Below are positions 1 through 64,000 of a stretch of 64,000 bases of DNA, piece after piece. The stretch's first letter is position 1. Each line of letters starts with the position of its first letter. Made by a program: the position numbers and the translations under genes. A model generated the notes under the pieces. It saw only the letters and a list, made by a program, of their open reading frames with translations, ran no database searches and was not told where the DNA came from. Source of the stretch: Thioalkalivibrio sp. ALE14 (GTDB lineage: Bacteria; Pseudomonadota; Gammaproteobacteria; Ectothiorhodospirales; Ectothiorhodospiraceae); contig NZ_AQXY01000027.1 in the NCBI RefSeq assembly GCF_000376845.1, positions 1-64,000 of the forward strand, read 5' to 3'.

Positions 1-257
1 CGATCGTCCCCAGCGCACCCTCCGCCGTCTGCGAGAACGAGATGCCGTCGTTGGCATTGCGCACCGCCTGGTTCAGACCGCGAATCTGCGTGGTAAAGCG
101 CTCGGAAATCGCCAGACCCGCGGCGTCATCCTTCGCACTGTTGATCCGCAAACCCGTCGACAGCCGCTCCAGCGACGTCTGCAGGGCACCCTGGGAGTTG
201 TTCAGATTGCGCTGGGCATTCAGCGACAAAATGTTCGTGTTAATTACCTGGGACATG
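1..257 (-). CDS. fliC: Flagellin, N-terminal part (runs off the window)
   Basis: The 85 visible residues are the D0/D1 start of a flagellin: [18 protein letters not shown] at the N-terminus, then [20 protein letters not shown] and the amphipathic helix that packs in the filament core. Flagellin is exported by the flagellar type III apparatus and polymerises into the filament. The ATG is preceded by an AGGAGA ribosome site (264-269) at good spacing. A small GCCC/GGGC hairpin (286-296) lies in the leader; I saw no convincing sigma-28 promoter in the 98 bp upstream. The gene upstream on the same strand is a Maf-type protein, which suggests that this flagellin is glycosylated. The C-terminus lies outside the window. 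Confidence 0.95.
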
Positions 258-355
258 ATCGTTCTCCTGATCGATACTGACGTCGCCCTTCGGGCAGCTC
301 TGTCGGCGGTTGTTGTCCGCTCTCAGGGCCAGTAACGGCAGTCCCCGCGCTTCCT

Positions 356-2386
356 TTAGCCTTCCCTGTGATTTTTTTCCATCGACTCGCCCGCGGTCGC
401 ACCCGTCAGCCTCGCATCAGCTTCGGAATCACAGCGCTCGCGCATGTACCGCTCCGCGACCTCCGGCCATTCCAGCGATGCCACAAGATCCAGCAACCGC
501 GAACGTCCCTCCCGGTACAGGTCGGCCTGCGCCGCGGCCGGCGCGCGCAGCATCAGTTGATACCAGCGCAACAAGACGTGCCCCATGAGACTGGCAAACA
601 CCTCGATGCGACGGTCTTCCGGATCCCTCCGCGCAACGGGACCTGAGACCTCCCACCAGTACCGGTCCAAGGCCCCCACGAAACGGGTCCAGTCGAGCGT
701 GTCGGGAAGTTCCTGTAACGGCTCGCACAACCGAACGAGCAATTCGCGCGGGCAGGTGGCGAACGGCTGAGGGGGCACATCGCTACCGAACGCTGCATAG
801 ATCTCAGCCAAGCGTTCGGCCACCCCGGTCACGGGTGGAGGCTCGATTTTTTCCGGATAGTCGGGTATTGCCCCCTCGATCAGGGCCCCGTGCGAGAGAT
901 TCCGTACCGGGATGTCGCAGCCGACAATTGCCCGTTCTGCCGATTGTCGTGCGTTGTTCAGATACGGCGTGCTCACCCAAGTGCGCTCGGATGCCGGATG
1001 GTTGGTCTTCACCACAGGTGCCCCAGTATCTTCACCAGAAGCTCGGAAGTGGTGGTGAGTTCCCGAAGCATGGCTGCGGTCCTCCTGCGGAAAGGCCAGG
1101 TCCAGCCCCACGAGATAAATTTCCGCCGCACGGAAACGCAGTGCCGCTGCAAGCGCCAGGTTCCCGGAGGTCGGGCCAGTGTGCTGCCACGAACAAGGGA
1201 ACGATGCGACATTCGGTGTCGCCGAATCGGCGAAAAGAAGCGGCTTGTTGAAGCGAATGAGTAGATCCGGCGCTGCGTTGATTGAGGCAATTAATGGGAC
1301 ATCAGGATCCAGAGCCATTCGTTCAAGCGAGGCGTCCGAATATTCATAGTCCAGGCCACATTGAAAGTCTGGACGAATACCCGCAGCGCGCAATGCCGAA
1401 ACCGCAGATACCGCGCAAATGATCACCATCCGGTCGCGGTACCGCTTAAGCCATTCGATTGCATCATCCAGCGATGGCCCTGCTCCGATCACCGCCACCG
1501 GCACCTCGCCAAGGCCCTGGCGGTCATCGCTCCAGATCGCCCGCCCACCCAGCAGATTCCGCACGGCAGAATCCATGCCACGTAACTGACGGTCCATTGG
1601 CAAATAGGTATTTTTCCTGAAGTGCAGGCGCGCACGATCGGCGAACGACGGGAACTCCGGAGCGTCATAACCCCGCAGCATGCGCACCCATACCTGGCTG
1701 GACACCGGGAAGGCCCCCGAAACGGTCCCCAACACGCGGTCCGTATCGGCCTCGCCCACGAACAGGTACAAGTGCCCCATACGTTCGCGCAATGCGGCGT
1801 AGTCGAGGAACAGGCAGGACAGCGCGAATCGTTCGGGATCGGGCTCCAGCAGGACAAAATCCTGCACCCGCGCGCGCGTCAAATAGTATTCGATGTGCAG
1901 GCCGGTGTTCAGCCCTAGAAAGAATACGAGTGGGGAGAACACCCGAGCCTTGTCCGCCGCCGGCAACGCAAAGCGGGTCTGAGAGCCCCCCTCCGGCATG
2001 TCGGGAACCAGGCCCTCCAACTGGTCCGTCCACTCCTGCACCATCCTCTGATGCCGGGTCTCGATGGTGCCGGATAAGCGGGTGCCGATAAGTTGGTATT
2101 CCCACCAGCCCCCATGGTTAACCTCACCCAACTGGCTAGCGAACTCCACCAGCTTCCCCGGCGGATGCAGTAGCGTACCCGCCCTCTTGTCAGTCACCGC
2201 CACTAGCGCCGCGTCCGACTCCACCTGAAAGCGACCGATCCCCACACGGGACACATATTGGGCCAGTTCTGGAAACTTCTTTTCCAGAAATGCCACATTC
2301 CGCCGGTGCTGCCGCTTGAGGATCTGCGCCCGCTTGTGCGGTTTGGCCGCCCTTAATTCCCTGACGATCCTAGGCTCCACTCCCAT
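356..2386 (-). CDS. DUF115 / Maf-type motility accessory protein (MptE-like)
   Basis: A 676-residue protein of the DUF115 (6-hydroxymethylpterin diphosphokinase MptE-like) family, which includes the bacterial Maf proteins that attach nonulosonic acids to flagellin. The family signature VAVIGAGPSLDDAIEWL and the later HTGPTSGNLALAAALRF stretch are visible in the central domain. It lies directly upstream of a flagellin gene on the same strand, the usual position for maf. The ATG at MGVEPRIVREL was chosen because the open frame upstream of it is antisense to the Yip1 gene and has no coding character; the ribosome site is weak. Glycosyl transfer to flagellin is inferred from family and neighbourhood; the sugar cannot be told from here. 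Confidence 0.85.
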   Translation of the reverse strand: MGVEPRIVRELRAAKPHKRAQILKRQHRRNVAFLEKKFPELAQYVSRVGIGRFQVESDAALVAVTDKRAGTLLHPPGKLVEFASQLGEVNHGGWWEYQLIGTRLSGTIETRHQRMVQEWTDQLEGLVPDMPEGGSQTRFALPAADKARVFSPLVFFLGLNTGLHIEYYLTRARVQDFVLLEPDPERFALSCLFLDYAALRERMGHLYLFVGEADTDRVLGTVSGAFPVSSQVWVRMLRGYDAPEFPSFADRARLHFRKNTYLPMDRQLRGMDSAVRNLLGGRAIWSDDRQGLGEVPVAVIGAGPSLDDAIEWLKRYRDRMVIICAVSAVSALRAAGIRPDFQCGLDYEYSDASLERMALDPDVPLIASINAAPDLLIRFNKPLLFADSATPNVASFPCSWQHTGPTSGNLALAAALRFRAAEIYLVGLDLAFPQEDRSHASGTHHHFRASGEDTGAPVVKTNHPASERTWVSTPYLNNARQSAERAIVGCDIPVRNLSHGALIEGAIPDYPEKIEPPPVTGVAERLAEIYAAFGSDVPPQPFATCPRELLVRLCEPLQELPDTLDWTRFVGALDRYWWEVSGPVARRDPEDRRIEVFASLMGHVLLRWYQLMLRAPAAAQADLYREGRSRLLDLVASLEWPEVAERYMRERCDSEADARLTGATAGESMEKNHREG

Positions 2387-2448
2387 AAAACATGCCCCGC
2401 TTTTTCGTGGTCGACGATTGTACTGCACCACACATGAAGGGCATCGTC

Positions 2449-3075
2449 TCAGATCAGCCAGGTGGTGCCGATGCGGGTCTCGGGGGCGGCGCCGGGGATC
2501 AGGTCCATCAGGAACCAGCCGAAGATGAGGGTGATGAATGCGCCGCAGAAGACGGTGGCGACGAACAGACCGATGCGGTTGCCGCGGCGCAGGCCGATGA
2601 TCTCGCGCAGGGACCAGTAGAGCAGCCAGAGGGAATACAGGATCAGCAGCAACGCGATACCGTTGCCCCAGGGCCAGGGGAACGCCGCGGCCACCTTGCC
2701 GACCCAGGCGGGCAGCAGACCGACCGAGACGGCGAGCATCGCCCGGTCCGGGTGCGAGTAGCCCTGGAACAAGTCGGTCAGGTAATGCGCGGACCAGGCC
2801 ATCCCCAAGACCCCGATGCTCATCGCCAGCGCGCTGTAGACGCCAAAGCCCCACGCCCCGGGCATTGCCTCGGGTGGCAGCCCGGTCGGCATGATCTGGT
2901 ACAGCCACTGACTGGCGATCACGCTGACCAGCAGCACTGGCAGCGCAAGGCCCAGGAACGTCTGCCACCAAAGTGGCGCCGGGTCGATCGCCTGCGCATC
3001 GCGCACGACCGCCAGCGGGTTCACGAGCGCGCGCAGCGTCATGCGGGCCGGATTCAGTCTCACGGGAACGGTCAT
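2449..3075 (-). CDS. Yip1-family integral membrane protein
   Basis: About 208 residues with five hydrophobic segments and the feel of the Yip1/DUF1282 family: a short cytoplasmic start with an NPLAVVRD motif, then membrane spans beginning WWQTFLGLALPVLLVSVIAS, a ...SAHYLTDLFQGY loop and a final span ending near GWFLMDLIPG. The molecular role of bacterial Yip1 proteins is unknown. The frame stays open to a TTG at 3093, with a GTG at 3078; none of the three starts has a good ribosome site, so the N-terminus is uncertain by six residues. Upstream and divergent is a small RHH protein; downstream is the DUF115 gene after 62 bp. No link to either is evident. Confidence 0.75.
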   Translation of the reverse strand: MTVPVRLNPARMTLRALVNPLAVVRDAQAIDPAPLWWQTFLGLALPVLLVSVIASQWLYQIMPTGLPPEAMPGAWGFGVYSALAMSIGVLGMAWSAHYLTDLFQGYSHPDRAMLAVSVGLLPAWVGKVAAAFPWPWGNGIALLLILYSLWLLYWSLREIIGLRRGNRIGLFVATVFCGAFITLIFGWFLMDLIPGAAPETRIGTTWLI

Positions 3076-3168
3076 CACCAGAGTATGTGGCAATTACGTG
3101 ACCGTTCGATGACAGGTTTTGCTAACTTCCGACATGCACCATCTGGTTCTGGACCGGGAGACGCATCA

Positions 3169-3399
3169 TTGGCTCGCTTGACGATCCGTTTGCCTGACGA
3201 AAAGTACGAACGTCTGAAGGTTCTGGCGCGCGAACGCGGGACCAGCGTGAATCGCTTTGTGGACGAGATGGCCACGCTGATGATTGCCGAACACGACGCG
3301 GAAACCCGTTTCCGGGCTCGTGCCTTGCGCGGACAGGATCGGGAGCAGGAAGGTCTGGCACTGCTGGACAAGGCGATGGGAGGGCCCTCGCCGGATTAA
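3169..3399 (+). CDS. Orphan ribbon-helix-helix (CopG/Arc-type) DNA-binding protein
   Basis: A 76-residue protein starting MARLTIRLPDEKYERLKVLA, the standard beta-strand plus helix of a ribbon-helix-helix fold, followed by ERGTSVNRFVDEMATLMI for helix B and a charged C-terminal tail typical of antitoxins. The best start is TTG with a GGGAG ribosome site (3156-3160). In toxin-antitoxin loci the toxin follows the antitoxin, but here the next gene is cobS on the other strand, its stop three bases away, so no partner is present. It may be a remnant of a TA locus, a solitary regulator, or the regulator of the divergent Yip1 gene 93 bp away. Confidence 0.75.
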   Translation: MARLTIRLPDEKYERLKVLARERGTSVNRFVDEMATLMIAEHDAETRFRARALRGQDREQEGLALLDKAMGGPSPD

Positions 3400-3402
3400 G
3401 TT

Positions 3403-4176
3403 CTAATGGAGCCCGAGCGTCAGTACGAGGATGACCAGCACGGAGGTTTCCACCAGCTCCAGCGTGGCTCCGACGGTGTCGCCGGTGAAGCCGCCGAGCC
3501 AGCCCTTCAGGAGGTGGGTCGCACCCCACAGCAACAGGGCGACGGCGACAAGGGCCAATATTACGCCCCAGAGACCGGAGACCAGCCCCAGTATCAGGCT
3601 CAGCAGGGCCGTGGCACCCACCACGCCGACCGCGGCCCTGCGCGGAAGGTGTTGCGCCATCTCGGCCCCCAGCCCGACCGGATTTACGTAGGGCGTGGTC
3701 AGAAACAGTACCGGAGGCACCACCCGCCCCAGCACGATCGCGAGCAGCAGGGCGATCCACGCGCCGGACTCCAGCACAACCACCAGCGCCGTGCCCTTCA
3801 GCAACAGCACCAGGATCAGGGCCGCAACCGCCATGGGACCGCAGGCGGGATCCTTCATGATCCCGCGCGCCCGCTCCGGATGGCGCTGACCGCCAACCCA
3901 GGCGTCCACTGTATCCGCCAGTCCGTCCAGGTGCAGTGCGCCGGTGAGCGCCACCCAGAACGTCAGCACCAATGCCGCGATAAGGAGCGTCGGCGCACCG
4001 GGAACGGCGGACAGCGCGATTCCGACAATCACCACGATCAGCCCCAGGATGAGCCCGACCAGCGGATAGGTCAGCACGGAACGCCCCAGATCCTCGGGGC
4101 GCGGCTCCAGCGCGGGGGTCGGCAAGCGTGTGAGGAACTGGATGGCCAGCCAGAGCGGCGTCATCACGGGGTTCAT
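3403..4176 (-). CDS. cobS: Adenosylcobinamide-GDP ribazoletransferase (cobalamin synthase)
   Basis: 257 residues, the usual length for CobS. This integral membrane enzyme joins adenosylcobinamide-GDP to alpha-ribazole(-phosphate), the last assembly step of cobalamin. The family hallmark HLDGLADTVDAW lies near residues 81-92, followed by multiple membrane spans and a GFTGDTVGA motif near the C-terminus. It is the last gene of the cob operon but is set apart from cobC by about 350 bp of repeats. Its start codon region is duplicated in tandem upstream (see repeat). Its stop almost touches the stop of the convergent RHH gene. Confidence 0.95.
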   Translation of the reverse strand: MNPVMTPLWLAIQFLTRLPTPALEPRPEDLGRSVLTYPLVGLILGLIVVIVGIALSAVPGAPTLLIAALVLTFWVALTGALHLDGLADTVDAWVGGQRHPERARGIMKDPACGPMAVAALILVLLLKGTALVVVLESGAWIALLLAIVLGRVVPPVLFLTTPYVNPVGLGAEMAQHLPRRAAVGVVGATALLSLILGLVSGLWGVILALVAVALLLWGATHLLKGWLGGFTGDTVGATLELVETSVLVILVLTLGLH

Positions 4177-4372
4177 ACGCCCCCTCCGCCATCCCGACCT
4201 GTAGGAGGCCAGCCCTCTGGCCGATGGGGCGCTGGCATATTCCCGATCGGCCAGAAGCGGGCCAATACCGAGTTCATACGGCCCCCTCCGTCACCCCTAC
4301 CTGTAGGAGGCCAGCCCTCTGGCCGATGGGGCGCTGGCATATTCCCGATCGGCCAAGGGGCTGGCCTCCTAC
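4171..4372. repeat. Two-unit tandem direct repeat (about 101 bp each) over the cobS start
   Basis: Unit 1 (4171-4271) and unit 2 (4272-4372) are near-identical. Each opens with GTTCATACG and contains GTAGGAGGCCAGCCCTCTGG and CGCTGGCATATTCCCGATCG. Unit 1 includes the cobS start codon (ATGAAC on the minus strand), so unit 2 carries a duplicate ATGAAC upstream that opens a short frame of 34 codons with no known product. The right end of unit 2 pairs with its own left half: CTGTAGGAGGCCAGCC at 4301 and its reverse complement ending at 4373 form a long REP-like hairpin. Confidence 0.85.
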
Positions 4373-4525
4373 AGACATCCTGCCCGATGACGCGGGCAGG
4401 GAAGCCTCTGCCAGAGGCAGGCGCGGGCAGGGGCTTCGCGTGCAAGCACGCTCCTACAGGACCTCGCGCAAGCGCCCCGTTGCGGGTTGTCGCGGGGTCC
4501 CGGTGCAGCGCGGAATGGGAAATCA
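4373..4525. repeat. REP-like palindromic sequence between cobC and cobS
   Basis: This gap contains a GCCTCTG/CAGAGGC hairpin (about 4404-4418) and a REP-like arm reading GGCAGGGGCTTCGCGTGCAA then GCACGCTCCTACAG. The same style of sequence recurs at 6171-6237 and 15474-15743. No gene is seen here. Read on the minus strand it lies between cobC and cobS, so it may stabilise or partially terminate the operon transcript. Confidence 0.65.
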
Positions 4526-5089
4526 TCAGTAAGCCTGCCATGGCTCGACAATATGCAGGGACGCGAGCGGGACGTCGATGCTCAGGAGGTTTTCCAGGGG
4601 CCAGCCCTCGTGCAGGGCGCGGATCAGGCGGATGACACCGCCGTGGGCGATTACGAGTACCCGCTCCCCTTCGTTGGGCGCCAGGTCATTCCAGCCGGCG
4701 ACGACACGCTCGCGAAACGCTTGAAGCGACTCGCCATTGGGCGGCGCGTGGTTCAGCGGATCCTCCCAGAAACGCCCCAGGGCGTCGGCATGCGTCTCCA
4801 TCAGCGCCGCCGCCGTGCGGCCTTCCCAGTCGCCGAAGTCGAGTTCCGCCAGGCGTTCGTCCACGGCGAGTGGCACAGCCGCCTCCTCGGCGAACGCCTC
4901 GGCAGGCCCCAGGCAGCGCATCAACGGCGAGCAGACGACGCGATCCCAGTCAGCGTCACGCGCGAGTGTGTCGCGCATCGCGCCCCGGCCGGCTTCAGTC
5001 AGCGGGACATCGCTGCCGCGACCACAAAACCCCTGGCCGGTGGTCTCGCCGTGGCGCAGCAGGCCGATCCGTGCAGAATCCGTGCTCAA
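4526..5089 (-). CDS. cobC: Alpha-ribazole-5'-phosphate phosphatase (histidine phosphatase family)
   Basis: 187 residues of the phosphoglycerate-mutase-like superfamily. The catalytic LLRHGET motif is at about residues 9-15, the second arginine/glutamate region is [11 protein letters not shown], and the second histidine is in [12 protein letters not shown]. In cobalamin synthesis CobC removes the 5'-phosphate from alpha-ribazole phosphate or from cobalamin phosphate. Function rests on operon position, since the fold alone would also fit other small phosphatases. The start is a TTG behind GGAGAGG; this TTGA overlaps the cobT stop, so the two are probably translationally coupled. Confidence 0.88.
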
Positions 5090-6147
5090 CCGGCCTCTCC
5101 ACTGACGCCCGCCTCGCCGAAGGTGGCCATCCCCGAATGCAGCGCGCAGGCCAGGCGCAGCAATGGCACGGCTGTGGCCGCCCCGCTCCCCTCGCCCAGG
5201 CGCATGGCGAGATCGAGCAGCGGCTCGGCCTCGAGCGCCGCCAGCAGGCGCCGGTGCCCCGGCTCCGCCGAGCTGTGGGCATAGAAAAACCAGTCCGCCG
5301 TACCCGGGCACAGGCGCTCCGCCACCAGCGCCGCCGAGGTGCTGATAAAACCGTCCACCAGCACCGGCAGGCCGATCTGTGCCGCCGCGATATAGGCCCC
5401 GGCGAGCCCCGCGATCTCGAAGCCGCCCAGGCAGCGCAGGCTGCCCAGTGCTTCGCCGCGCACAGCGGCGTGGGTTCGCAGCGCCTGATCGATCACCTCG
5501 GCCTTGTGGCGCACGCCATTCGCATCCAGCCCCGTACCGGGGCCGGCCAGATCGGCCGGCGGCAGGTCCAGCAATGAACAGGCAAGTGCGGCGGCCGCCG
5601 TGGTATTGCCGATGCCCATCTCGCCGCCGATGAACAGTTGCGCCCCGCCCCTTCGGGCGCGCTCGGCGCACTGACGGCCGGCATTCAGCGCGCGTTCCAG
5701 CTGCGCTGGCGTCATCGCCGGCTCACGGGCCAGGTTGGCGGTGCCGGGGCCCAGGTTGAGCTGCTGCACGCCGCTGACGGCCGGTGGCTGAGCCACGGTA
5801 CCCAGGTTGATCACCTCGATGGACGCGCCCAGGTGCCGTGCCAGCACCGAGATCGCCGCGCCGCCGTTCGCAAAGTTCGCGACCATCTGCGCCGTGACCG
5901 CCTGCGGGAAGCGCGAGATGCCTTCCGCCACGACGCCGTGGTCACCAGCAAACACCGCGATGTGCACTTGCTCCAGTGTCGGCTTGTCCACACCCTGCAT
6001 GGCGGCCAGGCGCTCGGCGATCGCCTCCAGCTGGCCCAGTGAGCCGGGCGGCTTGGTTAGCTCGGCCTGACGCTCGGCCGCGCCCTGCCGGGCCGCCGCA
6101 TCCAGCGGCGCCGGCGGCACCTGCAGCCAGTCACAGTCTTCGGTCAC
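5086..6147 (-). CDS. cobT: Nicotinate-nucleotide--dimethylbenzimidazole phosphoribosyltransferase
   Basis: 353 residues, matching CobT. It activates the lower ligand 5,6-dimethylbenzimidazole with nicotinate mononucleotide to give alpha-ribazole phosphate. Visible family motifs are [11 protein letters not shown] near residue 31, [25 protein letters not shown], the substrate-binding [14 protein letters not shown] and GPGTGLD. Paired in one operon with bluB, which makes dimethylbenzimidazole, so the cell probably makes and attaches its own lower ligand. A REP-type inverted repeat separates it from cobU upstream. Confidence 0.96.
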
Positions 6148-6170
6148 ATGTTCTCCCTATTCGATCAGTG

Positions 6171-6237
6171 TTCGCGGGCAAGCCCGCTCCCACAAGGCTG
6201 CCGCACATGCATTTGTGGGAGCGGGCTTGCCCGCGAA
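6171..6237. repeat. REP-type inverted repeat pair between cobU and cobT
   Basis: Two perfect 25 bp arms (6171-6195 and 6213-6237) in opposite orientation flank 17 bp. Each arm is built on GGGAGCGGGCTTGCCCGCGA, very like REP sequences of Pseudomonas and relatives. Each arm also folds on itself. REP pairs of this kind are mobilised by RAYT transposases in other genomes; no RAYT gene is in this window. Confidence 0.9.
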
Positions 6238-6274
6238 CCCTCGTCACCCTGGCCGCAGCAAAGCCCACCCTGGA

Positions 6275-6796
6275 TCACAGAAGGTCACCCTTGAGCACAT
6301 GCGGGAGGCCAGCAACGGTAAGCACGACGCGGTCCATCATCGGGGCCAGGCGCTGGTGCAGCCAGCCGGCCTCGTCGGCGAAGCGACGCGACAGCGCGTC
6401 CATCGGCGTGATGCCCATGCCGGTCTCGTTGGAGACGAACACGAGCGTGCCCGGCAGACGCGGAATCGTGGCGATCAGGGCCTCGCGCTCGCGTTCGATA
6501 CGGGATTCGTCCTCGGTGCACAGGAGCTGGGTCAGCCACAGCGTCAGACAGTCCAGCAGCAGGCACTGATCGGGGGCCGCGGCCCGCTCCAGGGCGCGCG
6601 CCAGGCCCGTGTCCACCTCGACCAGACCCCAGTCTGCAGGGCGATCGGCACGGTGGCGCTCGATCCGGCGCGCCATCTCGGCGTCATCCGCCCGCGCGGT
6701 GGCGACGTAGGTCACCGGCAGGCCCGACTCGGTGGCCAGCCGTTCGGCCAGCCGGCTCTTGCCGGAACGCACGCCGCCCAGAACCAGGGTCTTCAT
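6275..6796 (-). CDS. cobU: Adenosylcobinamide kinase / guanylyltransferase
   Basis: 173 residues. The P-loop [12 protein letters not shown] follows the start at MKTLVLGG, and [11 protein letters not shown] marks the C-terminal half, both typical of CobU/CobP. It phosphorylates adenosylcobinamide and converts it to the GDP form used by CobS. The ATG was chosen over the upstream in-frame start because it overlaps the cobQ stop as ATGA, the junction style used throughout this operon. Confidence 0.95.
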
Positions 6797-8280
6797 GCCA
6801 CCGGCTCCGTGGATTCGGTTTTCAGTAACGCCAGCACGCACCGCATATCCACATGCGCCTCCAGCGTATCGGCCAGGCGTTCCAGGCCGCGTTCACGCGC
6901 GCTCGCCAGGTCTTCCCCGCTCTCCAGCCCGGTCCGCATGCCCGCCCATTGCAGCAGGGCCTCGGCGGCCTCCGACACGTCGAACACGCCGTGGACGTAG
7001 GTTCCCGCTACCGCGTTATCCGTGCTGCGGGCACCATCCGGGCCGCGTTCCAGCTGCAGCAGCGGACGCTCCAGGCCACTTCCGGTCGTCACGCCGGCAT
7101 GGATCTCGTAGCCCTCCACCCGAGCCGCCTGCCCCAGCACGCGATCGCCGCCAACCCGCTCCAGGTGCTTCTCGGGTGCGAGCCGGGTCTCGATATCCAG
7201 CCAGCCCAGCCCCGGCGTTGAGCCCGGCTGTCCCTCGACGCCATCGGGGTCGTGCACCGTGCGGCCCAGCATCTGGAAGCCGCCGCAGATGCCCAGCACC
7301 TTGCCGCCGTAGCGCACATGCCGTTGCAGCGCGTCTTCCCAACCCTGATCCCGCAGCCAGGCCAGATCGTCGCGCACAGCCTTCGAGCCCGGCAGGATGA
7401 CGAGATCGGCCGGCTGCAGCGACTCGCCGGGACCGACGAAACGAAGATCCACCGCCGGATGCAGGCGCAGCGGGTCGAAATCCGTGTGGTTGGAGATGCG
7501 CGGCAATGCCGGCACGACCACCTTCAGCGCGTCCGCCGCCTTCTCCGGCATCGCCTCGCGCGGCAGGGCGTCCTCGGCATCCAGATAAAGCCCGTGCAGG
7601 TACGGGATCACGCCGAGCACCGGCTTGCCGGTCTCCTGCTCCAGCCAGTCGAGCCCGGGTTGCAGGAGCCCGACGTCCCCGCGAAAGCGGTTGATCACGA
7701 AGCCCCGCACCCGCGCACGCTCCGTCTCGCTCAATAGCGCCAGCGTGCCGACCAGATGCGCGAACACCCCGCCCCGGTCGATGTCCGCGACCAGGATTAC
7801 CGGGCAGTCCACCGCCTCGGCAAAGCCCATGTTGGCAATGTCGCCAGCACGCAGATTGATCTCCGCCGGCGATCCCGCGCCCTCCACCAGCACATGGTCA
7901 TACTGCGCGGTCAAGCGCCCATGCGACGCCAGTACCGCCTCGCGCGCCACCGGCTTGTAGTCATGATAGGCCCGCGCATCCAGCTCCGCCGCGGGACGGC
8001 CATGAATAATCACCTGCGCGCCCTGGTCCGAGCTGGGTTTGAGCAGCACGGGGTTCATATCGGTGTGCGGTTCCAGACCACAGGCCGCGGCCTGCAGGGC
8101 CTGGGCGCGCCCGATCTCGCCACCGTCGGCGGTGACCGCGCTGTTCAGCGCCATGTTCTGGGGCTTGAACGGCACCACCGACAGGCCACGGCGGTGCAGC
8201 ACGCGCGCAAGCCCCGCGACCAGCACGCTCTTGCCGGCATCCGAGGTCGTCCCCTGCACCATCAGCGTCGTGCCCGTCAT
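6793..8280 (-). CDS. cobQ: Adenosylcobyric acid synthase (glutamine-hydrolysing)
   Basis: 495 residues in two domains. The N-terminal ATP-binding dethiobiotin-synthetase-like domain starts [13 protein letters not shown] and continues [15 protein letters not shown]. The C-terminal class I glutamine amidotransferase domain has the nucleophile in [11 protein letters not shown] and a histidine in GTYVHGVFD. It amidates four side chains of adenosylcobyrinic a,c-diamide. No corrin-ring genes are in this window, so the substrate must come from genes elsewhere or from salvage. The ATG overlaps the cobD stop (ATGA). Confidence 0.96.
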
Positions 8281-9311
8281 GGCCGGCGCAACCCCGCTCC
8301 CAGCCGCCGCCACTCGCCCGGGTCACCCGGCAGGCCAAAGCGCAGGCTCCCGGGCGCGTCGAATCGGCGCACCAGGATGCCCTGCTGGCCCAAGTGGTCC
8401 TGCCAGCCTGCGGGATCGTCGACCCGGCACCACTGGAACAATGCGGTGCCGCCGGAGGGTTCCAGGTCATGCGCCCGCAACAATTCCGCCAGTTGCTGCC
8501 CACGCGCCTGGAGCATGCGCCGCGTCTCGGCCTGCCAGGCCCGGTCCGCCAGGGCCCGGGCGGCGACCCAGCGCGACGGCCCGGCAAGGCTCCACGGCCC
8601 CAGGCGGTCGGCCAGCCGGGTGCGCAATGCCTCGCCGGCCAGGACAAAACCGACCCGCGCCCCGGCCAGCCCGAAGAACTTGCCCAGCGAACGCAGCACC
8701 ACCAGCCCCTCGCGCGGCGCATCCGGGGCCAGGCTGCCCTCGGGGGTAACGTCCATGAAGGCCTCGTCCACGATCAGCCATCCACCACGCGTCGCCAGGT
8801 CGGCATGCCAGGCCCGCAGATCCGCGCCGTCAAACCGCTGACCGGTCGGGTTGTTGGGGTTGACCAGCACCAGCACATCCAGCCGCGGGACGGCGTCGGC
8901 CACAGCATCGCCCGACAGCGGGATCACCTCGTGTCCGGCCGCGCGCCACGCCCGGGCATGCTCGTTGTAGCTGGGCTCGAGGATGCCGACGCGCGCCCGC
9001 CCCTCGCGCAACGCGGGCAGCAGCTGGATCGCGGCCTGGGATCCCGCAACCGGCAGCAACGCGGTCGTCCCGTAATAGTCAGCCGCCGCGGCCTCGAGGC
9101 CGTCCTCCGATTCCGGCAGGCGCGCCCAGGCGGCCTGCGGGATCTCGCCCGCGGGATAGCCATACGGGTTGATGCCGGTGGAGAGATCCAGCCACTCCGC
9201 TTCGGCGATTCCGTAGCGCGCCGCCGCCTGGCGGATACCGCCCCCGTGCACCTGCATCAGGGCCTGCGAATCCGGCGCCTGGATCGACGACTGAGTGTCA
9301 GAACAGGACAA
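8277..9311 (-). CDS. cobD: L-threonine-O-3-phosphate decarboxylase (PLP enzyme)
   Basis: 344 residues, a fold-type I PLP enzyme of the CobD/CobC group. [14 protein letters not shown] near the start and VNPNNPTG are characteristic; the PLP lysine is in [16 protein letters not shown]. It makes (R)-1-amino-2-propanol phosphate, the linker attached by CbiB, whose gene is just upstream. The TTG start overlaps the end of cbiB by 14 nt and sits behind GGGAG; an ATG 18 codons later ([12 protein letters not shown]) is the alternative. Named cobC in the Pseudomonas nomenclature. Confidence 0.93.
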
Positions 9312-10200
9312 CGATGCTCACTCCCGTCACGATGAATGCCATCCAGATGGCCAGCGCACGATCCACCAGCGTGACCGCCTGGTGGATACCCGCGGCGTCG
9401 GGTAGCCGTCCCAACCCCAGGCGCGGGCGCCACTCGCGCTGCCCGCCATACGGCGCCGGCCCACCCAGGACCATGCCCAGCGCACCGGCCCCCGCGGCCA
9501 TCACCGGCCCGGCATTCGGGCTCTTCCAGCCCGCGGCCTGCTCGCGCCAGCACTGCAATGCGTCCCGCCCGCGCCCGGCGAGGGCATAGGCCAGGGCCGT
9601 CAGACGCGCCGGGATCAGGTTCATGGCGTCATCCAGCCGCGCGGCGGCCCAGCCAAAGGCGCGAAACCGGTCATTACGATAGCCCCACATCGCATCCAGC
9701 GTGTTCACCAGACGATAGGCGACGACGCCCGGCGCGCCGGCCACCAGAAACCAGAAAATCGTGGCGAACAGTGCGTCGTTTCCGTTCTCCAGCACCGACT
9801 CGATCGTCGCGCCACTCACCCCGCGCGCGTCCAGGGCCGCCGTGTCGCGACTGACCAGCATCCCCACCCCGGCGCGGGCGGCGTCCAGATCATCCGTCTC
9901 CAGGGCCCGGGCCACGACCTCGGCGTGCTCGTCCAGGCTGCGCCAGCCAATCGCCAGCGTCAGGATCGCCAGCGAAAGCAGCCAGCCCCACGCCAGCGAC
10001 GTCCCCAGCGCCGCGAGCGCCACCCACGGCACCACCAGCGCCGCCAGCAGCAGCGCTCCACGCAGGCGACTGGGCGCATGCCAGCGGGACTCGGCCCAGA
10101 CGGCCAGCCGGCCGAAACCGGCCAGCGGATGGAACCGCCGCGGGTCGCCGAACAGCCGGTCCAGGATCAGGGCCCCGAGCAGGATCAGGAAGGCACTCAT
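9298..10200 (-). CDS. cbiB: Adenosylcobinamide-phosphate synthase (membrane protein)
   Basis: 300 residues. CbiB joins aminopropanol (or its phosphate) to adenosylcobyric acid to give adenosylcobinamide. Family features are LDRLFGDPRRFHPLAGFG at residues 13-30, membrane spans, the loop RDTAALDARGVSGATIESV and NDALFATIFWF. Its ATG overlaps the bluB stop as ATGA. Called cobD in Pseudomonas/Rhodobacter nomenclature, which should not be confused with the downstream decarboxylase. Confidence 0.95.
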   Translation of the reverse strand: MSAFLILLGALILDRLFGDPRRFHPLAGFGRLAVWAESRWHAPSRLRGALLLAALVVPWVALAALGTSLAWGWLLSLAILTLAIGWRSLDEHAEVVARALETDDLDAARAGVGMLVSRDTAALDARGVSGATIESVLENGNDALFATIFWFLVAGAPGVVAYRLVNTLDAMWGYRNDRFRAFGWAAARLDDAMNLIPARLTALAYALAGRGRDALQCWREQAAGWKSPNAGPVMAAGAGALGMVLGGPAPYGGQREWRPRLGLGRLPDAAGIHQAVTLVDRALAIWMAFIVTGVSIVVLF

Positions 10201-10949
10201 GCCTTCCCGGATCCGGCAGGCTCGTCCGGTGCGGATCCCGCCTCGGCTGCATCCTCGGCCGCCGCCGGCTCGCAGGGCGCCCCCCAGCGGTCCTGGAACA
10301 CCAGGTCGGCCAGCGGCCGCCGGCGGTCCCAGCCGGCCGTCTCCAGCATCGGCCGGTCATAGAAACGTTCCACGTGCCCCAGGCACAGCACCGCGATCGG
10401 ATAGCCGCCCTCGGGCATCTCCAGCTGCCGCGCCAACCAGTCCGGATCGAACAGCGAGACCCACCCCATGCCCAGGCCCTCGGCGCGGGCGGCCAGCCAC
10501 AGGTTCTGGATCGCGCAGGCCGCCGAGCAAAGGTCCATCTCCGGGAGCGTACGGCGGCCCAGCACATAGCGCTCGCGCCCGTCGGTGAGGGCGACAACCA
10601 GCAACTCGCCCGCCTCGCGGATCCCCTCCAGCTTCAGGCGGTGGACCTCGGCCGCGCGCTCGCCGCAGGCCTCGGCGGTACGCGCCTGCTCCTCTGCGGC
10701 ATGCGCATGCAGGGCCTCGCGCAGGGCCGGATCGGTCACCCGCAGGAAGCGCCAGGGCTGCATGTAGCCCACGCTGGGCGCGCGATGCGCCGCCTCCAGC
10801 AGCCGCCACAACGTATCACCATCGACCGGATCCGAGCGGAAGTGACGCATATCGCGGCGCTCGCCGATCACGCGGTAAACCGCCTCGCGTTCCGCCGAGG
10901 CGAACGCGTTCGGATTCTGTACTGCCTGGCTGGAATCTGGCGCCGTCAT
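10197..10949 (-). CDS. bluB: 5,6-dimethylbenzimidazole synthase
   Basis: 250 residues, nitroreductase-like flavin fold. BluB cannibalises FMNH2 with oxygen to make the cobalamin lower ligand. The family start VIGERRDMRHFRSDPV, the substrate-lid region HRAPSVGYMQPWRF, and the C-terminal LGHVERFYDRPMLETAGWD support the call over a general nitroreductase. It is the first gene behind the cobalamin riboswitch. An in-frame ATG far upstream lies inside the riboswitch and is rejected; the ATG at MTAPDSSQAVQ was chosen. The C-terminal 25 residues are an Ala/Glu/Pro-rich tail with no clear function. Confidence 0.95.
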   Translation of the reverse strand: MTAPDSSQAVQNPNAFASAEREAVYRVIGERRDMRHFRSDPVDGDTLWRLLEAAHRAPSVGYMQPWRFLRVTDPALREALHAHAAEEQARTAEACGERAAEVHRLKLEGIREAGELLVVALTDGRERYVLGRRTLPEMDLCSAACAIQNLWLAARAEGLGMGWVSLFDPDWLARQLEMPEGGYPIAVLCLGHVERFYDRPMLETAGWDRRRPLADLVFQDRWGAPCEPAAAEDAAEAGSAPDEPAGSGKA

Positions 10950-11054
10950 GAGTTTCCGTCGAGGCGACGGTACGGCGAAACGGAAGGAACAGACTTCGAG
11001 AACAAGTCCATACCCCCGACCGTTGCCCGCCGCACGGTCGCAGAGATCTGTTTG

Positions 11055-11246
11055 CATCAGGCCGGTCTCCGGGCTTGCGAGCGTCGGGCGAACCCGATCC
11101 GGCAGACGCCTTCCCATGCCTCATGCAGGCGCACAGTGGCCAATCTACGGTGTACTTCTTCGCTCGCTTACCGTTGCGGGGGCAGCGCCGGATTTGCACC
11201 GGCTTCCCGTTTCACCCGCAAACGCGGGCACCTGTTCAGTGCCTGC
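11055..11246 (-). promoter_or_regulatory. Cobalamin (adenosylcobalamin) riboswitch controlling the cob operon
   Basis: On the minus strand the aptamer core is unmistakable: GGTGAAACGGGAAGCCGGTG, AAATCCGGCGCTGCCCCCGC, AACGGTAAGC and finally the B12 box as AAGCCCGGAGACCGGCCTG (about 11059-11077). A PAS-like outer stem GCAGGCACTG/CAGGTGCCCGC precedes it. The region between the aptamer and bluB holds a CCGTCG/CGACGG hairpin ending four bases after the GGA ahead of the bluB ATG, so control may act on translation start; this last point is inferred. High cobalamin should switch off bluB through cobS. Confidence 0.95.
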
Positions 11247-11248
11247 GC

Positions 11249-11278
11249 ATGATACGCGTTCGCCACTCGCCGGACCAA
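11249..11278 (-). promoter_or_regulatory. Likely promoter of the cob operon
   Basis: TTGGTC (11273-11278) and TATCAT (11249-11254) on the minus strand are separated by 18 bp, a fair sigma-70 match. Transcription would begin just upstream of the riboswitch aptamer, exactly where it must. Confidence 0.5.
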
Positions 11279-11397
11279 TTTGGGCACCAAACCATCTCGC
11301 TCATGCTGCTATGATGATGCGCTTTCGCAGGCTTCGGGCTATGCGGACGCCATTGCAGGTTTGACCTAACGTTTCAGCAACAACCATCGGATTCTTA

Positions 11398-12300
11398 ATG
11401 ATCGTTTCTCGCCCCACCCGGCACCTTGTTCTCCTGGTCGCGATGTTCCTTTTCACCGCCGCCGCACAGGCCGAACCCGTCACGGTGACCGACGATGGCG
11501 GCCGCGAGGTCCAGCTCGACCAGCCGGCCGAGCGCATCGTCAGCCTCGCCCCGCACATCACCGAGGTGCTGTTCGCCGTCGGGGCCGGCCACAAGCTGGT
11601 GGGCGCGACCCAGCACAGCGATTTCCCGCCCGAGGCGCAGGCACTGCCCCGCGTAGGCGGCTATAGCCGCATCGACATGGAGCGGGTGGTGCAACTGGAT
11701 CCGGATCTCGTCATCGCCTGGCGCAGCGGGAACTCCCAATCCCAGATCGAACACCTGCGCGAACTCGGGTTCAGCGTCTACGTGTCGGAGCCGCGCAGCT
11801 TCGACGGCGTCGCCTCCAGCATGCGCCGCATGGCGCGACTGGCCGGTACCGAGGCGCGGGGCGATCAAGCCGTTCGGGCGTTCGAGGAAACGATCGAGAC
11901 CCTGCGTCAGGACTACGCCGACCGCGAACCGGTGCGCCTGTTCTATCAGGTCTGGGAGCAACCCCTGATGACGGTGAACGACGACCACCTGATCAGCGAG
12001 GCGATCCGCCTGTGCGGGGGCGTGAACGTGTTCGGTCACCTGGACCGCCTGGTGCCACGCATGGATCGCGAGGCGGTGATCGAGGCCGACCCGGAGGTCA
12101 TCATCGGCGGCGGCATGGGCGAGGATCGCCCGGACTGGGTCATCGCCTGGGGGCAGTGGGAGCACATGACGGCGGTCCAGCGCGACAACCTGTTCTTCAT
12201 CCCGCCGTCCCTGCTCCAGCGTCATACCCCGCGCATCGCCGAGGGCACGCGGTTGATGTGCGAGGAACTGGAACGCGCCCGCCTGCGCCGGGCGGACTGA
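11398..12300 (+). CDS. btuF: Cobalamin-binding periplasmic protein of an ABC importer
   Basis: 300 residues with a signal peptide (hydrophobic core LVLLVAMFLFTAA, likely cleavage after AQA at residue 25). The body matches the BtuF/FecB family: RIVSLAPHITEVLFAVGAG, VGGYSRIDMERVVQLDPDLV and the later IIGGGMGEDRPDW. It heads btuFCD, divergent from the cob operon, so corrinoid is the probable ligand; iron-siderophore binding cannot be excluded from sequence alone. No riboswitch was found on this strand in the roughly 150 bp beyond the divergent riboswitch and promoter, so regulation may be separate. Confidence 0.88.
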   Translation: MIVSRPTRHLVLLVAMFLFTAAAQAEPVTVTDDGGREVQLDQPAERIVSLAPHITEVLFAVGAGHKLVGATQHSDFPPEAQALPRVGGYSRIDMERVVQLDPDLVIAWRSGNSQSQIEHLRELGFSVYVSEPRSFDGVASSMRRMARLAGTEARGDQAVRAFEETIETLRQDYADREPVRLFYQVWEQPLMTVNDDHLISEAIRLCGGVNVFGHLDRLVPRMDREAVIEADPEVIIGGGMGEDRPDWVIAWGQWEHMTAVQRDNLFFIPPSLLQRHTPRIAEGTRLMCEELERARLRRAD

Positions 12301-12306
12301 CCCTCC

Positions 12307-13278
12307 GTGACCCGCTCCTTCCTACTCGCCGCGGCGGTTCTGCTGCCGGCCTCGCTGCTGGCCATCCTGATCGCGCTGGCCTTCGGCAGTGTCGCCATCG
12401 CGCCGGGTGACCTGCTGGCCGTCGTGCTCGGCGAGGGGAGCCGCCTGCACGACACCCTGGTGCTGGAACTGCGCCTGCCGCGCGCCCTGGCCGCCTTCGC
12501 GGCCGGCGGGCTGCTCGGTCTGGCCGGCGCCCTGATGCAGGTCCTGCTGCGCAATCCGCTGGCCGATCCCTATGTGCTGGGGCTGTCGGGTGGTGCGTCG
12601 GTGGGCGCCCTGCTGGCGATGCTCGCGGGCCTGTCGATGTTCTCGATCTCGCTGGCCGCGTTTGCCGGAGCGCTGCTGTCCACCGTGATCGTGTTCGGCC
12701 TGGCGCACGGCACCGGAAGCTGGACCCCCACCCGCCTGCTCCTGACCGGCGTGGTGGTGGCCGCCGGCTGGGGCGCCATGATCAGCTTCCTGCTCGCCGT
12801 GAGCCCGACCGCGGAGCTGCCGGGGATGCTCTACTGGCTGATGGGCGATGTCTCCCACGCCCGCAACCCCTACCCCGCCTGGATCCTGTTGATTGTCGTC
12901 GTGCTCCTCGCCCTGCCGCTGGGACGGACCCTCAACGTCCTCGCGCGCGGCCCGATGCAGGCCGCCGCGCTCGGCGTGGCGGTGCGTCCGGTCGAGTGGA
13001 GCATCTACGTCGCCGCGGCGCTGATCACCGCCACGGCGGTCATGCAGGTCGGCGCGGTCGGCTTTGTCGGACTGATCGTGCCGCACATGCTGCGCCTGAT
13101 CTTCGGCAACGACCAGCGCGTGATCCTGCCGGCCTCCGCACTGGGCGGCGGTATCCTGCTCACCCTGGCCGACACCCTGGCACGCACCATCATTGCGCCG
13201 GAGCAGTTGCCGGTGGGCGTGATCACCGCGATGCTGGGGGTCCCCGTGTTCCTGTTCCTGCTGTACCGGAGCCGCTGA
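12307..13278 (+). CDS. btuC: ABC transporter permease, FecCD/BtuC family
   Basis: 323 residues, nearly all hydrophobic, with about ten membrane spans. LRLPRALAAFAAGGLLGLAG and NPLADPYVLGLSGGAS are hallmark FecCD-family sequences, and VGFVGLIVPHMLRLIFG is the coupling region facing the ATPase. It carries the ligand from BtuF across the inner membrane. The start is GTG six bases after btuF; its stop overlaps the btuD start (TGATG). Confidence 0.92.
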   Translation: MTRSFLLAAAVLLPASLLAILIALAFGSVAIAPGDLLAVVLGEGSRLHDTLVLELRLPRALAAFAAGGLLGLAGALMQVLLRNPLADPYVLGLSGGASVGALLAMLAGLSMFSISLAAFAGALLSTVIVFGLAHGTGSWTPTRLLLTGVVVAAGWGAMISFLLAVSPTAELPGMLYWLMGDVSHARNPYPAWILLIVVVLLALPLGRTLNVLARGPMQAAALGVAVRPVEWSIYVAAALITATAVMQVGAVGFVGLIVPHMLRLIFGNDQRVILPASALGGGILLTLADTLARTIIAPEQLPVGVITAMLGVPVFLFLLYRSR

Positions 13279-14144
13279 TGCCGCACACGCCTCCTTCCGC
13301 AGCCGCGGCCAGTCAGCCCCACGACGCCCCGGGCCTGGGCGCGCGCAGCGTGCACCAGAAGCCGGGCCCCGACACGCTGCTGGCCACGCATGACCTGGTG
13401 ATCGACATTCCGGGCCGACCGCCCGGCTCGCCGCTGGAGTTGACCGTGGACCCCGGGCAGTGCTGGGGCATTCTCGGCCCCAACGGCGCCGGCAAGAGCA
13501 CCCTGCTGCAGACCCTCGCCGGCCTGCGCGCCGCGCGCGCGGGAACCATCAAGGTCAAGGGGCAGCGCATTGCCACCCTGCCCCGGGCGGAGCTGGCGCG
13601 CCGGCTGGGTCTCGTCTTCCAGACGCACCACGACGGCTTTCCCGCGACGGTGCTGGAGACCGCCCTGATCGGGCGTCATCCCTACCTTCGCCCATGGGAC
13701 ATCGAAACCTCCGAGGATTACGCCCGCGCCCGGGCCGCGCTCGCGGAGATGGATCTCTCCGACCTCGAGGGCCGTATGGTGGACACGCTGTCCGGCGGCG
13801 AACGTCAGCGCCTGGCCATCGCGACCGTCCTGACCCAGGATCCCAGCCTGCTCCTGCTGGACGAACCCACCAGCCAGCTGGACCTGCACCATCAGGTCGC
13901 CGTGCTCAACCGCGTACAGTCCATCGTCGCGCAGGAGAACCGCGCGGCCGTCCTGGTACTGCACGACGTGAACCTGGCGGCGCGCTATTGCGATCATCTC
14001 CTGCTGCTGTTCCCCGACGGACAGGCGTGCTGGGGTCCGACGGCCACCATGCTGGTCCCCAGTGCCCTGGAACGCCTGTACAACCAGCGGCTCAGTGTGG
14101 GCGAGGTCGACGGCCTCCCCGTTTTCCTGCCGCGCAACGAGTAA
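13278..14144 (+). CDS. btuD: ABC transporter ATP-binding protein, cobalamin/iron type
   Basis: 288 residues. Walker A is GPNGAGKST (about residue 73), the signature is LSGGERQRLAIA, Walker B is LLLLDEPTSQLD, and the H-loop is in VLVLHDVNLAARYCD. It powers BtuC. The first 45 residues form an unusual N-terminal extension rich in Pro, Ala and His before the ATPase domain begins near VIDIPGR; this is longer than typical BtuD. An internal start is possible but the TGATG overlap with btuC supports the chosen one. Confidence 0.92.
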   Translation: MPHTPPSAAAASQPHDAPGLGARSVHQKPGPDTLLATHDLVIDIPGRPPGSPLELTVDPGQCWGILGPNGAGKSTLLQTLAGLRAARAGTIKVKGQRIATLPRAELARRLGLVFQTHHDGFPATVLETALIGRHPYLRPWDIETSEDYARARAALAEMDLSDLEGRMVDTLSGGERQRLAIATVLTQDPSLLLLDEPTSQLDLHHQVAVLNRVQSIVAQENRAAVLVLHDVNLAARYCDHLLLLFPDGQACWGPTATMLVPSALERLYNQRLSVGEVDGLPVFLPRNE

Positions 14145-14149
14145 GCCCC

Positions 14150-14515
14150 ATGGAATTCTTCCGCAACCTCCCCGCGACCCTGGATACCGAAGCGCTACAG
14201 CGGCAACTGAGCGTCCCCGCCCTGCCCGATCACAGTGGTGCCATCGACACGCTGATCCAGGACGAAGGCCCCGATGCCGGCGTTGTCTACTGCCTCTGGG
14301 GCGAATTCCGCGTCCATCGCGAGATCATCAACGGCGGCGTACGCTTTTCCCTGCCGGAATGCCCCAACGGCCTCGCCTGGACGCTGACCACCGGCCATCC
14401 GCCCGAACCCCGGGCCGTCGTCCTGCACCTGACCATCAATCGCCAGGAACACGACCCCGATTTCGTCGAGAGCCTGGAGATGTTCGCCGATTCCTGGGCA
14501 CTTTCGGCCACCTGA
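14150..14515 (+). CDS. Small conserved-looking protein of unknown function
   Basis: 121 residues, soluble, no signal peptide or membrane segment. I do not recognise the family. Notable are a possible cysteine pair (VYCLWGEF and LPECPNG), a hydrophobic strand VVLHLTINRQ and an acidic C-terminal helix FVESLEMFADSWALSA. It begins five bases after btuD and so is almost certainly cotranscribed with btuFCD. A role linked to corrinoid uptake is possible from position only. Confidence 0.7.
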   Translation: MEFFRNLPATLDTEALQRQLSVPALPDHSGAIDTLIQDEGPDAGVVYCLWGEFRVHREIINGGVRFSLPECPNGLAWTLTTGHPPEPRAVVLHLTINRQEHDPDFVESLEMFADSWALSAT

Positions 14516-14600
14516 CAGAACGCTCCATGACGGGAAACGATGCAATTTTCTTTTCGTTTCATGGTCGGTATGGTGCACATCTGTTGCGAAGGAGAACGCC

Positions 14601-15449
14601 ATGAACCCGACACCGCCGGACAGCGTGAAGACCTCTCATCCCACCCAGGACGGGGCCGGGGTGAAGATTCGGCGCATCCATGATTTTCATGGCGGACTGG
14701 ACCCCTTCCTGATGCTGGACGAACTCAAGGCCAGCGCACGCGAGGACTACATCGGCGGCTTCCCCTCCCACCCGCATCGCGGCTTCGAGACCCTGACCTA
14801 TCTGGTGCACGGCGGCCTGACCCACGAGGACTCCATGGGTAACCAGGGCCGGGTCGAAGCCGGCGAGGCCCAGTGGATGAGCGCCGGGCGCGGCGTCATT
14901 CACTCCGAAATGCCCCTGCTGGACGCCGACGGCCTGCACGGCTTCCAGCTGTGGGTGAACCTGCCCGCCCGGCGCAAGATGGACCCGCCGCGCTACCGCG
15001 ACGTGCATGCCGACGCAATGCGCCATCTGCCGGAAGACGACGACCCGCTGCGCTTCAAGGCCATTGCCGGCTCCTGGCAGACCAGCGCGGGCGATACCGA
15101 AGGTCCGCTGCCGCAGATCGGCGAAGGCGCCGCGATGGCCGACCTGACCCTGCCCGCCGGCTATCGCCTGTCGCTCGCCGTGCAGCTGGAGGACCGGGTG
15201 CTGGCCTACGTGTTCGACGGCGAACTCATCGGCCTGCAGACCGGACAGCTGGGCGTATGGAGCGGGCAGACCCAGATCCACCTGATCGCGCAGCAGGACG
15301 CGCGCGTTCTGCTATTCAAGGGGCGCCCGCTGGGCGAACCGATCGCCCACTACGGCCCCTTCGTGATGAATACCTCCGACGAGATCGAACAGGCCATCAG
15401 CGACTACCAGTCCGGCCAGCTCGCCGCCGAACCCGCCAGCATGGACTGA
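14601..15449 (+). CDS. Pirin family protein (bicupin)
   Basis: 282 residues with two cupin halves. The metal site of pirins is complete: FPSHPHRGFETLTYLVHG gives two histidines, and GRGVIHSEMP gives the third histidine and the glutamate. GFQLWVNLPA and PYRDV-like sequence after it are also typical. Some pirins have quercetin dioxygenase activity and others bind regulators; the role here is unknown. A strong AAGGAGA ribosome site lies at 14589-14595. The upstream gap holds an imperfect GAAACG/CGTTTC hairpin. Confidence 0.92.
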   Translation: MNPTPPDSVKTSHPTQDGAGVKIRRIHDFHGGLDPFLMLDELKASAREDYIGGFPSHPHRGFETLTYLVHGGLTHEDSMGNQGRVEAGEAQWMSAGRGVIHSEMPLLDADGLHGFQLWVNLPARRKMDPPRYRDVHADAMRHLPEDDDPLRFKAIAGSWQTSAGDTEGPLPQIGEGAAMADLTLPAGYRLSLAVQLEDRVLAYVFDGELIGLQTGQLGVWSGQTQIHLIAQQDARVLLFKGRPLGEPIAHYGPFVMNTSDEIEQAISDYQSGQLAAEPASMD

Positions 15450-15473
15450 GGCCCGGGGCCGAACCGGATCTGG

Positions 15474-15743
15474 CAGGGGCTTCGCCGCCGAGGCGGCTCC
15501 CACAGGGGGCAACAGGTAGAGCGATGCCTTCGACAGGCAGCGCGGCCCAGGTCACTGTGGGAGCAGGCTTGCCCGCGGAGCCCCTGCCCGCATCGGCCAA
15601 GCCACCCGCACGTTAGGGAAACACTGATTAATGCACACGCTCGCATTGGCATCCCAGGTTTTCCAAGCGGCCTGAACGCCCTGAACCTCGTCGCGAATCG
15701 GGTCCGTCCATGTAGGAGCCGCCTCGGCGGCGAAGCCCCTGCC
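15474..15743. repeat. REP-like cluster between pirin and glpK
   Basis: The arm at 15474-15504 (GGGGCTTCGCCGCCGAGGCG core) is repeated as its reverse complement at 15713-15743 with one mismatch over 31 bp. A third REP-like unit, GGGAGCAGGCTTGCCCGCGG, lies at about 15556-15590. A fragment of the MITE-like element sits between the arms. No gene is seen in the 325 bp between the convergent pirin and glpK genes; the hairpins may serve as their terminator. Confidence 0.85.
15615..15670. mobile_element. Single-end fragment of the MITE-like element (copy C)
   Basis: AGGGAAACACTGATTAATGC followed by CATCCCAGGTTTTCCAAG matches the end of the element at 63612 over about 56 bp and then diverges abruptly. 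No opposite end is present nearby, so this is a truncated remnant. It lies inside a REP cluster. Confidence 0.8.
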
Positions 15744-15774
15744 CGCGCCGGAGCACCCATACGGTCCCACCCCG

Positions 15775-17709
<1,935 letters not shown>

Positions 17710-17713
<4 letters not shown>

Positions 17714-18210
17714 ACCCGCATCATCCCCGAAGCGGGTTCCAGCAACACGATGGCCTGCGCGGCCACGCCCTCCTTGCGGCCGGTGAAGCCCAGGTGTTCC
17801 GTGGTCGTGGCCTTCACGTTCACGGCACCGGCGTCCAGCCCCGTATCCGCAGCGATATGATCCCGCATTCCGCCGACATGGGGCGCGAGCTTCGGCGCCT
17901 GAGCGATCACCGTCGAGTCAATATTGACCGGACGCCAGCCGGCTTCGAGCACGCGCTGGAGCGTCTCCCGCAGCAGGACGCGACTGTCCGCACCACAAAA
18001 CGCCGGATCGGTATCGGGAAAGTGCTGGCCGATGTCTCCCAGTGCGGCCGCGCCCAGCAGGGCATCACAAATCGCGTGGATCAGCACATCGCCGTCCGAA
18101 TGCGCCACAAATCCACGATCAAACGGGATGTGTACACCGCCGAGGACGAGATGATCGCCCTCCCCGAAGGCGTGGACATCGAACCCCTGACCCACGCGAA
18201 ACCCGCTCAT
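17710..18210 (-). CDS. ispF: 2-C-methyl-D-erythritol 2,4-cyclodiphosphate synthase
   Basis: 166 residues, the normal IspF size. [16 protein letters not shown] holds the zinc ligands Asp and His; [15 protein letters not shown] and [13 protein letters not shown] complete the active site; [19 protein letters not shown] closes the CDP pocket. MEP pathway of isoprenoid synthesis; ispD is directly upstream and dxr lies at 45199-46401. ATG overlaps the ispD stop (ATGA). Confidence 0.97.
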
Positions 18211-18953
18211 GCGCTGAACCGGCCTTCCAGCCGTCCCTGCTGCATCAGATAGAGGCGTGCCAGCTCCAGATCCTCGGCACGGGTGATCTTGATGTTCATC
18301 GCGGAGCCCTCGATCAGCCGCGGGGCCTGCCCCAGAAACTCGATGGCACTGGCCTCGTCCGTCACGGGATGGCCTGCATCGCGGGCACAGGCATTGGCCT
18401 CGCGGAGCATGCCCAGCCGGAACATCTGGGGGGTCAGCGCGCGCCAGACACGTTCCCGGTCCAGCGTCCGCTCGACGTGTCCGGCGCCATCGCTCCACTT
18501 GATGGTGTCGCTACTGGGGCTGGCCAGCAGACCACCGACCGGATCGTCACGCAGTTCGCGCAACAAGCGGTCCACATCCTCGAGCGGCAGGCAGGGACGG
18601 GCCGCGTCATGCACCAGAACCCAGTCGTCAGAGTGCGCCCGTTCCGCCAGGAATTCGAGTCCATTCTGGACCGAATCCACCCGTTCCGCACCACCGGCGG
18701 CGCGGAACAGCCGGCCACCGGCCAGCGGCAGATCCAGGGCATCCGGATCGATATCCGGCCCCAGCACGAGCACCACGCCGCGAATCCGGGGATGTTCCAG
18801 GAAAATCGAAAGGGTATGCGAAAGGATCGTCCGCGACCCCAGCGTCAGGTATTGCTTGGGACGGTCGGAACCCATGCGGCGACCGATCCCGGCCGCGGGG
18901 ATCAGCGCCCAGAAGGCCGGGTCACGCCCGGATGTACTACCGATATCAGCCAT
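18207..18953 (-). CDS. ispD: 2-C-methyl-D-erythritol 4-phosphate cytidylyltransferase
   Basis: 248 residues. The nucleotide-binding loop [31 protein letters not shown] and [12 protein letters not shown] are the IspD signatures. It makes CDP-methylerythritol in the MEP pathway. It overlaps the end of ftsB by 8 nt and ispF by 4 nt, giving a tightly coupled ftsB-ispD-ispF unit. Confidence 0.96.
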
Positions 18954-19353
18954 CAAAGGGGTCCTCCGGCGGCAGGGTGTCGGTGGCGGGCCCGGCATCG
19001 TCGGGTACCCGCGAATCCGGCCCGGGTTCGGTCTCCCCCGCCGATCCGGGTAGCGGCTCGACCTCCAGCGTCGCGGGTTCGTCCTCGCCCACCACGAAGA
19101 AAAAGATCTCGTCCTCGCGAATCATCCCCAGATCGCGCCGGGCGCGTTCCTCGACCGCCTCGGTCCCCCCACGCAGGTCGCGAACCTCGGCCTCCAGGGC
19201 CTGGTTGCGCTGCTCCAGCTCGGCATTCGCCGCCTGCTGGCGCTCCACCTGTTCGCGCAGGTCGCGCACGTCGCGCCAGCTGCCCTCGCCCAGCCACAGG
19301 GGCCATTGCAGGGCCAGCAGCACAAGCGCCAGACCGATCAGCAGGCCGCGCAT
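18946..19353 (-). CDS. ftsB: Cell division protein FtsB with an acidic C-terminal extension
   Basis: 135 residues. A short cytoplasmic start, one membrane span (LLIGLALVLLALQWPLWL), then a coiled coil (LREQVERQQAANAELEQRNQ onward) and ARRDLGMIREDEIFFFVV, the conserved FtsB end. FtsB forms the FtsQLB complex of the divisome. Typical FtsB ends about here (around 90-105 residues); this one continues with about 40 residues rich in Glu, Asp, Pro and Gly. Start ATG behind GGAGA. Position between eno and ispD is the standard one. Confidence 0.92.
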   Translation of the reverse strand: MRGLLIGLALVLLALQWPLWLGEGSWRDVRDLREQVERQQAANAELEQRNQALEAEVRDLRGGTEAVEERARRDLGMIREDEIFFFVVGEDEPATLEVEPLPGSAGETEPGPDSRVPDDAGPATDTLPPEDPFDG

Positions 19354-19379
19354 CACCCGCTCTCCTTCGAAATGAACCG

Positions 19380-19437
19380 AAAAAGCCCCCGCCCGCGCAC
19401 CGCGACAGACGCGGGTACGACGAGACAAGGGCTTTTT
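19380..19437 (-). terminator. Candidate rho-independent terminator between eno and ftsB
   Basis: AAAAAGCCC and GGGCTTTTT enclose a second CCCGCG/CGCGGG stem. On the minus strand the structure ends in a run of five T after GGC. It lies upstream of ftsB and downstream of eno, so it may end or attenuate eno transcription before ftsB. The long central loop weakens the call. Confidence 0.55.
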
Positions 19438-19543
19438 GGAGTGACCGGCATGCGCGGCATTCTACGAGCCCCGGACATCCCGGGACAGGAACCGCGCCGC
19501 AGGCTGCGGACTGCGTGTTCGACACGCCCGGCCCGGGACCGCC

Positions 19544-21732
<2,189 letters not shown>

Positions 21733-21795
21733 TGTCTGTCCTGTTGGCAACCAAGCCCCTCCGGGCTCGGCCGCAAAGCATCGAGTATCGGCGCC

Positions 21796-23508
<1,713 letters not shown>

Positions 23509-23568
23509 CTACGGCAATTCGGGATGGGCCGAAAACGCCTGAGAGAGTACCAGAGCGCCCGCCCCCGC

Positions 23569-25248
23569 TCAATCCGAGGGTGGGGGCAACTCCCCGTTTT
23601 GCGCGGCTGACGAAAGGGGCCGAAAGGCCACCAGCGTCATGTCGTCGCGGCGCGGTTCACCGTCGCGGTAATCCTCCAGGACCCGCACGACCGCGTCGAT
23701 CTTGGCCGACAGGTCGCGCCCGCTCTTCTCGGTCAGGACCCGGCGCAGGCGTCGCCGCCCGAACAGGCGGGGTGGTTCGCCCCCCACGTGGTCGTGCGCA
23801 CCATCGGTGATCAGGAAGAACTCGGTACCCGGCTCCACCGGCACCTCGTGATCCACCGGCTGGGCGGGTTCCAGGCTGCGGTAGCCGAGGCCCCCGCGCA
23901 CGCCGCGAATCTCCTCCACCGTGCCATCACGGTCGATCATCAGCGGCAGGCCCACGCCGGCGAACGCCAGCATCCGGTCTTCCGGACGATAGACGCAGAC
24001 CGCCGCCTCCAGGCCGTCATCGGAATCCGAATCGTGGCCGTCCTGGCGCAGGCGCGACCGGACCAGCCGGTCCATCTCGCGCAGGATGGCCGAGGGCTCC
24101 AGCAGGCGATGCTCGTGGAGGATGCGGTCCAGGGCGGAGGCGACTACCAGGGTAATGAACGCCCCCGGTACACCGTGCCCGGTGCAATCCGCCACCACCA
24201 GGATGCTGTGGCCGTCGATGGCCTCGACCCAGAAATAGTCACCCCCGACCAGGTGCAGCGGTTCCCAGTAAATCTGCACCTCGTCCATATGGCCGTCCAG
24301 GGCGTGCTTGTCCGGCAGCATCGCGGTCTGGATCCGTCGCGCGTAGCGGATGCTCTCCACCACCAGGCGATTGCTGCGCTCCAGCTCGCGATTGGCCTCG
24401 TCGACCTGGGCCAGGGCCCGTTCGGTCTCGGCCTTCTCGTCTTCGAGCTGGCGCGTGCGCTCCTCGACCCGGCGTTCCAGGTCGGCGTTCAGGGCCTTGA
24501 GCTCGCCCCGGGCGCCATCGCGCGCGTCCAGGCCCGCCTGGAACGCGCGCAGGAGACGGTCCAGGGAACGCCCCAGTGCCCCCAGCTCGTCGTTCTCGTG
24601 ATGCCCCAGGCGCGGCATGGGCCACTGGGCGGGCTGGTCGGGGTCGGTATCCGCCACCGCCCGGGAGATCTTCAGCATGGGCCGCAGCATCAGCAGGTAG
24701 AACAGCACCACCACCACCAACGATACGATCACCGCCTGGGTGACGCTGGTGACGACGCCAGTCTGCAGGCGATTCACGAATGTGGCACCCAGAACACCGG
24801 GGTCCAGCTCGATCCGGAGATGCCCCACACCCTGGACGTTGCCGCGCGTATCGGGATGGCGCAGCTCGCGCGCGTGCTCGCGCAGATCGCCGAACAGCCA
24901 TCGCGACCATTCCGCGGACTGTCCCCCCATCGCCCGCTCGTCCTCGGCCAGGGTGTTGCCGAAATCGTCCAGAATTTCCACGCGGCGGATCTCGTCGAAG
25001 ACCAGCAACCCCTGGACCAGCGAATCGGCCTGGGCCGCACTCAGCTGAAAGGCGGCCTCGGCGGCCGGCGGCTCGACCAGGCGTTGCAGCCGATCGATCT
25101 GGGATTGCGTCTCCGCCCGGAAGGCATTCCAGTCCGATGCGATGACGTAGGCACTACTGAGAAGACTAAGGGCGAGCGCGGCGAGAAGCGTGGCGACGGC
25201 CAGCTTGGCAACGAGGCTCCGATTGCGCCGCTGGATCTCCGGCATCAT
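23569..25248 (-). CDS. siaA: SiaA-like membrane PP2C (SpoIIE) phosphatase with HAMP
   Basis: 559 residues: membrane span 14-36, periplasmic sensor to about 165, second span about 168-190 (TQAVIVSLVVVVLFYLLML), HAMP with NDELGALGRSLDRLL, a coiled coil, then a SpoIIE/PP2C domain with metal motifs VGGDYFWVEA, VADCTGHGVPGA and ITDGAHDHVGG. In Pseudomonas aeruginosa SiaA dephosphorylates SiaC, which then activates the diguanylate cyclase SiaD. Here it is the last gene of the module, its ATG overlapping the siaD stop. The signal sensed by its periplasmic part is unknown. Confidence 0.85.
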   Translation of the reverse strand: MMPEIQRRNRSLVAKLAVATLLAALALSLLSSAYVIASDWNAFRAETQSQIDRLQRLVEPPAAEAAFQLSAAQADSLVQGLLVFDEIRRVEILDDFGNTLAEDERAMGGQSAEWSRWLFGDLREHARELRHPDTRGNVQGVGHLRIELDPGVLGATFVNRLQTGVVTSVTQAVIVSLVVVVLFYLLMLRPMLKISRAVADTDPDQPAQWPMPRLGHHENDELGALGRSLDRLLRAFQAGLDARDGARGELKALNADLERRVEERTRQLEDEKAETERALAQVDEANRELERSNRLVVESIRYARRIQTAMLPDKHALDGHMDEVQIYWEPLHLVGGDYFWVEAIDGHSILVVADCTGHGVPGAFITLVVASALDRILHEHRLLEPSAILREMDRLVRSRLRQDGHDSDSDDGLEAAVCVYRPEDRMLAFAGVGLPLMIDRDGTVEEIRGVRGGLGYRSLEPAQPVDHEVPVEPGTEFFLITDGAHDHVGGEPPRLFGRRRLRRVLTEKSGRDLSAKIDAVVRVLEDYRDGEPRRDDMTLVAFRPLSSAAQNGELPPPSD

Positions 25249-26114
25249 CCGTGATCGCCGTGCGTTTGCACGATGACACGGTTGCGCCCTTCGTTCTTGG
25301 CGCGATACAGCAGATCATCCGCCAGCGCGACCAATTCCCCGGCATCGGGCCAGGGGTTCGTGGTCACCACCAGACCAATCGATACCGCCAGCGAGAGCGG
25401 CTCGTCCTTCCAGTGGAGCGAGGCGTTCTCCACAGCGGTCCGGATGCGCTCGGCGAGATCCACGGCCGCCTCGCGGTCAAGATCGGCTGCGACCACGAGG
25501 AATTCCTCGCCGCCCATGCGTCCGGCGTACTGCTCCGCACCGAGCTCCCCGCGCAGGATCTCGGCGAAGTTCTCCAGGGCAAAGTCCCCGGCGGCATGGC
25601 CATGGGTATCGTTGAGCGTCTTGAAGTCGTCGAGGTCAAGCATCATGACCGCAAGCGAGTGCGATTCGTCGCCGACACTGTCGGCCATCCCCTCCACGCA
25701 GTCGATCACGCGCCGGCGCGAGAACAACCCGGTCAGGGCATCCTCCAGCGCCAGGCGCTCCAGCTCGGCGGTCAGGCGTTCGCGCTCGCGCACTTCTTCC
25801 GAGAGGGCATTGTTAAGCTGGGCAAGATGTTCGGCCTGCTCGCGCAACTGGTGATTGGCCGACTGGAGGTCCGCCTGCATGCGGTCACTCATGCGCATCA
25901 TGCGGCGTTGCGCGCGATAACTTTCGGAATAGGCTTTGGCCAGAACCTTCACGCCGTCCGCCACGGCATCCAGCGCCTCGAGCATCTGCTCGGAACGCTG
26001 CATGATCGCCTTTTCCTGCTCGAACAGGGAAAAGTCCGCGAGCCCGTCCATCTCCTGCCCGTCACGGGGCCGGTTCGAGGGGTCCATCGGGTCGTCGCGA
26101 GAAGGAGCGGTCAT
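25245..26114 (-). CDS. siaD: SiaD-like diguanylate cyclase
   Basis: 289 residues. The N-terminal half is helical and coiled-coil with no membrane span (QRSEQMLEALDAVADGVKVL onward), matching SiaD, followed by a GGDEF domain from about residue 125. The active site reads RMGGEEFLVV, so the Asp-to-Glu variant GGEEF, which is catalytically competent in many cyclases. The position of the RxxD inhibitory site reads GAEQ, so canonical product inhibition seems absent. It makes c-di-GMP, presumably when bound by unphosphorylated SiaC. The ATG overlaps the siaC stop (ATGA). Confidence 0.87.
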   Translation of the reverse strand: MTAPSRDDPMDPSNRPRDGQEMDGLADFSLFEQEKAIMQRSEQMLEALDAVADGVKVLAKAYSESYRAQRRMMRMSDRMQADLQSANHQLREQAEHLAQLNNALSEEVRERERLTAELERLALEDALTGLFSRRRVIDCVEGMADSVGDESHSLAVMMLDLDDFKTLNDTHGHAAGDFALENFAEILRGELGAEQYAGRMGGEEFLVVAADLDREAAVDLAERIRTAVENASLHWKDEPLSLAVSIGLVVTTNPWPDAGELVALADDLLYRAKNEGRNRVIVQTHGDHG

Positions 26115-26503
26115 GACAGCGGACACATGCGGTAGTCGGCGTGTTCGAAATCCTCGGAAAAATCCTCGCCGAACTCCTCCATGGTTTCGTCATCCTCGTG
26201 GTAGCACCAGTTGATCCGGACCGTCAGCCCGGCCGCCGCCCCATCTTCCAGGATCTGGAACATGTTCATCAGGGCTTTCGCGGTGGACGAATTGAAATAG
26301 ATCATTTCGACCGTGAATTCCACCTCGTCGCTGGCCCGATCCTCGATCGCCTGCCGCAATCCCTGGGTCAGCGGCCCATAGAAGTTCGCCGCATCCTCCG
26401 GATAGGACTCCCCGGAAAGGCGGTACGTGCCGGCCCCGAAATCAAACTGCACCGCGGGGGTTCGGTCGGTTGCCTCGTGTTCAATGGTCTCGACAACTGC
26501 CAT
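26111..26503 (-). CDS. siaC: SiaC-like regulatory phosphoprotein (DUF1987)
   Basis: 130 residues of the DUF1987 family. The conserved core is LSGESYPEDAANFYGPL and MIYFNSSTAKALMNMF; the Ser/Thr cluster at residues 72-74 corresponds to the phosphosite of SiaC. In the known system the kinase SiaB phosphorylates this site and SiaA removes the phosphate; only the unphosphorylated form binds and activates SiaD. The C-terminus is strikingly acidic (EEFGEDFSEDFEHAD). Coupled to siaB by TGATG. Confidence 0.9.
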   Translation of the reverse strand: MAVVETIEHEATDRTPAVQFDFGAGTYRLSGESYPEDAANFYGPLTQGLRQAIEDRASDEVEFTVEMIYFNSSTAKALMNMFQILEDGAAAGLTVRINWCYHEDDETMEEFGEDFSEDFEHADYRMCPLS

Positions 26504-27093
26504 CAGATGTAGGCCTTCAGGACAAAATAGGATTGCGCATCGGAAATGTGTTGAAAGTCGAACTGGATCGGCTCACTGGCGCGGCGGGCGATCTCGATCA
26601 GGCCGATGCTGCCCCCTTTGCTGCCCTCGTCCGGCGGCTCACGCAGCTTTTCCTTGTAGAAGCGGCGCAGTTCGTCGCTGTCCATCCCGGCCAGTTCGCG
26701 CAGGCGAGCGGCCAGAGTATCGGCATCCTGACGCCCGATGACGTTGCCGCAGATCACGAAGAAACGGCCGTTCTCCGACCCGACCGTGATCATCCCGGAG
26801 CTCAACTCGACGGGCGGCTCGGCATCATGCTCGATGCGCTCGGCGGAGTAGCGAATGATGTTCTGCACCTGTTCCACGAACACCGAGAAGACCCGGTTGA
26901 CGGTCTTGGTGTCCGTGGATTCGAGCCGGATCTTCTGCCGCAACGCGTCGCCAAGGGCCTTCAGGATGCCCTCGGAGATGTAGCCGGTGAACGAAAAGAT
27001 GATGCCGCGCCGCGTCATGTTGCGCTGAAAATCCAGCACCTCTTCGGCGATCAGGGTGGACGAATCCGCCCGGGCCTCGGCTGCCTCAGTCAT
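26503..27093 (-). CDS. siaB: SiaB family protein kinase
   Basis: 196 residues, cytoplasmic. EEVLDFQRNMTRRGIIFSFT, an N-box-like VEQVQNIIRYSAERI and GSKGGSIGLIEIARRAS (a glycine-rich ATP lid) match the SiaB group of small GHKL-type kinases. It would phosphorylate SiaC and so hold the cyclase off. The start is an ATG with a GGAGAG site that overlaps the end of the binding-protein gene by 8 nt, tying the sensor and the switch into one operon. Confidence 0.87.
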   Translation of the reverse strand: MTEAAEARADSSTLIAEEVLDFQRNMTRRGIIFSFTGYISEGILKALGDALRQKIRLESTDTKTVNRVFSVFVEQVQNIIRYSAERIEHDAEPPVELSSGMITVGSENGRFFVICGNVIGRQDADTLAARLRELAGMDSDELRRFYKEKLREPPDEGSKGGSIGLIEIARRASEPIQFDFQHISDAQSYFVLKAYI

Positions 27094-27850
27094 TCCGCTC
27101 TCCATTGCTGTTGAGGACAGCGTCGACGATCGCGGCATAGCGCCCGTCGGCGCGCATGGCGTCCAGCTCCTCCTGCATGCGGTCCAGCGGCGCCCGCTCG
27201 GTTTCCGGATGGCAGGCCAGCGACATCACCGTATCGTTGAACGCGAAAAGGGATTCCAGTGCCCCGACCCCTTCCTGGCGTGCATACCAGGGAGCCAGAT
27301 GTTCGCCACTGACCCAGACATCGATGCGGTTGGCGGCGAGCTTCCGGGCATTCAGCCGGTCGTTCGGCGCGGTATCGACCGGGATTCCCTGGCGCTCGAC
27401 ATGCAGCGCCACGGCGTCGTCGCGATAACCCCCCACGCGGTAGCGCTCCAGATCCCGCAGGGAGGAAGCATTCACCTCGGCGCCCTCCAGTACGAACGCA
27501 TGCCACTGGTTCTCCACCAGGGGTCCGACCCAGGTAAACAGATCTTCGCGTTCCGGAGTCCGGGTCGTGGAAAACACGCAGGTGCCGGGTTCGGACTGGG
27601 CCTCGGCATAGGCGCGGCTCCAGGGCAGAAGGCGGATCTCCGCGTCGACCCCGGCCACCTCCAGCAGCACATCCATGACCCGGACGGAGATCCCGTCCAG
27701 GTCCCCGGCTTCGGTCTCGAAATTGAATGGCGGGTAGCTTTCGGTGGTGAGCGTCAGGGAGTTCGCGCTCAGGGGCGCCGCCAGCAGCATCCCGGCCGCC
27801 AGCAATGCTGTGCCCATACGTCGTCCGCACTGTGCCGCGAGACCTGTCAC
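27086..27850 (-). CDS. Periplasmic solute-binding protein (family 3 type) heading the sia operon
   Basis: About 254 residues with a signal peptide (GTALLAAGMLLAAPLSA, cleavage near residue 30). The mature part opens LTLTTESYPPFNF, typical of family 3 amino-acid binding proteins, and contains DGISVRVMDVLLEV and FSTTRTPEREDLFTWVGP. No transporter genes follow; instead the sia genes do. It may act as a ligand sensor for the SiaA periplasmic domain rather than in uptake. The start is uncertain: GTG (used) with GGTGAG upstream, or TTG at 27865. Confidence 0.78.
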   Translation of the reverse strand: MTGLAAQCGRRMGTALLAAGMLLAAPLSANSLTLTTESYPPFNFETEAGDLDGISVRVMDVLLEVAGVDAEIRLLPWSRAYAEAQSEPGTCVFSTTRTPEREDLFTWVGPLVENQWHAFVLEGAEVNASSLRDLERYRVGGYRDDAVALHVERQGIPVDTAPNDRLNARKLAANRIDVWVSGEHLAPWYARQEGVGALESLFAFNDTVMSLACHPETERAPLDRMQEELDAMRADGRYAAIVDAVLNSNGERND

Positions 27851-27882
27851 GTGCCGCTCACCCAAAACCCATGGAGACGGCC

Positions 27883-27903
27883 AAAGAATTGTCCGATTCG
27901 GAC
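27883..27903 (-). terminator. Weak terminator-like palindrome between tilS and the sia operon
   Basis: GTCCGATTCGGAC at 27891-27903 is a short palindrome. A transcript arriving from the neighbouring gene on the plus side does not exist, and on the minus strand the palindrome is followed by AATTCTTT and then the start of the binding-protein gene's leader lies above it. It would end transcription coming from the sia promoter's own side only if read differently, so it is best viewed as a possible operator or terminator of low certainty. Confidence 0.2.
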
Positions 27904-27910
27904 CACGCCG

Positions 27911-29218
27911 TCAACTCCGGGCGTTAGCCGAATCGGGCCACAGCACGGCCATGACGGTGCCATCCGGGTGGCACAACAGCGGGATCCGCTGGCGCTCCCA
28001 GGGCGCGATCCCGCGCTCCTGCATCAGTTTTTTGAGTGGCCGGCGCCCGGCCGGTGTCGAGACCCGTTCGCCCCCGCGGCGATAGCTAACGGTCAGGGAG
28101 GCGCCCGGGTCGATGCCCAGATCCGCCAGCATGTCGCGGGTCAGGCGCCGTCCGTCCGCCAGGACAAGTTCCGGCTGGTCAGCCGGCCAGTCCTGGTCCA
28201 GTGGCGGTGTACCGCTCTCCTCCTCCTGTCCCGCAGGCCCGGCGAGCAGCCGGTCGCGATAGCACCGCATCCAGCCTTCATTCCACTCCACCAGCGGCGC
28301 GGTCCCGGGGCGATCCGCCATCACCTGGCGCAGGAACTCCCCGAGACGCTCGTGCCCGGGCGGACGGAGCCCCTGCTCCCGCAACCAGTACCGCACCAGG
28401 CCGCGACCCGTCGCCGGATCCAGCGACCGCAGCGTCTCGCGATTCAGGGACCCCGATGCGGGATCATGTGCCTGCTGCATCAACCCGGCGAAATACGCCC
28501 GCAACTGCCCGGCCGCCTCGTGCTGCCAGCCGGCGGCGCGTGAAAGCCCGGTCACGTTTCCAAAGCGTTCGCGCAATAACGGGAGAACGGAATGCCGGAG
28601 GAAATTGCGATCAAAGCGAATATCGCGATTGCTCGGATCCTCGTACCAGTCGAGTTTCTCCCGCTCCGCGTACTCGCGCAGCGCCGCCCGCGGCAGGGCC
28701 AGAAACGGTCGCCCCAGCCAGGTGGCCCCCTCGCGCCGTAGCGGCCGCACGGCCTGCAGGCCCTCCGGGCCGCTCCCGCGCAGGGCGGCCAGCAGAAAGG
28801 TCTCGGCCTGATCATCCGCATGCTGAGCGGCGAGGATGATGTCTTCCCCCTCCAGTCCCTCGCGCAGCGCCCCATAGCGGGCCTCGCGCGCCGCGGCTTC
28901 GAGCCCGGACGACCGAGGATCAAGCGGCTCCAGAGTGGTAAGCCGAAATGGGCAATTCAGCGCACGGGCTACCGCACGGCAATGCTCGGCCTGCCGCTCG
29001 GAGTCCGGGCGCAGACGGTGGTTTACATGCAGGGCCTCGAGCCCGGGGATACCCAGTTGCACGGCCGCGTGCAGCAGAACCGTGGAATCGAGCCCGCCAC
29101 TGAAGGCAATGCGCACCCGGCGGTAGCCGGAATGGATCTGGAGGAAATCCCGCAGCGCCACGACCACGGGATCGGACGCCGTGGCGCCCGGATCAGGAAG
29201 CGGCTTCCTGGAAGGCAC
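27911..29218 (-). CDS. tilS: tRNA(Ile)-lysidine synthase
   Basis: 435 residues. The PP-loop motif [16 protein letters not shown] is at about residues 37-52, followed by [14 protein letters not shown] and [22 protein letters not shown], and [18 protein letters not shown]. It converts the CAU-anticodon cytidine of minor tRNA-Ile to lysidine. C-terminal TilS domains are present, ending with REPGRPL-like [13 protein letters not shown] and [11 protein letters not shown]. The GTG start overlaps accA by 26 nt, the usual neighbour. Confidence 0.96.
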
Positions 29219-30158
29219 CGTAGTCCATCAGGCGACGGTAGCGCCGCTCGAGGCGCTTGCCGGGGTCCAGACCCTCGAGCCCGTCCAGGGTCTCCAGCAG
29301 CGCAGTGCGCAGGCGCGTGGACATCGCGTCCGGGTCACGATGGGCCCCGCCCAGCGGCTCCGGCACAATGCGGTCCACCAACCCCAGGTCCTTCAGGCGC
29401 TCCGAGGTAATCCCCAGTGCCTCGGCGGCCTCCGAGGCCTTCTCGGCACTCTTCCAGAGAATGGAGGCACAGCCTTCGGGGGAGATAACCGAGTAGGTCG
29501 AGTACTGCAGCATCAGGGTGGCATCGCCGACCCCGATGGCCAGCGCACCGCCCGAGCCCCCCTCGCCGATCACCGTGGCGATGACCGGCGTATCCAGACG
29601 CGCCATCACCCGCAGGTTACGGGCAATGGCCTCGCTCTGCCCGCGCTCTTCGGCGCCGACGCCCGGGTAGGCTCCCGGGGTATCGATGAAGGTCAGGACC
29701 GGCATGCGAAAGCGTTCGGCCATCTCCATCAGGCGCAGCGCCTTGCGATAGCCTTCCGGGCGCGGCATGCCGAAGTTGCGGTAGACCTTGTCCCGCGTCT
29801 GGCGCCCCTTCTGATGCCCGATCAGCATCACCGGCCGGCCGTCGAGACGCGCCACGCCCCCGACGATCGCCGGGTCGTCGCCATAGGCACGATCGCCATG
29901 CAGCTCCTCGAACTCGTCGAACAGGTCCGGGATGTAGTCGAGCGTGTACGGACGCCGCGGGTGCCGCGACATCTGTGCAACCTGCCAGGGCGTCAGCTTG
30001 GCGAAGATGCTCTCGGTCAATGAACGGCACTTGTCTTCCAGGCGCTGGATCTCTTCCTGGATGTTGACCTCGGCGTCGTCACCGACATAGCGCAGATCGC
30101 GGATCTTCGCTTCCAGTTCGGCGATGGGCTGTTCGAAGTCGAGAAAGTCCGGATTCAT
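29193..30158 (-). CDS. accA: Acetyl-CoA carboxylase carboxyltransferase subunit alpha
   Basis: 321 residues (319 in E. coli). [19 protein letters not shown] at the start, [51 protein letters not shown] and [14 protein letters not shown] are the diagnostic AccA sequences. It carries the biotin-to-acetyl-CoA transfer with AccD, the first step of fatty acid synthesis. Located between dnaE and tilS as in other gammaproteobacteria. Confidence 0.97.
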
Positions 30159-30252
30159 GCAGGGTCCCGAGGGCTTGGTTGTGGATGCCGGCGAAAGACG
30201 CGAATTGTAACCAATCGCGGCGCGCGCCGCTCCCGTGCCGATGCGCAGCGGT

Positions 30253-33722
<3,470 letters not shown>

Positions 33723-33726
<4 letters not shown>

Positions 33727-34325
33727 GCCCCGGCCCCCTGCTCATGCGCGGCCAGGGAGCGCGCGACCGGGCCGAAACTGCGCCGGTGCTGCGGACACGG
33801 GCCGAGCCGTTCCAGCGCCGCCCGATGGGCCGCCGTGGGATAGCCGGCGTGCCGGTCGAAGCCGTAATCGGGGTATTCGTCGTGCAGTTCCCGCAGCCAT
33901 CCATCGCGGGCCACCTTGGCGATAATCGAGGCCGCGCTGATCGCCGGCACCGAACCGTCCCCGCCCACGATGGCCTCGGCCGTCCAGGGACCCTCGGGGG
34001 TAAAGCGGCCGTCCACCAAGAGATGCGCCGGCGCGATGGTCAGGCCCGCGACCGCGCGCTGCATGGCCAGCAGAGTCGCATGGTGGATGTTCAGGGCATC
34101 AATCTCGGACGCCTCGGCCCGCCCCAGTGACCACGCCAGGGCCTCCGCGCGGATCTGCGCGTCCAGCGCCTCCCGGCGTTTCGCCCCGAGCTTCTTGGAA
34201 TCGGTCAGCCCGGGGCAGGCGTAGCCCTCCGGCAGGATTACGGCTGCGGCGACCACCGGCCCGGCCAGCGGCCCGCGCCCCACCTCGTCCACGCCGGCGA
34301 CATGGCGCTGCGCTGCCTCTGTCAT
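33723..34325 (-). CDS. rnhB: Ribonuclease HII
   Basis: 200 residues. [20 protein letters not shown] carries the first two acidic catalytic residues; [15 protein letters not shown] and [13 protein letters not shown] are further RNase HII signatures. Removes ribonucleotides and RNA-DNA junctions. In relatives lpxB normally sits just upstream on the same strand; here the upstream neighbour is gnnA on the opposite strand. Start ATG behind GGAG. Confidence 0.97.
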
Positions 34326-34393
34326 GGAGTCTCCACCACGGTGAACTGCGGGAAATCGCCCGGCCGCAACCATGCGCCGCGCCGGGGATCCGT

Positions 34394-34399
34394 TACAAT
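34394..34399 (+). promoter_or_regulatory. Candidate -10 box for gnnA
   Basis: TACAAT lies 46 bp upstream of the gnnA ATG in the divergent rnhB/gnnA gap. No good -35 hexamer is seen 16-18 bp upstream, so the promoter is tentative. A promoter here would be needed because gnnA-gnnB-lpxB face away from the rest of the lpx operon. Confidence 0.3.
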
Positions 34400-34444
34400 A
34401 GCGCCGAAAATCCTAGCACACCCCCTCCGGATCCGAGCCTACCC

Positions 34445-35446
34445 ATGTCCCAATCCCCGTTACGCTGCGCCGCCATCGGCGTGGGCCACCTTGGCAAATG
34501 GCATGCCGCCAAATACGCCGCCCTGCCGGACACCGAGCTGGTCGCCGTCGTCGATGCCGATTCCGAAACCGCCAGCCGCATCGCCGCCGAACATGGCTGC
34601 CGGGCGGAGATCGATCATCGCGCCCTGATCGGGCAGGTCGATGCGGTCTCCATCGCCGCCCCCACCACCCTGCACTACGACATCGCCCGGGACTTTCTCG
34701 AGGCCGGCTGCCACGTGCTGGTGGAGAAGCCGATCACCGCGACCCTGGACCAGGCCGAGACCCTCAACCAGATCGCCGAGCAACAAGGCGTTGTCCTGCA
34801 GGTCGGGCACCTGGAACGCTTTAACGCGGCGCTGCGCCGGCTCACCGAGAGCCCGCTGCACCCGCGATTCATCGAGTCCCACCGCCTGGCGCCCTACAAG
34901 CCGCGCGCCACCGATGTCTCGGTGGTACTGGACCTGATGATCCATGACATCGACATCATCCTGTCGCTGGTGGATGCCCCACTGACCGAGATCCGCGCCT
35001 CCGGGGCCCGCGTGCTGACCGGCGACATCGACATCGCCAATGCCCGCCTGGAATTCGCGAACGGCTGCGTGGCCAATGTCACCTCCAGCCGGATCAGCAC
35101 CAAGTCCGAGCGGCGCATGCGCATCTTCCAGTCGCATGCCTACGCCTCCGTTGACTTCCAGAACCGCATCCTGTCGCTGAACCACATCGGCGAACCCGAT
35201 CCGGAGACCGGCGCCCCGGCCATCCACCGCGAAGAGAGCGTGTTCGACGAGGCCGACGCCCTGCTGGCCGAGATCCAGGCCTTCGTCGCCGCTGTGCGCG
35301 GTCAGGGCCCGGTGGTGGTCAGCGGCCGCGACGGCCAGCGTGCCCTGGAGACGGCCAGCCGCATTACCGACCTGGTCTACGAAAACCTCAACATCATGAG
35401 CCGGGCCGACGGCCCGCACAGCCACCTCGAAGGAGTCAAGCCGTGA
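34445..35446 (+). CDS. gnnA: Gfo/Idh/MocA oxidoreductase, probable GnnA (UDP-GlcNAc 3-dehydrogenase)
   Basis: 333 residues. N-terminal Rossmann fold with AAIGVGHLGKWHAAKYAAL, then HVLVEKPITATLDQAETL, the active-site lysine motif of the family, and DLMIHDIDIILSLV carrying the catalytic His/Asp region. In Acidithiobacillus ferrooxidans GnnA oxidises the 3-OH of UDP-GlcNAc and GnnB then aminates it, and both genes lie between lpxA and lpxB. The same three-gene context here supports that role over general sugar dehydrogenases such as WbpB. The stop overlaps the gnnB GTG. Confidence 0.82.
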   Translation: MSQSPLRCAAIGVGHLGKWHAAKYAALPDTELVAVVDADSETASRIAAEHGCRAEIDHRALIGQVDAVSIAAPTTLHYDIARDFLEAGCHVLVEKPITATLDQAETLNQIAEQQGVVLQVGHLERFNAALRRLTESPLHPRFIESHRLAPYKPRATDVSVVLDLMIHDIDIILSLVDAPLTEIRASGARVLTGDIDIANARLEFANGCVANVTSSRISTKSERRMRIFQSHAYASVDFQNRILSLNHIGEPDPETGAPAIHREESVFDEADALLAEIQAFVAAVRGQGPVVVSGRDGQRALETASRITDLVYENLNIMSRADGPHSHLEGVKP

Positions 35447-36540
35447 TCCCGATGGTCGACCTGCAGCGCCAGTACCAGAGCCTGCGCCCCGAAATCGATG
35501 CTGCCCTTCAGGACGTGCTGGCCGGCGCCCGCTTCATCCTGGGCCCCAACGTGCAGACCCTGGAACAGGAACTGGCCGACTACCTCGGCGTCGAGCACGC
35601 GATCACCTGTGCGTCCGGCACCGACGCCCTGCATCTGGCCCTCGCGGCAGCCGGGATCGGCCCGGGTGACGAGGTCATCACCACCCCGTTCACGTTCATC
35701 GCCACCGCCGAGGCGATCCGTTATGTCGGGGCGGACCCGATCTTCGTGGACATCGACCCGCGCACCTTCAACATCGACCCGGACCAGGTCGAGGCGGCCA
35801 TCACCGAACGTACCCGCGCCATCCTGCCGGTCCACCTGTTCGGCCAGCCGGCCGACATGCCGCGCCTCCAGTCCATCGCGGAAAAGCACAAGGTCATGAT
35901 CGTGGAGGACTGCGCGCAATCCTTCGGCGCAACAGTAGACGGTGTGCAGACCGGGGCAGGCAATGCCTTTGGCTGCTTCTCGTTCTTCCCCAGCAAAAAC
36001 CTCGGGGCCTTCGGCGACGGCGGTCTGGTGACCACCAGCTGCCCGTCCTCCGCCGAGGCCCTGCGCCGTCTGCGCAACCACGGCTCCAGCGAGCGCTACT
36101 ACCACGACGAGATCGGCTACAACAGCCGGCTGGACGAGATGCAGGCCGCGATCCTGCGGGTGAAGCTGCCGCACATCGATACCTATAACGCCGAGCGCCG
36201 TCGGGTGGCGGCCCGCTACCGCGATGGCCTTGCCGGTCTGCCGGTGGAGGTGCCGTTCGAGGACGGCATCGGGACCCACGTGTACCACCAGTACACGCTG
36301 CTGACCGATCACCGTGACGCGATCATGGAGGCCCTCAAGGCCGCTGAGGTGGCCTGCGCGATCTACTACCCGGTACCCCTGCATCAGCAAAAGGCCTTCG
36401 CCGATCTCCCGAACCGGCCGGAATCGCTGCCCGTCACCGAAGACGTCGCCGCGCGCTGCCTGTCGCTGCCGGTCTTCCCCGAACTCGAGGACGCGACCAT
36501 CGACATGATCTGCGGGAAGATCCGCGAAGCCCTCGCATGA
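35443..36540 (+). CDS. gnnB: DegT/DnrJ/EryC1 aminotransferase, probable GnnB
   Basis: 365 residues. MVDLQRQYQSLRPEIDAAL opens the sugar-nucleotide aminotransferase fold; CASGTDALHLAL binds PLP phosphate, DCAQSFGATVDG follows, and FFPSKNLGAFGDGG carries the PLP lysine. GYNSRLDEMQAAILRVKL is the conserved substrate loop. It is predicted to transaminate the 3-keto product of GnnA to UDP-GlcNAc3N. GTG start behind AAGGAG, overlapping gnnA (GTGA). VioA/WbpE-type 3-amino sugar enzymes are the alternative, but the lpx context favours GnnB. Confidence 0.84.
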   Translation: MIPMVDLQRQYQSLRPEIDAALQDVLAGARFILGPNVQTLEQELADYLGVEHAITCASGTDALHLALAAAGIGPGDEVITTPFTFIATAEAIRYVGADPIFVDIDPRTFNIDPDQVEAAITERTRAILPVHLFGQPADMPRLQSIAEKHKVMIVEDCAQSFGATVDGVQTGAGNAFGCFSFFPSKNLGAFGDGGLVTTSCPSSAEALRRLRNHGSSERYYHDEIGYNSRLDEMQAAILRVKLPHIDTYNAERRRVAARYRDGLAGLPVEVPFEDGIGTHVYHQYTLLTDHRDAIMEALKAAEVACAIYYPVPLHQQKAFADLPNRPESLPVTEDVAARCLSLPVFPELEDATIDMICGKIREALA

Positions 36541-36580
36541 CGCCACCCCGCCACGCGCCTACGGGAGCCCGGCACCGACA

Positions 36581-37753
36581 ATGACGCAGCATGTGGTGAT
36601 CTGCGCCGGCGAAAGCTCCGGGGACGCCCTTGGGGCCGGGCTGGTCCACGAGCTCTCCGCGCTGGAACCCGGACTACGCTACTCGGGCATGGGCGGGTTC
36701 CAGATGCGCGCCGCCGGCGTCGACACGTTGATCGATGTGTCCGAACTGGCCGTGGTGGGCCTGGTCGATGTGCTGGTCAACTATCCACGCCTGCGCGGGC
36801 TCTACCGACGCATGACCCGGCATCTGGAGACCGCGCGTCCGGACCTGCTGGTGCTGGTCGACTACGTGGAGTTCAACCTGCGTCTGGCGGCCCACGCCCG
36901 ACGTCTGGGCATTCGGGTACTGTTCTATGTCAGTCCGCAGCTATGGGCCTGGCGCGCGGGACGCATCAAGCGGATCCGCAAGTCGGTGGACGCGATGGCG
37001 GTCCTGTTCCCGTTCGAGACCGAGGTCTACGAGACCGCTGGCGTCCCGGTGCGGTACGTGGGTAACCCGCTGGTCGACCGGGTTCAACCGCCACAAGCAC
37101 CGATTCGGGAAACGCTGGACCTGCCGCCCGACACGCGCCTGATCGGCCTCTTGCCCGGAAGCCGCAGTGGCGAGCTGAGACGCCACTGGCCCATGCTCGT
37201 GGATACCGCCCGGCGCCTCCATGCAACCCATCCGGACCTGCGGTTCGCGGTGTCGCTGGCTCCCGGCGTGACCGCCGACCGCCTGGCCGAACTCGCTGCC
37301 TGCGACGACCTGCCAGTGCAGTTTGTGGGGGGTGACGCGGAGACCCATTCCCTGATGGCCGGTGCCGACCTGCTGCTGATCGCCTCCGGCACGGCGACCC
37401 TGGAGGCCGGCCTGCTGCAGGCGCCCATGCTGGTCTTCTACCGCATGGGTGCGCTGAGCCATGCCGTCTTCTCCCGACTGGTCCGGCTCGAGAACATCGC
37501 CCTGGTCAACATCGTCGGCGGGGAGCGCCTCGTGCCCGAGTACCTGCAGCACGACGCCACCCCCGAGTGCCTGGCACGGGATGCCGCCGAGCTGCTGGAT
37601 CGCCCGGAGGCACGGGAGGCGGTGCGGGAACGCCTGGCACGCGTGCGGGAACGCCTGGGCGATGGCGGGGCGGATCGGCGCGTCGCCGAGATGGCCCAGG
37701 AACTCCTCCACCACGGCCACCTGCTGACCACCAACCGCCATAAAACCACTTAA
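36581..37753 (+). CDS. lpxB: Lipid-A-disaccharide synthase
   Basis: 390 residues, GT19 family. VVICAGESSGDALGAGLV at the start, GMGGFQMRAAGV, YVSPQLWAWRAGRIKRI, GLLPGSRSGELRRHWP and ASGTATLEAGLLQAPMLVFY are LpxB hallmarks. It condenses the diacyl sugar nucleotide and lipid X into the disaccharide. It is on the plus strand, opposite to lpxA, fabZ, lpxD and rnhB, although in most relatives all are co-oriented. The start lies 40 bp after gnnB. Confidence 0.96.
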   Translation: MTQHVVICAGESSGDALGAGLVHELSALEPGLRYSGMGGFQMRAAGVDTLIDVSELAVVGLVDVLVNYPRLRGLYRRMTRHLETARPDLLVLVDYVEFNLRLAAHARRLGIRVLFYVSPQLWAWRAGRIKRIRKSVDAMAVLFPFETEVYETAGVPVRYVGNPLVDRVQPPQAPIRETLDLPPDTRLIGLLPGSRSGELRRHWPMLVDTARRLHATHPDLRFAVSLAPGVTADRLAELAACDDLPVQFVGGDAETHSLMAGADLLLIASGTATLEAGLLQAPMLVFYRMGALSHAVFSRLVRLENIALVNIVGGERLVPEYLQHDATPECLARDAAELLDRPEAREAVRERLARVRERLGDGGADRRVAEMAQELLHHGHLLTTNRHKTT

Positions 37754-37778
37754 CTGAGCGCATCGCTGTCTTGATTGC

Positions 37779-38180
37779 ACCACAGCGGACACGGAGTGCA
37801 CGGAGAAGGTCAAAGTCAAGAGCGGTTCACAGGAAGGTGGGAAGAGACGAAGAAATTCAGATTTATATGCTTCAAGGGAACGGGTCATTTAGGTGAGCGG
37901 TTGGTGCAATCGAAATCTGGATTCGCCATCACCCGTGTGAAATCGAGGGAACCAACAACGCCGAAAACTCCGTCATCGCGAGTCGCGAAGCGACGCGGCG
38001 ATCTGCCAGAACGCCCCCGATTCCCCGGAGATTGCCACGCTACGCTCGCAATGACGATCCCTCAAAGGCTTCCAGACGCACCCGAGCCAGCCAGGGCCCC
38101 ACCCCAAAACCCCTTCCTACCTTCCGATCTTCCTGTGAACCGCCCTTGACCTTCTCCGTGCACTCCGTGCCCTCTGTGGT
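37779..38180. repeat. Large nested inverted repeat between convergent lpxB and lpxA
   Basis: The outer arms, 37779-37844 and 38113-38180, are imperfect reverse complements sharing GGAGTGCACGGAGAAGGTCA and CGGTTCACAGGAAG. Nested inside is a second palindromic unit (37971-38056) starting CGTCATCGCGAGTCGCGAAG and ending CGCTCGCAATGACG, a type of dispersed bacterial repeat. No gene is visible in the 456 bp between lpxB and lpxA. The element could serve as a terminator for both converging units or be a non-autonomous mobile element. Confidence 0.85.
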
Positions 38181-38209
38181 TGAATGACAGAGGAAATCGG
38201 GGCACCACG

Positions 38210-38992
38210 TCAGTGGGGACGGCCGCCGCGCAGGATGCCGCGACGACTGCCGCGCACGAAGCCGATCAGGTTGCGCACCTCGGGGACCTCGGTCTCCTCG
38301 AACATCGTGTCCAGGTGGCTCTCGCGGCCGGCACGCCCGCGCATGCCCTGGATAAACACCCGATGGAGCGCCTGGATCGCATCGTTGGAGAACCCGTTGC
38401 GCTTGAGGCCCACCTTGTTGATGCCGATCAGCCGCGCATAGTTGCCGCTCGCCAGACAGTACGGTGGGAGGTCGCGGTTGAGCGCAGCGCCCATGCTGGT
38501 GAAGGCGTAGGTCCCCACCCGACAGAACTGGTGCACAAGGGTAAAGCCACCCAGGGTCGCGTGATCCTGGATCTCCACGTGCCCGGCCAGCGATGTCGCG
38601 TTGGAAAAGATAATGCTGTTGCCGATGGTGCAGTCGTGCGCGATGTGGACGTACGCCATGATCAGGTTGTCATGGCCGATTACCGTCTCGCCCAGCCCTT
38701 TTTCGGTCCCCCGGTGCAGGGTGACCGACTCGCGAATCACGTTGCGGTCGCCAATGACCAGCCGGGTGGGCTCGCCACGATAGCTGGTATCCTGAGGCTC
38801 CTCCCCGAGGGAGGAGAACTGGAAGATCCGGTTGTCGCGGCCGATCTCGGTCGGCCCCTTGATTACCACATGCGACCCGACCCGCGTCCCGGCACCAATC
38901 TTTACATTGGCACCGATTACCGAGAACGGCCCGATCTCCACCGAGCTGTCGATCTCGGCGCTGGGATGGACATCGGCGCGGGGATCAATCAC
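38210..38992 (-). CDS. lpxA: UDP-N-acetylglucosamine (or 3-amino analogue) acyltransferase LpxA
   Basis: 260 residues of left-handed beta-helix hexapeptide repeats starting IDPRADVHPSAEIDSSVEIG. The catalytic histidine is in YVHIAHDCTIGN; VHQFCRVGTYAFTSMGAALN is the hydrocarbon-ruler region and has Met where E. coli has Gly173. It adds the first acyl chain of lipid A, to the 3-OH of UDP-GlcNAc, or to the 3-amine if GnnA/GnnB supply UDP-GlcNAc3N. The GTG start overlaps the fabZ stop as GTGA. Confidence 0.96.
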   Translation of the reverse strand: MIDPRADVHPSAEIDSSVEIGPFSVIGANVKIGAGTRVGSHVVIKGPTEIGRDNRIFQFSSLGEEPQDTSYRGEPTRLVIGDRNVIRESVTLHRGTEKGLGETVIGHDNLIMAYVHIAHDCTIGNSIIFSNATSLAGHVEIQDHATLGGFTLVHQFCRVGTYAFTSMGAALNRDLPPYCLASGNYARLIGINKVGLKRNGFSNDAIQALHRVFIQGMRGRAGRESHLDTMFEETEVPEVRNLIGFVRGSRRGILRGGRPH

Positions 38993-39447
38993 GCGGGGAT
39001 TTCCTGGCCGGAACACATCAGCTGCGCGGTCGCGCAGACGTCGTCGCCCACCTTCGCCACCGCATCGAACCGCCAGATGCCGCGCACCGTGCGTTTCAGA
39101 TCGACCCGCAGATGCAGCTGGTCCCCCGGGACCACCTGGCGCCGGAAGCGGGCCTCGTCGATCCCGACAAACAGATAGAGCTGCTGCTTGTCCTGGTTCT
39201 CGTTGCGAGCCTCTTCGGTCTTGAACGCCAGAAGGCCCGTGGCCTGTGCCAGGGCCTCCAGGATCAACACCCCCGGCATGACCGGCTTGATCGGGAAATG
39301 CCCCTGAAAATACGGCTCGTTGATGCTGACGTTCTTGATGCCGGTCAGGTAGCTGCCCGCCTCCCACTCCAGCACCCGGTCCACCATGAGGAACGGGTAG
39401 CGGTGCGGCAGGTACCGCATGATTTCCTGGACGTTAAAGTCATCCAC
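38989..39447 (-). CDS. fabZ: 3-hydroxyacyl-ACP dehydratase
   Basis: 152 residues from a GTG with an AAAGGA site: DDFNVQEIMRYLPHRYPFLM carries the catalytic histidine, and GHFPIKPVMPGVLILEALAQ the catalytic Glu on the hot-dog helix. Dehydrates 3-hydroxyacyl-ACP and so competes with LpxA/LpxD for acyl donors, which explains its place in the lpx operon. An ATG 12 codons upstream (MRHLKNQ) is an alternative start. A MITE-like element separates it from lpxD. Confidence 0.95.
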   Translation of the reverse strand: MDDFNVQEIMRYLPHRYPFLMVDRVLEWEAGSYLTGIKNVSINEPYFQGHFPIKPVMPGVLILEALAQATGLLAFKTEEARNENQDKQQLYLFVGIDEARFRRQVVPGDQLHLRVDLKRTVRGIWRFDAVAKVGDDVCATAQLMCSGQEIPA

Positions 39448-39574
39448 GCCGGTGTCCTTTTTCTGATTCTTGAGATGCCGCATACGGACCGCTGCGCGGA
39501 CGTTCAATACGACGTTTGATCGGTCCCCTGCCCAATCGACCGGGACCGGAACGTCCCGGGAACCGGTCGCCCCG

Positions 39575-39888
39575 AGGGAAACACTGATTCATGTACACAC
39601 TCGCGCTCGAGTCGCTTTTGCGTGCGAACCAGGCGCGGTGACTGCCGTGCAGTCATTCTGCACAAGGGAACCGCAACGCTGTGCGTACGCCCGTTTTTGA
39701 TAACAACGGGCGGCCGAGCCACTGCATTCAATGGCTTGTGGGGTTGGCGCCCCAGATTCCCCGATCCTGCGTTGCGGGCCGAATCAATCAAAAACGGGCC
39801 GGTAGAACCACTACCGGCTGCGCACCGCGCCTTGTCTCGTAAAACCTGGGGCACCAACGCGAGTGTGTACATGAATCAGTGTTTCCCT
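39575..39888. mobile_element. MITE-like palindromic element, copy A (between lpxD and fabZ)
   Basis: 314 bp bounded by inverted termini AGGGAAACACTGATTCATGT and its mirror ending ATCAGTGTTTCCCT. The motif (A)CAAGGCGCGGTG-type sequence sits exactly 53 nt from each end, in opposite orientations, so the two arms of about 100 bp are mirror-related. Sub-hairpins GACTGC/GCAGTC and CCGGTAG/CTACCGG lie further in. The right terminal AG completes the lpxD stop codon TAG. It carries no credible gene, and no flanking duplication is clear. Copy B at 63612-63880 is the same element reversed, lacking some 45 bp at the centre. Confidence 0.85.
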
Positions 39889-40900
39889 AGCGCGCCAGGC
39901 GTCGCAACCGGGCCAGCATGCGGTTCCAGAGCCGCGCCTCCTGATGCGGGACCCCTGATGCGTAGTGACCGGCGCGCTCGATGGAGCGCGTGACCAAGGT
40001 CATCGCGTGGATCGTCACGTGATCCGCAATGGACAGGTGCCCGAGGATCCCGGCACCACCCCCGATCGCACAATGCGCCCCGATCCGGGCACTGCCCGCG
40101 ATGCCCACACAACCGGCAATGGCGGTATGGTCGCCAATCTCGACGTTATGGGCAACATGGACGAGGTTGTCGATCTTCACCCCGTTGCCAATCCGCGTCG
40201 CCTGCAGCGCCGCGCGGTCAATGGTGGAGTTGGCCCCGATCTCCACGTCGGAACCGATCACCACCCGGCCGAGCTGTTCGATCTTCTCCCAGCCCTGCGC
40301 ACCGGCGGGGGCGAACCCGAAACCATCGGCCCCGATCACGCAGCCAGAGTGCAGGATGCATCGCTCCCCCACTTCGACCCCGGCCAGCAGGGTCACCCGC
40401 GGATGCAGGAAGGTACCAGACCCCAGCTTCACCCCCTCGGCCACCACGCAGTGGGCCTCAACCACGACCCCGGACCCCACCGAAGCTCCGGCGCCTATCA
40501 CCGCACCCGGGCCCACGAAGGCATCGTCCGCCACCGAGGCCCCGGCATCCACCACGGCACCGGGATGAACACCCGCCGCGCGCGCACGACGCTGCGCACC
40601 GAGACACCGGCTCGCACGGGCATAGCCCAGGTATACGTCCTCGAGATGGATCAGGCTGCGGCTCGGGGCGGGCTCCACCCCCGCCACCTCGGGAACCAGA
40701 ATCACACCGGCAGCACTCGCCTGCAATGCGTCGCCATGGCGCTGGATATCGGTGACAAAACTCAGGTCGTCAGGGCCCGCCGTGGCCAGCGGCCCGAGAC
40801 CGGTGATCCGCCGTTCGCCGTCCCCGGCAAGCCGGCCCCCGAGCAGATCGGCCAGTTCGCGGGCGGTGTACGCCGCGTCAGTCGCGCTGCATTGCGGCAA
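39887..40900 (-). CDS. lpxD: UDP-3-O-(3-hydroxyacyl)glucosamine N-acyltransferase
   Basis: 337 residues. N-terminal uridine-binding domain ([35 protein letters not shown]), then hexapeptide repeats with [11 protein letters not shown], the catalytic histidine in [19 protein letters not shown], and a C-terminal helix ending [11 protein letters not shown]. Adds the second acyl chain of lipid A. The TTG start overlaps the end of skp; a longer open frame antisense-free upstream lies within skp and is rejected. Its stop codon TAG is formed at the boundary of the MITE-like element, so the native C-terminus may differ. Confidence 0.93.
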
Positions 40901-41393
40901 GGATGTCGTCCGTGATGTCGATCCGGTCGCTGGCATAGAGCACATTGCGTTCGGTCAGGATCAGGTCAATGTCGCGTTCTCGGGCGAGATCGACGATGGC
41001 ATCGTTGATCCGCCGCTGGAGCTTCGCCAACTCCTCGTTGCGGCGCACGTTCAGATCCTCGCTGAAGCTCTCCTGGGCGCGCCGAAACTCGCGCGAGCGC
41101 TGCGAAAACTCGCGCTCCAGGTCGGCACGCTCCGACGGATTCATCAGGTCCCCGTCACGCTCCAGCCGGTCCCGCAGGCGCTGCAGCTCCTCGCGTTCCG
41201 CCACGAGTTCCGAGTCACGCGGGGAAAATTCGCGCTCCAGTTCGCGCATCGCCTCCTCGGCCTGCGGCGAATCCTCGAGGATCCGGTTCATGGTGACGAA
41301 GGCCACGTTCTGCGCGCCCGCCGCCGCCGGCAGCGCCAGCCACCCGCTGACGACCATCATCACGATCACCCACCAGGCTAGCCCGGATCTCAT
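40878..41393 (-). CDS. skp: Periplasmic chaperone Skp (OmpH)
   Basis: 171 residues with a signal peptide ([19 protein letters not shown]) and the Skp pattern: [13 protein letters not shown], a long charged coiled coil ([20 protein letters not shown]) and a final strand [20 protein letters not shown]. It binds unfolded outer membrane proteins and delivers them to BamA, encoded directly upstream in the operon. Start ATG behind GGAGGC. Confidence 0.93.
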
Positions 41394-41434
41394 ACCGCCT
41401 CCCGATGCACCGGCATCGCTTGCATCGACCATCC

Positions 41435-43768
41435 TCAGAAACTGGCCCCCAGCAGGAACTGGAAGCGCTGCAGATCATCACCCGGCTGATCGTTGAACGG
41501 CTCGGCCACACTGAAGCTCAACGGCCCCACCGGGGAGAACCAGGTGACCGCGACCCCGGCAGACGCGCGCAACTCGCTACTATCGAAATCCGACACCTGA
41601 TCGAACACGTTCCCGGCATCCACGAAGGTACTCATGCGCACGGCGTCGTTGTCGGCGGCAAACGGCATCGGGAAGAACAGCTCCGCGGACAGCGTGGTCC
41701 GGAAGCGACCACCGTAGGGGTCGTCGTTCGAATCACGCGTCGCGGTCTGGCCATCCCGCAGCGGGCGCAGGTCGCCCAGCCGGTTGTCCTCGTACCCGCG
41801 CACGGAGCGAATGCCGCCGGCGAACAGCCGTTCGTAGAACGGCACCTCGTCGCCCCCGTAGCCATCCGCATAGGCAAGCCCGGCCGACAGACTGAAGGAA
41901 TAGCGATCGGACAGCCGGAAGATCTCCTGGCCCGAGTACGTCAGCTTGTAGAATTCGCGGTCACTGCCCGGAATCGCCACTTCCAGTCCGACCCGGTGCC
42001 GCCGACCTTCCGAGGCGAAGGTCGTGCTGTCCCGCGTGTCATGGACGTAGCTGGTCTCGAGCTTGTAGAGATTGGCCGTGTCACCGAATTCGTCCAGCTC
42101 GTCGATGATCTCGTCCGGCGTCCCGATGCGCGTCTCCGACGCCTCGACCGTCTCGATTTCGATGTTCTCGAAACCGGGCCGGACCTGGATGCGGTCGAAC
42201 TCCGACAGCGGGATGCCGTAGGTCACGTCGAAGCCAAAGCGGTTCGACGAGTACCGCGAGATGTTCGCCTCCTCGGCATCGATCTTGCGGTAGAACACGG
42301 AGAATCCGCGGCTCGCCCCGGATGGCGTGAAGTGCGGATTGGTCACGCTCATCCGGAACAGCTGGTTGACCTTGCTGGTACTGACCTCGGTCGAGAAGCG
42401 GTTGCCGGTCCCCAGGAAGTTGTCCTGGGTCAGGCTGGCGGTCAGCAGCAGGCCCTGGTTCTGCGAGAAACCGGCCCCCAGCGACAGGGCGCCAGACTGC
42501 TGCTCCGTCACCGTGATGTTCAGGTCCACCTCGTCATCCGTGCCGGCGACCCGCTCGGTCTCCACATTCACGCTCTGCACGAACGGGAGCCGCTGGATCC
42601 GCACCCGTGACCGCTCGATCAGGGCTCCGTTGTACCAGGCACTCTCCATCTGGCGAAGTTCGCGGCGGTAGACCCGCTCTTCGGTGTTCTGGTTGCCGGT
42701 GATGCGGATGTTGCGCACGTACACGCGTGGACCCGGATCGACAAAGAACGTGATCGACACCTCGCGATTGTCCTCGTCCACGTCCGGGACCGGATTCACG
42801 TTGGCGAATGCGTATCCTTCCTGGGTCAGGCGCTCGCTGATGCGCTCGGCGGATTCGGTCACCTGGCTGCGCGAGAATGGCGCATCGATGTCCACCTCAA
42901 TCAGTTCTTCCAGCTCCTCGCGCGGGATCACGAACTCCCCGGCCAGATCGACCCCGGTCACGGTGTAGCGGTCGCCTTCATCCACGTTGATCGTGATGAA
43001 CAGATCCTTGCGATCCGGGGTCAGGGTGACCTGGGTGGAGTCGATGTCGAACTCGAGGAAACCCTGATCGAGATAATGCGAGCGCAGCTGTTCCAGATCC
43101 CCGGAGAGCTTTTCGCGGGAGTAGTTGTCACGACGACTGAAGAAGGCCCACCAGCGCGGCACGCCGGACTCGAAGCCCCGGGTGAGTTCGCGCGTGCTAT
43201 AGCTCTCGTTGCCGACCACATTGACCTGGCGAATCTTCGCCACCGGCCCTTCCGCAATGTCGATCTCCACGTCCACGCGATTGCGCGGCAGGTCGACGAT
43301 CTCGACGTCGATCTGCACGTTATACCGGCCGCGGGCGAAATACTGCTGGCGCAGTTCGCTCTCGATCCGGTCCAGCATGGTGCGGTTGAACACACGCCCG
43401 GAACGAAGCCCCGCGGAGTTGAGCGCTTCGCGCAGGCCCTCGTCCGGGATATCGCGGTTGCCGGAGAAATTGATCTCGTTGATGGCGGGGCGCTCCGAGA
43501 CGATCACCACCAGCACGTCACCACGACGTGCAATCTCCACATCGTCGAAGAACCCGGTCTGGAACAGCTCGCGGATCAGCTCCGGGCTGCGGCTATCCTC
43601 GAAGGTATCGCCCACCTGAACGGGCAGATAGCTGAGGGCTGTCCCGGCGGTGATCCGCTCCAGGCCCTCGATCTCGATATCCTCGATCTCGTAGGCCTGG
43701 CCCCAGGCCGTCCCCGCCAGGCTCAGCAAACCGACCAGGGCCATTCCTCTCAAGCTGTTTCGCGCCAT
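41435..43768 (-). CDS. bamA: Outer membrane protein assembly factor BamA
   Basis: 777 residues. Signal peptide (GMALVGLLSLAGTAWG), five POTRA domains in the first 400 residues (the first opening YEIEDIEIEGLERI), then the 16-strand barrel. The conserved L6 loop reads IRSVRGYEDNRLG, and the C-terminus ends in an aromatic strand FQFLLGASF. Core of the BAM complex. Start ATG behind GGAG. Located between rseP and skp as expected. Confidence 0.97.
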   Translation of the reverse strand: MARNSLRGMALVGLLSLAGTAWGQAYEIEDIEIEGLERITAGTALSYLPVQVGDTFEDSRSPELIRELFQTGFFDDVEIARRGDVLVVIVSERPAINEINFSGNRDIPDEGLREALNSAGLRSGRVFNRTMLDRIESELRQQYFARGRYNVQIDVEIVDLPRNRVDVEIDIAEGPVAKIRQVNVVGNESYSTRELTRGFESGVPRWWAFFSRRDNYSREKLSGDLEQLRSHYLDQGFLEFDIDSTQVTLTPDRKDLFITINVDEGDRYTVTGVDLAGEFVIPREELEELIEVDIDAPFSRSQVTESAERISERLTQEGYAFANVNPVPDVDEDNREVSITFFVDPGPRVYVRNIRITGNQNTEERVYRRELRQMESAWYNGALIERSRVRIQRLPFVQSVNVETERVAGTDDEVDLNITVTEQQSGALSLGAGFSQNQGLLLTASLTQDNFLGTGNRFSTEVSTSKVNQLFRMSVTNPHFTPSGASRGFSVFYRKIDAEEANISRYSSNRFGFDVTYGIPLSEFDRIQVRPGFENIEIETVEASETRIGTPDEIIDELDEFGDTANLYKLETSYVHDTRDSTTFASEGRRHRVGLEVAIPGSDREFYKLTYSGQEIFRLSDRYSFSLSAGLAYADGYGGDEVPFYERLFAGGIRSVRGYEDNRLGDLRPLRDGQTATRDSNDDPYGGRFRTTLSAELFFPMPFAADNDAVRMSTFVDAGNVFDQVSDFDSSELRASAGVAVTWFSPVGPLSFSVAEPFNDQPGDDLQRFQFLLGASF

Positions 43769-43840
43769 GCTCTCCGCCAAAAAAAGGCCGTTCGGCAGGC
43801 CAGTCGAAGGCACCCGGATAACACTCCGGAACGCCCGCGC

Positions 43841-45202
43841 CTACCCGAACAGTCGTGTCAGGTCATTGTACAGGGCCAGTGTCATCAGACCCGCAATCGC
43901 CAGCAGGCCCACCTGCTGGCCGATGATCTGGGTGCGTTCCGACACCGGGCTGCCCTTCACCGCCTCCGCGGCGTAATACAGCAGATGTCCACCGTCCAGC
44001 ATCGGGATCGGCAGCAGGTTGATGATCCCGAGCGACACGCTCACCAGCCCGAGAAACCCCAGGAACGCCGAGATCCCGATCAGTGCCGAGACCCCCGCGA
44101 ACTCGGCTATGGTAACCGGTCCGCTGATATTTTTAACCGACGCATCGCCAGTGATCATGCGCCACAGGATCCCGAGGGTCAGTACCGACACGTCCCACGT
44201 GCGCTGCACGCCCGAGACGAACGCCGAGACCGGGCCCTGGCGCACCAGCACCGCCATGTCCCGGGCCGCCGCCTGATCCGTGTCCACCCCCGCGCCGATC
44301 CGGCCAATTGTTCCACCGTCGTGCTCCACGGCTTCCGGCGTCATGCGCAACTCGAGGGTTCGTCCATCGCGCTCCACGGTCACCCGGAGATCCGCCTCCG
44401 GGTGGTCGCGCACCACCTCGACCCAGCGATTCCAGTCAGCCACCGGCTCGCCGTCCACGGCCAGCACGCGATCTCCCGGCTCCAGCCCGGCGGCCGCTGC
44501 GGGGCTCCCGGCCTCCACGGCACCAATGCGCGGCTCAAGCAGGGGCCGGTAGGGCTGCAGCCCCAGCTTGTCGAGGAACTGTCCCTCGCCCAGCAACTCC
44601 TGGCGGTCGCGCAGGTCGACCTCTCGCTCGACTTCGCGACCATCGACATCCCGGACCAGCAGCGTAACGGCCTCGCCTCGCACCGCATGATCCAGCAGCC
44701 TCAGGTTGGCCTGTTCCCAATCCACCACCGCACGATCACCGACCCGCAGGATCTCCTGTCCCCGCTCGAGTCCGGCCTCGGCGGCCGGCGAACCGGATGC
44801 GACCTCGCCGAGGATCGGCTTGATGCCGCCCACACCGACCATGAACATCACGGCGTACACCACAATGGCCAGCAGAAAGTTCGCCGCAGGGCCCGCCGAG
44901 ACCACGAAGGTGCGCGCCCCGAGGCTTTTCTGGTTGAAAGCACGGGACACCTCTCCATCCGCCACCGGCCCCTCGCGCTCGTCCAGCATCTTCACGTAGC
45001 CGCCGAGCGGCAGCGCGGCGATCACGAACTCGGTCCGGTCTCGCCCGAAATAGCGCTTGTACAGCGGACGCCCGAAACCCACCGAGAACCGCAGCACCTT
45101 CACGCCCATCAGACGCGCGGCGAGGTAGTGTCCGTACTCGTGCACGGTCACCAGCACACCAATGGCCACCGCAAAGGCCAGCAGGCTCGTCAGGAAGGTC
45201 AT
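43841..45202 (-). CDS. rseP: RIP metalloprotease RseP
   Basis: 453 residues. Zinc motif HEYGH at residues 21-25 in the first membrane span, two PDZ domains ([20 protein letters not shown] and [19 protein letters not shown]), and the second active-site motif [14 protein letters not shown] near the C-terminus. Site-2 protease that cleaves anti-sigma factor RseA and clears signal peptide remnants. ATG overlaps the dxr stop (ATGA). Confidence 0.97.
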
Positions 45203-46401
45203 GATAGGACCGGCCGCGCGTTCGCGACCTGTTCCCCCGCGATCGCGCGTGCCCGGTGGTCGGCACCCAGAACCCGCTCCAGCGAATCGGCCGGCTCGAC
45301 GTCCATCGCATCCAGAGTGGCCGCGATCACCGCCGGGATTTCGCTGAAGGCCAGGCGCTCGTCGAGAAATGCCTCCACCGCGACTTCATTGGCCGCGTTC
45401 AGCACGGCCGTGGCCGTCCCGCCCAATTCCAGTGCCCGGTAGGCAAGCCCCAGGGCCGGGAAACGTGCGGCCTCGGGTTCGGCAAACTCCAGCTTGCCCA
45501 TGGTCAGCAAATCTAGCGGTTCCACGCCCGACTCCATACGTTCGGGCCAGGCCAGCGCATGGGCAATGGGCGTACGCATGTCCGGGTTGCCCAGCTGGGC
45601 CAGCACGGAGCCATCGTCGTAGGCGACCATCGAGTGCACGATGCTCTGCGGGTGCAGCACCACCTGGATCGCCGATGGCGGCACCGCAAACAGCCAGCAG
45701 GCCTCGATGACCTCCAGGCCCTTGTTCATCATGGTGGCCGAGTCCACCGAGATCTTGCGGCCCATGTCCCAGTTGGGATGGGCGCAGGCCTCGTCCGGGG
45801 TGATCCCGGCGAAGCTGTCGAGCGGCCGGTCCCGGAACGGCCCACCCGACGCCGTCAGCCAGATCCGGCGTGCCCCGTGCGGGGTCACCGACTCCGCACA
45901 GACATAGCCATTCGGCAGGCACTGAAAGATGGCGTTGTGTTCGGAGTCGATCGGCAGCAGGCAAGCGCCGGAACGGCGCACGGCATCCATGAGCAAGGCC
46001 CCGGACATCACGAGGGCCTCCTTGTTGGCCAGCAGGACCCGCTTGCCGGCCTCGGCCGCCGCCAGTGTCGGCAGCAGCCCCGCCGCCCCGACAATCGCCG
46101 CCATCACCGCATCGACCCCGGGCGCCCGCGCCACCTCGGCCAGGGCTTCCGACCCCGACCGGACCTCGGTGCGCGCGCCGGCAGCGGCCAGCGAAGTCCG
46201 CAGCGCCTCGGCCGCCTCGGGATCCACCATCACCGCGACCTCGGGTCGGTGGGCAAGGCACTGCTCGCGCATCCGTTCCACGTTGCGGTGAGCCGTCAGC
46301 GCAAACACCCGGAACCGCTCGGGCTGCCGCCCCACCACGTCGAGCGTGCTCACGCCGATGCTGCCGGTCGATCCGAGAATGGTGATGTGCGTCGTGTTCA
46401 T
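45199..46401 (-). CDS. dxr: 1-deoxy-D-xylulose-5-phosphate reductoisomerase
   Basis: 400 residues. NADPH-binding [54 protein letters not shown] and [20 protein letters not shown] are diagnostic. First committed step of the MEP isoprenoid pathway; ispD and ispF are in this window at 17.7-19 kb. It feeds the undecaprenyl pathway, and uppS lies in the same operon. Confidence 0.98.
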
Positions 46402-46422
46402 GGGCCTCTGCCTGCGTTCGCG

Positions 46423-47259
46423 CTACGCCGTCGCCGACGGCATCGGGACCAGCGCCAGCCAGAGCAGGCCGGCGAGAAACACCGGGGCCGCCGCGACCAT
46501 GCTGTCGAACCGGTCCAGAATACCCCCGTGACCCGGCAGCAAGGAACCACTGTCCTTGGCTCCCGCCTCGCGCTTCAGGATACTCTCGAACAGGTCGCCC
46601 ACCACCGAGACCAGACCGATCAGGACCGACAGCAGCAGGAAGACCAGCGCGTCCATCGGCTCGAGCCCCCAGATCCCCGCCACCACGATCGCGAAGGCCA
46701 GCACGGTCACCAGGCCCCCGAACAATCCCTCACGGGTCTTCCCCGGGCTGATATGGGGCGCAAGCGGATGGCGGCCGAAGGCCTTGCCGGCAAAATACGC
46801 GCCGGTATCCGCGAGTCCGACCAGCACCACCAGATACACGACCAGCAGTGGTGCCAGGGCATGCAGCCATACCAGTCCCATGCCGGCCGGCACCAGGGAC
46901 ACGATCGCGGCCACCGCAAAGAGCGGCCCTCGCCGATTCTGCCCCGCCACTTCATGTTCACGGTAGAACGGCAGGACCAGCAACACGACCAGCCACCACA
47001 GAAGCGCGAGCCCGAGAATCAGGTAGTGCAGCCCGGCGACCGGCGTCAGGCCCAGCGCCAGGACCGGCGCAATCACGGCCAGGACCAGTCCGCCCCGAGC
47101 CGCCGCCCCGTCAAGGCCGGAAAGCCCGGCCCATTCCCAGGTGGCCAGGCCGAGAATCAGCGCAATCAGCAACAGAACCGCCCAGTTCGGACCCCAGGCC
47201 ACCAGCGCCAGCGCGGGGAGACCCAGGATCGAGGCAGTCAGGATGCGCTGCCTAAGCAC
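46423..47259 (-). CDS. cdsA: Phosphatidate cytidylyltransferase
   Basis: 278 residues, about eight membrane spans. The CDP-diglyceride synthetase signature is seen as SILKREAGAKDSGSLLPGHG with ILDRFDSM following. Makes CDP-diacylglycerol from phosphatidic acid and CTP. The GTG start overlaps the uppS stop by 8 nt and has GAGG upstream; earlier in-frame starts would extend far into uppS. Confidence 0.95.
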   Translation of the reverse strand: MLRQRILTASILGLPALALVAWGPNWAVLLLIALILGLATWEWAGLSGLDGAAARGGLVLAVIAPVLALGLTPVAGLHYLILGLALLWWLVVLLVLPFYREHEVAGQNRRGPLFAVAAIVSLVPAGMGLVWLHALAPLLVVYLVVLVGLADTGAYFAGKAFGRHPLAPHISPGKTREGLFGGLVTVLAFAIVVAGIWGLEPMDALVFLLLSVLIGLVSVVGDLFESILKREAGAKDSGSLLPGHGGILDRFDSMVAAAPVFLAGLLWLALVPMPSATA

Positions 47260-48004
47260 TGGGCACCTCGCCCGGCTCCACCGGCGCCGAGCCGGAGAGG
47301 ACCCGGCCAAACCGCCGCTGCCGGCGCGCATACCAGGACAAGCCCTCTTGCAGCTCAGCCGCGCTCACATCGGGCCAGAAGGTATCGATGAACAGCAGTT
47401 CGGCGTAGGCCGCCTGCCACAGGAGGAAATTGCTGATCCGGCTTTCGCCTCCGGTGCGGACCAGCAGATCGACATCGGGGAGCCCGGCCGTACTGAGATG
47501 GCCGGCAAATGACGCCTCCGGGTCCGAATCATCCCCGCCGGCCGCTACCCAGCGCCGCGCGGCCTGCAGGATGTCCCAGCGCCCGCCATAACCCAGCGCC
47601 ACCACGAGGCGCATGTGTTCGTTCCTCGCGGAGGCCTGCTCGGCCTCGACCATGCGCGTCTGGAGATCCGGCGGGAAGCTTGCGCGATCACCAATGAAGC
47701 GTAGCGCGATTCCGCGCTCGACAAGTTCCGGGAGTTCCGCCTCGATGGCGGACACGAAGAGATCGAACAGGGCTTCGACTTCGTCACGCGGCCGGGCCCA
47801 GTTCTCGCTGCTGAAGGCGAACAGCGTCAGGGTGTCCACACCCTGTTCGGCAAAGAACCGAACGGCATTGCGCGTGGCCTCCAGCCCGGCGCGATGGCCC
47901 TCCGAGCGACTCAGGCCACGGGCCTCGGCCCAGCGCCCGTTGCCATCCATGATGATGGCGACGTGCGCGGGCAATGCCTCCGTGGATGTACTGGAAACCG
48001 GCAT
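47252..48004 (-). CDS. uppS: Undecaprenyl diphosphate synthase
   Basis: 250 residues. VAIIMDGNGRWAEARGL holds the catalytic aspartate (D20); GHRAGLEATRNAVRF, LFAFSSENWARP and LLVRTGGESRISNFLLWQ complete the cis-prenyltransferase signature. It makes the C55 lipid carrier for peptidoglycan and O-antigen. Starts 13 nt after the frr stop. Confidence 0.97.
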   Translation of the reverse strand: MPVSSTSTEALPAHVAIIMDGNGRWAEARGLSRSEGHRAGLEATRNAVRFFAEQGVDTLTLFAFSSENWARPRDEVEALFDLFVSAIEAELPELVERGIALRFIGDRASFPPDLQTRMVEAEQASARNEHMRLVVALGYGGRWDILQAARRWVAAGGDDSDPEASFAGHLSTAGLPDVDLLVRTGGESRISNFLLWQAAYAELLFIDTFWPDVSAAELQEGLSWYARRQRRFGRVLSGSAPVEPGEVPSA

Positions 48005-48016
48005 CGCGCGCGCCGG

Positions 48017-48574
48017 TCAGACTTCCATCAGCTCGGCTTCCTTGTCCGCGAGCATCGCATCGACCTTGGCGATGTGGTCGTCGGTCAGCTTCTGGATCTG
48101 TTCCTGCGCCTTGTGCTCGTCGTCCTCGGACATCTCCTTGTCCTTGACCAGCTGCTTGAAGGCATTGTTGGCGTCACGCCGGATGTTGCGCACGGCCACG
48201 CGTGCGTGCTCGGCCTCGGCCCGGACCACCTTGACCAGATCGCGGCGGCGCTCCTCGGTCAGTGCCGGCAGCGGAACCCGGATCACGGTCCCCATGCTGG
48301 CCGGGTTGAGTCCCAGATCGGAGGTCATGATGGCCTTTTCGATCTTGCCCACCATGTCCTTCTCGTAGGGCACCACGGCCAGCGTGCGCGCATCCTCCGC
48401 CGTGATATTCGCGACCTGGTTGATCGGCACTTCCATGCCGTAGTACTCCACGTGCACGTGTTCCAGCAGCGTCGGGTGGGCACGCCCGGTGCGGATCTTC
48501 GACAGCTCGTTGCGCAGCGCTTCCAGGCTCTTGTCCATGCGCTCGCGCGCATCCTTGATGGTGGCGTCACTCAT
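48017..48574 (-). CDS. frr: Ribosome recycling factor
   Basis: 185 residues, the standard RRF length. [68 protein letters not shown] are all present. Splits post-termination ribosomes with EF-G. The ATG overlaps the end of pyrH by 8 nt. Confidence 0.98.
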
Positions 48575-49304
48575 TGCGGGATCCCTCGACCAGGGTACCA
48601 ACCGCCTCGCCCATCACGAGCCGTTGCAGGTCGCCCCTGGCAAACATGTTCATTACACGAATCGGCAGGCCATTGTCGCGGCACATCACCAGGGCCGTGG
48701 TATCCATCACGCCCAGGCGCTGTTCCAGCGCATCGTCGAACGTCAGCCGCTCGTAGCGCCGGGCATCCTTGGTGGTCACCGGGTCGGCATCGTAGACGCC
48801 GTCCACCTTGGTGGCCTTGATCATGATATCCGCATTGATCTCGATCGCCCGCAGACTCGCCGCGGAATCGGTAGTGAAAAACGGATTGCCGGTACCGGCC
48901 GCGAACACCACGATCCGGCCTTTCTCCAGATGCCGCACCGCACGCCGCCGGATGTAGTCCTCGCACACCTGATTGATGCGGATCGCCGACATCACACGCG
49001 AAAAGCGTCCGGCCCGCTCGATCGCGTCCTGAAGCGCCAGGGCATTGATGACGGTCGCCAGCATGCCCATGTGGTCGCCGGTCACCCGGTCCATGCCGCC
49101 CTGTGCCAGCCCCGCACCACGGAAGATGTTGCCGCCACCGATCACGATGCCGACCTCGACTCCCATGCGGGAAAGCTCCGAGACCTCTTCGGCCACCTGC
49201 GCCAGGACATCCGGGTCAACCCCGTAGGATTGCTGGCCCATCAGGGCCTCCCCGCTCAACTTCAGAAGGATGCGCCGGTACGCGGGCTGGCTGTCCTGAC
49301 TCAT
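48567..49304 (-). CDS. pyrH: Uridylate kinase
   Basis: 245 residues. [54 protein letters not shown] and the C-terminal amino-acid-kinase closing region are typical of bacterial UMP kinase. Makes UDP for CTP synthase and envelope sugars. Follows tsf with a 102 bp gap that contains a hairpin. Start ATG behind AAGGA. Confidence 0.98.
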
Positions 49305-49369
49305 GGGGTTCCTTGTCTCGGGCTCGGTTATTCTCGCTCGCCAGACTTTTCTGGCCCTTTTATCCGGAA

Positions 49370-49390
49370 GCGGCCGCATCAAGCGGCCGC
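49370..49390 (-). terminator. Hairpin in the tsf-pyrH gap
   Basis: Two GCGGCCGC blocks 5 nt apart form an 8 bp all-G/C stem on the minus strand, about 16 nt after the tsf stop. No run of T follows, so it may be a processing or attenuation site rather than a full terminator. Confidence 0.45.
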
Positions 49391-49406
49391 CCGGGGTCCT
49401 GCTGCC

Positions 49407-50276
49407 TCAGGCGCCGCGCGCCTGGGCCATTACCTCTTCAGCAAAGTTCTCGGTCTTCTTCTCGATCCCTTCGCCGACTTCGTAGCGGATAAAGCCGGAC
49501 ACGGAGGCACCCTTGCTTCCCAGCAGCTGGCCTACGGTCTGGTCCGGATCCTTGACGAACGGCTGGCCGACCAGCGTGATCTCGCCCAGATACTTGCGGA
49601 TCCGCCCTTCGATCATCTTCTCGATGATGTTCTCGGGCTTGCCGGACTCTTCCGCCTGCGCCTTGAAGATCGCGCGCTCCTTGTCGAGCATCTCGGTCGG
49701 GACCTGGCTCTCGTCCACGCACACCGGGTGGCTGGCGGCGATATGCATCGCGATATCCTTGGCCAGCTGCTCGTCGCCCCCGTTCAGGCCGACCAGCACG
49801 CCGATGCGGGCACCGTGCTGGTAGAAACCCAGCGCGCCTTCCGCGGACATGCGCTCGAAACGACGCACCTGGACGTTCTCGCCGACCTTGGCGATCAGCT
49901 GGGTGCGCTGCTCTTCCAGGGTCTGGCCGTCGACCGTCTCGGCCATCAAGCCTTCCACCGAATCGGCGGAGGTATTCAGCGCCACGCTCGCGCAGGTGCT
50001 GGTGAAGGCACGGAAGTTGTCGTCGTTGCCGACGAAGTCCGTCTCGCAGTTGATCTCGACGATCACGGCGCGCGAACCCTCGCTGGCGATCTCGACGCGG
50101 CCCTCGGCGGCAACCCGGTCGGCCTTCTTGTCGGCCTTGGCCATGCCCGACTTGCGCATGGCCTCCACGGCCGCTTCCAAGTCACCCCCGGTCTCGGTCA
50201 GGGCCTTCTTGCATTCCATCATGCCGGCGCCGGTGCGCTCGCGCAGTTCTTTCACTTGTGCAGCAGTAATCTGCAT
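49407..50276 (-). CDS. tsf: Elongation factor Ts
   Basis: 289 residues. ITAAQVKELRERTGAGMMEC, KKALTETGGDLEAAVE and CETDFVGNDDNFRAF are EF-Ts signatures. Exchanges GDP for GTP on EF-Tu. The gene follows rpsB after 60 bp that contain a strong hairpin. Start ATG behind AGGAG. Confidence 0.98.
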   Translation of the reverse strand: MQITAAQVKELRERTGAGMMECKKALTETGGDLEAAVEAMRKSGMAKADKKADRVAAEGRVEIASEGSRAVIVEINCETDFVGNDDNFRAFTSTCASVALNTSADSVEGLMAETVDGQTLEEQRTQLIAKVGENVQVRRFERMSAEGALGFYQHGARIGVLVGLNGGDEQLAKDIAMHIAASHPVCVDESQVPTEMLDKERAIFKAQAEESGKPENIIEKMIEGRIRKYLGEITLVGQPFVKDPDQTVGQLLGSKGASVSGFIRYEVGEGIEKKTENFAEEVMAQARGA

Positions 50277-50300
50277 CGTTGGTGCTCCTGAATCATGCTT

Positions 50301-50330
50301 GGTCCGGCCGTCCACTCGGACGGCCGGACC
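50301..50330 (-). terminator. Strong hairpin in the rpsB-tsf gap (attenuator-like)
   Basis: GGTCCGGCCGTCC and its exact reverse complement enclose a 4 nt loop, giving a 13 bp stem, 7 nt after the rpsB stop. No T-run follows on the minus strand. Partial terminators between rpsB and tsf are known in other bacteria, where they lower tsf output relative to rpsB; that function is inferred here. Confidence 0.6.
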
Positions 50331-50336
50331 CAGTTA

Positions 50337-51116
50337 TCAAGCGGGGTTGGCGGGCGACGCGGCGTCGGAACCGTCGGTGGAGGCCGCAGCGGCCGGCTCG
50401 ACGAATTCTTCCTCGCTCACCCCTCCGGTGCTCACGGCGCCCTTGGCCTCGATAATGGTGTCGGCAATCGCGGCCACATACAGCTGGATCGCGCGCATCG
50501 CGTCATCGTTGCCCGGGATCACGTAGTCCACGCCTTCCGGGGAATGGTTCGAGTCGACCACGGCCACGACCGGGATGCCGCGCTTCTTCGCCTCGGCCAC
50601 GGCAATCTTCTCGTAGCCGACATCGATCACGAACATCGCGTCGGGCATGCGGTTCATGTCCTTGATACCGCCCAGGCTGCGGTCCAGCTTGTCCTTCTCG
50701 CGGCGACGGCTCAGGGCCTCGCGCTTGTTCAGGACCTGGAAGCTGCCGTCGGCATCCATCGTCTCGAGGTCCTTCAGGCGCTTGATCGACTGCTTGACCG
50801 TGTTGAAGTTGGTCAGCATGCCACCCAGCCAGCGATGGCTGACGTGCGGCATCCCGCAGCGCCGCGCTTCTTCCGCGACCACGTCGCGGGCCGAGCGCTT
50901 GGTGCCGACGAACAGGATCTGGCCACCGTCGGCCGCGATCTTGCCGAGGAAGTTCAACGCATCGTTGAACATCGGCAGGGATTTCTCGAGGTTGATGATA
51001 TGAATCTTGTTGCGTTCCCCGAAGATGTACGGGGCCATCTTGGGATGCCAGTAACGCGTCTGGTGGCCGAAGTGCACACCGGCCTCCAGCATCTGTCGCA
51101 TAGTCACGAGGGACAT
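50337..51116 (-). CDS. rpsB: 30S ribosomal protein S2
   Basis: 259 residues. [57 protein letters not shown] and [16 protein letters not shown] are conserved S2 sequences. First gene of the rpsB-tsf-pyrH-frr unit. The C-terminus is an Ala/Glu/Ser-rich tail of about 25 residues. Start ATG behind CAGGAGA. Confidence 0.98.
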
Positions 51117-51294
51117 GAGTTTTCTCCTGTAACGGGTTGAGCCTCCACGCATCCCGATCTGAAACCCGAACCGAATCTTCTTCGCGAGCGGGCACCCGAC
51201 AGACCGTGCCGATACGTGTGTGGATTAAGGTTTCGAATGCCGGCCCGGCAAAGGGCGGCTTCCGGCCCCGCCGAATTGCCAGCAAGGCGCGCGC

Positions 51295-51324
51295 TTTATA
51301 GCATAGGACGCTTACCCGAACCAA
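51295..51324 (-). promoter_or_regulatory. Candidate promoter for rpsB
   Basis: On the minus strand TTGGTT (51319-51324) and TATAAA (51295-51300) are 18 bp apart. It would give a leader of about 170 nt ahead of rpsB, compatible with the autoregulated S2 leader known from E. coli. The box lies within the 245 bp divergent gap shared with map. Confidence 0.45.
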
Positions 51325-51361
51325 ACGCCGAGCCCCTCCGGGCGCCGCGGCGGGAGCCCTC

Positions 51362-52147
51362 ATGTCCGTATCCATCAAGACCCCCGAAGAGATCGAACAC
51401 ATGCGCGTCGCCGGCCGTCTGGCCGCCGAAGTCCTCGAGATGATCGAGCCCCACGTGCAGGCCGGCGTGACGACCGGGGAACTGGACCGGATCTGCCACG
51501 ACTACATCGTGAACACCCAGGATGCGATCCCGGCTCCGCTCAACTATCGCGGCTTTCCGAAGTCGATCTGCACCTCGGTCAACCACCAGGTCTGTCATGG
51601 CATTCCCGGTGACCGGAAGCTGAAGAACGGCGACATCCTCAACATCGACATCACCGTCATCAAGAACGGCTTCCACGGCGATACCAGCCGCATGTTCGTG
51701 ATCGGCAAGGCCGGCATCCAGGCCCAGCGGGTGATCGACGTGGCCCGAACCAGCATGTACCTCGGCATCCAGCAGGTCCGGCCCGGGGCCACGCTCGGCG
51801 ACGTCGGCCACGCCATCCAGGAATACGCCGAGGCACAGCGCTGCTCGGTGGTGCGTGAGTTCTGCGGTCACGGCATCGGCCGCGGCTTTCACGAGGACCC
51901 GCAGGTCCTGCATTACGGCAAGCCCGGCACCGGCATGACGCTGGAGGAAGGCATGTGCTTCACCATCGAACCGATGATCAATGCGGGACGCCGGCATACG
52001 CGCATCCTGGCCGATGGCTGGACCGCCGTGACCAAGGATCACAGCCCCTCGGCCCAGTGGGAGCACACCCTCCTGGTCACCGCGGACGGCTACGAGATCC
52101 TGACCCTGCGCAAGGACGAAACGCCACCCCAGGAGATCGCGGCCTGA
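51362..52147 (+). CDS. map: Methionine aminopeptidase type I
   Basis: 261 residues. IKTPEEIEHMRVAGRLAAEV at the start, NHQVCHGIPGDRKLKNGDI, DITVIKNGFHGDTSRMF (two metal aspartates), CGHGIGRGFHEDPQVLHYG (metal His) and the two glutamates in FTIEPMIN and QWEHTLL. It removes the initiator methionine. Divergent from rpsB and followed by glnD, the standard gammaproteobacterial order. Confidence 0.97.
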   Translation: MSVSIKTPEEIEHMRVAGRLAAEVLEMIEPHVQAGVTTGELDRICHDYIVNTQDAIPAPLNYRGFPKSICTSVNHQVCHGIPGDRKLKNGDILNIDITVIKNGFHGDTSRMFVIGKAGIQAQRVIDVARTSMYLGIQQVRPGATLGDVGHAIQEYAEAQRCSVVREFCGHGIGRGFHEDPQVLHYGKPGTGMTLEEGMCFTIEPMINAGRRHTRILADGWTAVTKDHSPSAQWEHTLLVTADGYEILTLRKDETPPQEIAA

Positions 52148-52206
52148 TCGAAGGGCTTCGTACCTGTTCCCCCGCCGATTCGAACCGCCCATTCCACGGA
52201 GCTCCA

Positions 52207-54882
52207 ATGAATCCAGCGGGCAGCACACCCGGCGAACTCGATACGCCGGCCTTCACCCCGGACTGGGGCGAGGACTACCAGCGGTTAAGCCGCAACCCGG
52301 GGAATATCGCCCTGTTCCGGGATCGCCGCCGCGCCATCCTGGACCAGCAATACCAGGGCTTTCGCGACGGGATGCCCATCGCCGAACTGATCCACGGCCA
52401 TGCCCGGCGCATCGACGAGCTGCTCAAGCTGATCTGGGCGCAAAAGGGCCTGGCCGACGATGACCAGCTCTGCCTGATCGCAGTCGGCGGCTACGGCCGC
52501 GGCGAACTGCACCCGGCCTCCGACATCGACATCCAGATCATCCTCGAGGGCGAGCATGACCGCGCCCGCTTTGAGCACATCAGCGACTTCGTCACCTTCC
52601 TCTGGGACATCGGCATCGAGGTCGGTCACAGCGTGCGCAGCATCGAGGACTGCACCCGCGAGGCACGCGACGACATCACCGTCGCCACCAACCTGATCGA
52701 GTCCCGCTACCTGGCCGGCCACCTGGGTCTTTTCAACGACTTCCGCGGCGCCATCGAACCCGACCGCATCTGGGACTCGCGCAGCTTCTACGCGGCGAAA
52801 CTGGCCGAGCAGCAGGCCCGCCACCGCCGCTTCGGCGAGACCGCCTACCGCCTGGAGCCGAACGTCAAGGAAGGCCCCGGTGGCCTGCGCGACATCCAGA
52901 TGATCGGCTGGGTCACCAAGCGACATTACGGGGCCGAACGCATCGAGGAGCTGGTCTCGCTGGGTTTCCTGCGCGAAGGCGAGTTCCGCGAGATGATGGA
53001 GGGACAGAACTTCCTCTGGCGGGTGCGCTTTGCCCTGCACATGCTGGCCGGCCGCCGCGAGGACCGCCTGCTGTTCGATCTGCAGCGCCAACTCGCCAAC
53101 ACCTTCGGCTTTGTCGACCAGAACCACAACCGGGCGGTCGAGCAGTTCATGCAGCGCTACTTCCGCACCATCAACGACCTCGAGCGACTGAACGAGCTGC
53201 TGCTGCAGCACTTCAACGAGGCCATCCTCGACGATCCCGAAGACCTGCAGGACCCGGTCCGCATCCATCAGCGCTTTCAGGTCCGCGGCGGCTACCTGGA
53301 GGCTGCCCACGACCAGGTCTTCATGATCTACCCCCCGGCGCTGCTGGAGGTCTTCCGCCTGCTGCAGGAGCACCCCGAGATCCAGGGCATACGGGCCTCG
53401 ACCATCCGCCTGATCCGGGCACATCGCCACCTGATCGACGGTCATTTCCGGCGCAACCCGGTCTGCCGCGAGCTGTTCATGGACATCCTGCGGGCCCCGC
53501 GCGGCATCACCAGCCAGCTGCGGCGCATGAATCGCTACGGCGTGCTCGGCAACTACCTGCCGGCCTTCGGCCGCATCATCGGCCGCATGCAGTACGACCT
53601 GTTCCACGCCTACACCGTGGACGAACACACCCTCAACGTGGTGCGCAACGCCCGCCGTCTGGCGCTGCCGGAATTCGCCCACGAGCAACCCCTGGCCCAC
53701 CGGATCTACACCGAACTGGAACGCCCCGAACGCCTGGTGCTGGCCGCGCTGTTCCACGACATCGCCAAGGGCCGCGGCGGGGATCACTCGGAGCTGGGGG
53801 CGCAGGACGCCCTGCACTTCTGCCAGCAGCACGGCCTGTCGGATACCGACGCCGGGCTGGTCGCCTGGCTGGTTCGCTCGCACTTGCTGATGTCCCTGAC
53901 CGCGCAGCGCAAGGACATCTCCGACCCCGATGTTGTCCTCGCCTTCGCCCGCGAGGTCGCCACCCGCGAGCGGCTCGATTTTCTCTACCTGCTCACCATC
54001 GCCGATATCCGGGGCACCAACCCGGAGCTCTGGAACAGCTGGAAGGACTCCCTGCTTCAGACCCTCTACCACGCCACCCGCAACGTCCTGGATCGCGGTC
54101 TGGACACCCCGCCGGACATGGACGAGCAGATCCGCAAGACCCGCGCGGAGGCACTCGAGCGCCTGCAGCAGCAGGGATTCGAGCCGGACCAGGCGCGCCA
54201 GCTGTGGGACGAACTCGACGACGAATACTTCCTGCGTCACTCCGCCGACGAGATCGCGTGGCACGCGCGGGCCCTGCTCCCACTGGAGCCGGAGGCCCTC
54301 CCGCTGATCATGGTCCGCCCCAAGACTTCACGCGGGAGCACGGAGATCTTCGTCTACGCCGACGACCACCCGCACATCTTCGCCCGCATCACCAGCGCCC
54401 TGACCCAGCTCGGGCTGGACATCGTCGACGCCCGCATCATCACGACCAAGGGCGGCCGCACGCTGGATACCTTCCTCGTCCTCGAGAGTGGTGGCGGACA
54501 GACCGTGGATGCCGGCTATCGTGCCGACGAGATCCGCCAGAACCTGGAACGCGCCCTGGGGCACGAAGGCGGCATCCCCAACCCCGCCTCCCGGCAATTG
54601 CCGCGGCGGCTCAAGCACTTCGACGTGGACACGCGCATCGAATTCGAACCGACCGCCAGCGGCCATGCCACCCGGATGCGGCTGCGGGCCCTGGACCGAC
54701 CGGGGCTGCTGTCCACGATCGGCCACATCCTTGCGGAACAGGGCATCGACGTCAGCACGGCCCGGATCGCCACCGCTGGCGAACAAGTGGAAGACAGCTT
54801 CCTGCTGAGCCGCCCGGGGCGCAGGCCCCTTGAGAGCGACGACCAGACCCGGCTGCGCCAGGCGCTACTCGAAGCGATCTGA
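52207..54882 (+). CDS. glnD: Bifunctional uridylyltransferase/uridylyl-removing enzyme (PII modifier)
   Basis: 891 residues with the complete GlnD order: nucleotidyltransferase (VGGYGRGELHPASDIDIQI near residue 100), central helical part (EPNVKEGPGGLRDIQMIGW), HD domain (LAALFHDIAKGRGGDHSELG near 515) and two ACT domains (IFVYADDHPHIFARITSALT near 710, and LRALDRPGLLSTIGHILAEQ near 820). It senses glutamine and uridylylates PII. Start ATG behind GGAG. Confidence 0.97.
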   Translation: MNPAGSTPGELDTPAFTPDWGEDYQRLSRNPGNIALFRDRRRAILDQQYQGFRDGMPIAELIHGHARRIDELLKLIWAQKGLADDDQLCLIAVGGYGRGELHPASDIDIQIILEGEHDRARFEHISDFVTFLWDIGIEVGHSVRSIEDCTREARDDITVATNLIESRYLAGHLGLFNDFRGAIEPDRIWDSRSFYAAKLAEQQARHRRFGETAYRLEPNVKEGPGGLRDIQMIGWVTKRHYGAERIEELVSLGFLREGEFREMMEGQNFLWRVRFALHMLAGRREDRLLFDLQRQLANTFGFVDQNHNRAVEQFMQRYFRTINDLERLNELLLQHFNEAILDDPEDLQDPVRIHQRFQVRGGYLEAAHDQVFMIYPPALLEVFRLLQEHPEIQGIRASTIRLIRAHRHLIDGHFRRNPVCRELFMDILRAPRGITSQLRRMNRYGVLGNYLPAFGRIIGRMQYDLFHAYTVDEHTLNVVRNARRLALPEFAHEQPLAHRIYTELERPERLVLAALFHDIAKGRGGDHSELGAQDALHFCQQHGLSDTDAGLVAWLVRSHLLMSLTAQRKDISDPDVVLAFAREVATRERLDFLYLLTIADIRGTNPELWNSWKDSLLQTLYHATRNVLDRGLDTPPDMDEQIRKTRAEALERLQQQGFEPDQARQLWDELDDEYFLRHSADEIAWHARALLPLEPEALPLIMVRPKTSRGSTEIFVYADDHPHIFARITSALTQLGLDIVDARIITTKGGRTLDTFLVLESGGGQTVDAGYRADEIRQNLERALGHEGGIPNPASRQLPRRLKHFDVDTRIEFEPTASGHATRMRLRALDRPGLLSTIGHILAEQGIDVSTARIATAGEQVEDSFLLSRPGRRPLESDDQTRLRQALLEAI

Positions 54883-54903
54883 GCCCGGCCCGGTCGCGAG
54901 GCC

Positions 54904-54922
54904 GGGGTGCGGATTGCACCCC
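54904..54922. terminator. Hairpin between convergent glnD and the ZorB-like gene
   Basis: GGGGTGC and GCACCCC around a 5 nt loop lie in the 44 bp between the two converging stops. It could end both transcripts; no T-run is present on either side. Confidence 0.45.
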
Positions 54923-54926
54923 TGGA

Positions 54927-55682
54927 TCAGCGTCCGCGCGCCTCCAGTGGCAAGGGTTCGGGCTCCACGGGCACCTCGCCCAGAAGTCGCGTCTCGAAGT
55001 CCGTCAGCACACTGAATTCCACCCGCCGCGAAGCCCGGCGGTCCTCCTCACCCCGCTCGTCCAGCACGCGCCGCGAGGAGGACAGCCCCACCGCCGCCAC
55101 CCGCGACCGAAACCAGTCCGCCTCCTGCAGGGCATCCAGCTGATAGGCGTATTCCAGGACCGCGCGCGTGCGCCGCTGGCTGAGGTCCATGTTGCCGAAA
55201 TAGGCCTCCAGGGCATCATCGCTTCCCGCCCATTCGCTGGAGGTATGTCCCTCGATCCGGACCTCGCGGATCACCTCGGCAAAGGGCCGCAACTGCTCGG
55301 CATAGCGCGGCATAAAGTCCGCAAGGATCGTCTCGAAGCGCGGCCGGATTGTCGCCGAACTGCGCTCGAACAGGACCTCCGGCTCGCGGAAGCGCAGGGT
55401 CAGGCTGTCGCGATCCAGTTCCGCGTTCCAGCGCGGCAGATCCTCGCGAAACTCCTCCTCCAGCACCGAATAGATCGCGGCGCGCAGCGCGGCCGCCTCG
55501 TTGCGGACCTCGGTGTGGGCCGCGCTCTCGCGCTCCACCTGCACCATGTGCAGCAGGGCCAGGAACAGGAAGATCATCATCAGCGCGGCCATGAGGTCCG
55601 CCACCGCCAGCCAGTGCGAGCCCTGATCGGCCTCGCTCCCGCCACCCGGCCCTCGGCGGCGACGCGCGAGCCAGGCCAGCAT
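54927..55682 (-). CDS. MotB/ZorB-like membrane protein with OmpA-type peptidoglycan-binding domain
   Basis: 251 residues: basic cytoplasmic start, one membrane span (about 24-46) containing the motor-type aspartate D29 in HWLAVADLMAALMMIF, a helical linker and an OmpA/MotB-like domain (EVRIEGHTSSEWAGS, LSQRRTRAVLEYA, RRASRRVEFSV). With its partner it should form a proton- or sodium-driven stator-like complex anchored to peptidoglycan. The stop-start TGATG overlap couples it to the ZorA-like gene. Not MotB or ExbD/TolR by domain make-up; ZorB or a housekeeping relative fits best. Confidence 0.75.
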   Translation of the reverse strand: MLAWLARRRRGPGGGSEADQGSHWLAVADLMAALMMIFLFLALLHMVQVERESAAHTEVRNEAAALRAAIYSVLEEEFREDLPRWNAELDRDSLTLRFREPEVLFERSSATIRPRFETILADFMPRYAEQLRPFAEVIREVRIEGHTSSEWAGSDDALEAYFGNMDLSQRRTRAVLEYAYQLDALQEADWFRSRVAAVGLSSSRRVLDERGEEDRRASRRVEFSVLTDFETRLLGEVPVEPEPLPLEARGR

Positions 55683-56737
55683 CAGCTACGCCCGCCCGCG
55701 GATACGGCCGGAGCGGCGCGCTCGGCACCCCAGCGACCCTCGGCCGCATGGCCCGCCTGCACGGCGTTCTCGATACTCTCGAGCATCGCCTCCAGGCGGG
55801 CGTCCATCGCCGGGAAGGCCTCGGTGGCGCGGTCGCGCAGCGCCGCGATACTGCCCAGCAGCGCCTCCAGCTCCACCGTCTCCCGGCGCAGGCTCGACAG
55901 CGTCGATTCCTGGTCCTCCACGTGCCGGGTGATCTGCAGGGCCAGGCCGGTCATCCGCTCCAGGGTCTGCTCGGTTTGCTCCACCCCGGCCCGCGCCTGG
56001 TCGAACGCGCGGTGCAGGCCGTCCATCTGCTGACGGTACTGCTCCTGCCATTCCACCAGCCGGGCCACCGAGTCATCCAGACGCCGGAAGTTCTCGCCGA
56101 ACTGCTCGCCCAGGCGGCTGTTGAAGTCGTGGATCACCCGCTCCAGGGCCTCGACCAGGTGTCCGCTGCTCATCTCCGTGATGCGCTCGGCCATGCCGTC
56201 CAGGGTCCGGGTCAGTTCGCGGTGCTGCTGCTCCAAGCGGGCGTCCAGGCGCTGATCCAGCGCGCGCACCGCCTCGCCCACGGCGAGCGTGGCGTCGCGC
56301 TGCTGCGCCGCCAGTTCTGCGTCATGGGATGGCCCGCTCGCGGCGCCTGTGGGCGAGGGTTCGCTGGCTGATACCGGCGCCGGCGCGATCACCTGTACGA
56401 TCCGCAGCACGGCGGCCAGCAGGATGCCCACGATACTGGTCACGAAGGCCAGCTTGAGGCCCTCCAGCAGTGCAGGGATGCTGGCCTCGACGCGGCCGGC
56501 ATCGAAGTCCAGCAGGCCAATGGCAACCCCTAGAAAGGTCCCGAGGATCCCGAGGGTCGTCAGCAAGGTGGGCGCAGCCCCCTGAAAGGCCACCGCACGG
56601 CGCAGGACGGTGGCCGCCAGGCCCGCCAGGAACAGCCCGAACAGCAACAGCACGAACATACCAATAACCGTCAACGGACTGAGCCCCTGGAGCGTGGCCA
56701 GCAGGGCCTCGGCAATCCTGTCAAATATTCCGGTCAT
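55682..56737 (-). CDS. MotA/ZorA-like membrane protein with long coiled-coil tail
   Basis: 351 residues. Three membrane spans in the first 120 (IGMFVLLLFGLFLAGLA; LLTTLGILGTFLGVAIGL, the MotA/TolQ/ExbB-type pore motif; LAFVTSIVGILLAAVL), then about 190 residues of cytoplasmic coiled coil rich in Gln, Glu, Arg and Leu. This plan matches ZorA of the Zorya anti-phage system, although the tail here is shorter than in classical ZorA. No zorC, zorD or zorE neighbour is present. Start ATG behind AGGAGA. Confidence 0.72.
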   Translation of the reverse strand: MTGIFDRIAEALLATLQGLSPLTVIGMFVLLLFGLFLAGLAATVLRRAVAFQGAAPTLLTTLGILGTFLGVAIGLLDFDAGRVEASIPALLEGLKLAFVTSIVGILLAAVLRIVQVIAPAPVSASEPSPTGAASGPSHDAELAAQQRDATLAVGEAVRALDQRLDARLEQQHRELTRTLDGMAERITEMSSGHLVEALERVIHDFNSRLGEQFGENFRRLDDSVARLVEWQEQYRQQMDGLHRAFDQARAGVEQTEQTLERMTGLALQITRHVEDQESTLSSLRRETVELEALLGSIAALRDRATEAFPAMDARLEAMLESIENAVQAGHAAEGRWGAERAAPAVSAGGRS

Positions 56738-57026
56738 GTCTTCTCCTGCCGCACCGTGGGCGCTCTCGTGAATCGCTGCCCCTTTGCGAAGCAAGAAAGA
56801 AGCCAATCCAGAAGGGTCCGGGCATGCGCGGCGCTAGGTGGCGATCGACCAGTTTTTGACAGTTGCGGATTGGAGCCACCTCAACCAGGGCGCATGAGCG
56901 TCATTTTTCTGGCTATTCACGCTAACCACACGCCGCTTCTGGTGAAGCCCTGACAGTCCAGCTAGAAAAGAAGGCTAGCCTGCGCGTCAGCGCGTATCCG
57001 GCTTCTGCAAACGGAGGTACACCGAC
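56738..57026. other. Intergenic gap, divergent promoters expected
   Basis: 289 bp between the divergent ZorA-like and PhnD-like genes. A TTGACA hexamer lies at 56856-56861 on the plus strand but no good -10 follows at 16-18 bp. Otherwise nothing recognisable; the base composition is more A/T rich than its surroundings. A strong GGAGG site precedes the PhnD-like start. Confidence 0.4.
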
Positions 57027-57950
57027 ATGTCCAGGGCGCCACCGGGTCAACCACCGCTTCGGGCATCCCGCATCGCGCGGGCCATTGCCTGCTCCCTAGC
57101 TGTGACCCTTCTAACGCAGGTGCCCGCACATGGGTCCGAAGCACGTCTGCTCGGCATACAGCCATTTCTCAGCCCTCCAGCGCTCTTCGAGCGCTACGCG
57201 CCGCTACGCGACTGGCTGGCCGCACACATCGGTGAGCCGGTCCGAATCGAGTCAGCACGCACCCGCGACGCCTTCCATCGCAGGCTTGCGGCCGAGCGCT
57301 ACGACCTCGTCATCACCTCTCCACACGTGGTGCCCTTCCTGACAGAGGAGACAGGCTATCGCCCCGTGGCGGCCACACGCGACCGGCTGGCGATCGTGGT
57401 GGGCGTCAGGCCAGAAGCCCCGTTCACCCGTATGGAGGACCTGGCGGATGCGAGAATCGCGGCGCCCTTCGAGGAAAGCCTTGCTGCCGCTTTTCTGGAC
57501 CACACGCTCTCGAATGTCGCATGGCCGTACGGATCCGCACCACCAACCATTCGGCACCACCATCACCACACTGGCGCTACAAGCACGTTTATTCGCGGGG
57601 AAGCGGAAGCCTTGGTCCTCGTCACGGACGGGGATCTGATCACCCAGCCGCGTCTCGACGAAACGACGCAGATGCTCATGTCGCTCGGCGAGGGCACCCT
57701 GATTCGCGTGATTTCCCGCTCACCAAGCTTTCCGGGGATGACGCTCCTCGTCAACGAGGAGGTGCTGGTCAACTCACCGGGATTGAGAGAGCAGTTAACG
57801 CGCCTGCAGGAGACGCCTCAGGGACGGGAGGTACTCCAGAAAATCCGCCACCGGGGCTTTGTCGCGATCGAGGAGGGCGACTATCGACCTTTCCGCCCGG
57901 ATACCTTCGGCTGGGAACTCCCTTCCATGGGAGACGCAATGAATGACTGA
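57027..57950 (+). CDS. PhnD-like periplasmic binding protein (phosphate/phosphonate family)
   Basis: 307 residues with a signal peptide (ARAIACSLAVTLLTQVPAHG). The mature protein starts LLGIQPFLSPPALFERYAPL and has LAAERYDLVITSPHVVPFL, typical of the PhnD/SsuA/TauA-like fold. A run of five histidines (TIRHHHHHTGAT, about residues 176-180) sits where PhnD proteins have a ligand loop, which might bind metal. No ABC transporter genes follow; the next gene is a GGDEF-EAL protein 198 bp downstream. It may be a sensory binding protein for that protein. Confidence 0.8.
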   Translation: MSRAPPGQPPLRASRIARAIACSLAVTLLTQVPAHGSEARLLGIQPFLSPPALFERYAPLRDWLAAHIGEPVRIESARTRDAFHRRLAAERYDLVITSPHVVPFLTEETGYRPVAATRDRLAIVVGVRPEAPFTRMEDLADARIAAPFEESLAAAFLDHTLSNVAWPYGSAPPTIRHHHHHTGATSTFIRGEAEALVLVTDGDLITQPRLDETTQMLMSLGEGTLIRVISRSPSFPGMTLLVNEEVLVNSPGLREQLTRLQETPQGREVLQKIRHRGFVAIEEGDYRPFRPDTFGWELPSMGDAMND

Positions 57951-58148
57951 CCGGAGGATGTCTTGCGTTACCGCAATGGGCATCCTCAGGACAGTCCCGC
58001 TAGAATAACCGTGTTTGCATCATTTCCCGCTTAACCACCTACACTGGCGCGCATGCGACCCGGATCTCCCCCATGAATTTTGCCGACCCGGCCAAAAGCG
58101 TCCGTTCCTGTTCGCCGGCCGTCCCACTGCAGGGGTAAACGGTTCCGC

Positions 58149-60941
58149 ATGCGGCTGAATTTCGCCTGGCAGATCATTATCGGCACCGTCGCGATCCAGG
58201 TCGCGATGGTGGCGGTGCTGATGTTCAGTGGCCTCTCCCAGGTCCAGCAGAACCAGTCCCAGATGCTCGAGCGCTTCGCCGAGCAGCAGGGTCGTCTGCT
58301 GTCCAGTGCCCTGACCCCGGGGCTTGCCTATGCCGACCCGACCATGCTGCAGGACCTCCTGGAGCTGGTCGCGGACGACTCCCACGTCCTCTATGCCGTG
58401 GTGCTCGACGCCCAGGATCGGACGATGGCCTCGGTGGGCATTTCGCCGGCGGCGATCACCGAACGCGCCAGAGGCATCCGCACCACGCCCGGCCAGATCG
58501 AAATCCTCCGCGAGATCGAGCTCGCCGGACAGCCCCTGGGTACCCTGGCAGTGGGGTATTCCACCGACGCGATCGACGCGCTCTCCGCCAACCTGCTGGA
58601 GCGCAACGTCCTTCTCGCCCTTGCGGTCCTGCTGCTGTCGACGGTCGCCGCGATCGTCTTCAGCCTGGTCATTACCCGCCGCCTGCGCCTGCTGAACCAG
58701 GGCGGCAAGGCCCTGCAGGGGGGGCGCCTGGACCACCGTATCCCGGTGCGTTCGAACGATGAATTCGGAGATCTGGCGCATACCTTCAATGACGTCGCCA
58801 CCCACCTGGGTTCCACTCAGGCTACCCTGGAGCAGCAGAACCAGCAGCTCAACCGCTCAGTCGCGCGCCTGGAATCCATGCTGGGCGGCGCCAACGCCAT
58901 TCTGTGGGAGGCCGACCCGGCAAGCCATGAATGGGAGTTTGTAGCCGGCGACACCCGCCGCCTGCTCGGCTTCCCCGCCCGCAACCTCGGCCGCGGCGAG
59001 CTACGGGCCCGGCACATCCACCCGAGCGACCTGCCACGAGTCCAGGCAGCCGCCCGTGAGAGCCGCGAACAGCCGCGCACGGTGGACTACCGCTTTGCCC
59101 ATCGCGACGGACAGTGGATCTGGCTGCGCGACATCCTTTCCTGGGCGACAGACGCCGACGGTCGCGAGAATTTGCGCGGGCTCACGCTGGACATTACCGC
59201 TCATCGCCGGACCACCGATGCCCTCGCCGAAAGCGAGAATCGCTATCGAGACGTGGTCGACCACATCTCCGAGGTAATCTTCCGGACCGACGCGGATGGG
59301 CGCTGGACCCTGCTGAACCCGGCCTGGGAACACCTCACCGGCTTCACCGTGGAAGAGAGCCTGGGCCGGGCAATGTGCGATTTCGTCGCCCCCGAAGACC
59401 ACGACGACGCGCGCAGCTTCTGCGCCACGCTGCTGGACGGTGGCTCACATGCCCAGTCGGAGGAGATCCGCCTGCGCACCCGCGACGGGGCCATCCGCTG
59501 GGTCAGCGTCTACGCCAGTGCCCGCTTCGACGACCAAGGGCAGATCATGGCGACGTTCGGAACCATGACGGACATCTCCGACCGCAAACAGGCTGAAGAC
59601 GAGATCCGCCGACTCGCCTTCTTCGATGGCCTGACGCACCTGCCAAACAGGACGCTGCTTCACGACCGGCTCGGTCAGACGCTCGGCAACACCGAGCGCT
59701 CCCATCTGCACGGCGCGCTGCTGTTCATCGATCTCGACAACTTCAAGGACATCAACGACACCCTCGGGCACGCAGTCGGCGACGACCTGTTGCGGCAGGT
59801 CGCCGAGCGCATGCAGGACTCGGTGCGCGAGGCGGACACCCTGGCCCGACTGGGTGGTGACGAGTTCGTCGTCATCCTCAACGATCTCCATCCGGACCCG
59901 GCACGCGCGGCGACGCAGGCCGAGGCCGTGGGGCGCAAGCTCATCGACCTGCTGCGCGATCCCTTCGAACTCGCCGGCCAGAAGCGCCATGTCACGCCGA
60001 GTATCGGGGCAACCCTGTTCAGCGGCCGCAGCCTCGGTGTGGAAGAGATCCTGAAGCAGGCGGACCTCGCGATGTATCGCGCCAAGAACGCCGGCCGCAA
60101 CACCGTGCGCTTCTACGACCCCGACCTGCACCGCGCCGTCGAGGCCCGCTTCGAACTGGAAAGCGAGCTGCGCCACGCCCTCGACAACAACGACTTCAAC
60201 GTGCACTACCAGCCGCAGGTGGACGCCTCCGGCCGCGTCATCGGCGCAGAGCTCCTGCTGCGCTGGATGCACGCCACCCGCGGGGCGGTTTCGCCCGGCG
60301 AATTCATCCCGGTCGCCGAACAGACCGGGCTGATCGTCCCGATCGGGCGCAAGGTGCTGCGCGCGGCCTGCCAGCAGCTCGCCACCTGGCAGCACCAACC
60401 GGCGTTCCGCAACCTGACGCTAGCGGTTAACGTCAGTGCCCGACAGTTCCGTCACCGCCACTTCGTGCGCGATCTGGCCAGAATTCTCGAGGAGACGGGC
60501 GCTCCAGGGGAGCGCCTGAAGCTGGAACTGACCGAGAGCATGCTGCTGGATAACGTGGAAACGGTGATCGCCCACATCGAGGAGCTGCGCACCCTGGGGA
60601 TCGAGTTCTCCCTGGACGATTTCGGGACCGGATACTCTTCGCTGGCCTACCTCAAACGCCTGCCGCTGGCGCAACTCAAAATCGACCAGTCCTTCGTGCG
60701 TGATGTCCTGGACGATCCGAACGATGCCGCGATCGCCCAGATGGTGGTCAACCTGGCGCACACACTGGATCTGGAAGTCATTGCCGAGGGTGTGGAAAAC
60801 GACCAGCAGCGCGCCTTCCTCTTCGGCCTCGGCTGCCGCCACTTCCAGGGCTACCTCTACGGCCACCCCGACACCCTGGCGGAAATGGAGGCGCGGGTAC
60901 TTCACCAGACCGGCAACGATCAGCCCGCGGCCCGGCACTAA
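58149..60941 (+). CDS. Membrane HAMP-PAS-PAS-GGDEF-EAL c-di-GMP protein
   Basis: 930 residues: membrane span 8-28, periplasmic sensor to about 158, second span (NVLLALAVLLLSTVAAIVFS), HAMP, PAS about 242-354, PAS about 364-480, GGDEF 487-657, EAL 660-917. The cyclase site LGGDEF and the inhibitory site READ five residues before it are intact. The EAL signature reads ELL, but the catalytic Glu and DDFGTGYSSLAYLKRLP, with other metal ligands (NVSARQF, ELTESML), remain, so phosphodiesterase activity is plausible. Both or either activity may operate. ATG chosen on the first basic-plus-hydrophobic N-terminus; the ribosome site is poor. Confidence 0.9.
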   Translation: MRLNFAWQIIIGTVAIQVAMVAVLMFSGLSQVQQNQSQMLERFAEQQGRLLSSALTPGLAYADPTMLQDLLELVADDSHVLYAVVLDAQDRTMASVGISPAAITERARGIRTTPGQIEILREIELAGQPLGTLAVGYSTDAIDALSANLLERNVLLALAVLLLSTVAAIVFSLVITRRLRLLNQGGKALQGGRLDHRIPVRSNDEFGDLAHTFNDVATHLGSTQATLEQQNQQLNRSVARLESMLGGANAILWEADPASHEWEFVAGDTRRLLGFPARNLGRGELRARHIHPSDLPRVQAAARESREQPRTVDYRFAHRDGQWIWLRDILSWATDADGRENLRGLTLDITAHRRTTDALAESENRYRDVVDHISEVIFRTDADGRWTLLNPAWEHLTGFTVEESLGRAMCDFVAPEDHDDARSFCATLLDGGSHAQSEEIRLRTRDGAIRWVSVYASARFDDQGQIMATFGTMTDISDRKQAEDEIRRLAFFDGLTHLPNRTLLHDRLGQTLGNTERSHLHGALLFIDLDNFKDINDTLGHAVGDDLLRQVAERMQDSVREADTLARLGGDEFVVILNDLHPDPARAATQAEAVGRKLIDLLRDPFELAGQKRHVTPSIGATLFSGRSLGVEEILKQADLAMYRAKNAGRNTVRFYDPDLHRAVEARFELESELRHALDNNDFNVHYQPQVDASGRVIGAELLLRWMHATRGAVSPGEFIPVAEQTGLIVPIGRKVLRAACQQLATWQHQPAFRNLTLAVNVSARQFRHRHFVRDLARILEETGAPGERLKLELTESMLLDNVETVIAHIEELRTLGIEFSLDDFGTGYSSLAYLKRLPLAQLKIDQSFVRDVLDDPNDAAIAQMVVNLAHTLDLEVIAEGVENDQQRAFLFGLGCRHFQGYLYGHPDTLAEMEARVLHQTGNDQPAARH

Positions 60942-60944
60942 CCT

Positions 60945-61004
60945 TTCGTATTAATCGAATCATGTAGGGTGTTTTTCGGGATTTTCATTCGTATAAATCG
61001 GATC
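60945..61004 (+). promoter_or_regulatory. Paired direct repeats upstream of wrbA (probable operators)
   Basis: TTCGTATTAATCGAATC (60945-60961) and TTCGTATAAATCGGATC (60988-61004) are near-identical, with starts 43 bp apart, about four helical turns. Each is itself a near palindrome (TTCG ... CGAA). The arrangement resembles paired LysR-type binding sites. wrbA begins 45 bp after the second copy. Confidence 0.65.
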
Positions 61005-61048
61005 TAGGCTAGCGGGTATTCAAATCTGACAAACGAGGCACGTCGACC

Positions 61049-61669
61049 ATGAATACCAAGATCCTGATCCTGTACTACTCCACCTGGGGCCACATCGAGC
61101 AGATGGCGGAGGCCGTGGCCCGGGGGGCCCGCGAAGTCCCGGATACCGAGGTCACGATCAAGCGCGTCCCGGAACTGATGCCGGACGAGGTAGCCCGCAA
61201 CGCCGGCGCCAAGCTTGACCAGGCCGCACCCATCGCGAAGCCGGAGGAACTGGCGGACTACGACGCCATCATCATCGGCACCCCGACCCGCTTCGGCCGC
61301 ATGGCCGCCCAGATGGCCAACTTCCTCGACCAGACCGGCGCCCTGTGGTTCGGCGACAAGCTGGTCGGCAAGGTCGGCAGCGTGTTCGGCTCCACCGCCT
61401 CGCAGCACGGTGGTCAGGAGACCACGCTGATCTCCACCATCGTCAACCTGCTGCACTTCGGCATGACCGTGGTTGGACTGCCCTACACCGAAAAGCGCAT
61501 GCTCGACGTCAGCGAGGTCTCCGGCGGCACGCCCTACGGTGCGACCACGCTGGCCGCCGGCGACGGCTCGCGCCAGCCGAGCGAGAACGAACTCGGCATG
61601 GCCGCCTCGCAGGGTCGCCACGTGGCCGAAGTCGCACGAGCCCAGCGCCTGGGACGCCAGGCGGGCTGA
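61049..61669 (+). CDS. wrbA: NAD(P)H:quinone oxidoreductase WrbA
   Basis: 206 residues, flavodoxin-like. The FMN phosphate loop is [39 protein letters not shown] and [13 protein letters not shown] complete the WrbA signature. Two-electron reduction of quinones protects from redox cycling. Followed by doxX after 130 bp containing a CCACTGGC/GCCAGTGG stem-loop; both are probably controlled by the repeats upstream. Confidence 0.95.
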
Positions 61670-61799
61670 ACCGAGCGATCCACTGGCAGGTGAGTGTCCT
61701 TTACCTCGCCCGCCAGTGGCCCACGCCAAACCCGGCACGGGGTCGTTTCCCCCGTCACCACGCGGGGCCGACCCGCTTCACTACAAGGAGAGTATCGAC

Positions 61800-62192
61800 A
61801 TGGACCACACCCTCGACGACAGCGGCAAGCTCGTCCTGCGCCTGGCGCTCGGCATCATGATCCTGCTGCACGGCATCGCCAAGATCACCGGCGGTATCAG
61901 CGGCATCGAAGGCATGCTCGCGAACGCCGGGCTCCCGACCCTCCTCGCCTACGGTGTCTACATCGGCGAGATCCTCGCTCCGATCCTCATCATCATCGGT
62001 TTGTACTCGCGCATTGGCGCGGTGATCATTGCCATCAACATGGTCTTCGCCATCTTCCTGGCACATGCCAATGAGGTCTTCCAGCTCACCGGCCATGGCG
62101 GCTGGGCCCTCGAGCTGCAGGGCATGTTCCTGTTCGCGGCCATCGCCCTCGCCCTGACCGGCCCCGGCCGTTTCGCGATCAACCGCCTGTAA
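61800..62192 (+). CDS. DoxX family membrane protein
   Basis: 130 residues with four membrane spans. LVLRLALGIMILLHGIAKI at the start and YIGEILAPILIIIGLYSRIGA are characteristic of DoxX/SURF4-like proteins. These often accompany quinone or thiol redox genes, consistent with wrbA upstream. Start ATG behind AAGGAGA. A terminator hairpin follows. Confidence 0.92.
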   Translation: MDHTLDDSGKLVLRLALGIMILLHGIAKITGGISGIEGMLANAGLPTLLAYGVYIGEILAPILIIIGLYSRIGAVIIAINMVFAIFLAHANEVFQLTGHGGWALELQGMFLFAAIALALTGPGRFAINRL

Positions 62193-62207
62193 TTCCGGGC
62201 ACCACCC

Positions 62208-62231
62208 GGGGCGGCGCAATGCCGCCCCTTT
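62208..62231 (+). terminator. Terminator after doxX
   Basis: GGGGCGGC and GCCGCCCC around GCAAT, followed by TTT. It lies 16 nt after the doxX stop and would separate the wrbA-doxX unit from the mtaD gene. Confidence 0.7.
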
Positions 62232-62277
62232 CAGGTACCATGCGCGACCTCCACCCCCCCCGCGCAGACCGTCCGCC

Positions 62278-63612
62278 ATGAGCCATGCCCAGACGCTGAT
62301 CCTCGCAGCCCCCCAGATCCTTCCCGTGGTCCCCCGCAACACCCTACTGCAAGACCATGCACTGGTGATCCGGGACGGCATCATCCAGGCGATCGAGCCC
62401 CGGGAAACCGCCCGTGCCAACCACCCCGACGCCGAATACCGCGAGCACCCCGGGCAGGTCCTGATCCCCGGCCTGATCAACGCCCATACGCACTCCGGCA
62501 TGAGCCTGTTACGCGGTATCGGCAGCGACCACACGCTGATGGACTGGCTGAAGCGCTACATCTGGCCCGCCGAAGGCAAGCTGCTGTCGCCGGAGTTCGT
62601 GCGCGCCGGCACCCGGCTCTCCGTCGCGGAGATGCTGCGCGGCGGCACCACCTGCTTCAGCGACATGTACCTGTTCGTGGAGGATGCCGCGCGGGTGGTT
62701 GACGAGACCGGCATCCGAGCCTCGCTGGGGCTGACTGTATTCGATTTCCCCACCCCCTGGGCGAGCACCGCAGACGAATACTTCCAGCGCGGGGCCGATG
62801 TCGTGGCGGCCTGGGGCGAGCATGACCGGATCACCTTCAATGTGGCTCCGCACGCGCCCTACACCGTTGGCGACGCGAGCCTGGAACGCGTCGCCGAACG
62901 GGCCCGCGAGCTGAACGCGCCCATCCACATGCACGTCCACGAGACGGCCAGCGAGGTCGCCGACGCCCTGCGCGATCAGGGCGAACGGCCCCTGGCGCGC
63001 CTCGCCCGTCTGGGCATGCTGGATCAGCCCTTCATCGCGGTGCACATGACCCAGGTCGATGACGACGACCTCGGCCTGCTGCACGGGCGCCCGGTGTCCA
63101 TTGCCCACTGCCCGGAGTCCAACCTGAAGCTGGCATCGGGATTCTGCCCGGTCACGCGCCTCCAGGAGGCCGGTATCAACGTCGCCCTGGGCACCGACGG
63201 GACCGCCTCCAACAACGACCTCGACATGATCGGCGAGATGCGCACCGCCGCCCTGCTCGCGAAGGGCGTCAGCGGCGATGCCGCAGCCCTGCCTGCTGCC
63301 TCGGCTCTGGAGATGGCGACCCTGGGAAGCGCCCGGGCCCTGGGCCTGGATGGCCGCATCGGGTCACTGGAGCCCGGCAAGCAGGCGGACGTGGTCGCCG
63401 TGGACCTGCAGGCCCTGGAGCTGCTGCCGGCACACGACCCTAGCGCCCAGATTGTGTACGCCGCCACGCGCGAGGCGGTGCGCGACGTCTACGTGGCCGG
63501 ACGACCGTTGCTCCGCGACCGCGAACTGCTTACGCTGGACCCGCAGGATCTCCGCGCCGAGGCCGATTACTGGCGCCTCCGGGTGCTGGAAACCCAGCAG
63601 CCCACTGCCTGA
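62278..63612 (+). CDS. mtaD: TRZ/ATZ family amidohydrolase, probable 5'-methylthioadenosine/SAH deaminase
   Basis: 444 residues of the amidohydrolase superfamily. Metal motifs are INAHTHSGM, the histidine in PHAPYTVGD, HMHVHETASEV and GTDGTASNNDLDM; AHCPESNLKLASG is typical of MTA/SAH deaminases. In gammaproteobacteria this gene commonly precedes ubiG. Here a MITE-like element lies between the two, and the A of its TGA stop is the first base of the element, so the last residues could be altered by the insertion. Confidence 0.88.
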   Translation: MSHAQTLILAAPQILPVVPRNTLLQDHALVIRDGIIQAIEPRETARANHPDAEYREHPGQVLIPGLINAHTHSGMSLLRGIGSDHTLMDWLKRYIWPAEGKLLSPEFVRAGTRLSVAEMLRGGTTCFSDMYLFVEDAARVVDETGIRASLGLTVFDFPTPWASTADEYFQRGADVVAAWGEHDRITFNVAPHAPYTVGDASLERVAERARELNAPIHMHVHETASEVADALRDQGERPLARLARLGMLDQPFIAVHMTQVDDDDLGLLHGRPVSIAHCPESNLKLASGFCPVTRLQEAGINVALGTDGTASNNDLDMIGEMRTAALLAKGVSGDAAALPAASALEMATLGSARALGLDGRIGSLEPGKQADVVAVDLQALELLPAHDPSAQIVYAATREAVRDVYVAGRPLLRDRELLTLDPQDLRAEADYWRLRVLETQQPTA

Positions 63613-63880
63613 GGGAAACACTGATCAATGTACACGCTCGCGTTGGTACCCCAGGTTTTCCAAGACAAGGCGCGGTGCGCAGCCGATAGTTGTTCTACCG
63701 GCAAGGGCCGCAACGCAGGATCGGGGAACCTGGGGTGCCAACCCCGAGGGGCTCGGCCGCTTTTGCGCGCGCACGGCGTTGCGGCTCCCTTGTGCAGAAT
63801 GACTGCACGGCAGTCACCGCGCCTTGTTCGCACGCAACAGCGACTCGAGCGCGAACGTGTACATTAATCAGTGTTTCCCT
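63612..63880. mobile_element. MITE-like palindromic element, copy B (between mtaD and ubiG)
   Basis: 269 bp with termini AGGGAAACACTGATCAATGT and ATTAATCAGTGTTTCCCT. ACAAGGCGCGGTG lies at 63665-63677 and as its reverse complement at 63815-63827, each 53 nt from the nearer end, exactly as in copy A. Relative to copy A this copy is reversed. Short frames conserved between copies (for example starting MYTLALVPQV) span the whole palindrome and look like by-products of the repeat. Confidence 0.87.
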
Positions 63881-63896
63881 GAGCGAGACAGACGCC

Positions 63897-64000
63897 ATGA
63901 GCCCCGAATCCCACTCCCAGACTTCTTCGCACGCAAACGTCGATAGCGCCGAGATCCACAAGTTCACGCACCGGGCGCACGAGTGGTGGGATCGCAGCGG
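63897..64000 (+). CDS. ubiG: Ubiquinone biosynthesis O-methyltransferase UbiG, N-terminal part
   Basis: The 34 visible residues include NVDSAEIHKFTHRAHEWWD, which matches the conserved N-terminal helix of UbiG (typically NVD..EI.KF...A..WWD). UbiG carries out both O-methylations of ubiquinone synthesis using SAM; the upstream deaminase gene would help remove the SAM by-products. The rest lies outside the window. Confidence 0.85.
   Translation, partial: MSPESHSQTSSHANVDSAEIHKFTHRAHEWWDRS

Follow-up and report, generated by a model that had tools for sequence, protein, structure and literature searches.

Two described systems each resemble, in part, the locus considered here. The partner switch SiaABCD of Pseudomonas aeruginosa, as presented in the available passages of PMC8457831 and PMC7647112, comprises a SiaA-type PP2C phosphatase, a SiaB-family kinase, SiaC with its N-T/S-S site, and SiaD, a GGDEF protein with a SiaC-binding stalk motif. 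In the NspS-MbaA system of Vibrio cholerae, as excerpted from PMC8967002, a periplasmic solute-binding protein (SBP) relays the signal of its ligand to a protein in the membrane that controls c-di-GMP, a GGDEF-EAL enzyme that is driven directly. The partner switches HsbA/HsbD and Bgr place a diguanylate cyclase under the control of a STAS partner, and the excerpted text of PMC8457831 mentions no SBP input to them. What kinds of receptor do SBPs drive? The available part of a 2022 paper names chemoreceptors, sensor kinases, diguanylate cyclases/phosphodiesterases and Ser/Thr kinases, and no PP2C phosphatase (PMC9602780).

The locus lies in the window, the whole stretch of 64,000 nucleotides of Thioalkalivibrio sp. 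ALE14 that was analysed. It is best read, by analogy, as having an input like that of NspS-MbaA and an output like that of SiaABCD, with the phosphatase as putative receptor.

An operon between tilS and pyrG

The ORFs of the window give a five-gene operon on the minus strand, SBP-siaB-siaC-siaD-siaA, with an overlap at every junction. The SBP gene (27086..27850; 254 aa, from a GTG at 27850 to the stop at 27086, with a signal-peptide-like N-terminus; PF00497, 47.8 bits) overlaps siaB by 8 nt. The latter (26503..27093, starting at the ATG at 27093 of a longest ORF from 27138; PF19788, 148 bits) encodes a member of the SiaC kinase family (DUF6272) and overlaps by 1 nt the gene of the phosphoprotein, siaC (26111..26503; PF09345, 134 bits against a cut-off of 24.5), which in turn overlaps siaD by 4 (or 16) nt. 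The diguanylate cyclase gene siaD (25245..26126; GTG at 26126 or ATG at 26114; PF00990) and siaA (23569..25248; PF07228), encoding a membrane PP2C phosphatase, share 4 nt. The start codons are our choice from the sequence; all five Pfam matches are above cut-off.

The operon sits as one unit between two housekeeping genes, tilS upstream (27911..29218, minus strand; TilS families of Pfam and NCBIfam) and pyrG downstream (21796..23499, minus strand; CTP synthase in Pfam and NCBIfam): SiaA adjoins pyrG in 13 of 13 readable sia-positive Thioalkalivibrio genomes, and tilS directly adjoins pyrG in 14 sia-less ones. Among 30 genomes of the genus, siaC is found in 14, and the same 14 carry a close SBP. 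The first-pass annotation had described the gene order, the junction overlaps and the overlap of the SBP gene with siaB, all of which hold, and the genome survey that it proposed finds the SBP at this position, in the identical five-gene order, in 14 of 14 siaC-positive genomes. Because the order is the same in all 14 of these among 30 searched, the operon is more than a chance arrangement; these genomes are closely related to one another and amount to roughly one event. The emphasis placed on a rearranged gene order tied to the SBP fares less well: the order siaB-C-D-A also occurs without an adjacent SBP in loci L169, L189 and L206, which rules it out as the novelty.

Kinship with the Pseudomonas switch

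Is this, then, the Pseudomonas operon extended by an SBP? Relative to the P. aeruginosa system, conservation covers the PP2C of SiaA, the site in SiaC and one stalk motif in SiaD. The PP2C matches 6k4e, the solved PP2C domain of SiaA (E 1.7e-35), SiaD matches 7e6g (the SiaD of the SiaC-SiaD complex), and SiaB clears the NCBIfam cut-off for the SiaB family kinase NF038262 (213.6 bits against 85). The SiaC phospho-acceptor motif, of the N-T-S type, is present as N-S-S, aligning (to 6k4f) with N67-T68-S69 of P. aeruginosa, Ser standing for Thr68, and its phosphorylation is predicted; across 125 SiaC rows, with the window counted twice, the acceptor is Ser in 106 and Thr in 17, and the motif is absent from 2. 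Set against P. aeruginosa, the Thioalkalivibrio system adds the SBP and has the order B-C-D-A. Its SiaD, with a GGEEF active site, carries one SDRMQ stalk motif (at residue 80) instead of two, the second being found in L179 and L071, and lacks the RxxD I-site. SiaA, SiaB, SiaC and SiaD all match the NCBIfam equivalogs NF038263-NF038266 below their cut-offs (194.6/700, 125.1/225, 83.1/150 and 143.1/290 bits).

Hydropathy places two TM segments in SiaA, at residues 12-30 and 169-187, enclosing a periplasmic sensor (about 31-168) and followed by a linker, HAMP-like by position only and with no Pfam HAMP detection, and then by the PP2C domain. The sensor segment (TM1, Cache-like domain and TM2; 24682..25218, minus strand; profile A5) holds what a structure model and its fold matches indicate to be a short single-Cache-like domain spanning 139 aa. 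Against Pfam this sensor gives a chance-level match only, and no dCache match; NCBIfam NF008807 (HmsP-like) matches residues 48-232, a region in which Pfam is likewise at chance level. The corresponding sensors of the f160 loci, taken as Pseudomonas-type, have 287-291 aa, and the window SiaA falls outside the long-sensor (dCache-type) class, with its periplasmic sensor of about 290 aa and dCache match (that of L052 matches dCache_1 at E 3.7e-10, under its cut-off). In a tree of PP2C domains the window SiaA groups with those of L189 and L148 (support 99/100), and it belongs to another lineage than Pseudomonas SiaA. This differing lineage rules out the reading of the first-pass annotation as a Pseudomonas operon plus SBP, and the single-Cache-like sensor, the one stalk motif and the missing RxxD also speak against it.

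Uptake, ligand and sensor length

By sequence, the SBP is an ordinary PF00497 protein, and it could be an uptake protein co-transcribed by chance with the sia genes, or the remnant of a lost transporter. We consider this improbable. The earlier remark that it has no transporter extends genome-wide for the usual partner: the TIGR01726 permease family, the only one searched, has 0 matches in the 3.02 Mb genome, and 11 of 14 control genomes have one. On that family, the cognate permease of an ABC importer SBP is absent, and what is found is a transporterless SBP whose gene accompanies that of a membrane protein controlling c-di-GMP, as in NspS-MbaA; SiaA, however, carries PP2C only, with no GGDEF-EAL, and would act through SiaC. 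The SBP of the operon is of family 3; NspS belongs to another SBP family. Uptake draws some credit from the single permease family covered and from the fact that docking of the SBP on SiaA is something we infer, but it has to contend with an SBP kept with overlapping genes in 14 of 14 sia-positive genomes of the genus, and with pairing and fusion that recur in other lineages.

Sensing that involves no small ligand, for instance through contact with envelope material or with the SBP as a permanent structural part of SiaA, is very unlikely. Amino-acid binders have an Asp in lobe 2, presumably part of their amino-acid binding, that looks absent here (a G stands there in the alignment to AncQR), but the lobe-1 Arg, R106, which we take to have a ligand-binding role, is invariant in 27 of 27 aligned SBPs. 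A ligand-free role would fit the proposal, in the available text of PMC12834913, that P. aeruginosa SiaA senses membrane perturbation.

Does the company of an SBP go with the type of SiaA sensor? The survey read 125 sia loci, leaving out one row below cut-off (G594); 77 were classifiable by sensor type. The 48 set aside were 31 without a separately labelled PP2C (including the SBP-PP2C fusions L143, L160, L198 and L205, labelled SBP), one whose PP2C is far away, and 16 whose PP2C has a single TM or at least three, or exceeds 750 aa in length, of which L152 has an SBP. A free-standing SBP lies in the same-strand run of 23 of 28 short-sensor PP2Cs (one, L148, called by eye), 4 of 22 long-sensor ones and none of 27 without TM, that is, 23/28 against 4/49. 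Three of the no-TM rows (L145, L157, L197) are truncated at a contig or stretch end, and a fourth, L144, is a fragment of 214 aa; the contrast holds without the three end-cut rows (4/46, p 1e-10). Counted as family-and-class entries it is 6/8 against 2/21 (p 0.0014); for short against long sensors only, by family, p is 0.054; for SBP_bac_3 only, 19/28 against 1/49 loci, or 3/8 against 1/21 family entries (p 0.052). The SBPs at short-sensor loci come from unrelated families, PF00497, PF12974 and PF04392, the last two profiles having been chosen after a first inspection of short-sensor neighbours. Short-sensor SiaA without an SBP occurs in L189 and L206 (f206) and L211; in L147 the SBP stands two genes off, and L222 runs into the edge of its contig. 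For long-sensor and no-TM PP2Cs the runs hold 32 candidate ORFs; seven of these were scanned with Pfam, and one of the seven is an SBP (L171, SBP_bac_8). The SBPs of L158 (across a gap of 300 nt) and L193, called by eye, were counted against the association, and those of L148, L264 and L274 rest on reading of the sequence (Pfam E 0.093, 0.21 and nothing). As a control, our profiles find an adjacent free-standing SBP at 0 of 29 GGDEF proteins of at least 400 aa in the survey loci.

The phosphatase as candidate receptor

Nine ORFs in sia loci match both our SBP and our PP2C profiles, and Pfam confirms three of the four scanned. The sensor also occurs on other output modules; profile A5 matches in 20 of 47 genomes of the order and 13 of 369 of the class. 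In Thioalkalivibrio G003 (L137) and 5 of 5 g4 genomes (L258-L262) a homologous sensor, with an SBP directly downstream, is carried by another membrane PP2C, 22-26% identical to the window SiaA, in a sister switch that shares a SiaB-like kinase and a GGDEF protein but has a STAS protein in SiaC's place and the order GGDEF-kinase-STAS-PP2C-SBP. When the cassette PP2Cs are constrained to one group with those of G003/g4, the tree is not rejected (p-AU 0.19), and a sensor/PP2C domain swap is therefore formally unproven. In G408 the sensor is on a GGDEF protein, behind two SBPs. Outside the genus, class-level sensor matches fall at 12 places, seven of them weak (E > 1e-6) and covering part of the sensor only. 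An SBP found by profile or Pfam is directly adjacent at six (L263, L268, L269, L271, L272, L273; Pfam leaves L269 unconfirmed and puts L272 and L273 under cut-off), one ORF off in L267, seen by eye in L264 and L274, and absent by profiles, Pfam and eye from L265, L266 and L270. That the SBP signals to a different receptor, the operon merely coordinating expression, is hardly to be expected: SBP partners can be encoded elsewhere in a genome, and this genome has two further PF00497-containing ORFs (516 and 956 residues), but relatives of the SBP stay beside relatives of the sensor when the output module changes (G003, the five g4 genomes, G408).

We think it quite probable that the operon encodes an SBP-gated partner switch, in which a ligand-binding SBP docks on the Cache domain of SiaA and thereby determines the phosphorylation of SiaC and the activity of SiaD. 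The SBP would capture a solute in the periplasm and, in one of its ligand states, dock on the short Cache-like domain; docking would change PP2C activity via TM2 and the linker. By homology with T68 of P. aeruginosa, SiaB would add and SiaA remove phosphate at the Ser of N-S-S, and unphosphorylated SiaC would, again by homology, bind SiaD at its one SDRMQ stalk motif and turn c-di-GMP synthesis on. The earlier suggestion that the SBP reports to SiaA gains from strict co-occurrence, the repeated short-sensor pairing, the fusions of SBP to PP2C and the reappearance of SBP plus sensor on other output modules; the interaction itself is predicted from sequence, and the structure model of the SBP is of low quality (mean pLDDT 56).

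SBP pairing and fusion in other bacteria suggest that membrane PP2C phosphatases can be SBP receptors. It is likely, if somewhat less assured, that the membrane PP2C phosphatases found in partner switches form a general class of SBP-dependent receptor, undescribed in the open-licence PMC papers that form our literature basis: a portable unit of SBP and single-Cache domain would be wired to c-di-GMP in three ways (PP2C-SiaC-SiaD, PP2C-STAS-GGDEF, and directly on GGDEF), with unrelated SBP families doing the same job elsewhere, fused to the phosphatase in some lineages. If this is true, phosphatases join the receptor types that are driven by SBPs. With the sensory step residing in a separate soluble protein, the SiaA signal would be directly testable by ligand screening, and one receptor on three output modules would be a natural experiment on the acquisition of inputs by partner switches.

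A five-gene cassette at the tilS/pyrG junction

The gene for a periplasmic solute-binding protein (SBP) of family 3 (PF00497) runs on the minus strand from 27850 (GTG) to 27086 and is followed on that strand by siaB (ATG, 27093), siaC (start 26503), siaD (start 26126 or 26114) and siaA (25248 to 23569). All five products score over Pfam cut-offs (SBP_bac_3, DUF6272, SiaC family, GGDEF and SpoIIE, respectively), and NCBIfam names the second a SiaB-family kinase; the four NCBIfam equivalog models for SiaA-D match the window proteins, but below cut-off. Re-reading the coordinates bore out the first-pass annotation's placement of these genes and its claim of overlap at every junction (four of four: 8, 1, 4 or 16, and 4 nt).

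Relatives with names place the window in Thioalkalivibrio. That annotation also proposed a genome survey, in which the five-gene order, SBP included, proved to be identical in 14 of 14 sia-positive Thioalkalivibrio genomes. SiaC is present in 14 of 30 genomes of the genus and the close SBP (E 1.2e-116 or better) is confined to the same 14; weaker SBP matches occur in two more, G003 (2e-29) and G010 (5.5e-4). A pyrG search of the 30 genomes places SiaA immediately before pyrG in 13 sia-positive genomes, whereas in 14 sia-less genomes the gene immediately before pyrG is tilS (not counted are G017 and G021, which both run into contig edges, and G020, where pyrG was not recovered): the cassette thus occupies, as one unit, an otherwise closed tilS/pyrG junction. 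PyrG is 93% or more identical to that of the window in the 12 other sia-positive genomes with full PyrG, and 87% identical in G021 (partial); the 14 genomes are, by assumption, counted as one lineage. One of the 14, G014, has a second sia locus (L052) in the order A-B-C-D and without an SBP. Its SiaA sensor is 277 aa long, with a dCache_1 match below the family cut-off, and its PP2C groups in the tree with those of other A-B-C-D loci (e.g., L071, L179).

The binding protein and the SiaA sensor

SBPs of the window type are normally paired with permeases of the TIGR01726 family. A search limited to that family found no match in the cassette's own genome and matches in 11 of 14 control genomes; the earlier statement that the SBP lacks a transporter accordingly holds genome-wide for this permease family, the one for which it was tested. 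PF00497 has three matches in the genome: the cassette SBP and two further ORFs, 516 and 956 residues long.

By hydropathy, SiaA spans the membrane twice, with 139 residues between the TM helices. The model of the intervening sensor has pLDDT block means of 85-91 over residues 41-100, 121-130 and 141-160, and of 65-77 between these; its nearest solved folds are the Cache/PAS-like domains of a LapD ortholog (periplasmic domain; 4u64, Z 10.0 over 127 residues at 3.8 A), WalK and CitA. LuxQ, which works together with the SBP LuxP, matches at Z 7.1. Since middling Z values are common, these matches speak to fold class only, and by fold class the modeled sensor is Cache/PAS-like.

The mechanism that we propose is that the SBP would bind a putative ligand and would dock on SiaA; docking would control dephosphorylation by SiaA, and SiaD would be activated downstream. 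Arg106 is invariant in 27 of 27 aligned SBPs, and its equivalent in solved relatives holds the ligand's carboxylate; that the SBP senses without any small ligand is very unlikely.

SBPs with other PP2Cs and other outputs

The pairing recurs. We surveyed 125 loci that encode SiaB or SiaC and came out of searches at genus, order, class and phylum level and in the G263 family, counting as short-sensor those in which the nearby PP2C has two TMs and fewer than 200 aa of sensor. Within the same-strand run, a free-standing SBP accompanies 23 of 28 short-sensor, 4 of 22 long-sensor and 0 of 27 TM-less PP2Cs, the long-sensor count having been raised by extra Pfam and by-eye SBP calls in that class. By family-and-class entries (some families fall in more than one class, and two genera of f1 are entered separately) the figures are 6/8, 2/10 and 0/11. 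The SBPs beside short sensors are SBP_bac_3 in families f1, f99 and f207, and Phosphonate-bd and ABC_sub_bind in f117 and f215; in f210 the SBP, a very weak SBP_bac_3, was assigned by eye. PotD-like SBP_bac_8 adjoins long-sensor proteins in f215. PotD-like SBP genes stand next to long-sensor PP2C genes near siaBC at L171:4202-5305 (Pfam), L158:4098-5165 and L193:4212-5270 (both by eye).

Gene orders vary: SBP-siaB-siaC-PP2C, the window order minus siaD, in f207 (L187, L201); siaA-siaB-siaC preceded by two SBPs in f99 (L067, L139, L140); and siaB and siaC on the opposite strand in L073. Nine ORFs in sia loci match both our SBP and PP2C profiles; of four checked, Pfam confirms an SBP_bac_3-SpoIIE fusion in L069:8567-11995, L143 and L157 and gives no confirmation for L225. 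The L143 and L157 fusions immediately precede siaB-siaC. We consider it highly improbable that the window SBP signals to a receptor other than SiaA.

Several loci differ in their outputs. At L209:6810-12532, two SBPs (Phosphonate-bd-like by our profile, ABC_sub_bind by Pfam) are followed by a short-sensor PP2C, by an adenylate/guanylate cyclase (PF00211), which seems to stand in for the GGDEF output, and by siaB-siaC. Directly 3' of siaC in f99, where a cyclase would be expected, is an HATPase protein with weak Hpt and CheX matches (L067:5248-7407, L139:585-2741). In sister genus g2 (L060-L066) SiaA has 425-462 aa and no TM; its immediate upstream neighbor in L063, L065 and L066 is a 598-aa protein, for which Pfam gives EAL-CBS-GGDEF in L063.

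Outside the 14 cassettes, the window-type sensor profile has matches in G003, of the same genus, and in each of the five genomes of sister genus g4. Each of these six sensors belongs to a PP2C whose gene is immediately followed by that of an SBP, the order being GGDEF, DUF6272/SiaB-like kinase (E 0.0008 and 0.0002 in the two tested, below cut-off), STAS, PP2C, SBP (L137:4244-8430 in G003; L258-L262 in g4); SiaC has no match in these six genomes. Identity between window and G003 is 36% for the sensor, 33% for the SBP and 26% for the PP2C domain. The PP2C tree groups the cassette with L189 and L148 (support 99/100) and sets the G003/g4 PP2Cs apart on a long branch. A constraint uniting these with the cassette is not rejected (p-AU 0.19), so the PP2C may instead have diverged fast. 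In G408 (L263:5066-7893) a relative of the sensor (35%) is part of a GGDEF protein whose gene follows those of two SBPs. Identity to the window SBP is 44% over 219 residues for one of them and 31% for the other; the GGDEF protein is a candidate for a direct SBP-gated cyclase.

The output side and known systems

Window SiaC aligns N-S-S with N67-T68-S69 of P. aeruginosa SiaC, in which T68 phosphorylation prevents binding to SiaD (PMC8457831). The conserved Asp motifs of the SiaA PP2C align with the solved SiaA domain. Window SiaD has a GGEEF site and one SDRMQ motif, whereas the SiaDs of L179 and L071 carry this motif twice, at a spacing of 32 residues, and each cassette SiaD chain may thus have one SiaC-binding site. 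The I-site position (25530-25541 in the window) reads GAEQ or a variant in six cassette SiaDs compared (the window and five of 13 others); RxxD is kept in those of L179, L071 and L052. Judged from these residues, product inhibition of cassette SiaD is probably weak.

As receptors driven by SBPs, PMC9602780 names chemoreceptors, sensor kinases, cyclases/phosphodiesterases and Ser/Thr kinases; PMC8967002 presents NspS-MbaA as the model for SBP-driven c-di-GMP control, and P. aeruginosa SiaA is said to sense membrane perturbation (PMC12834913). Searches of a collection of open-licence papers yielded no report of an SBP paired with a PP2C or with SiaA. On the strength of this comparison, we take the window system to be a new version of the SiaABCD-type switch, one whose receptor would be made up of two proteins and based on the SBP.
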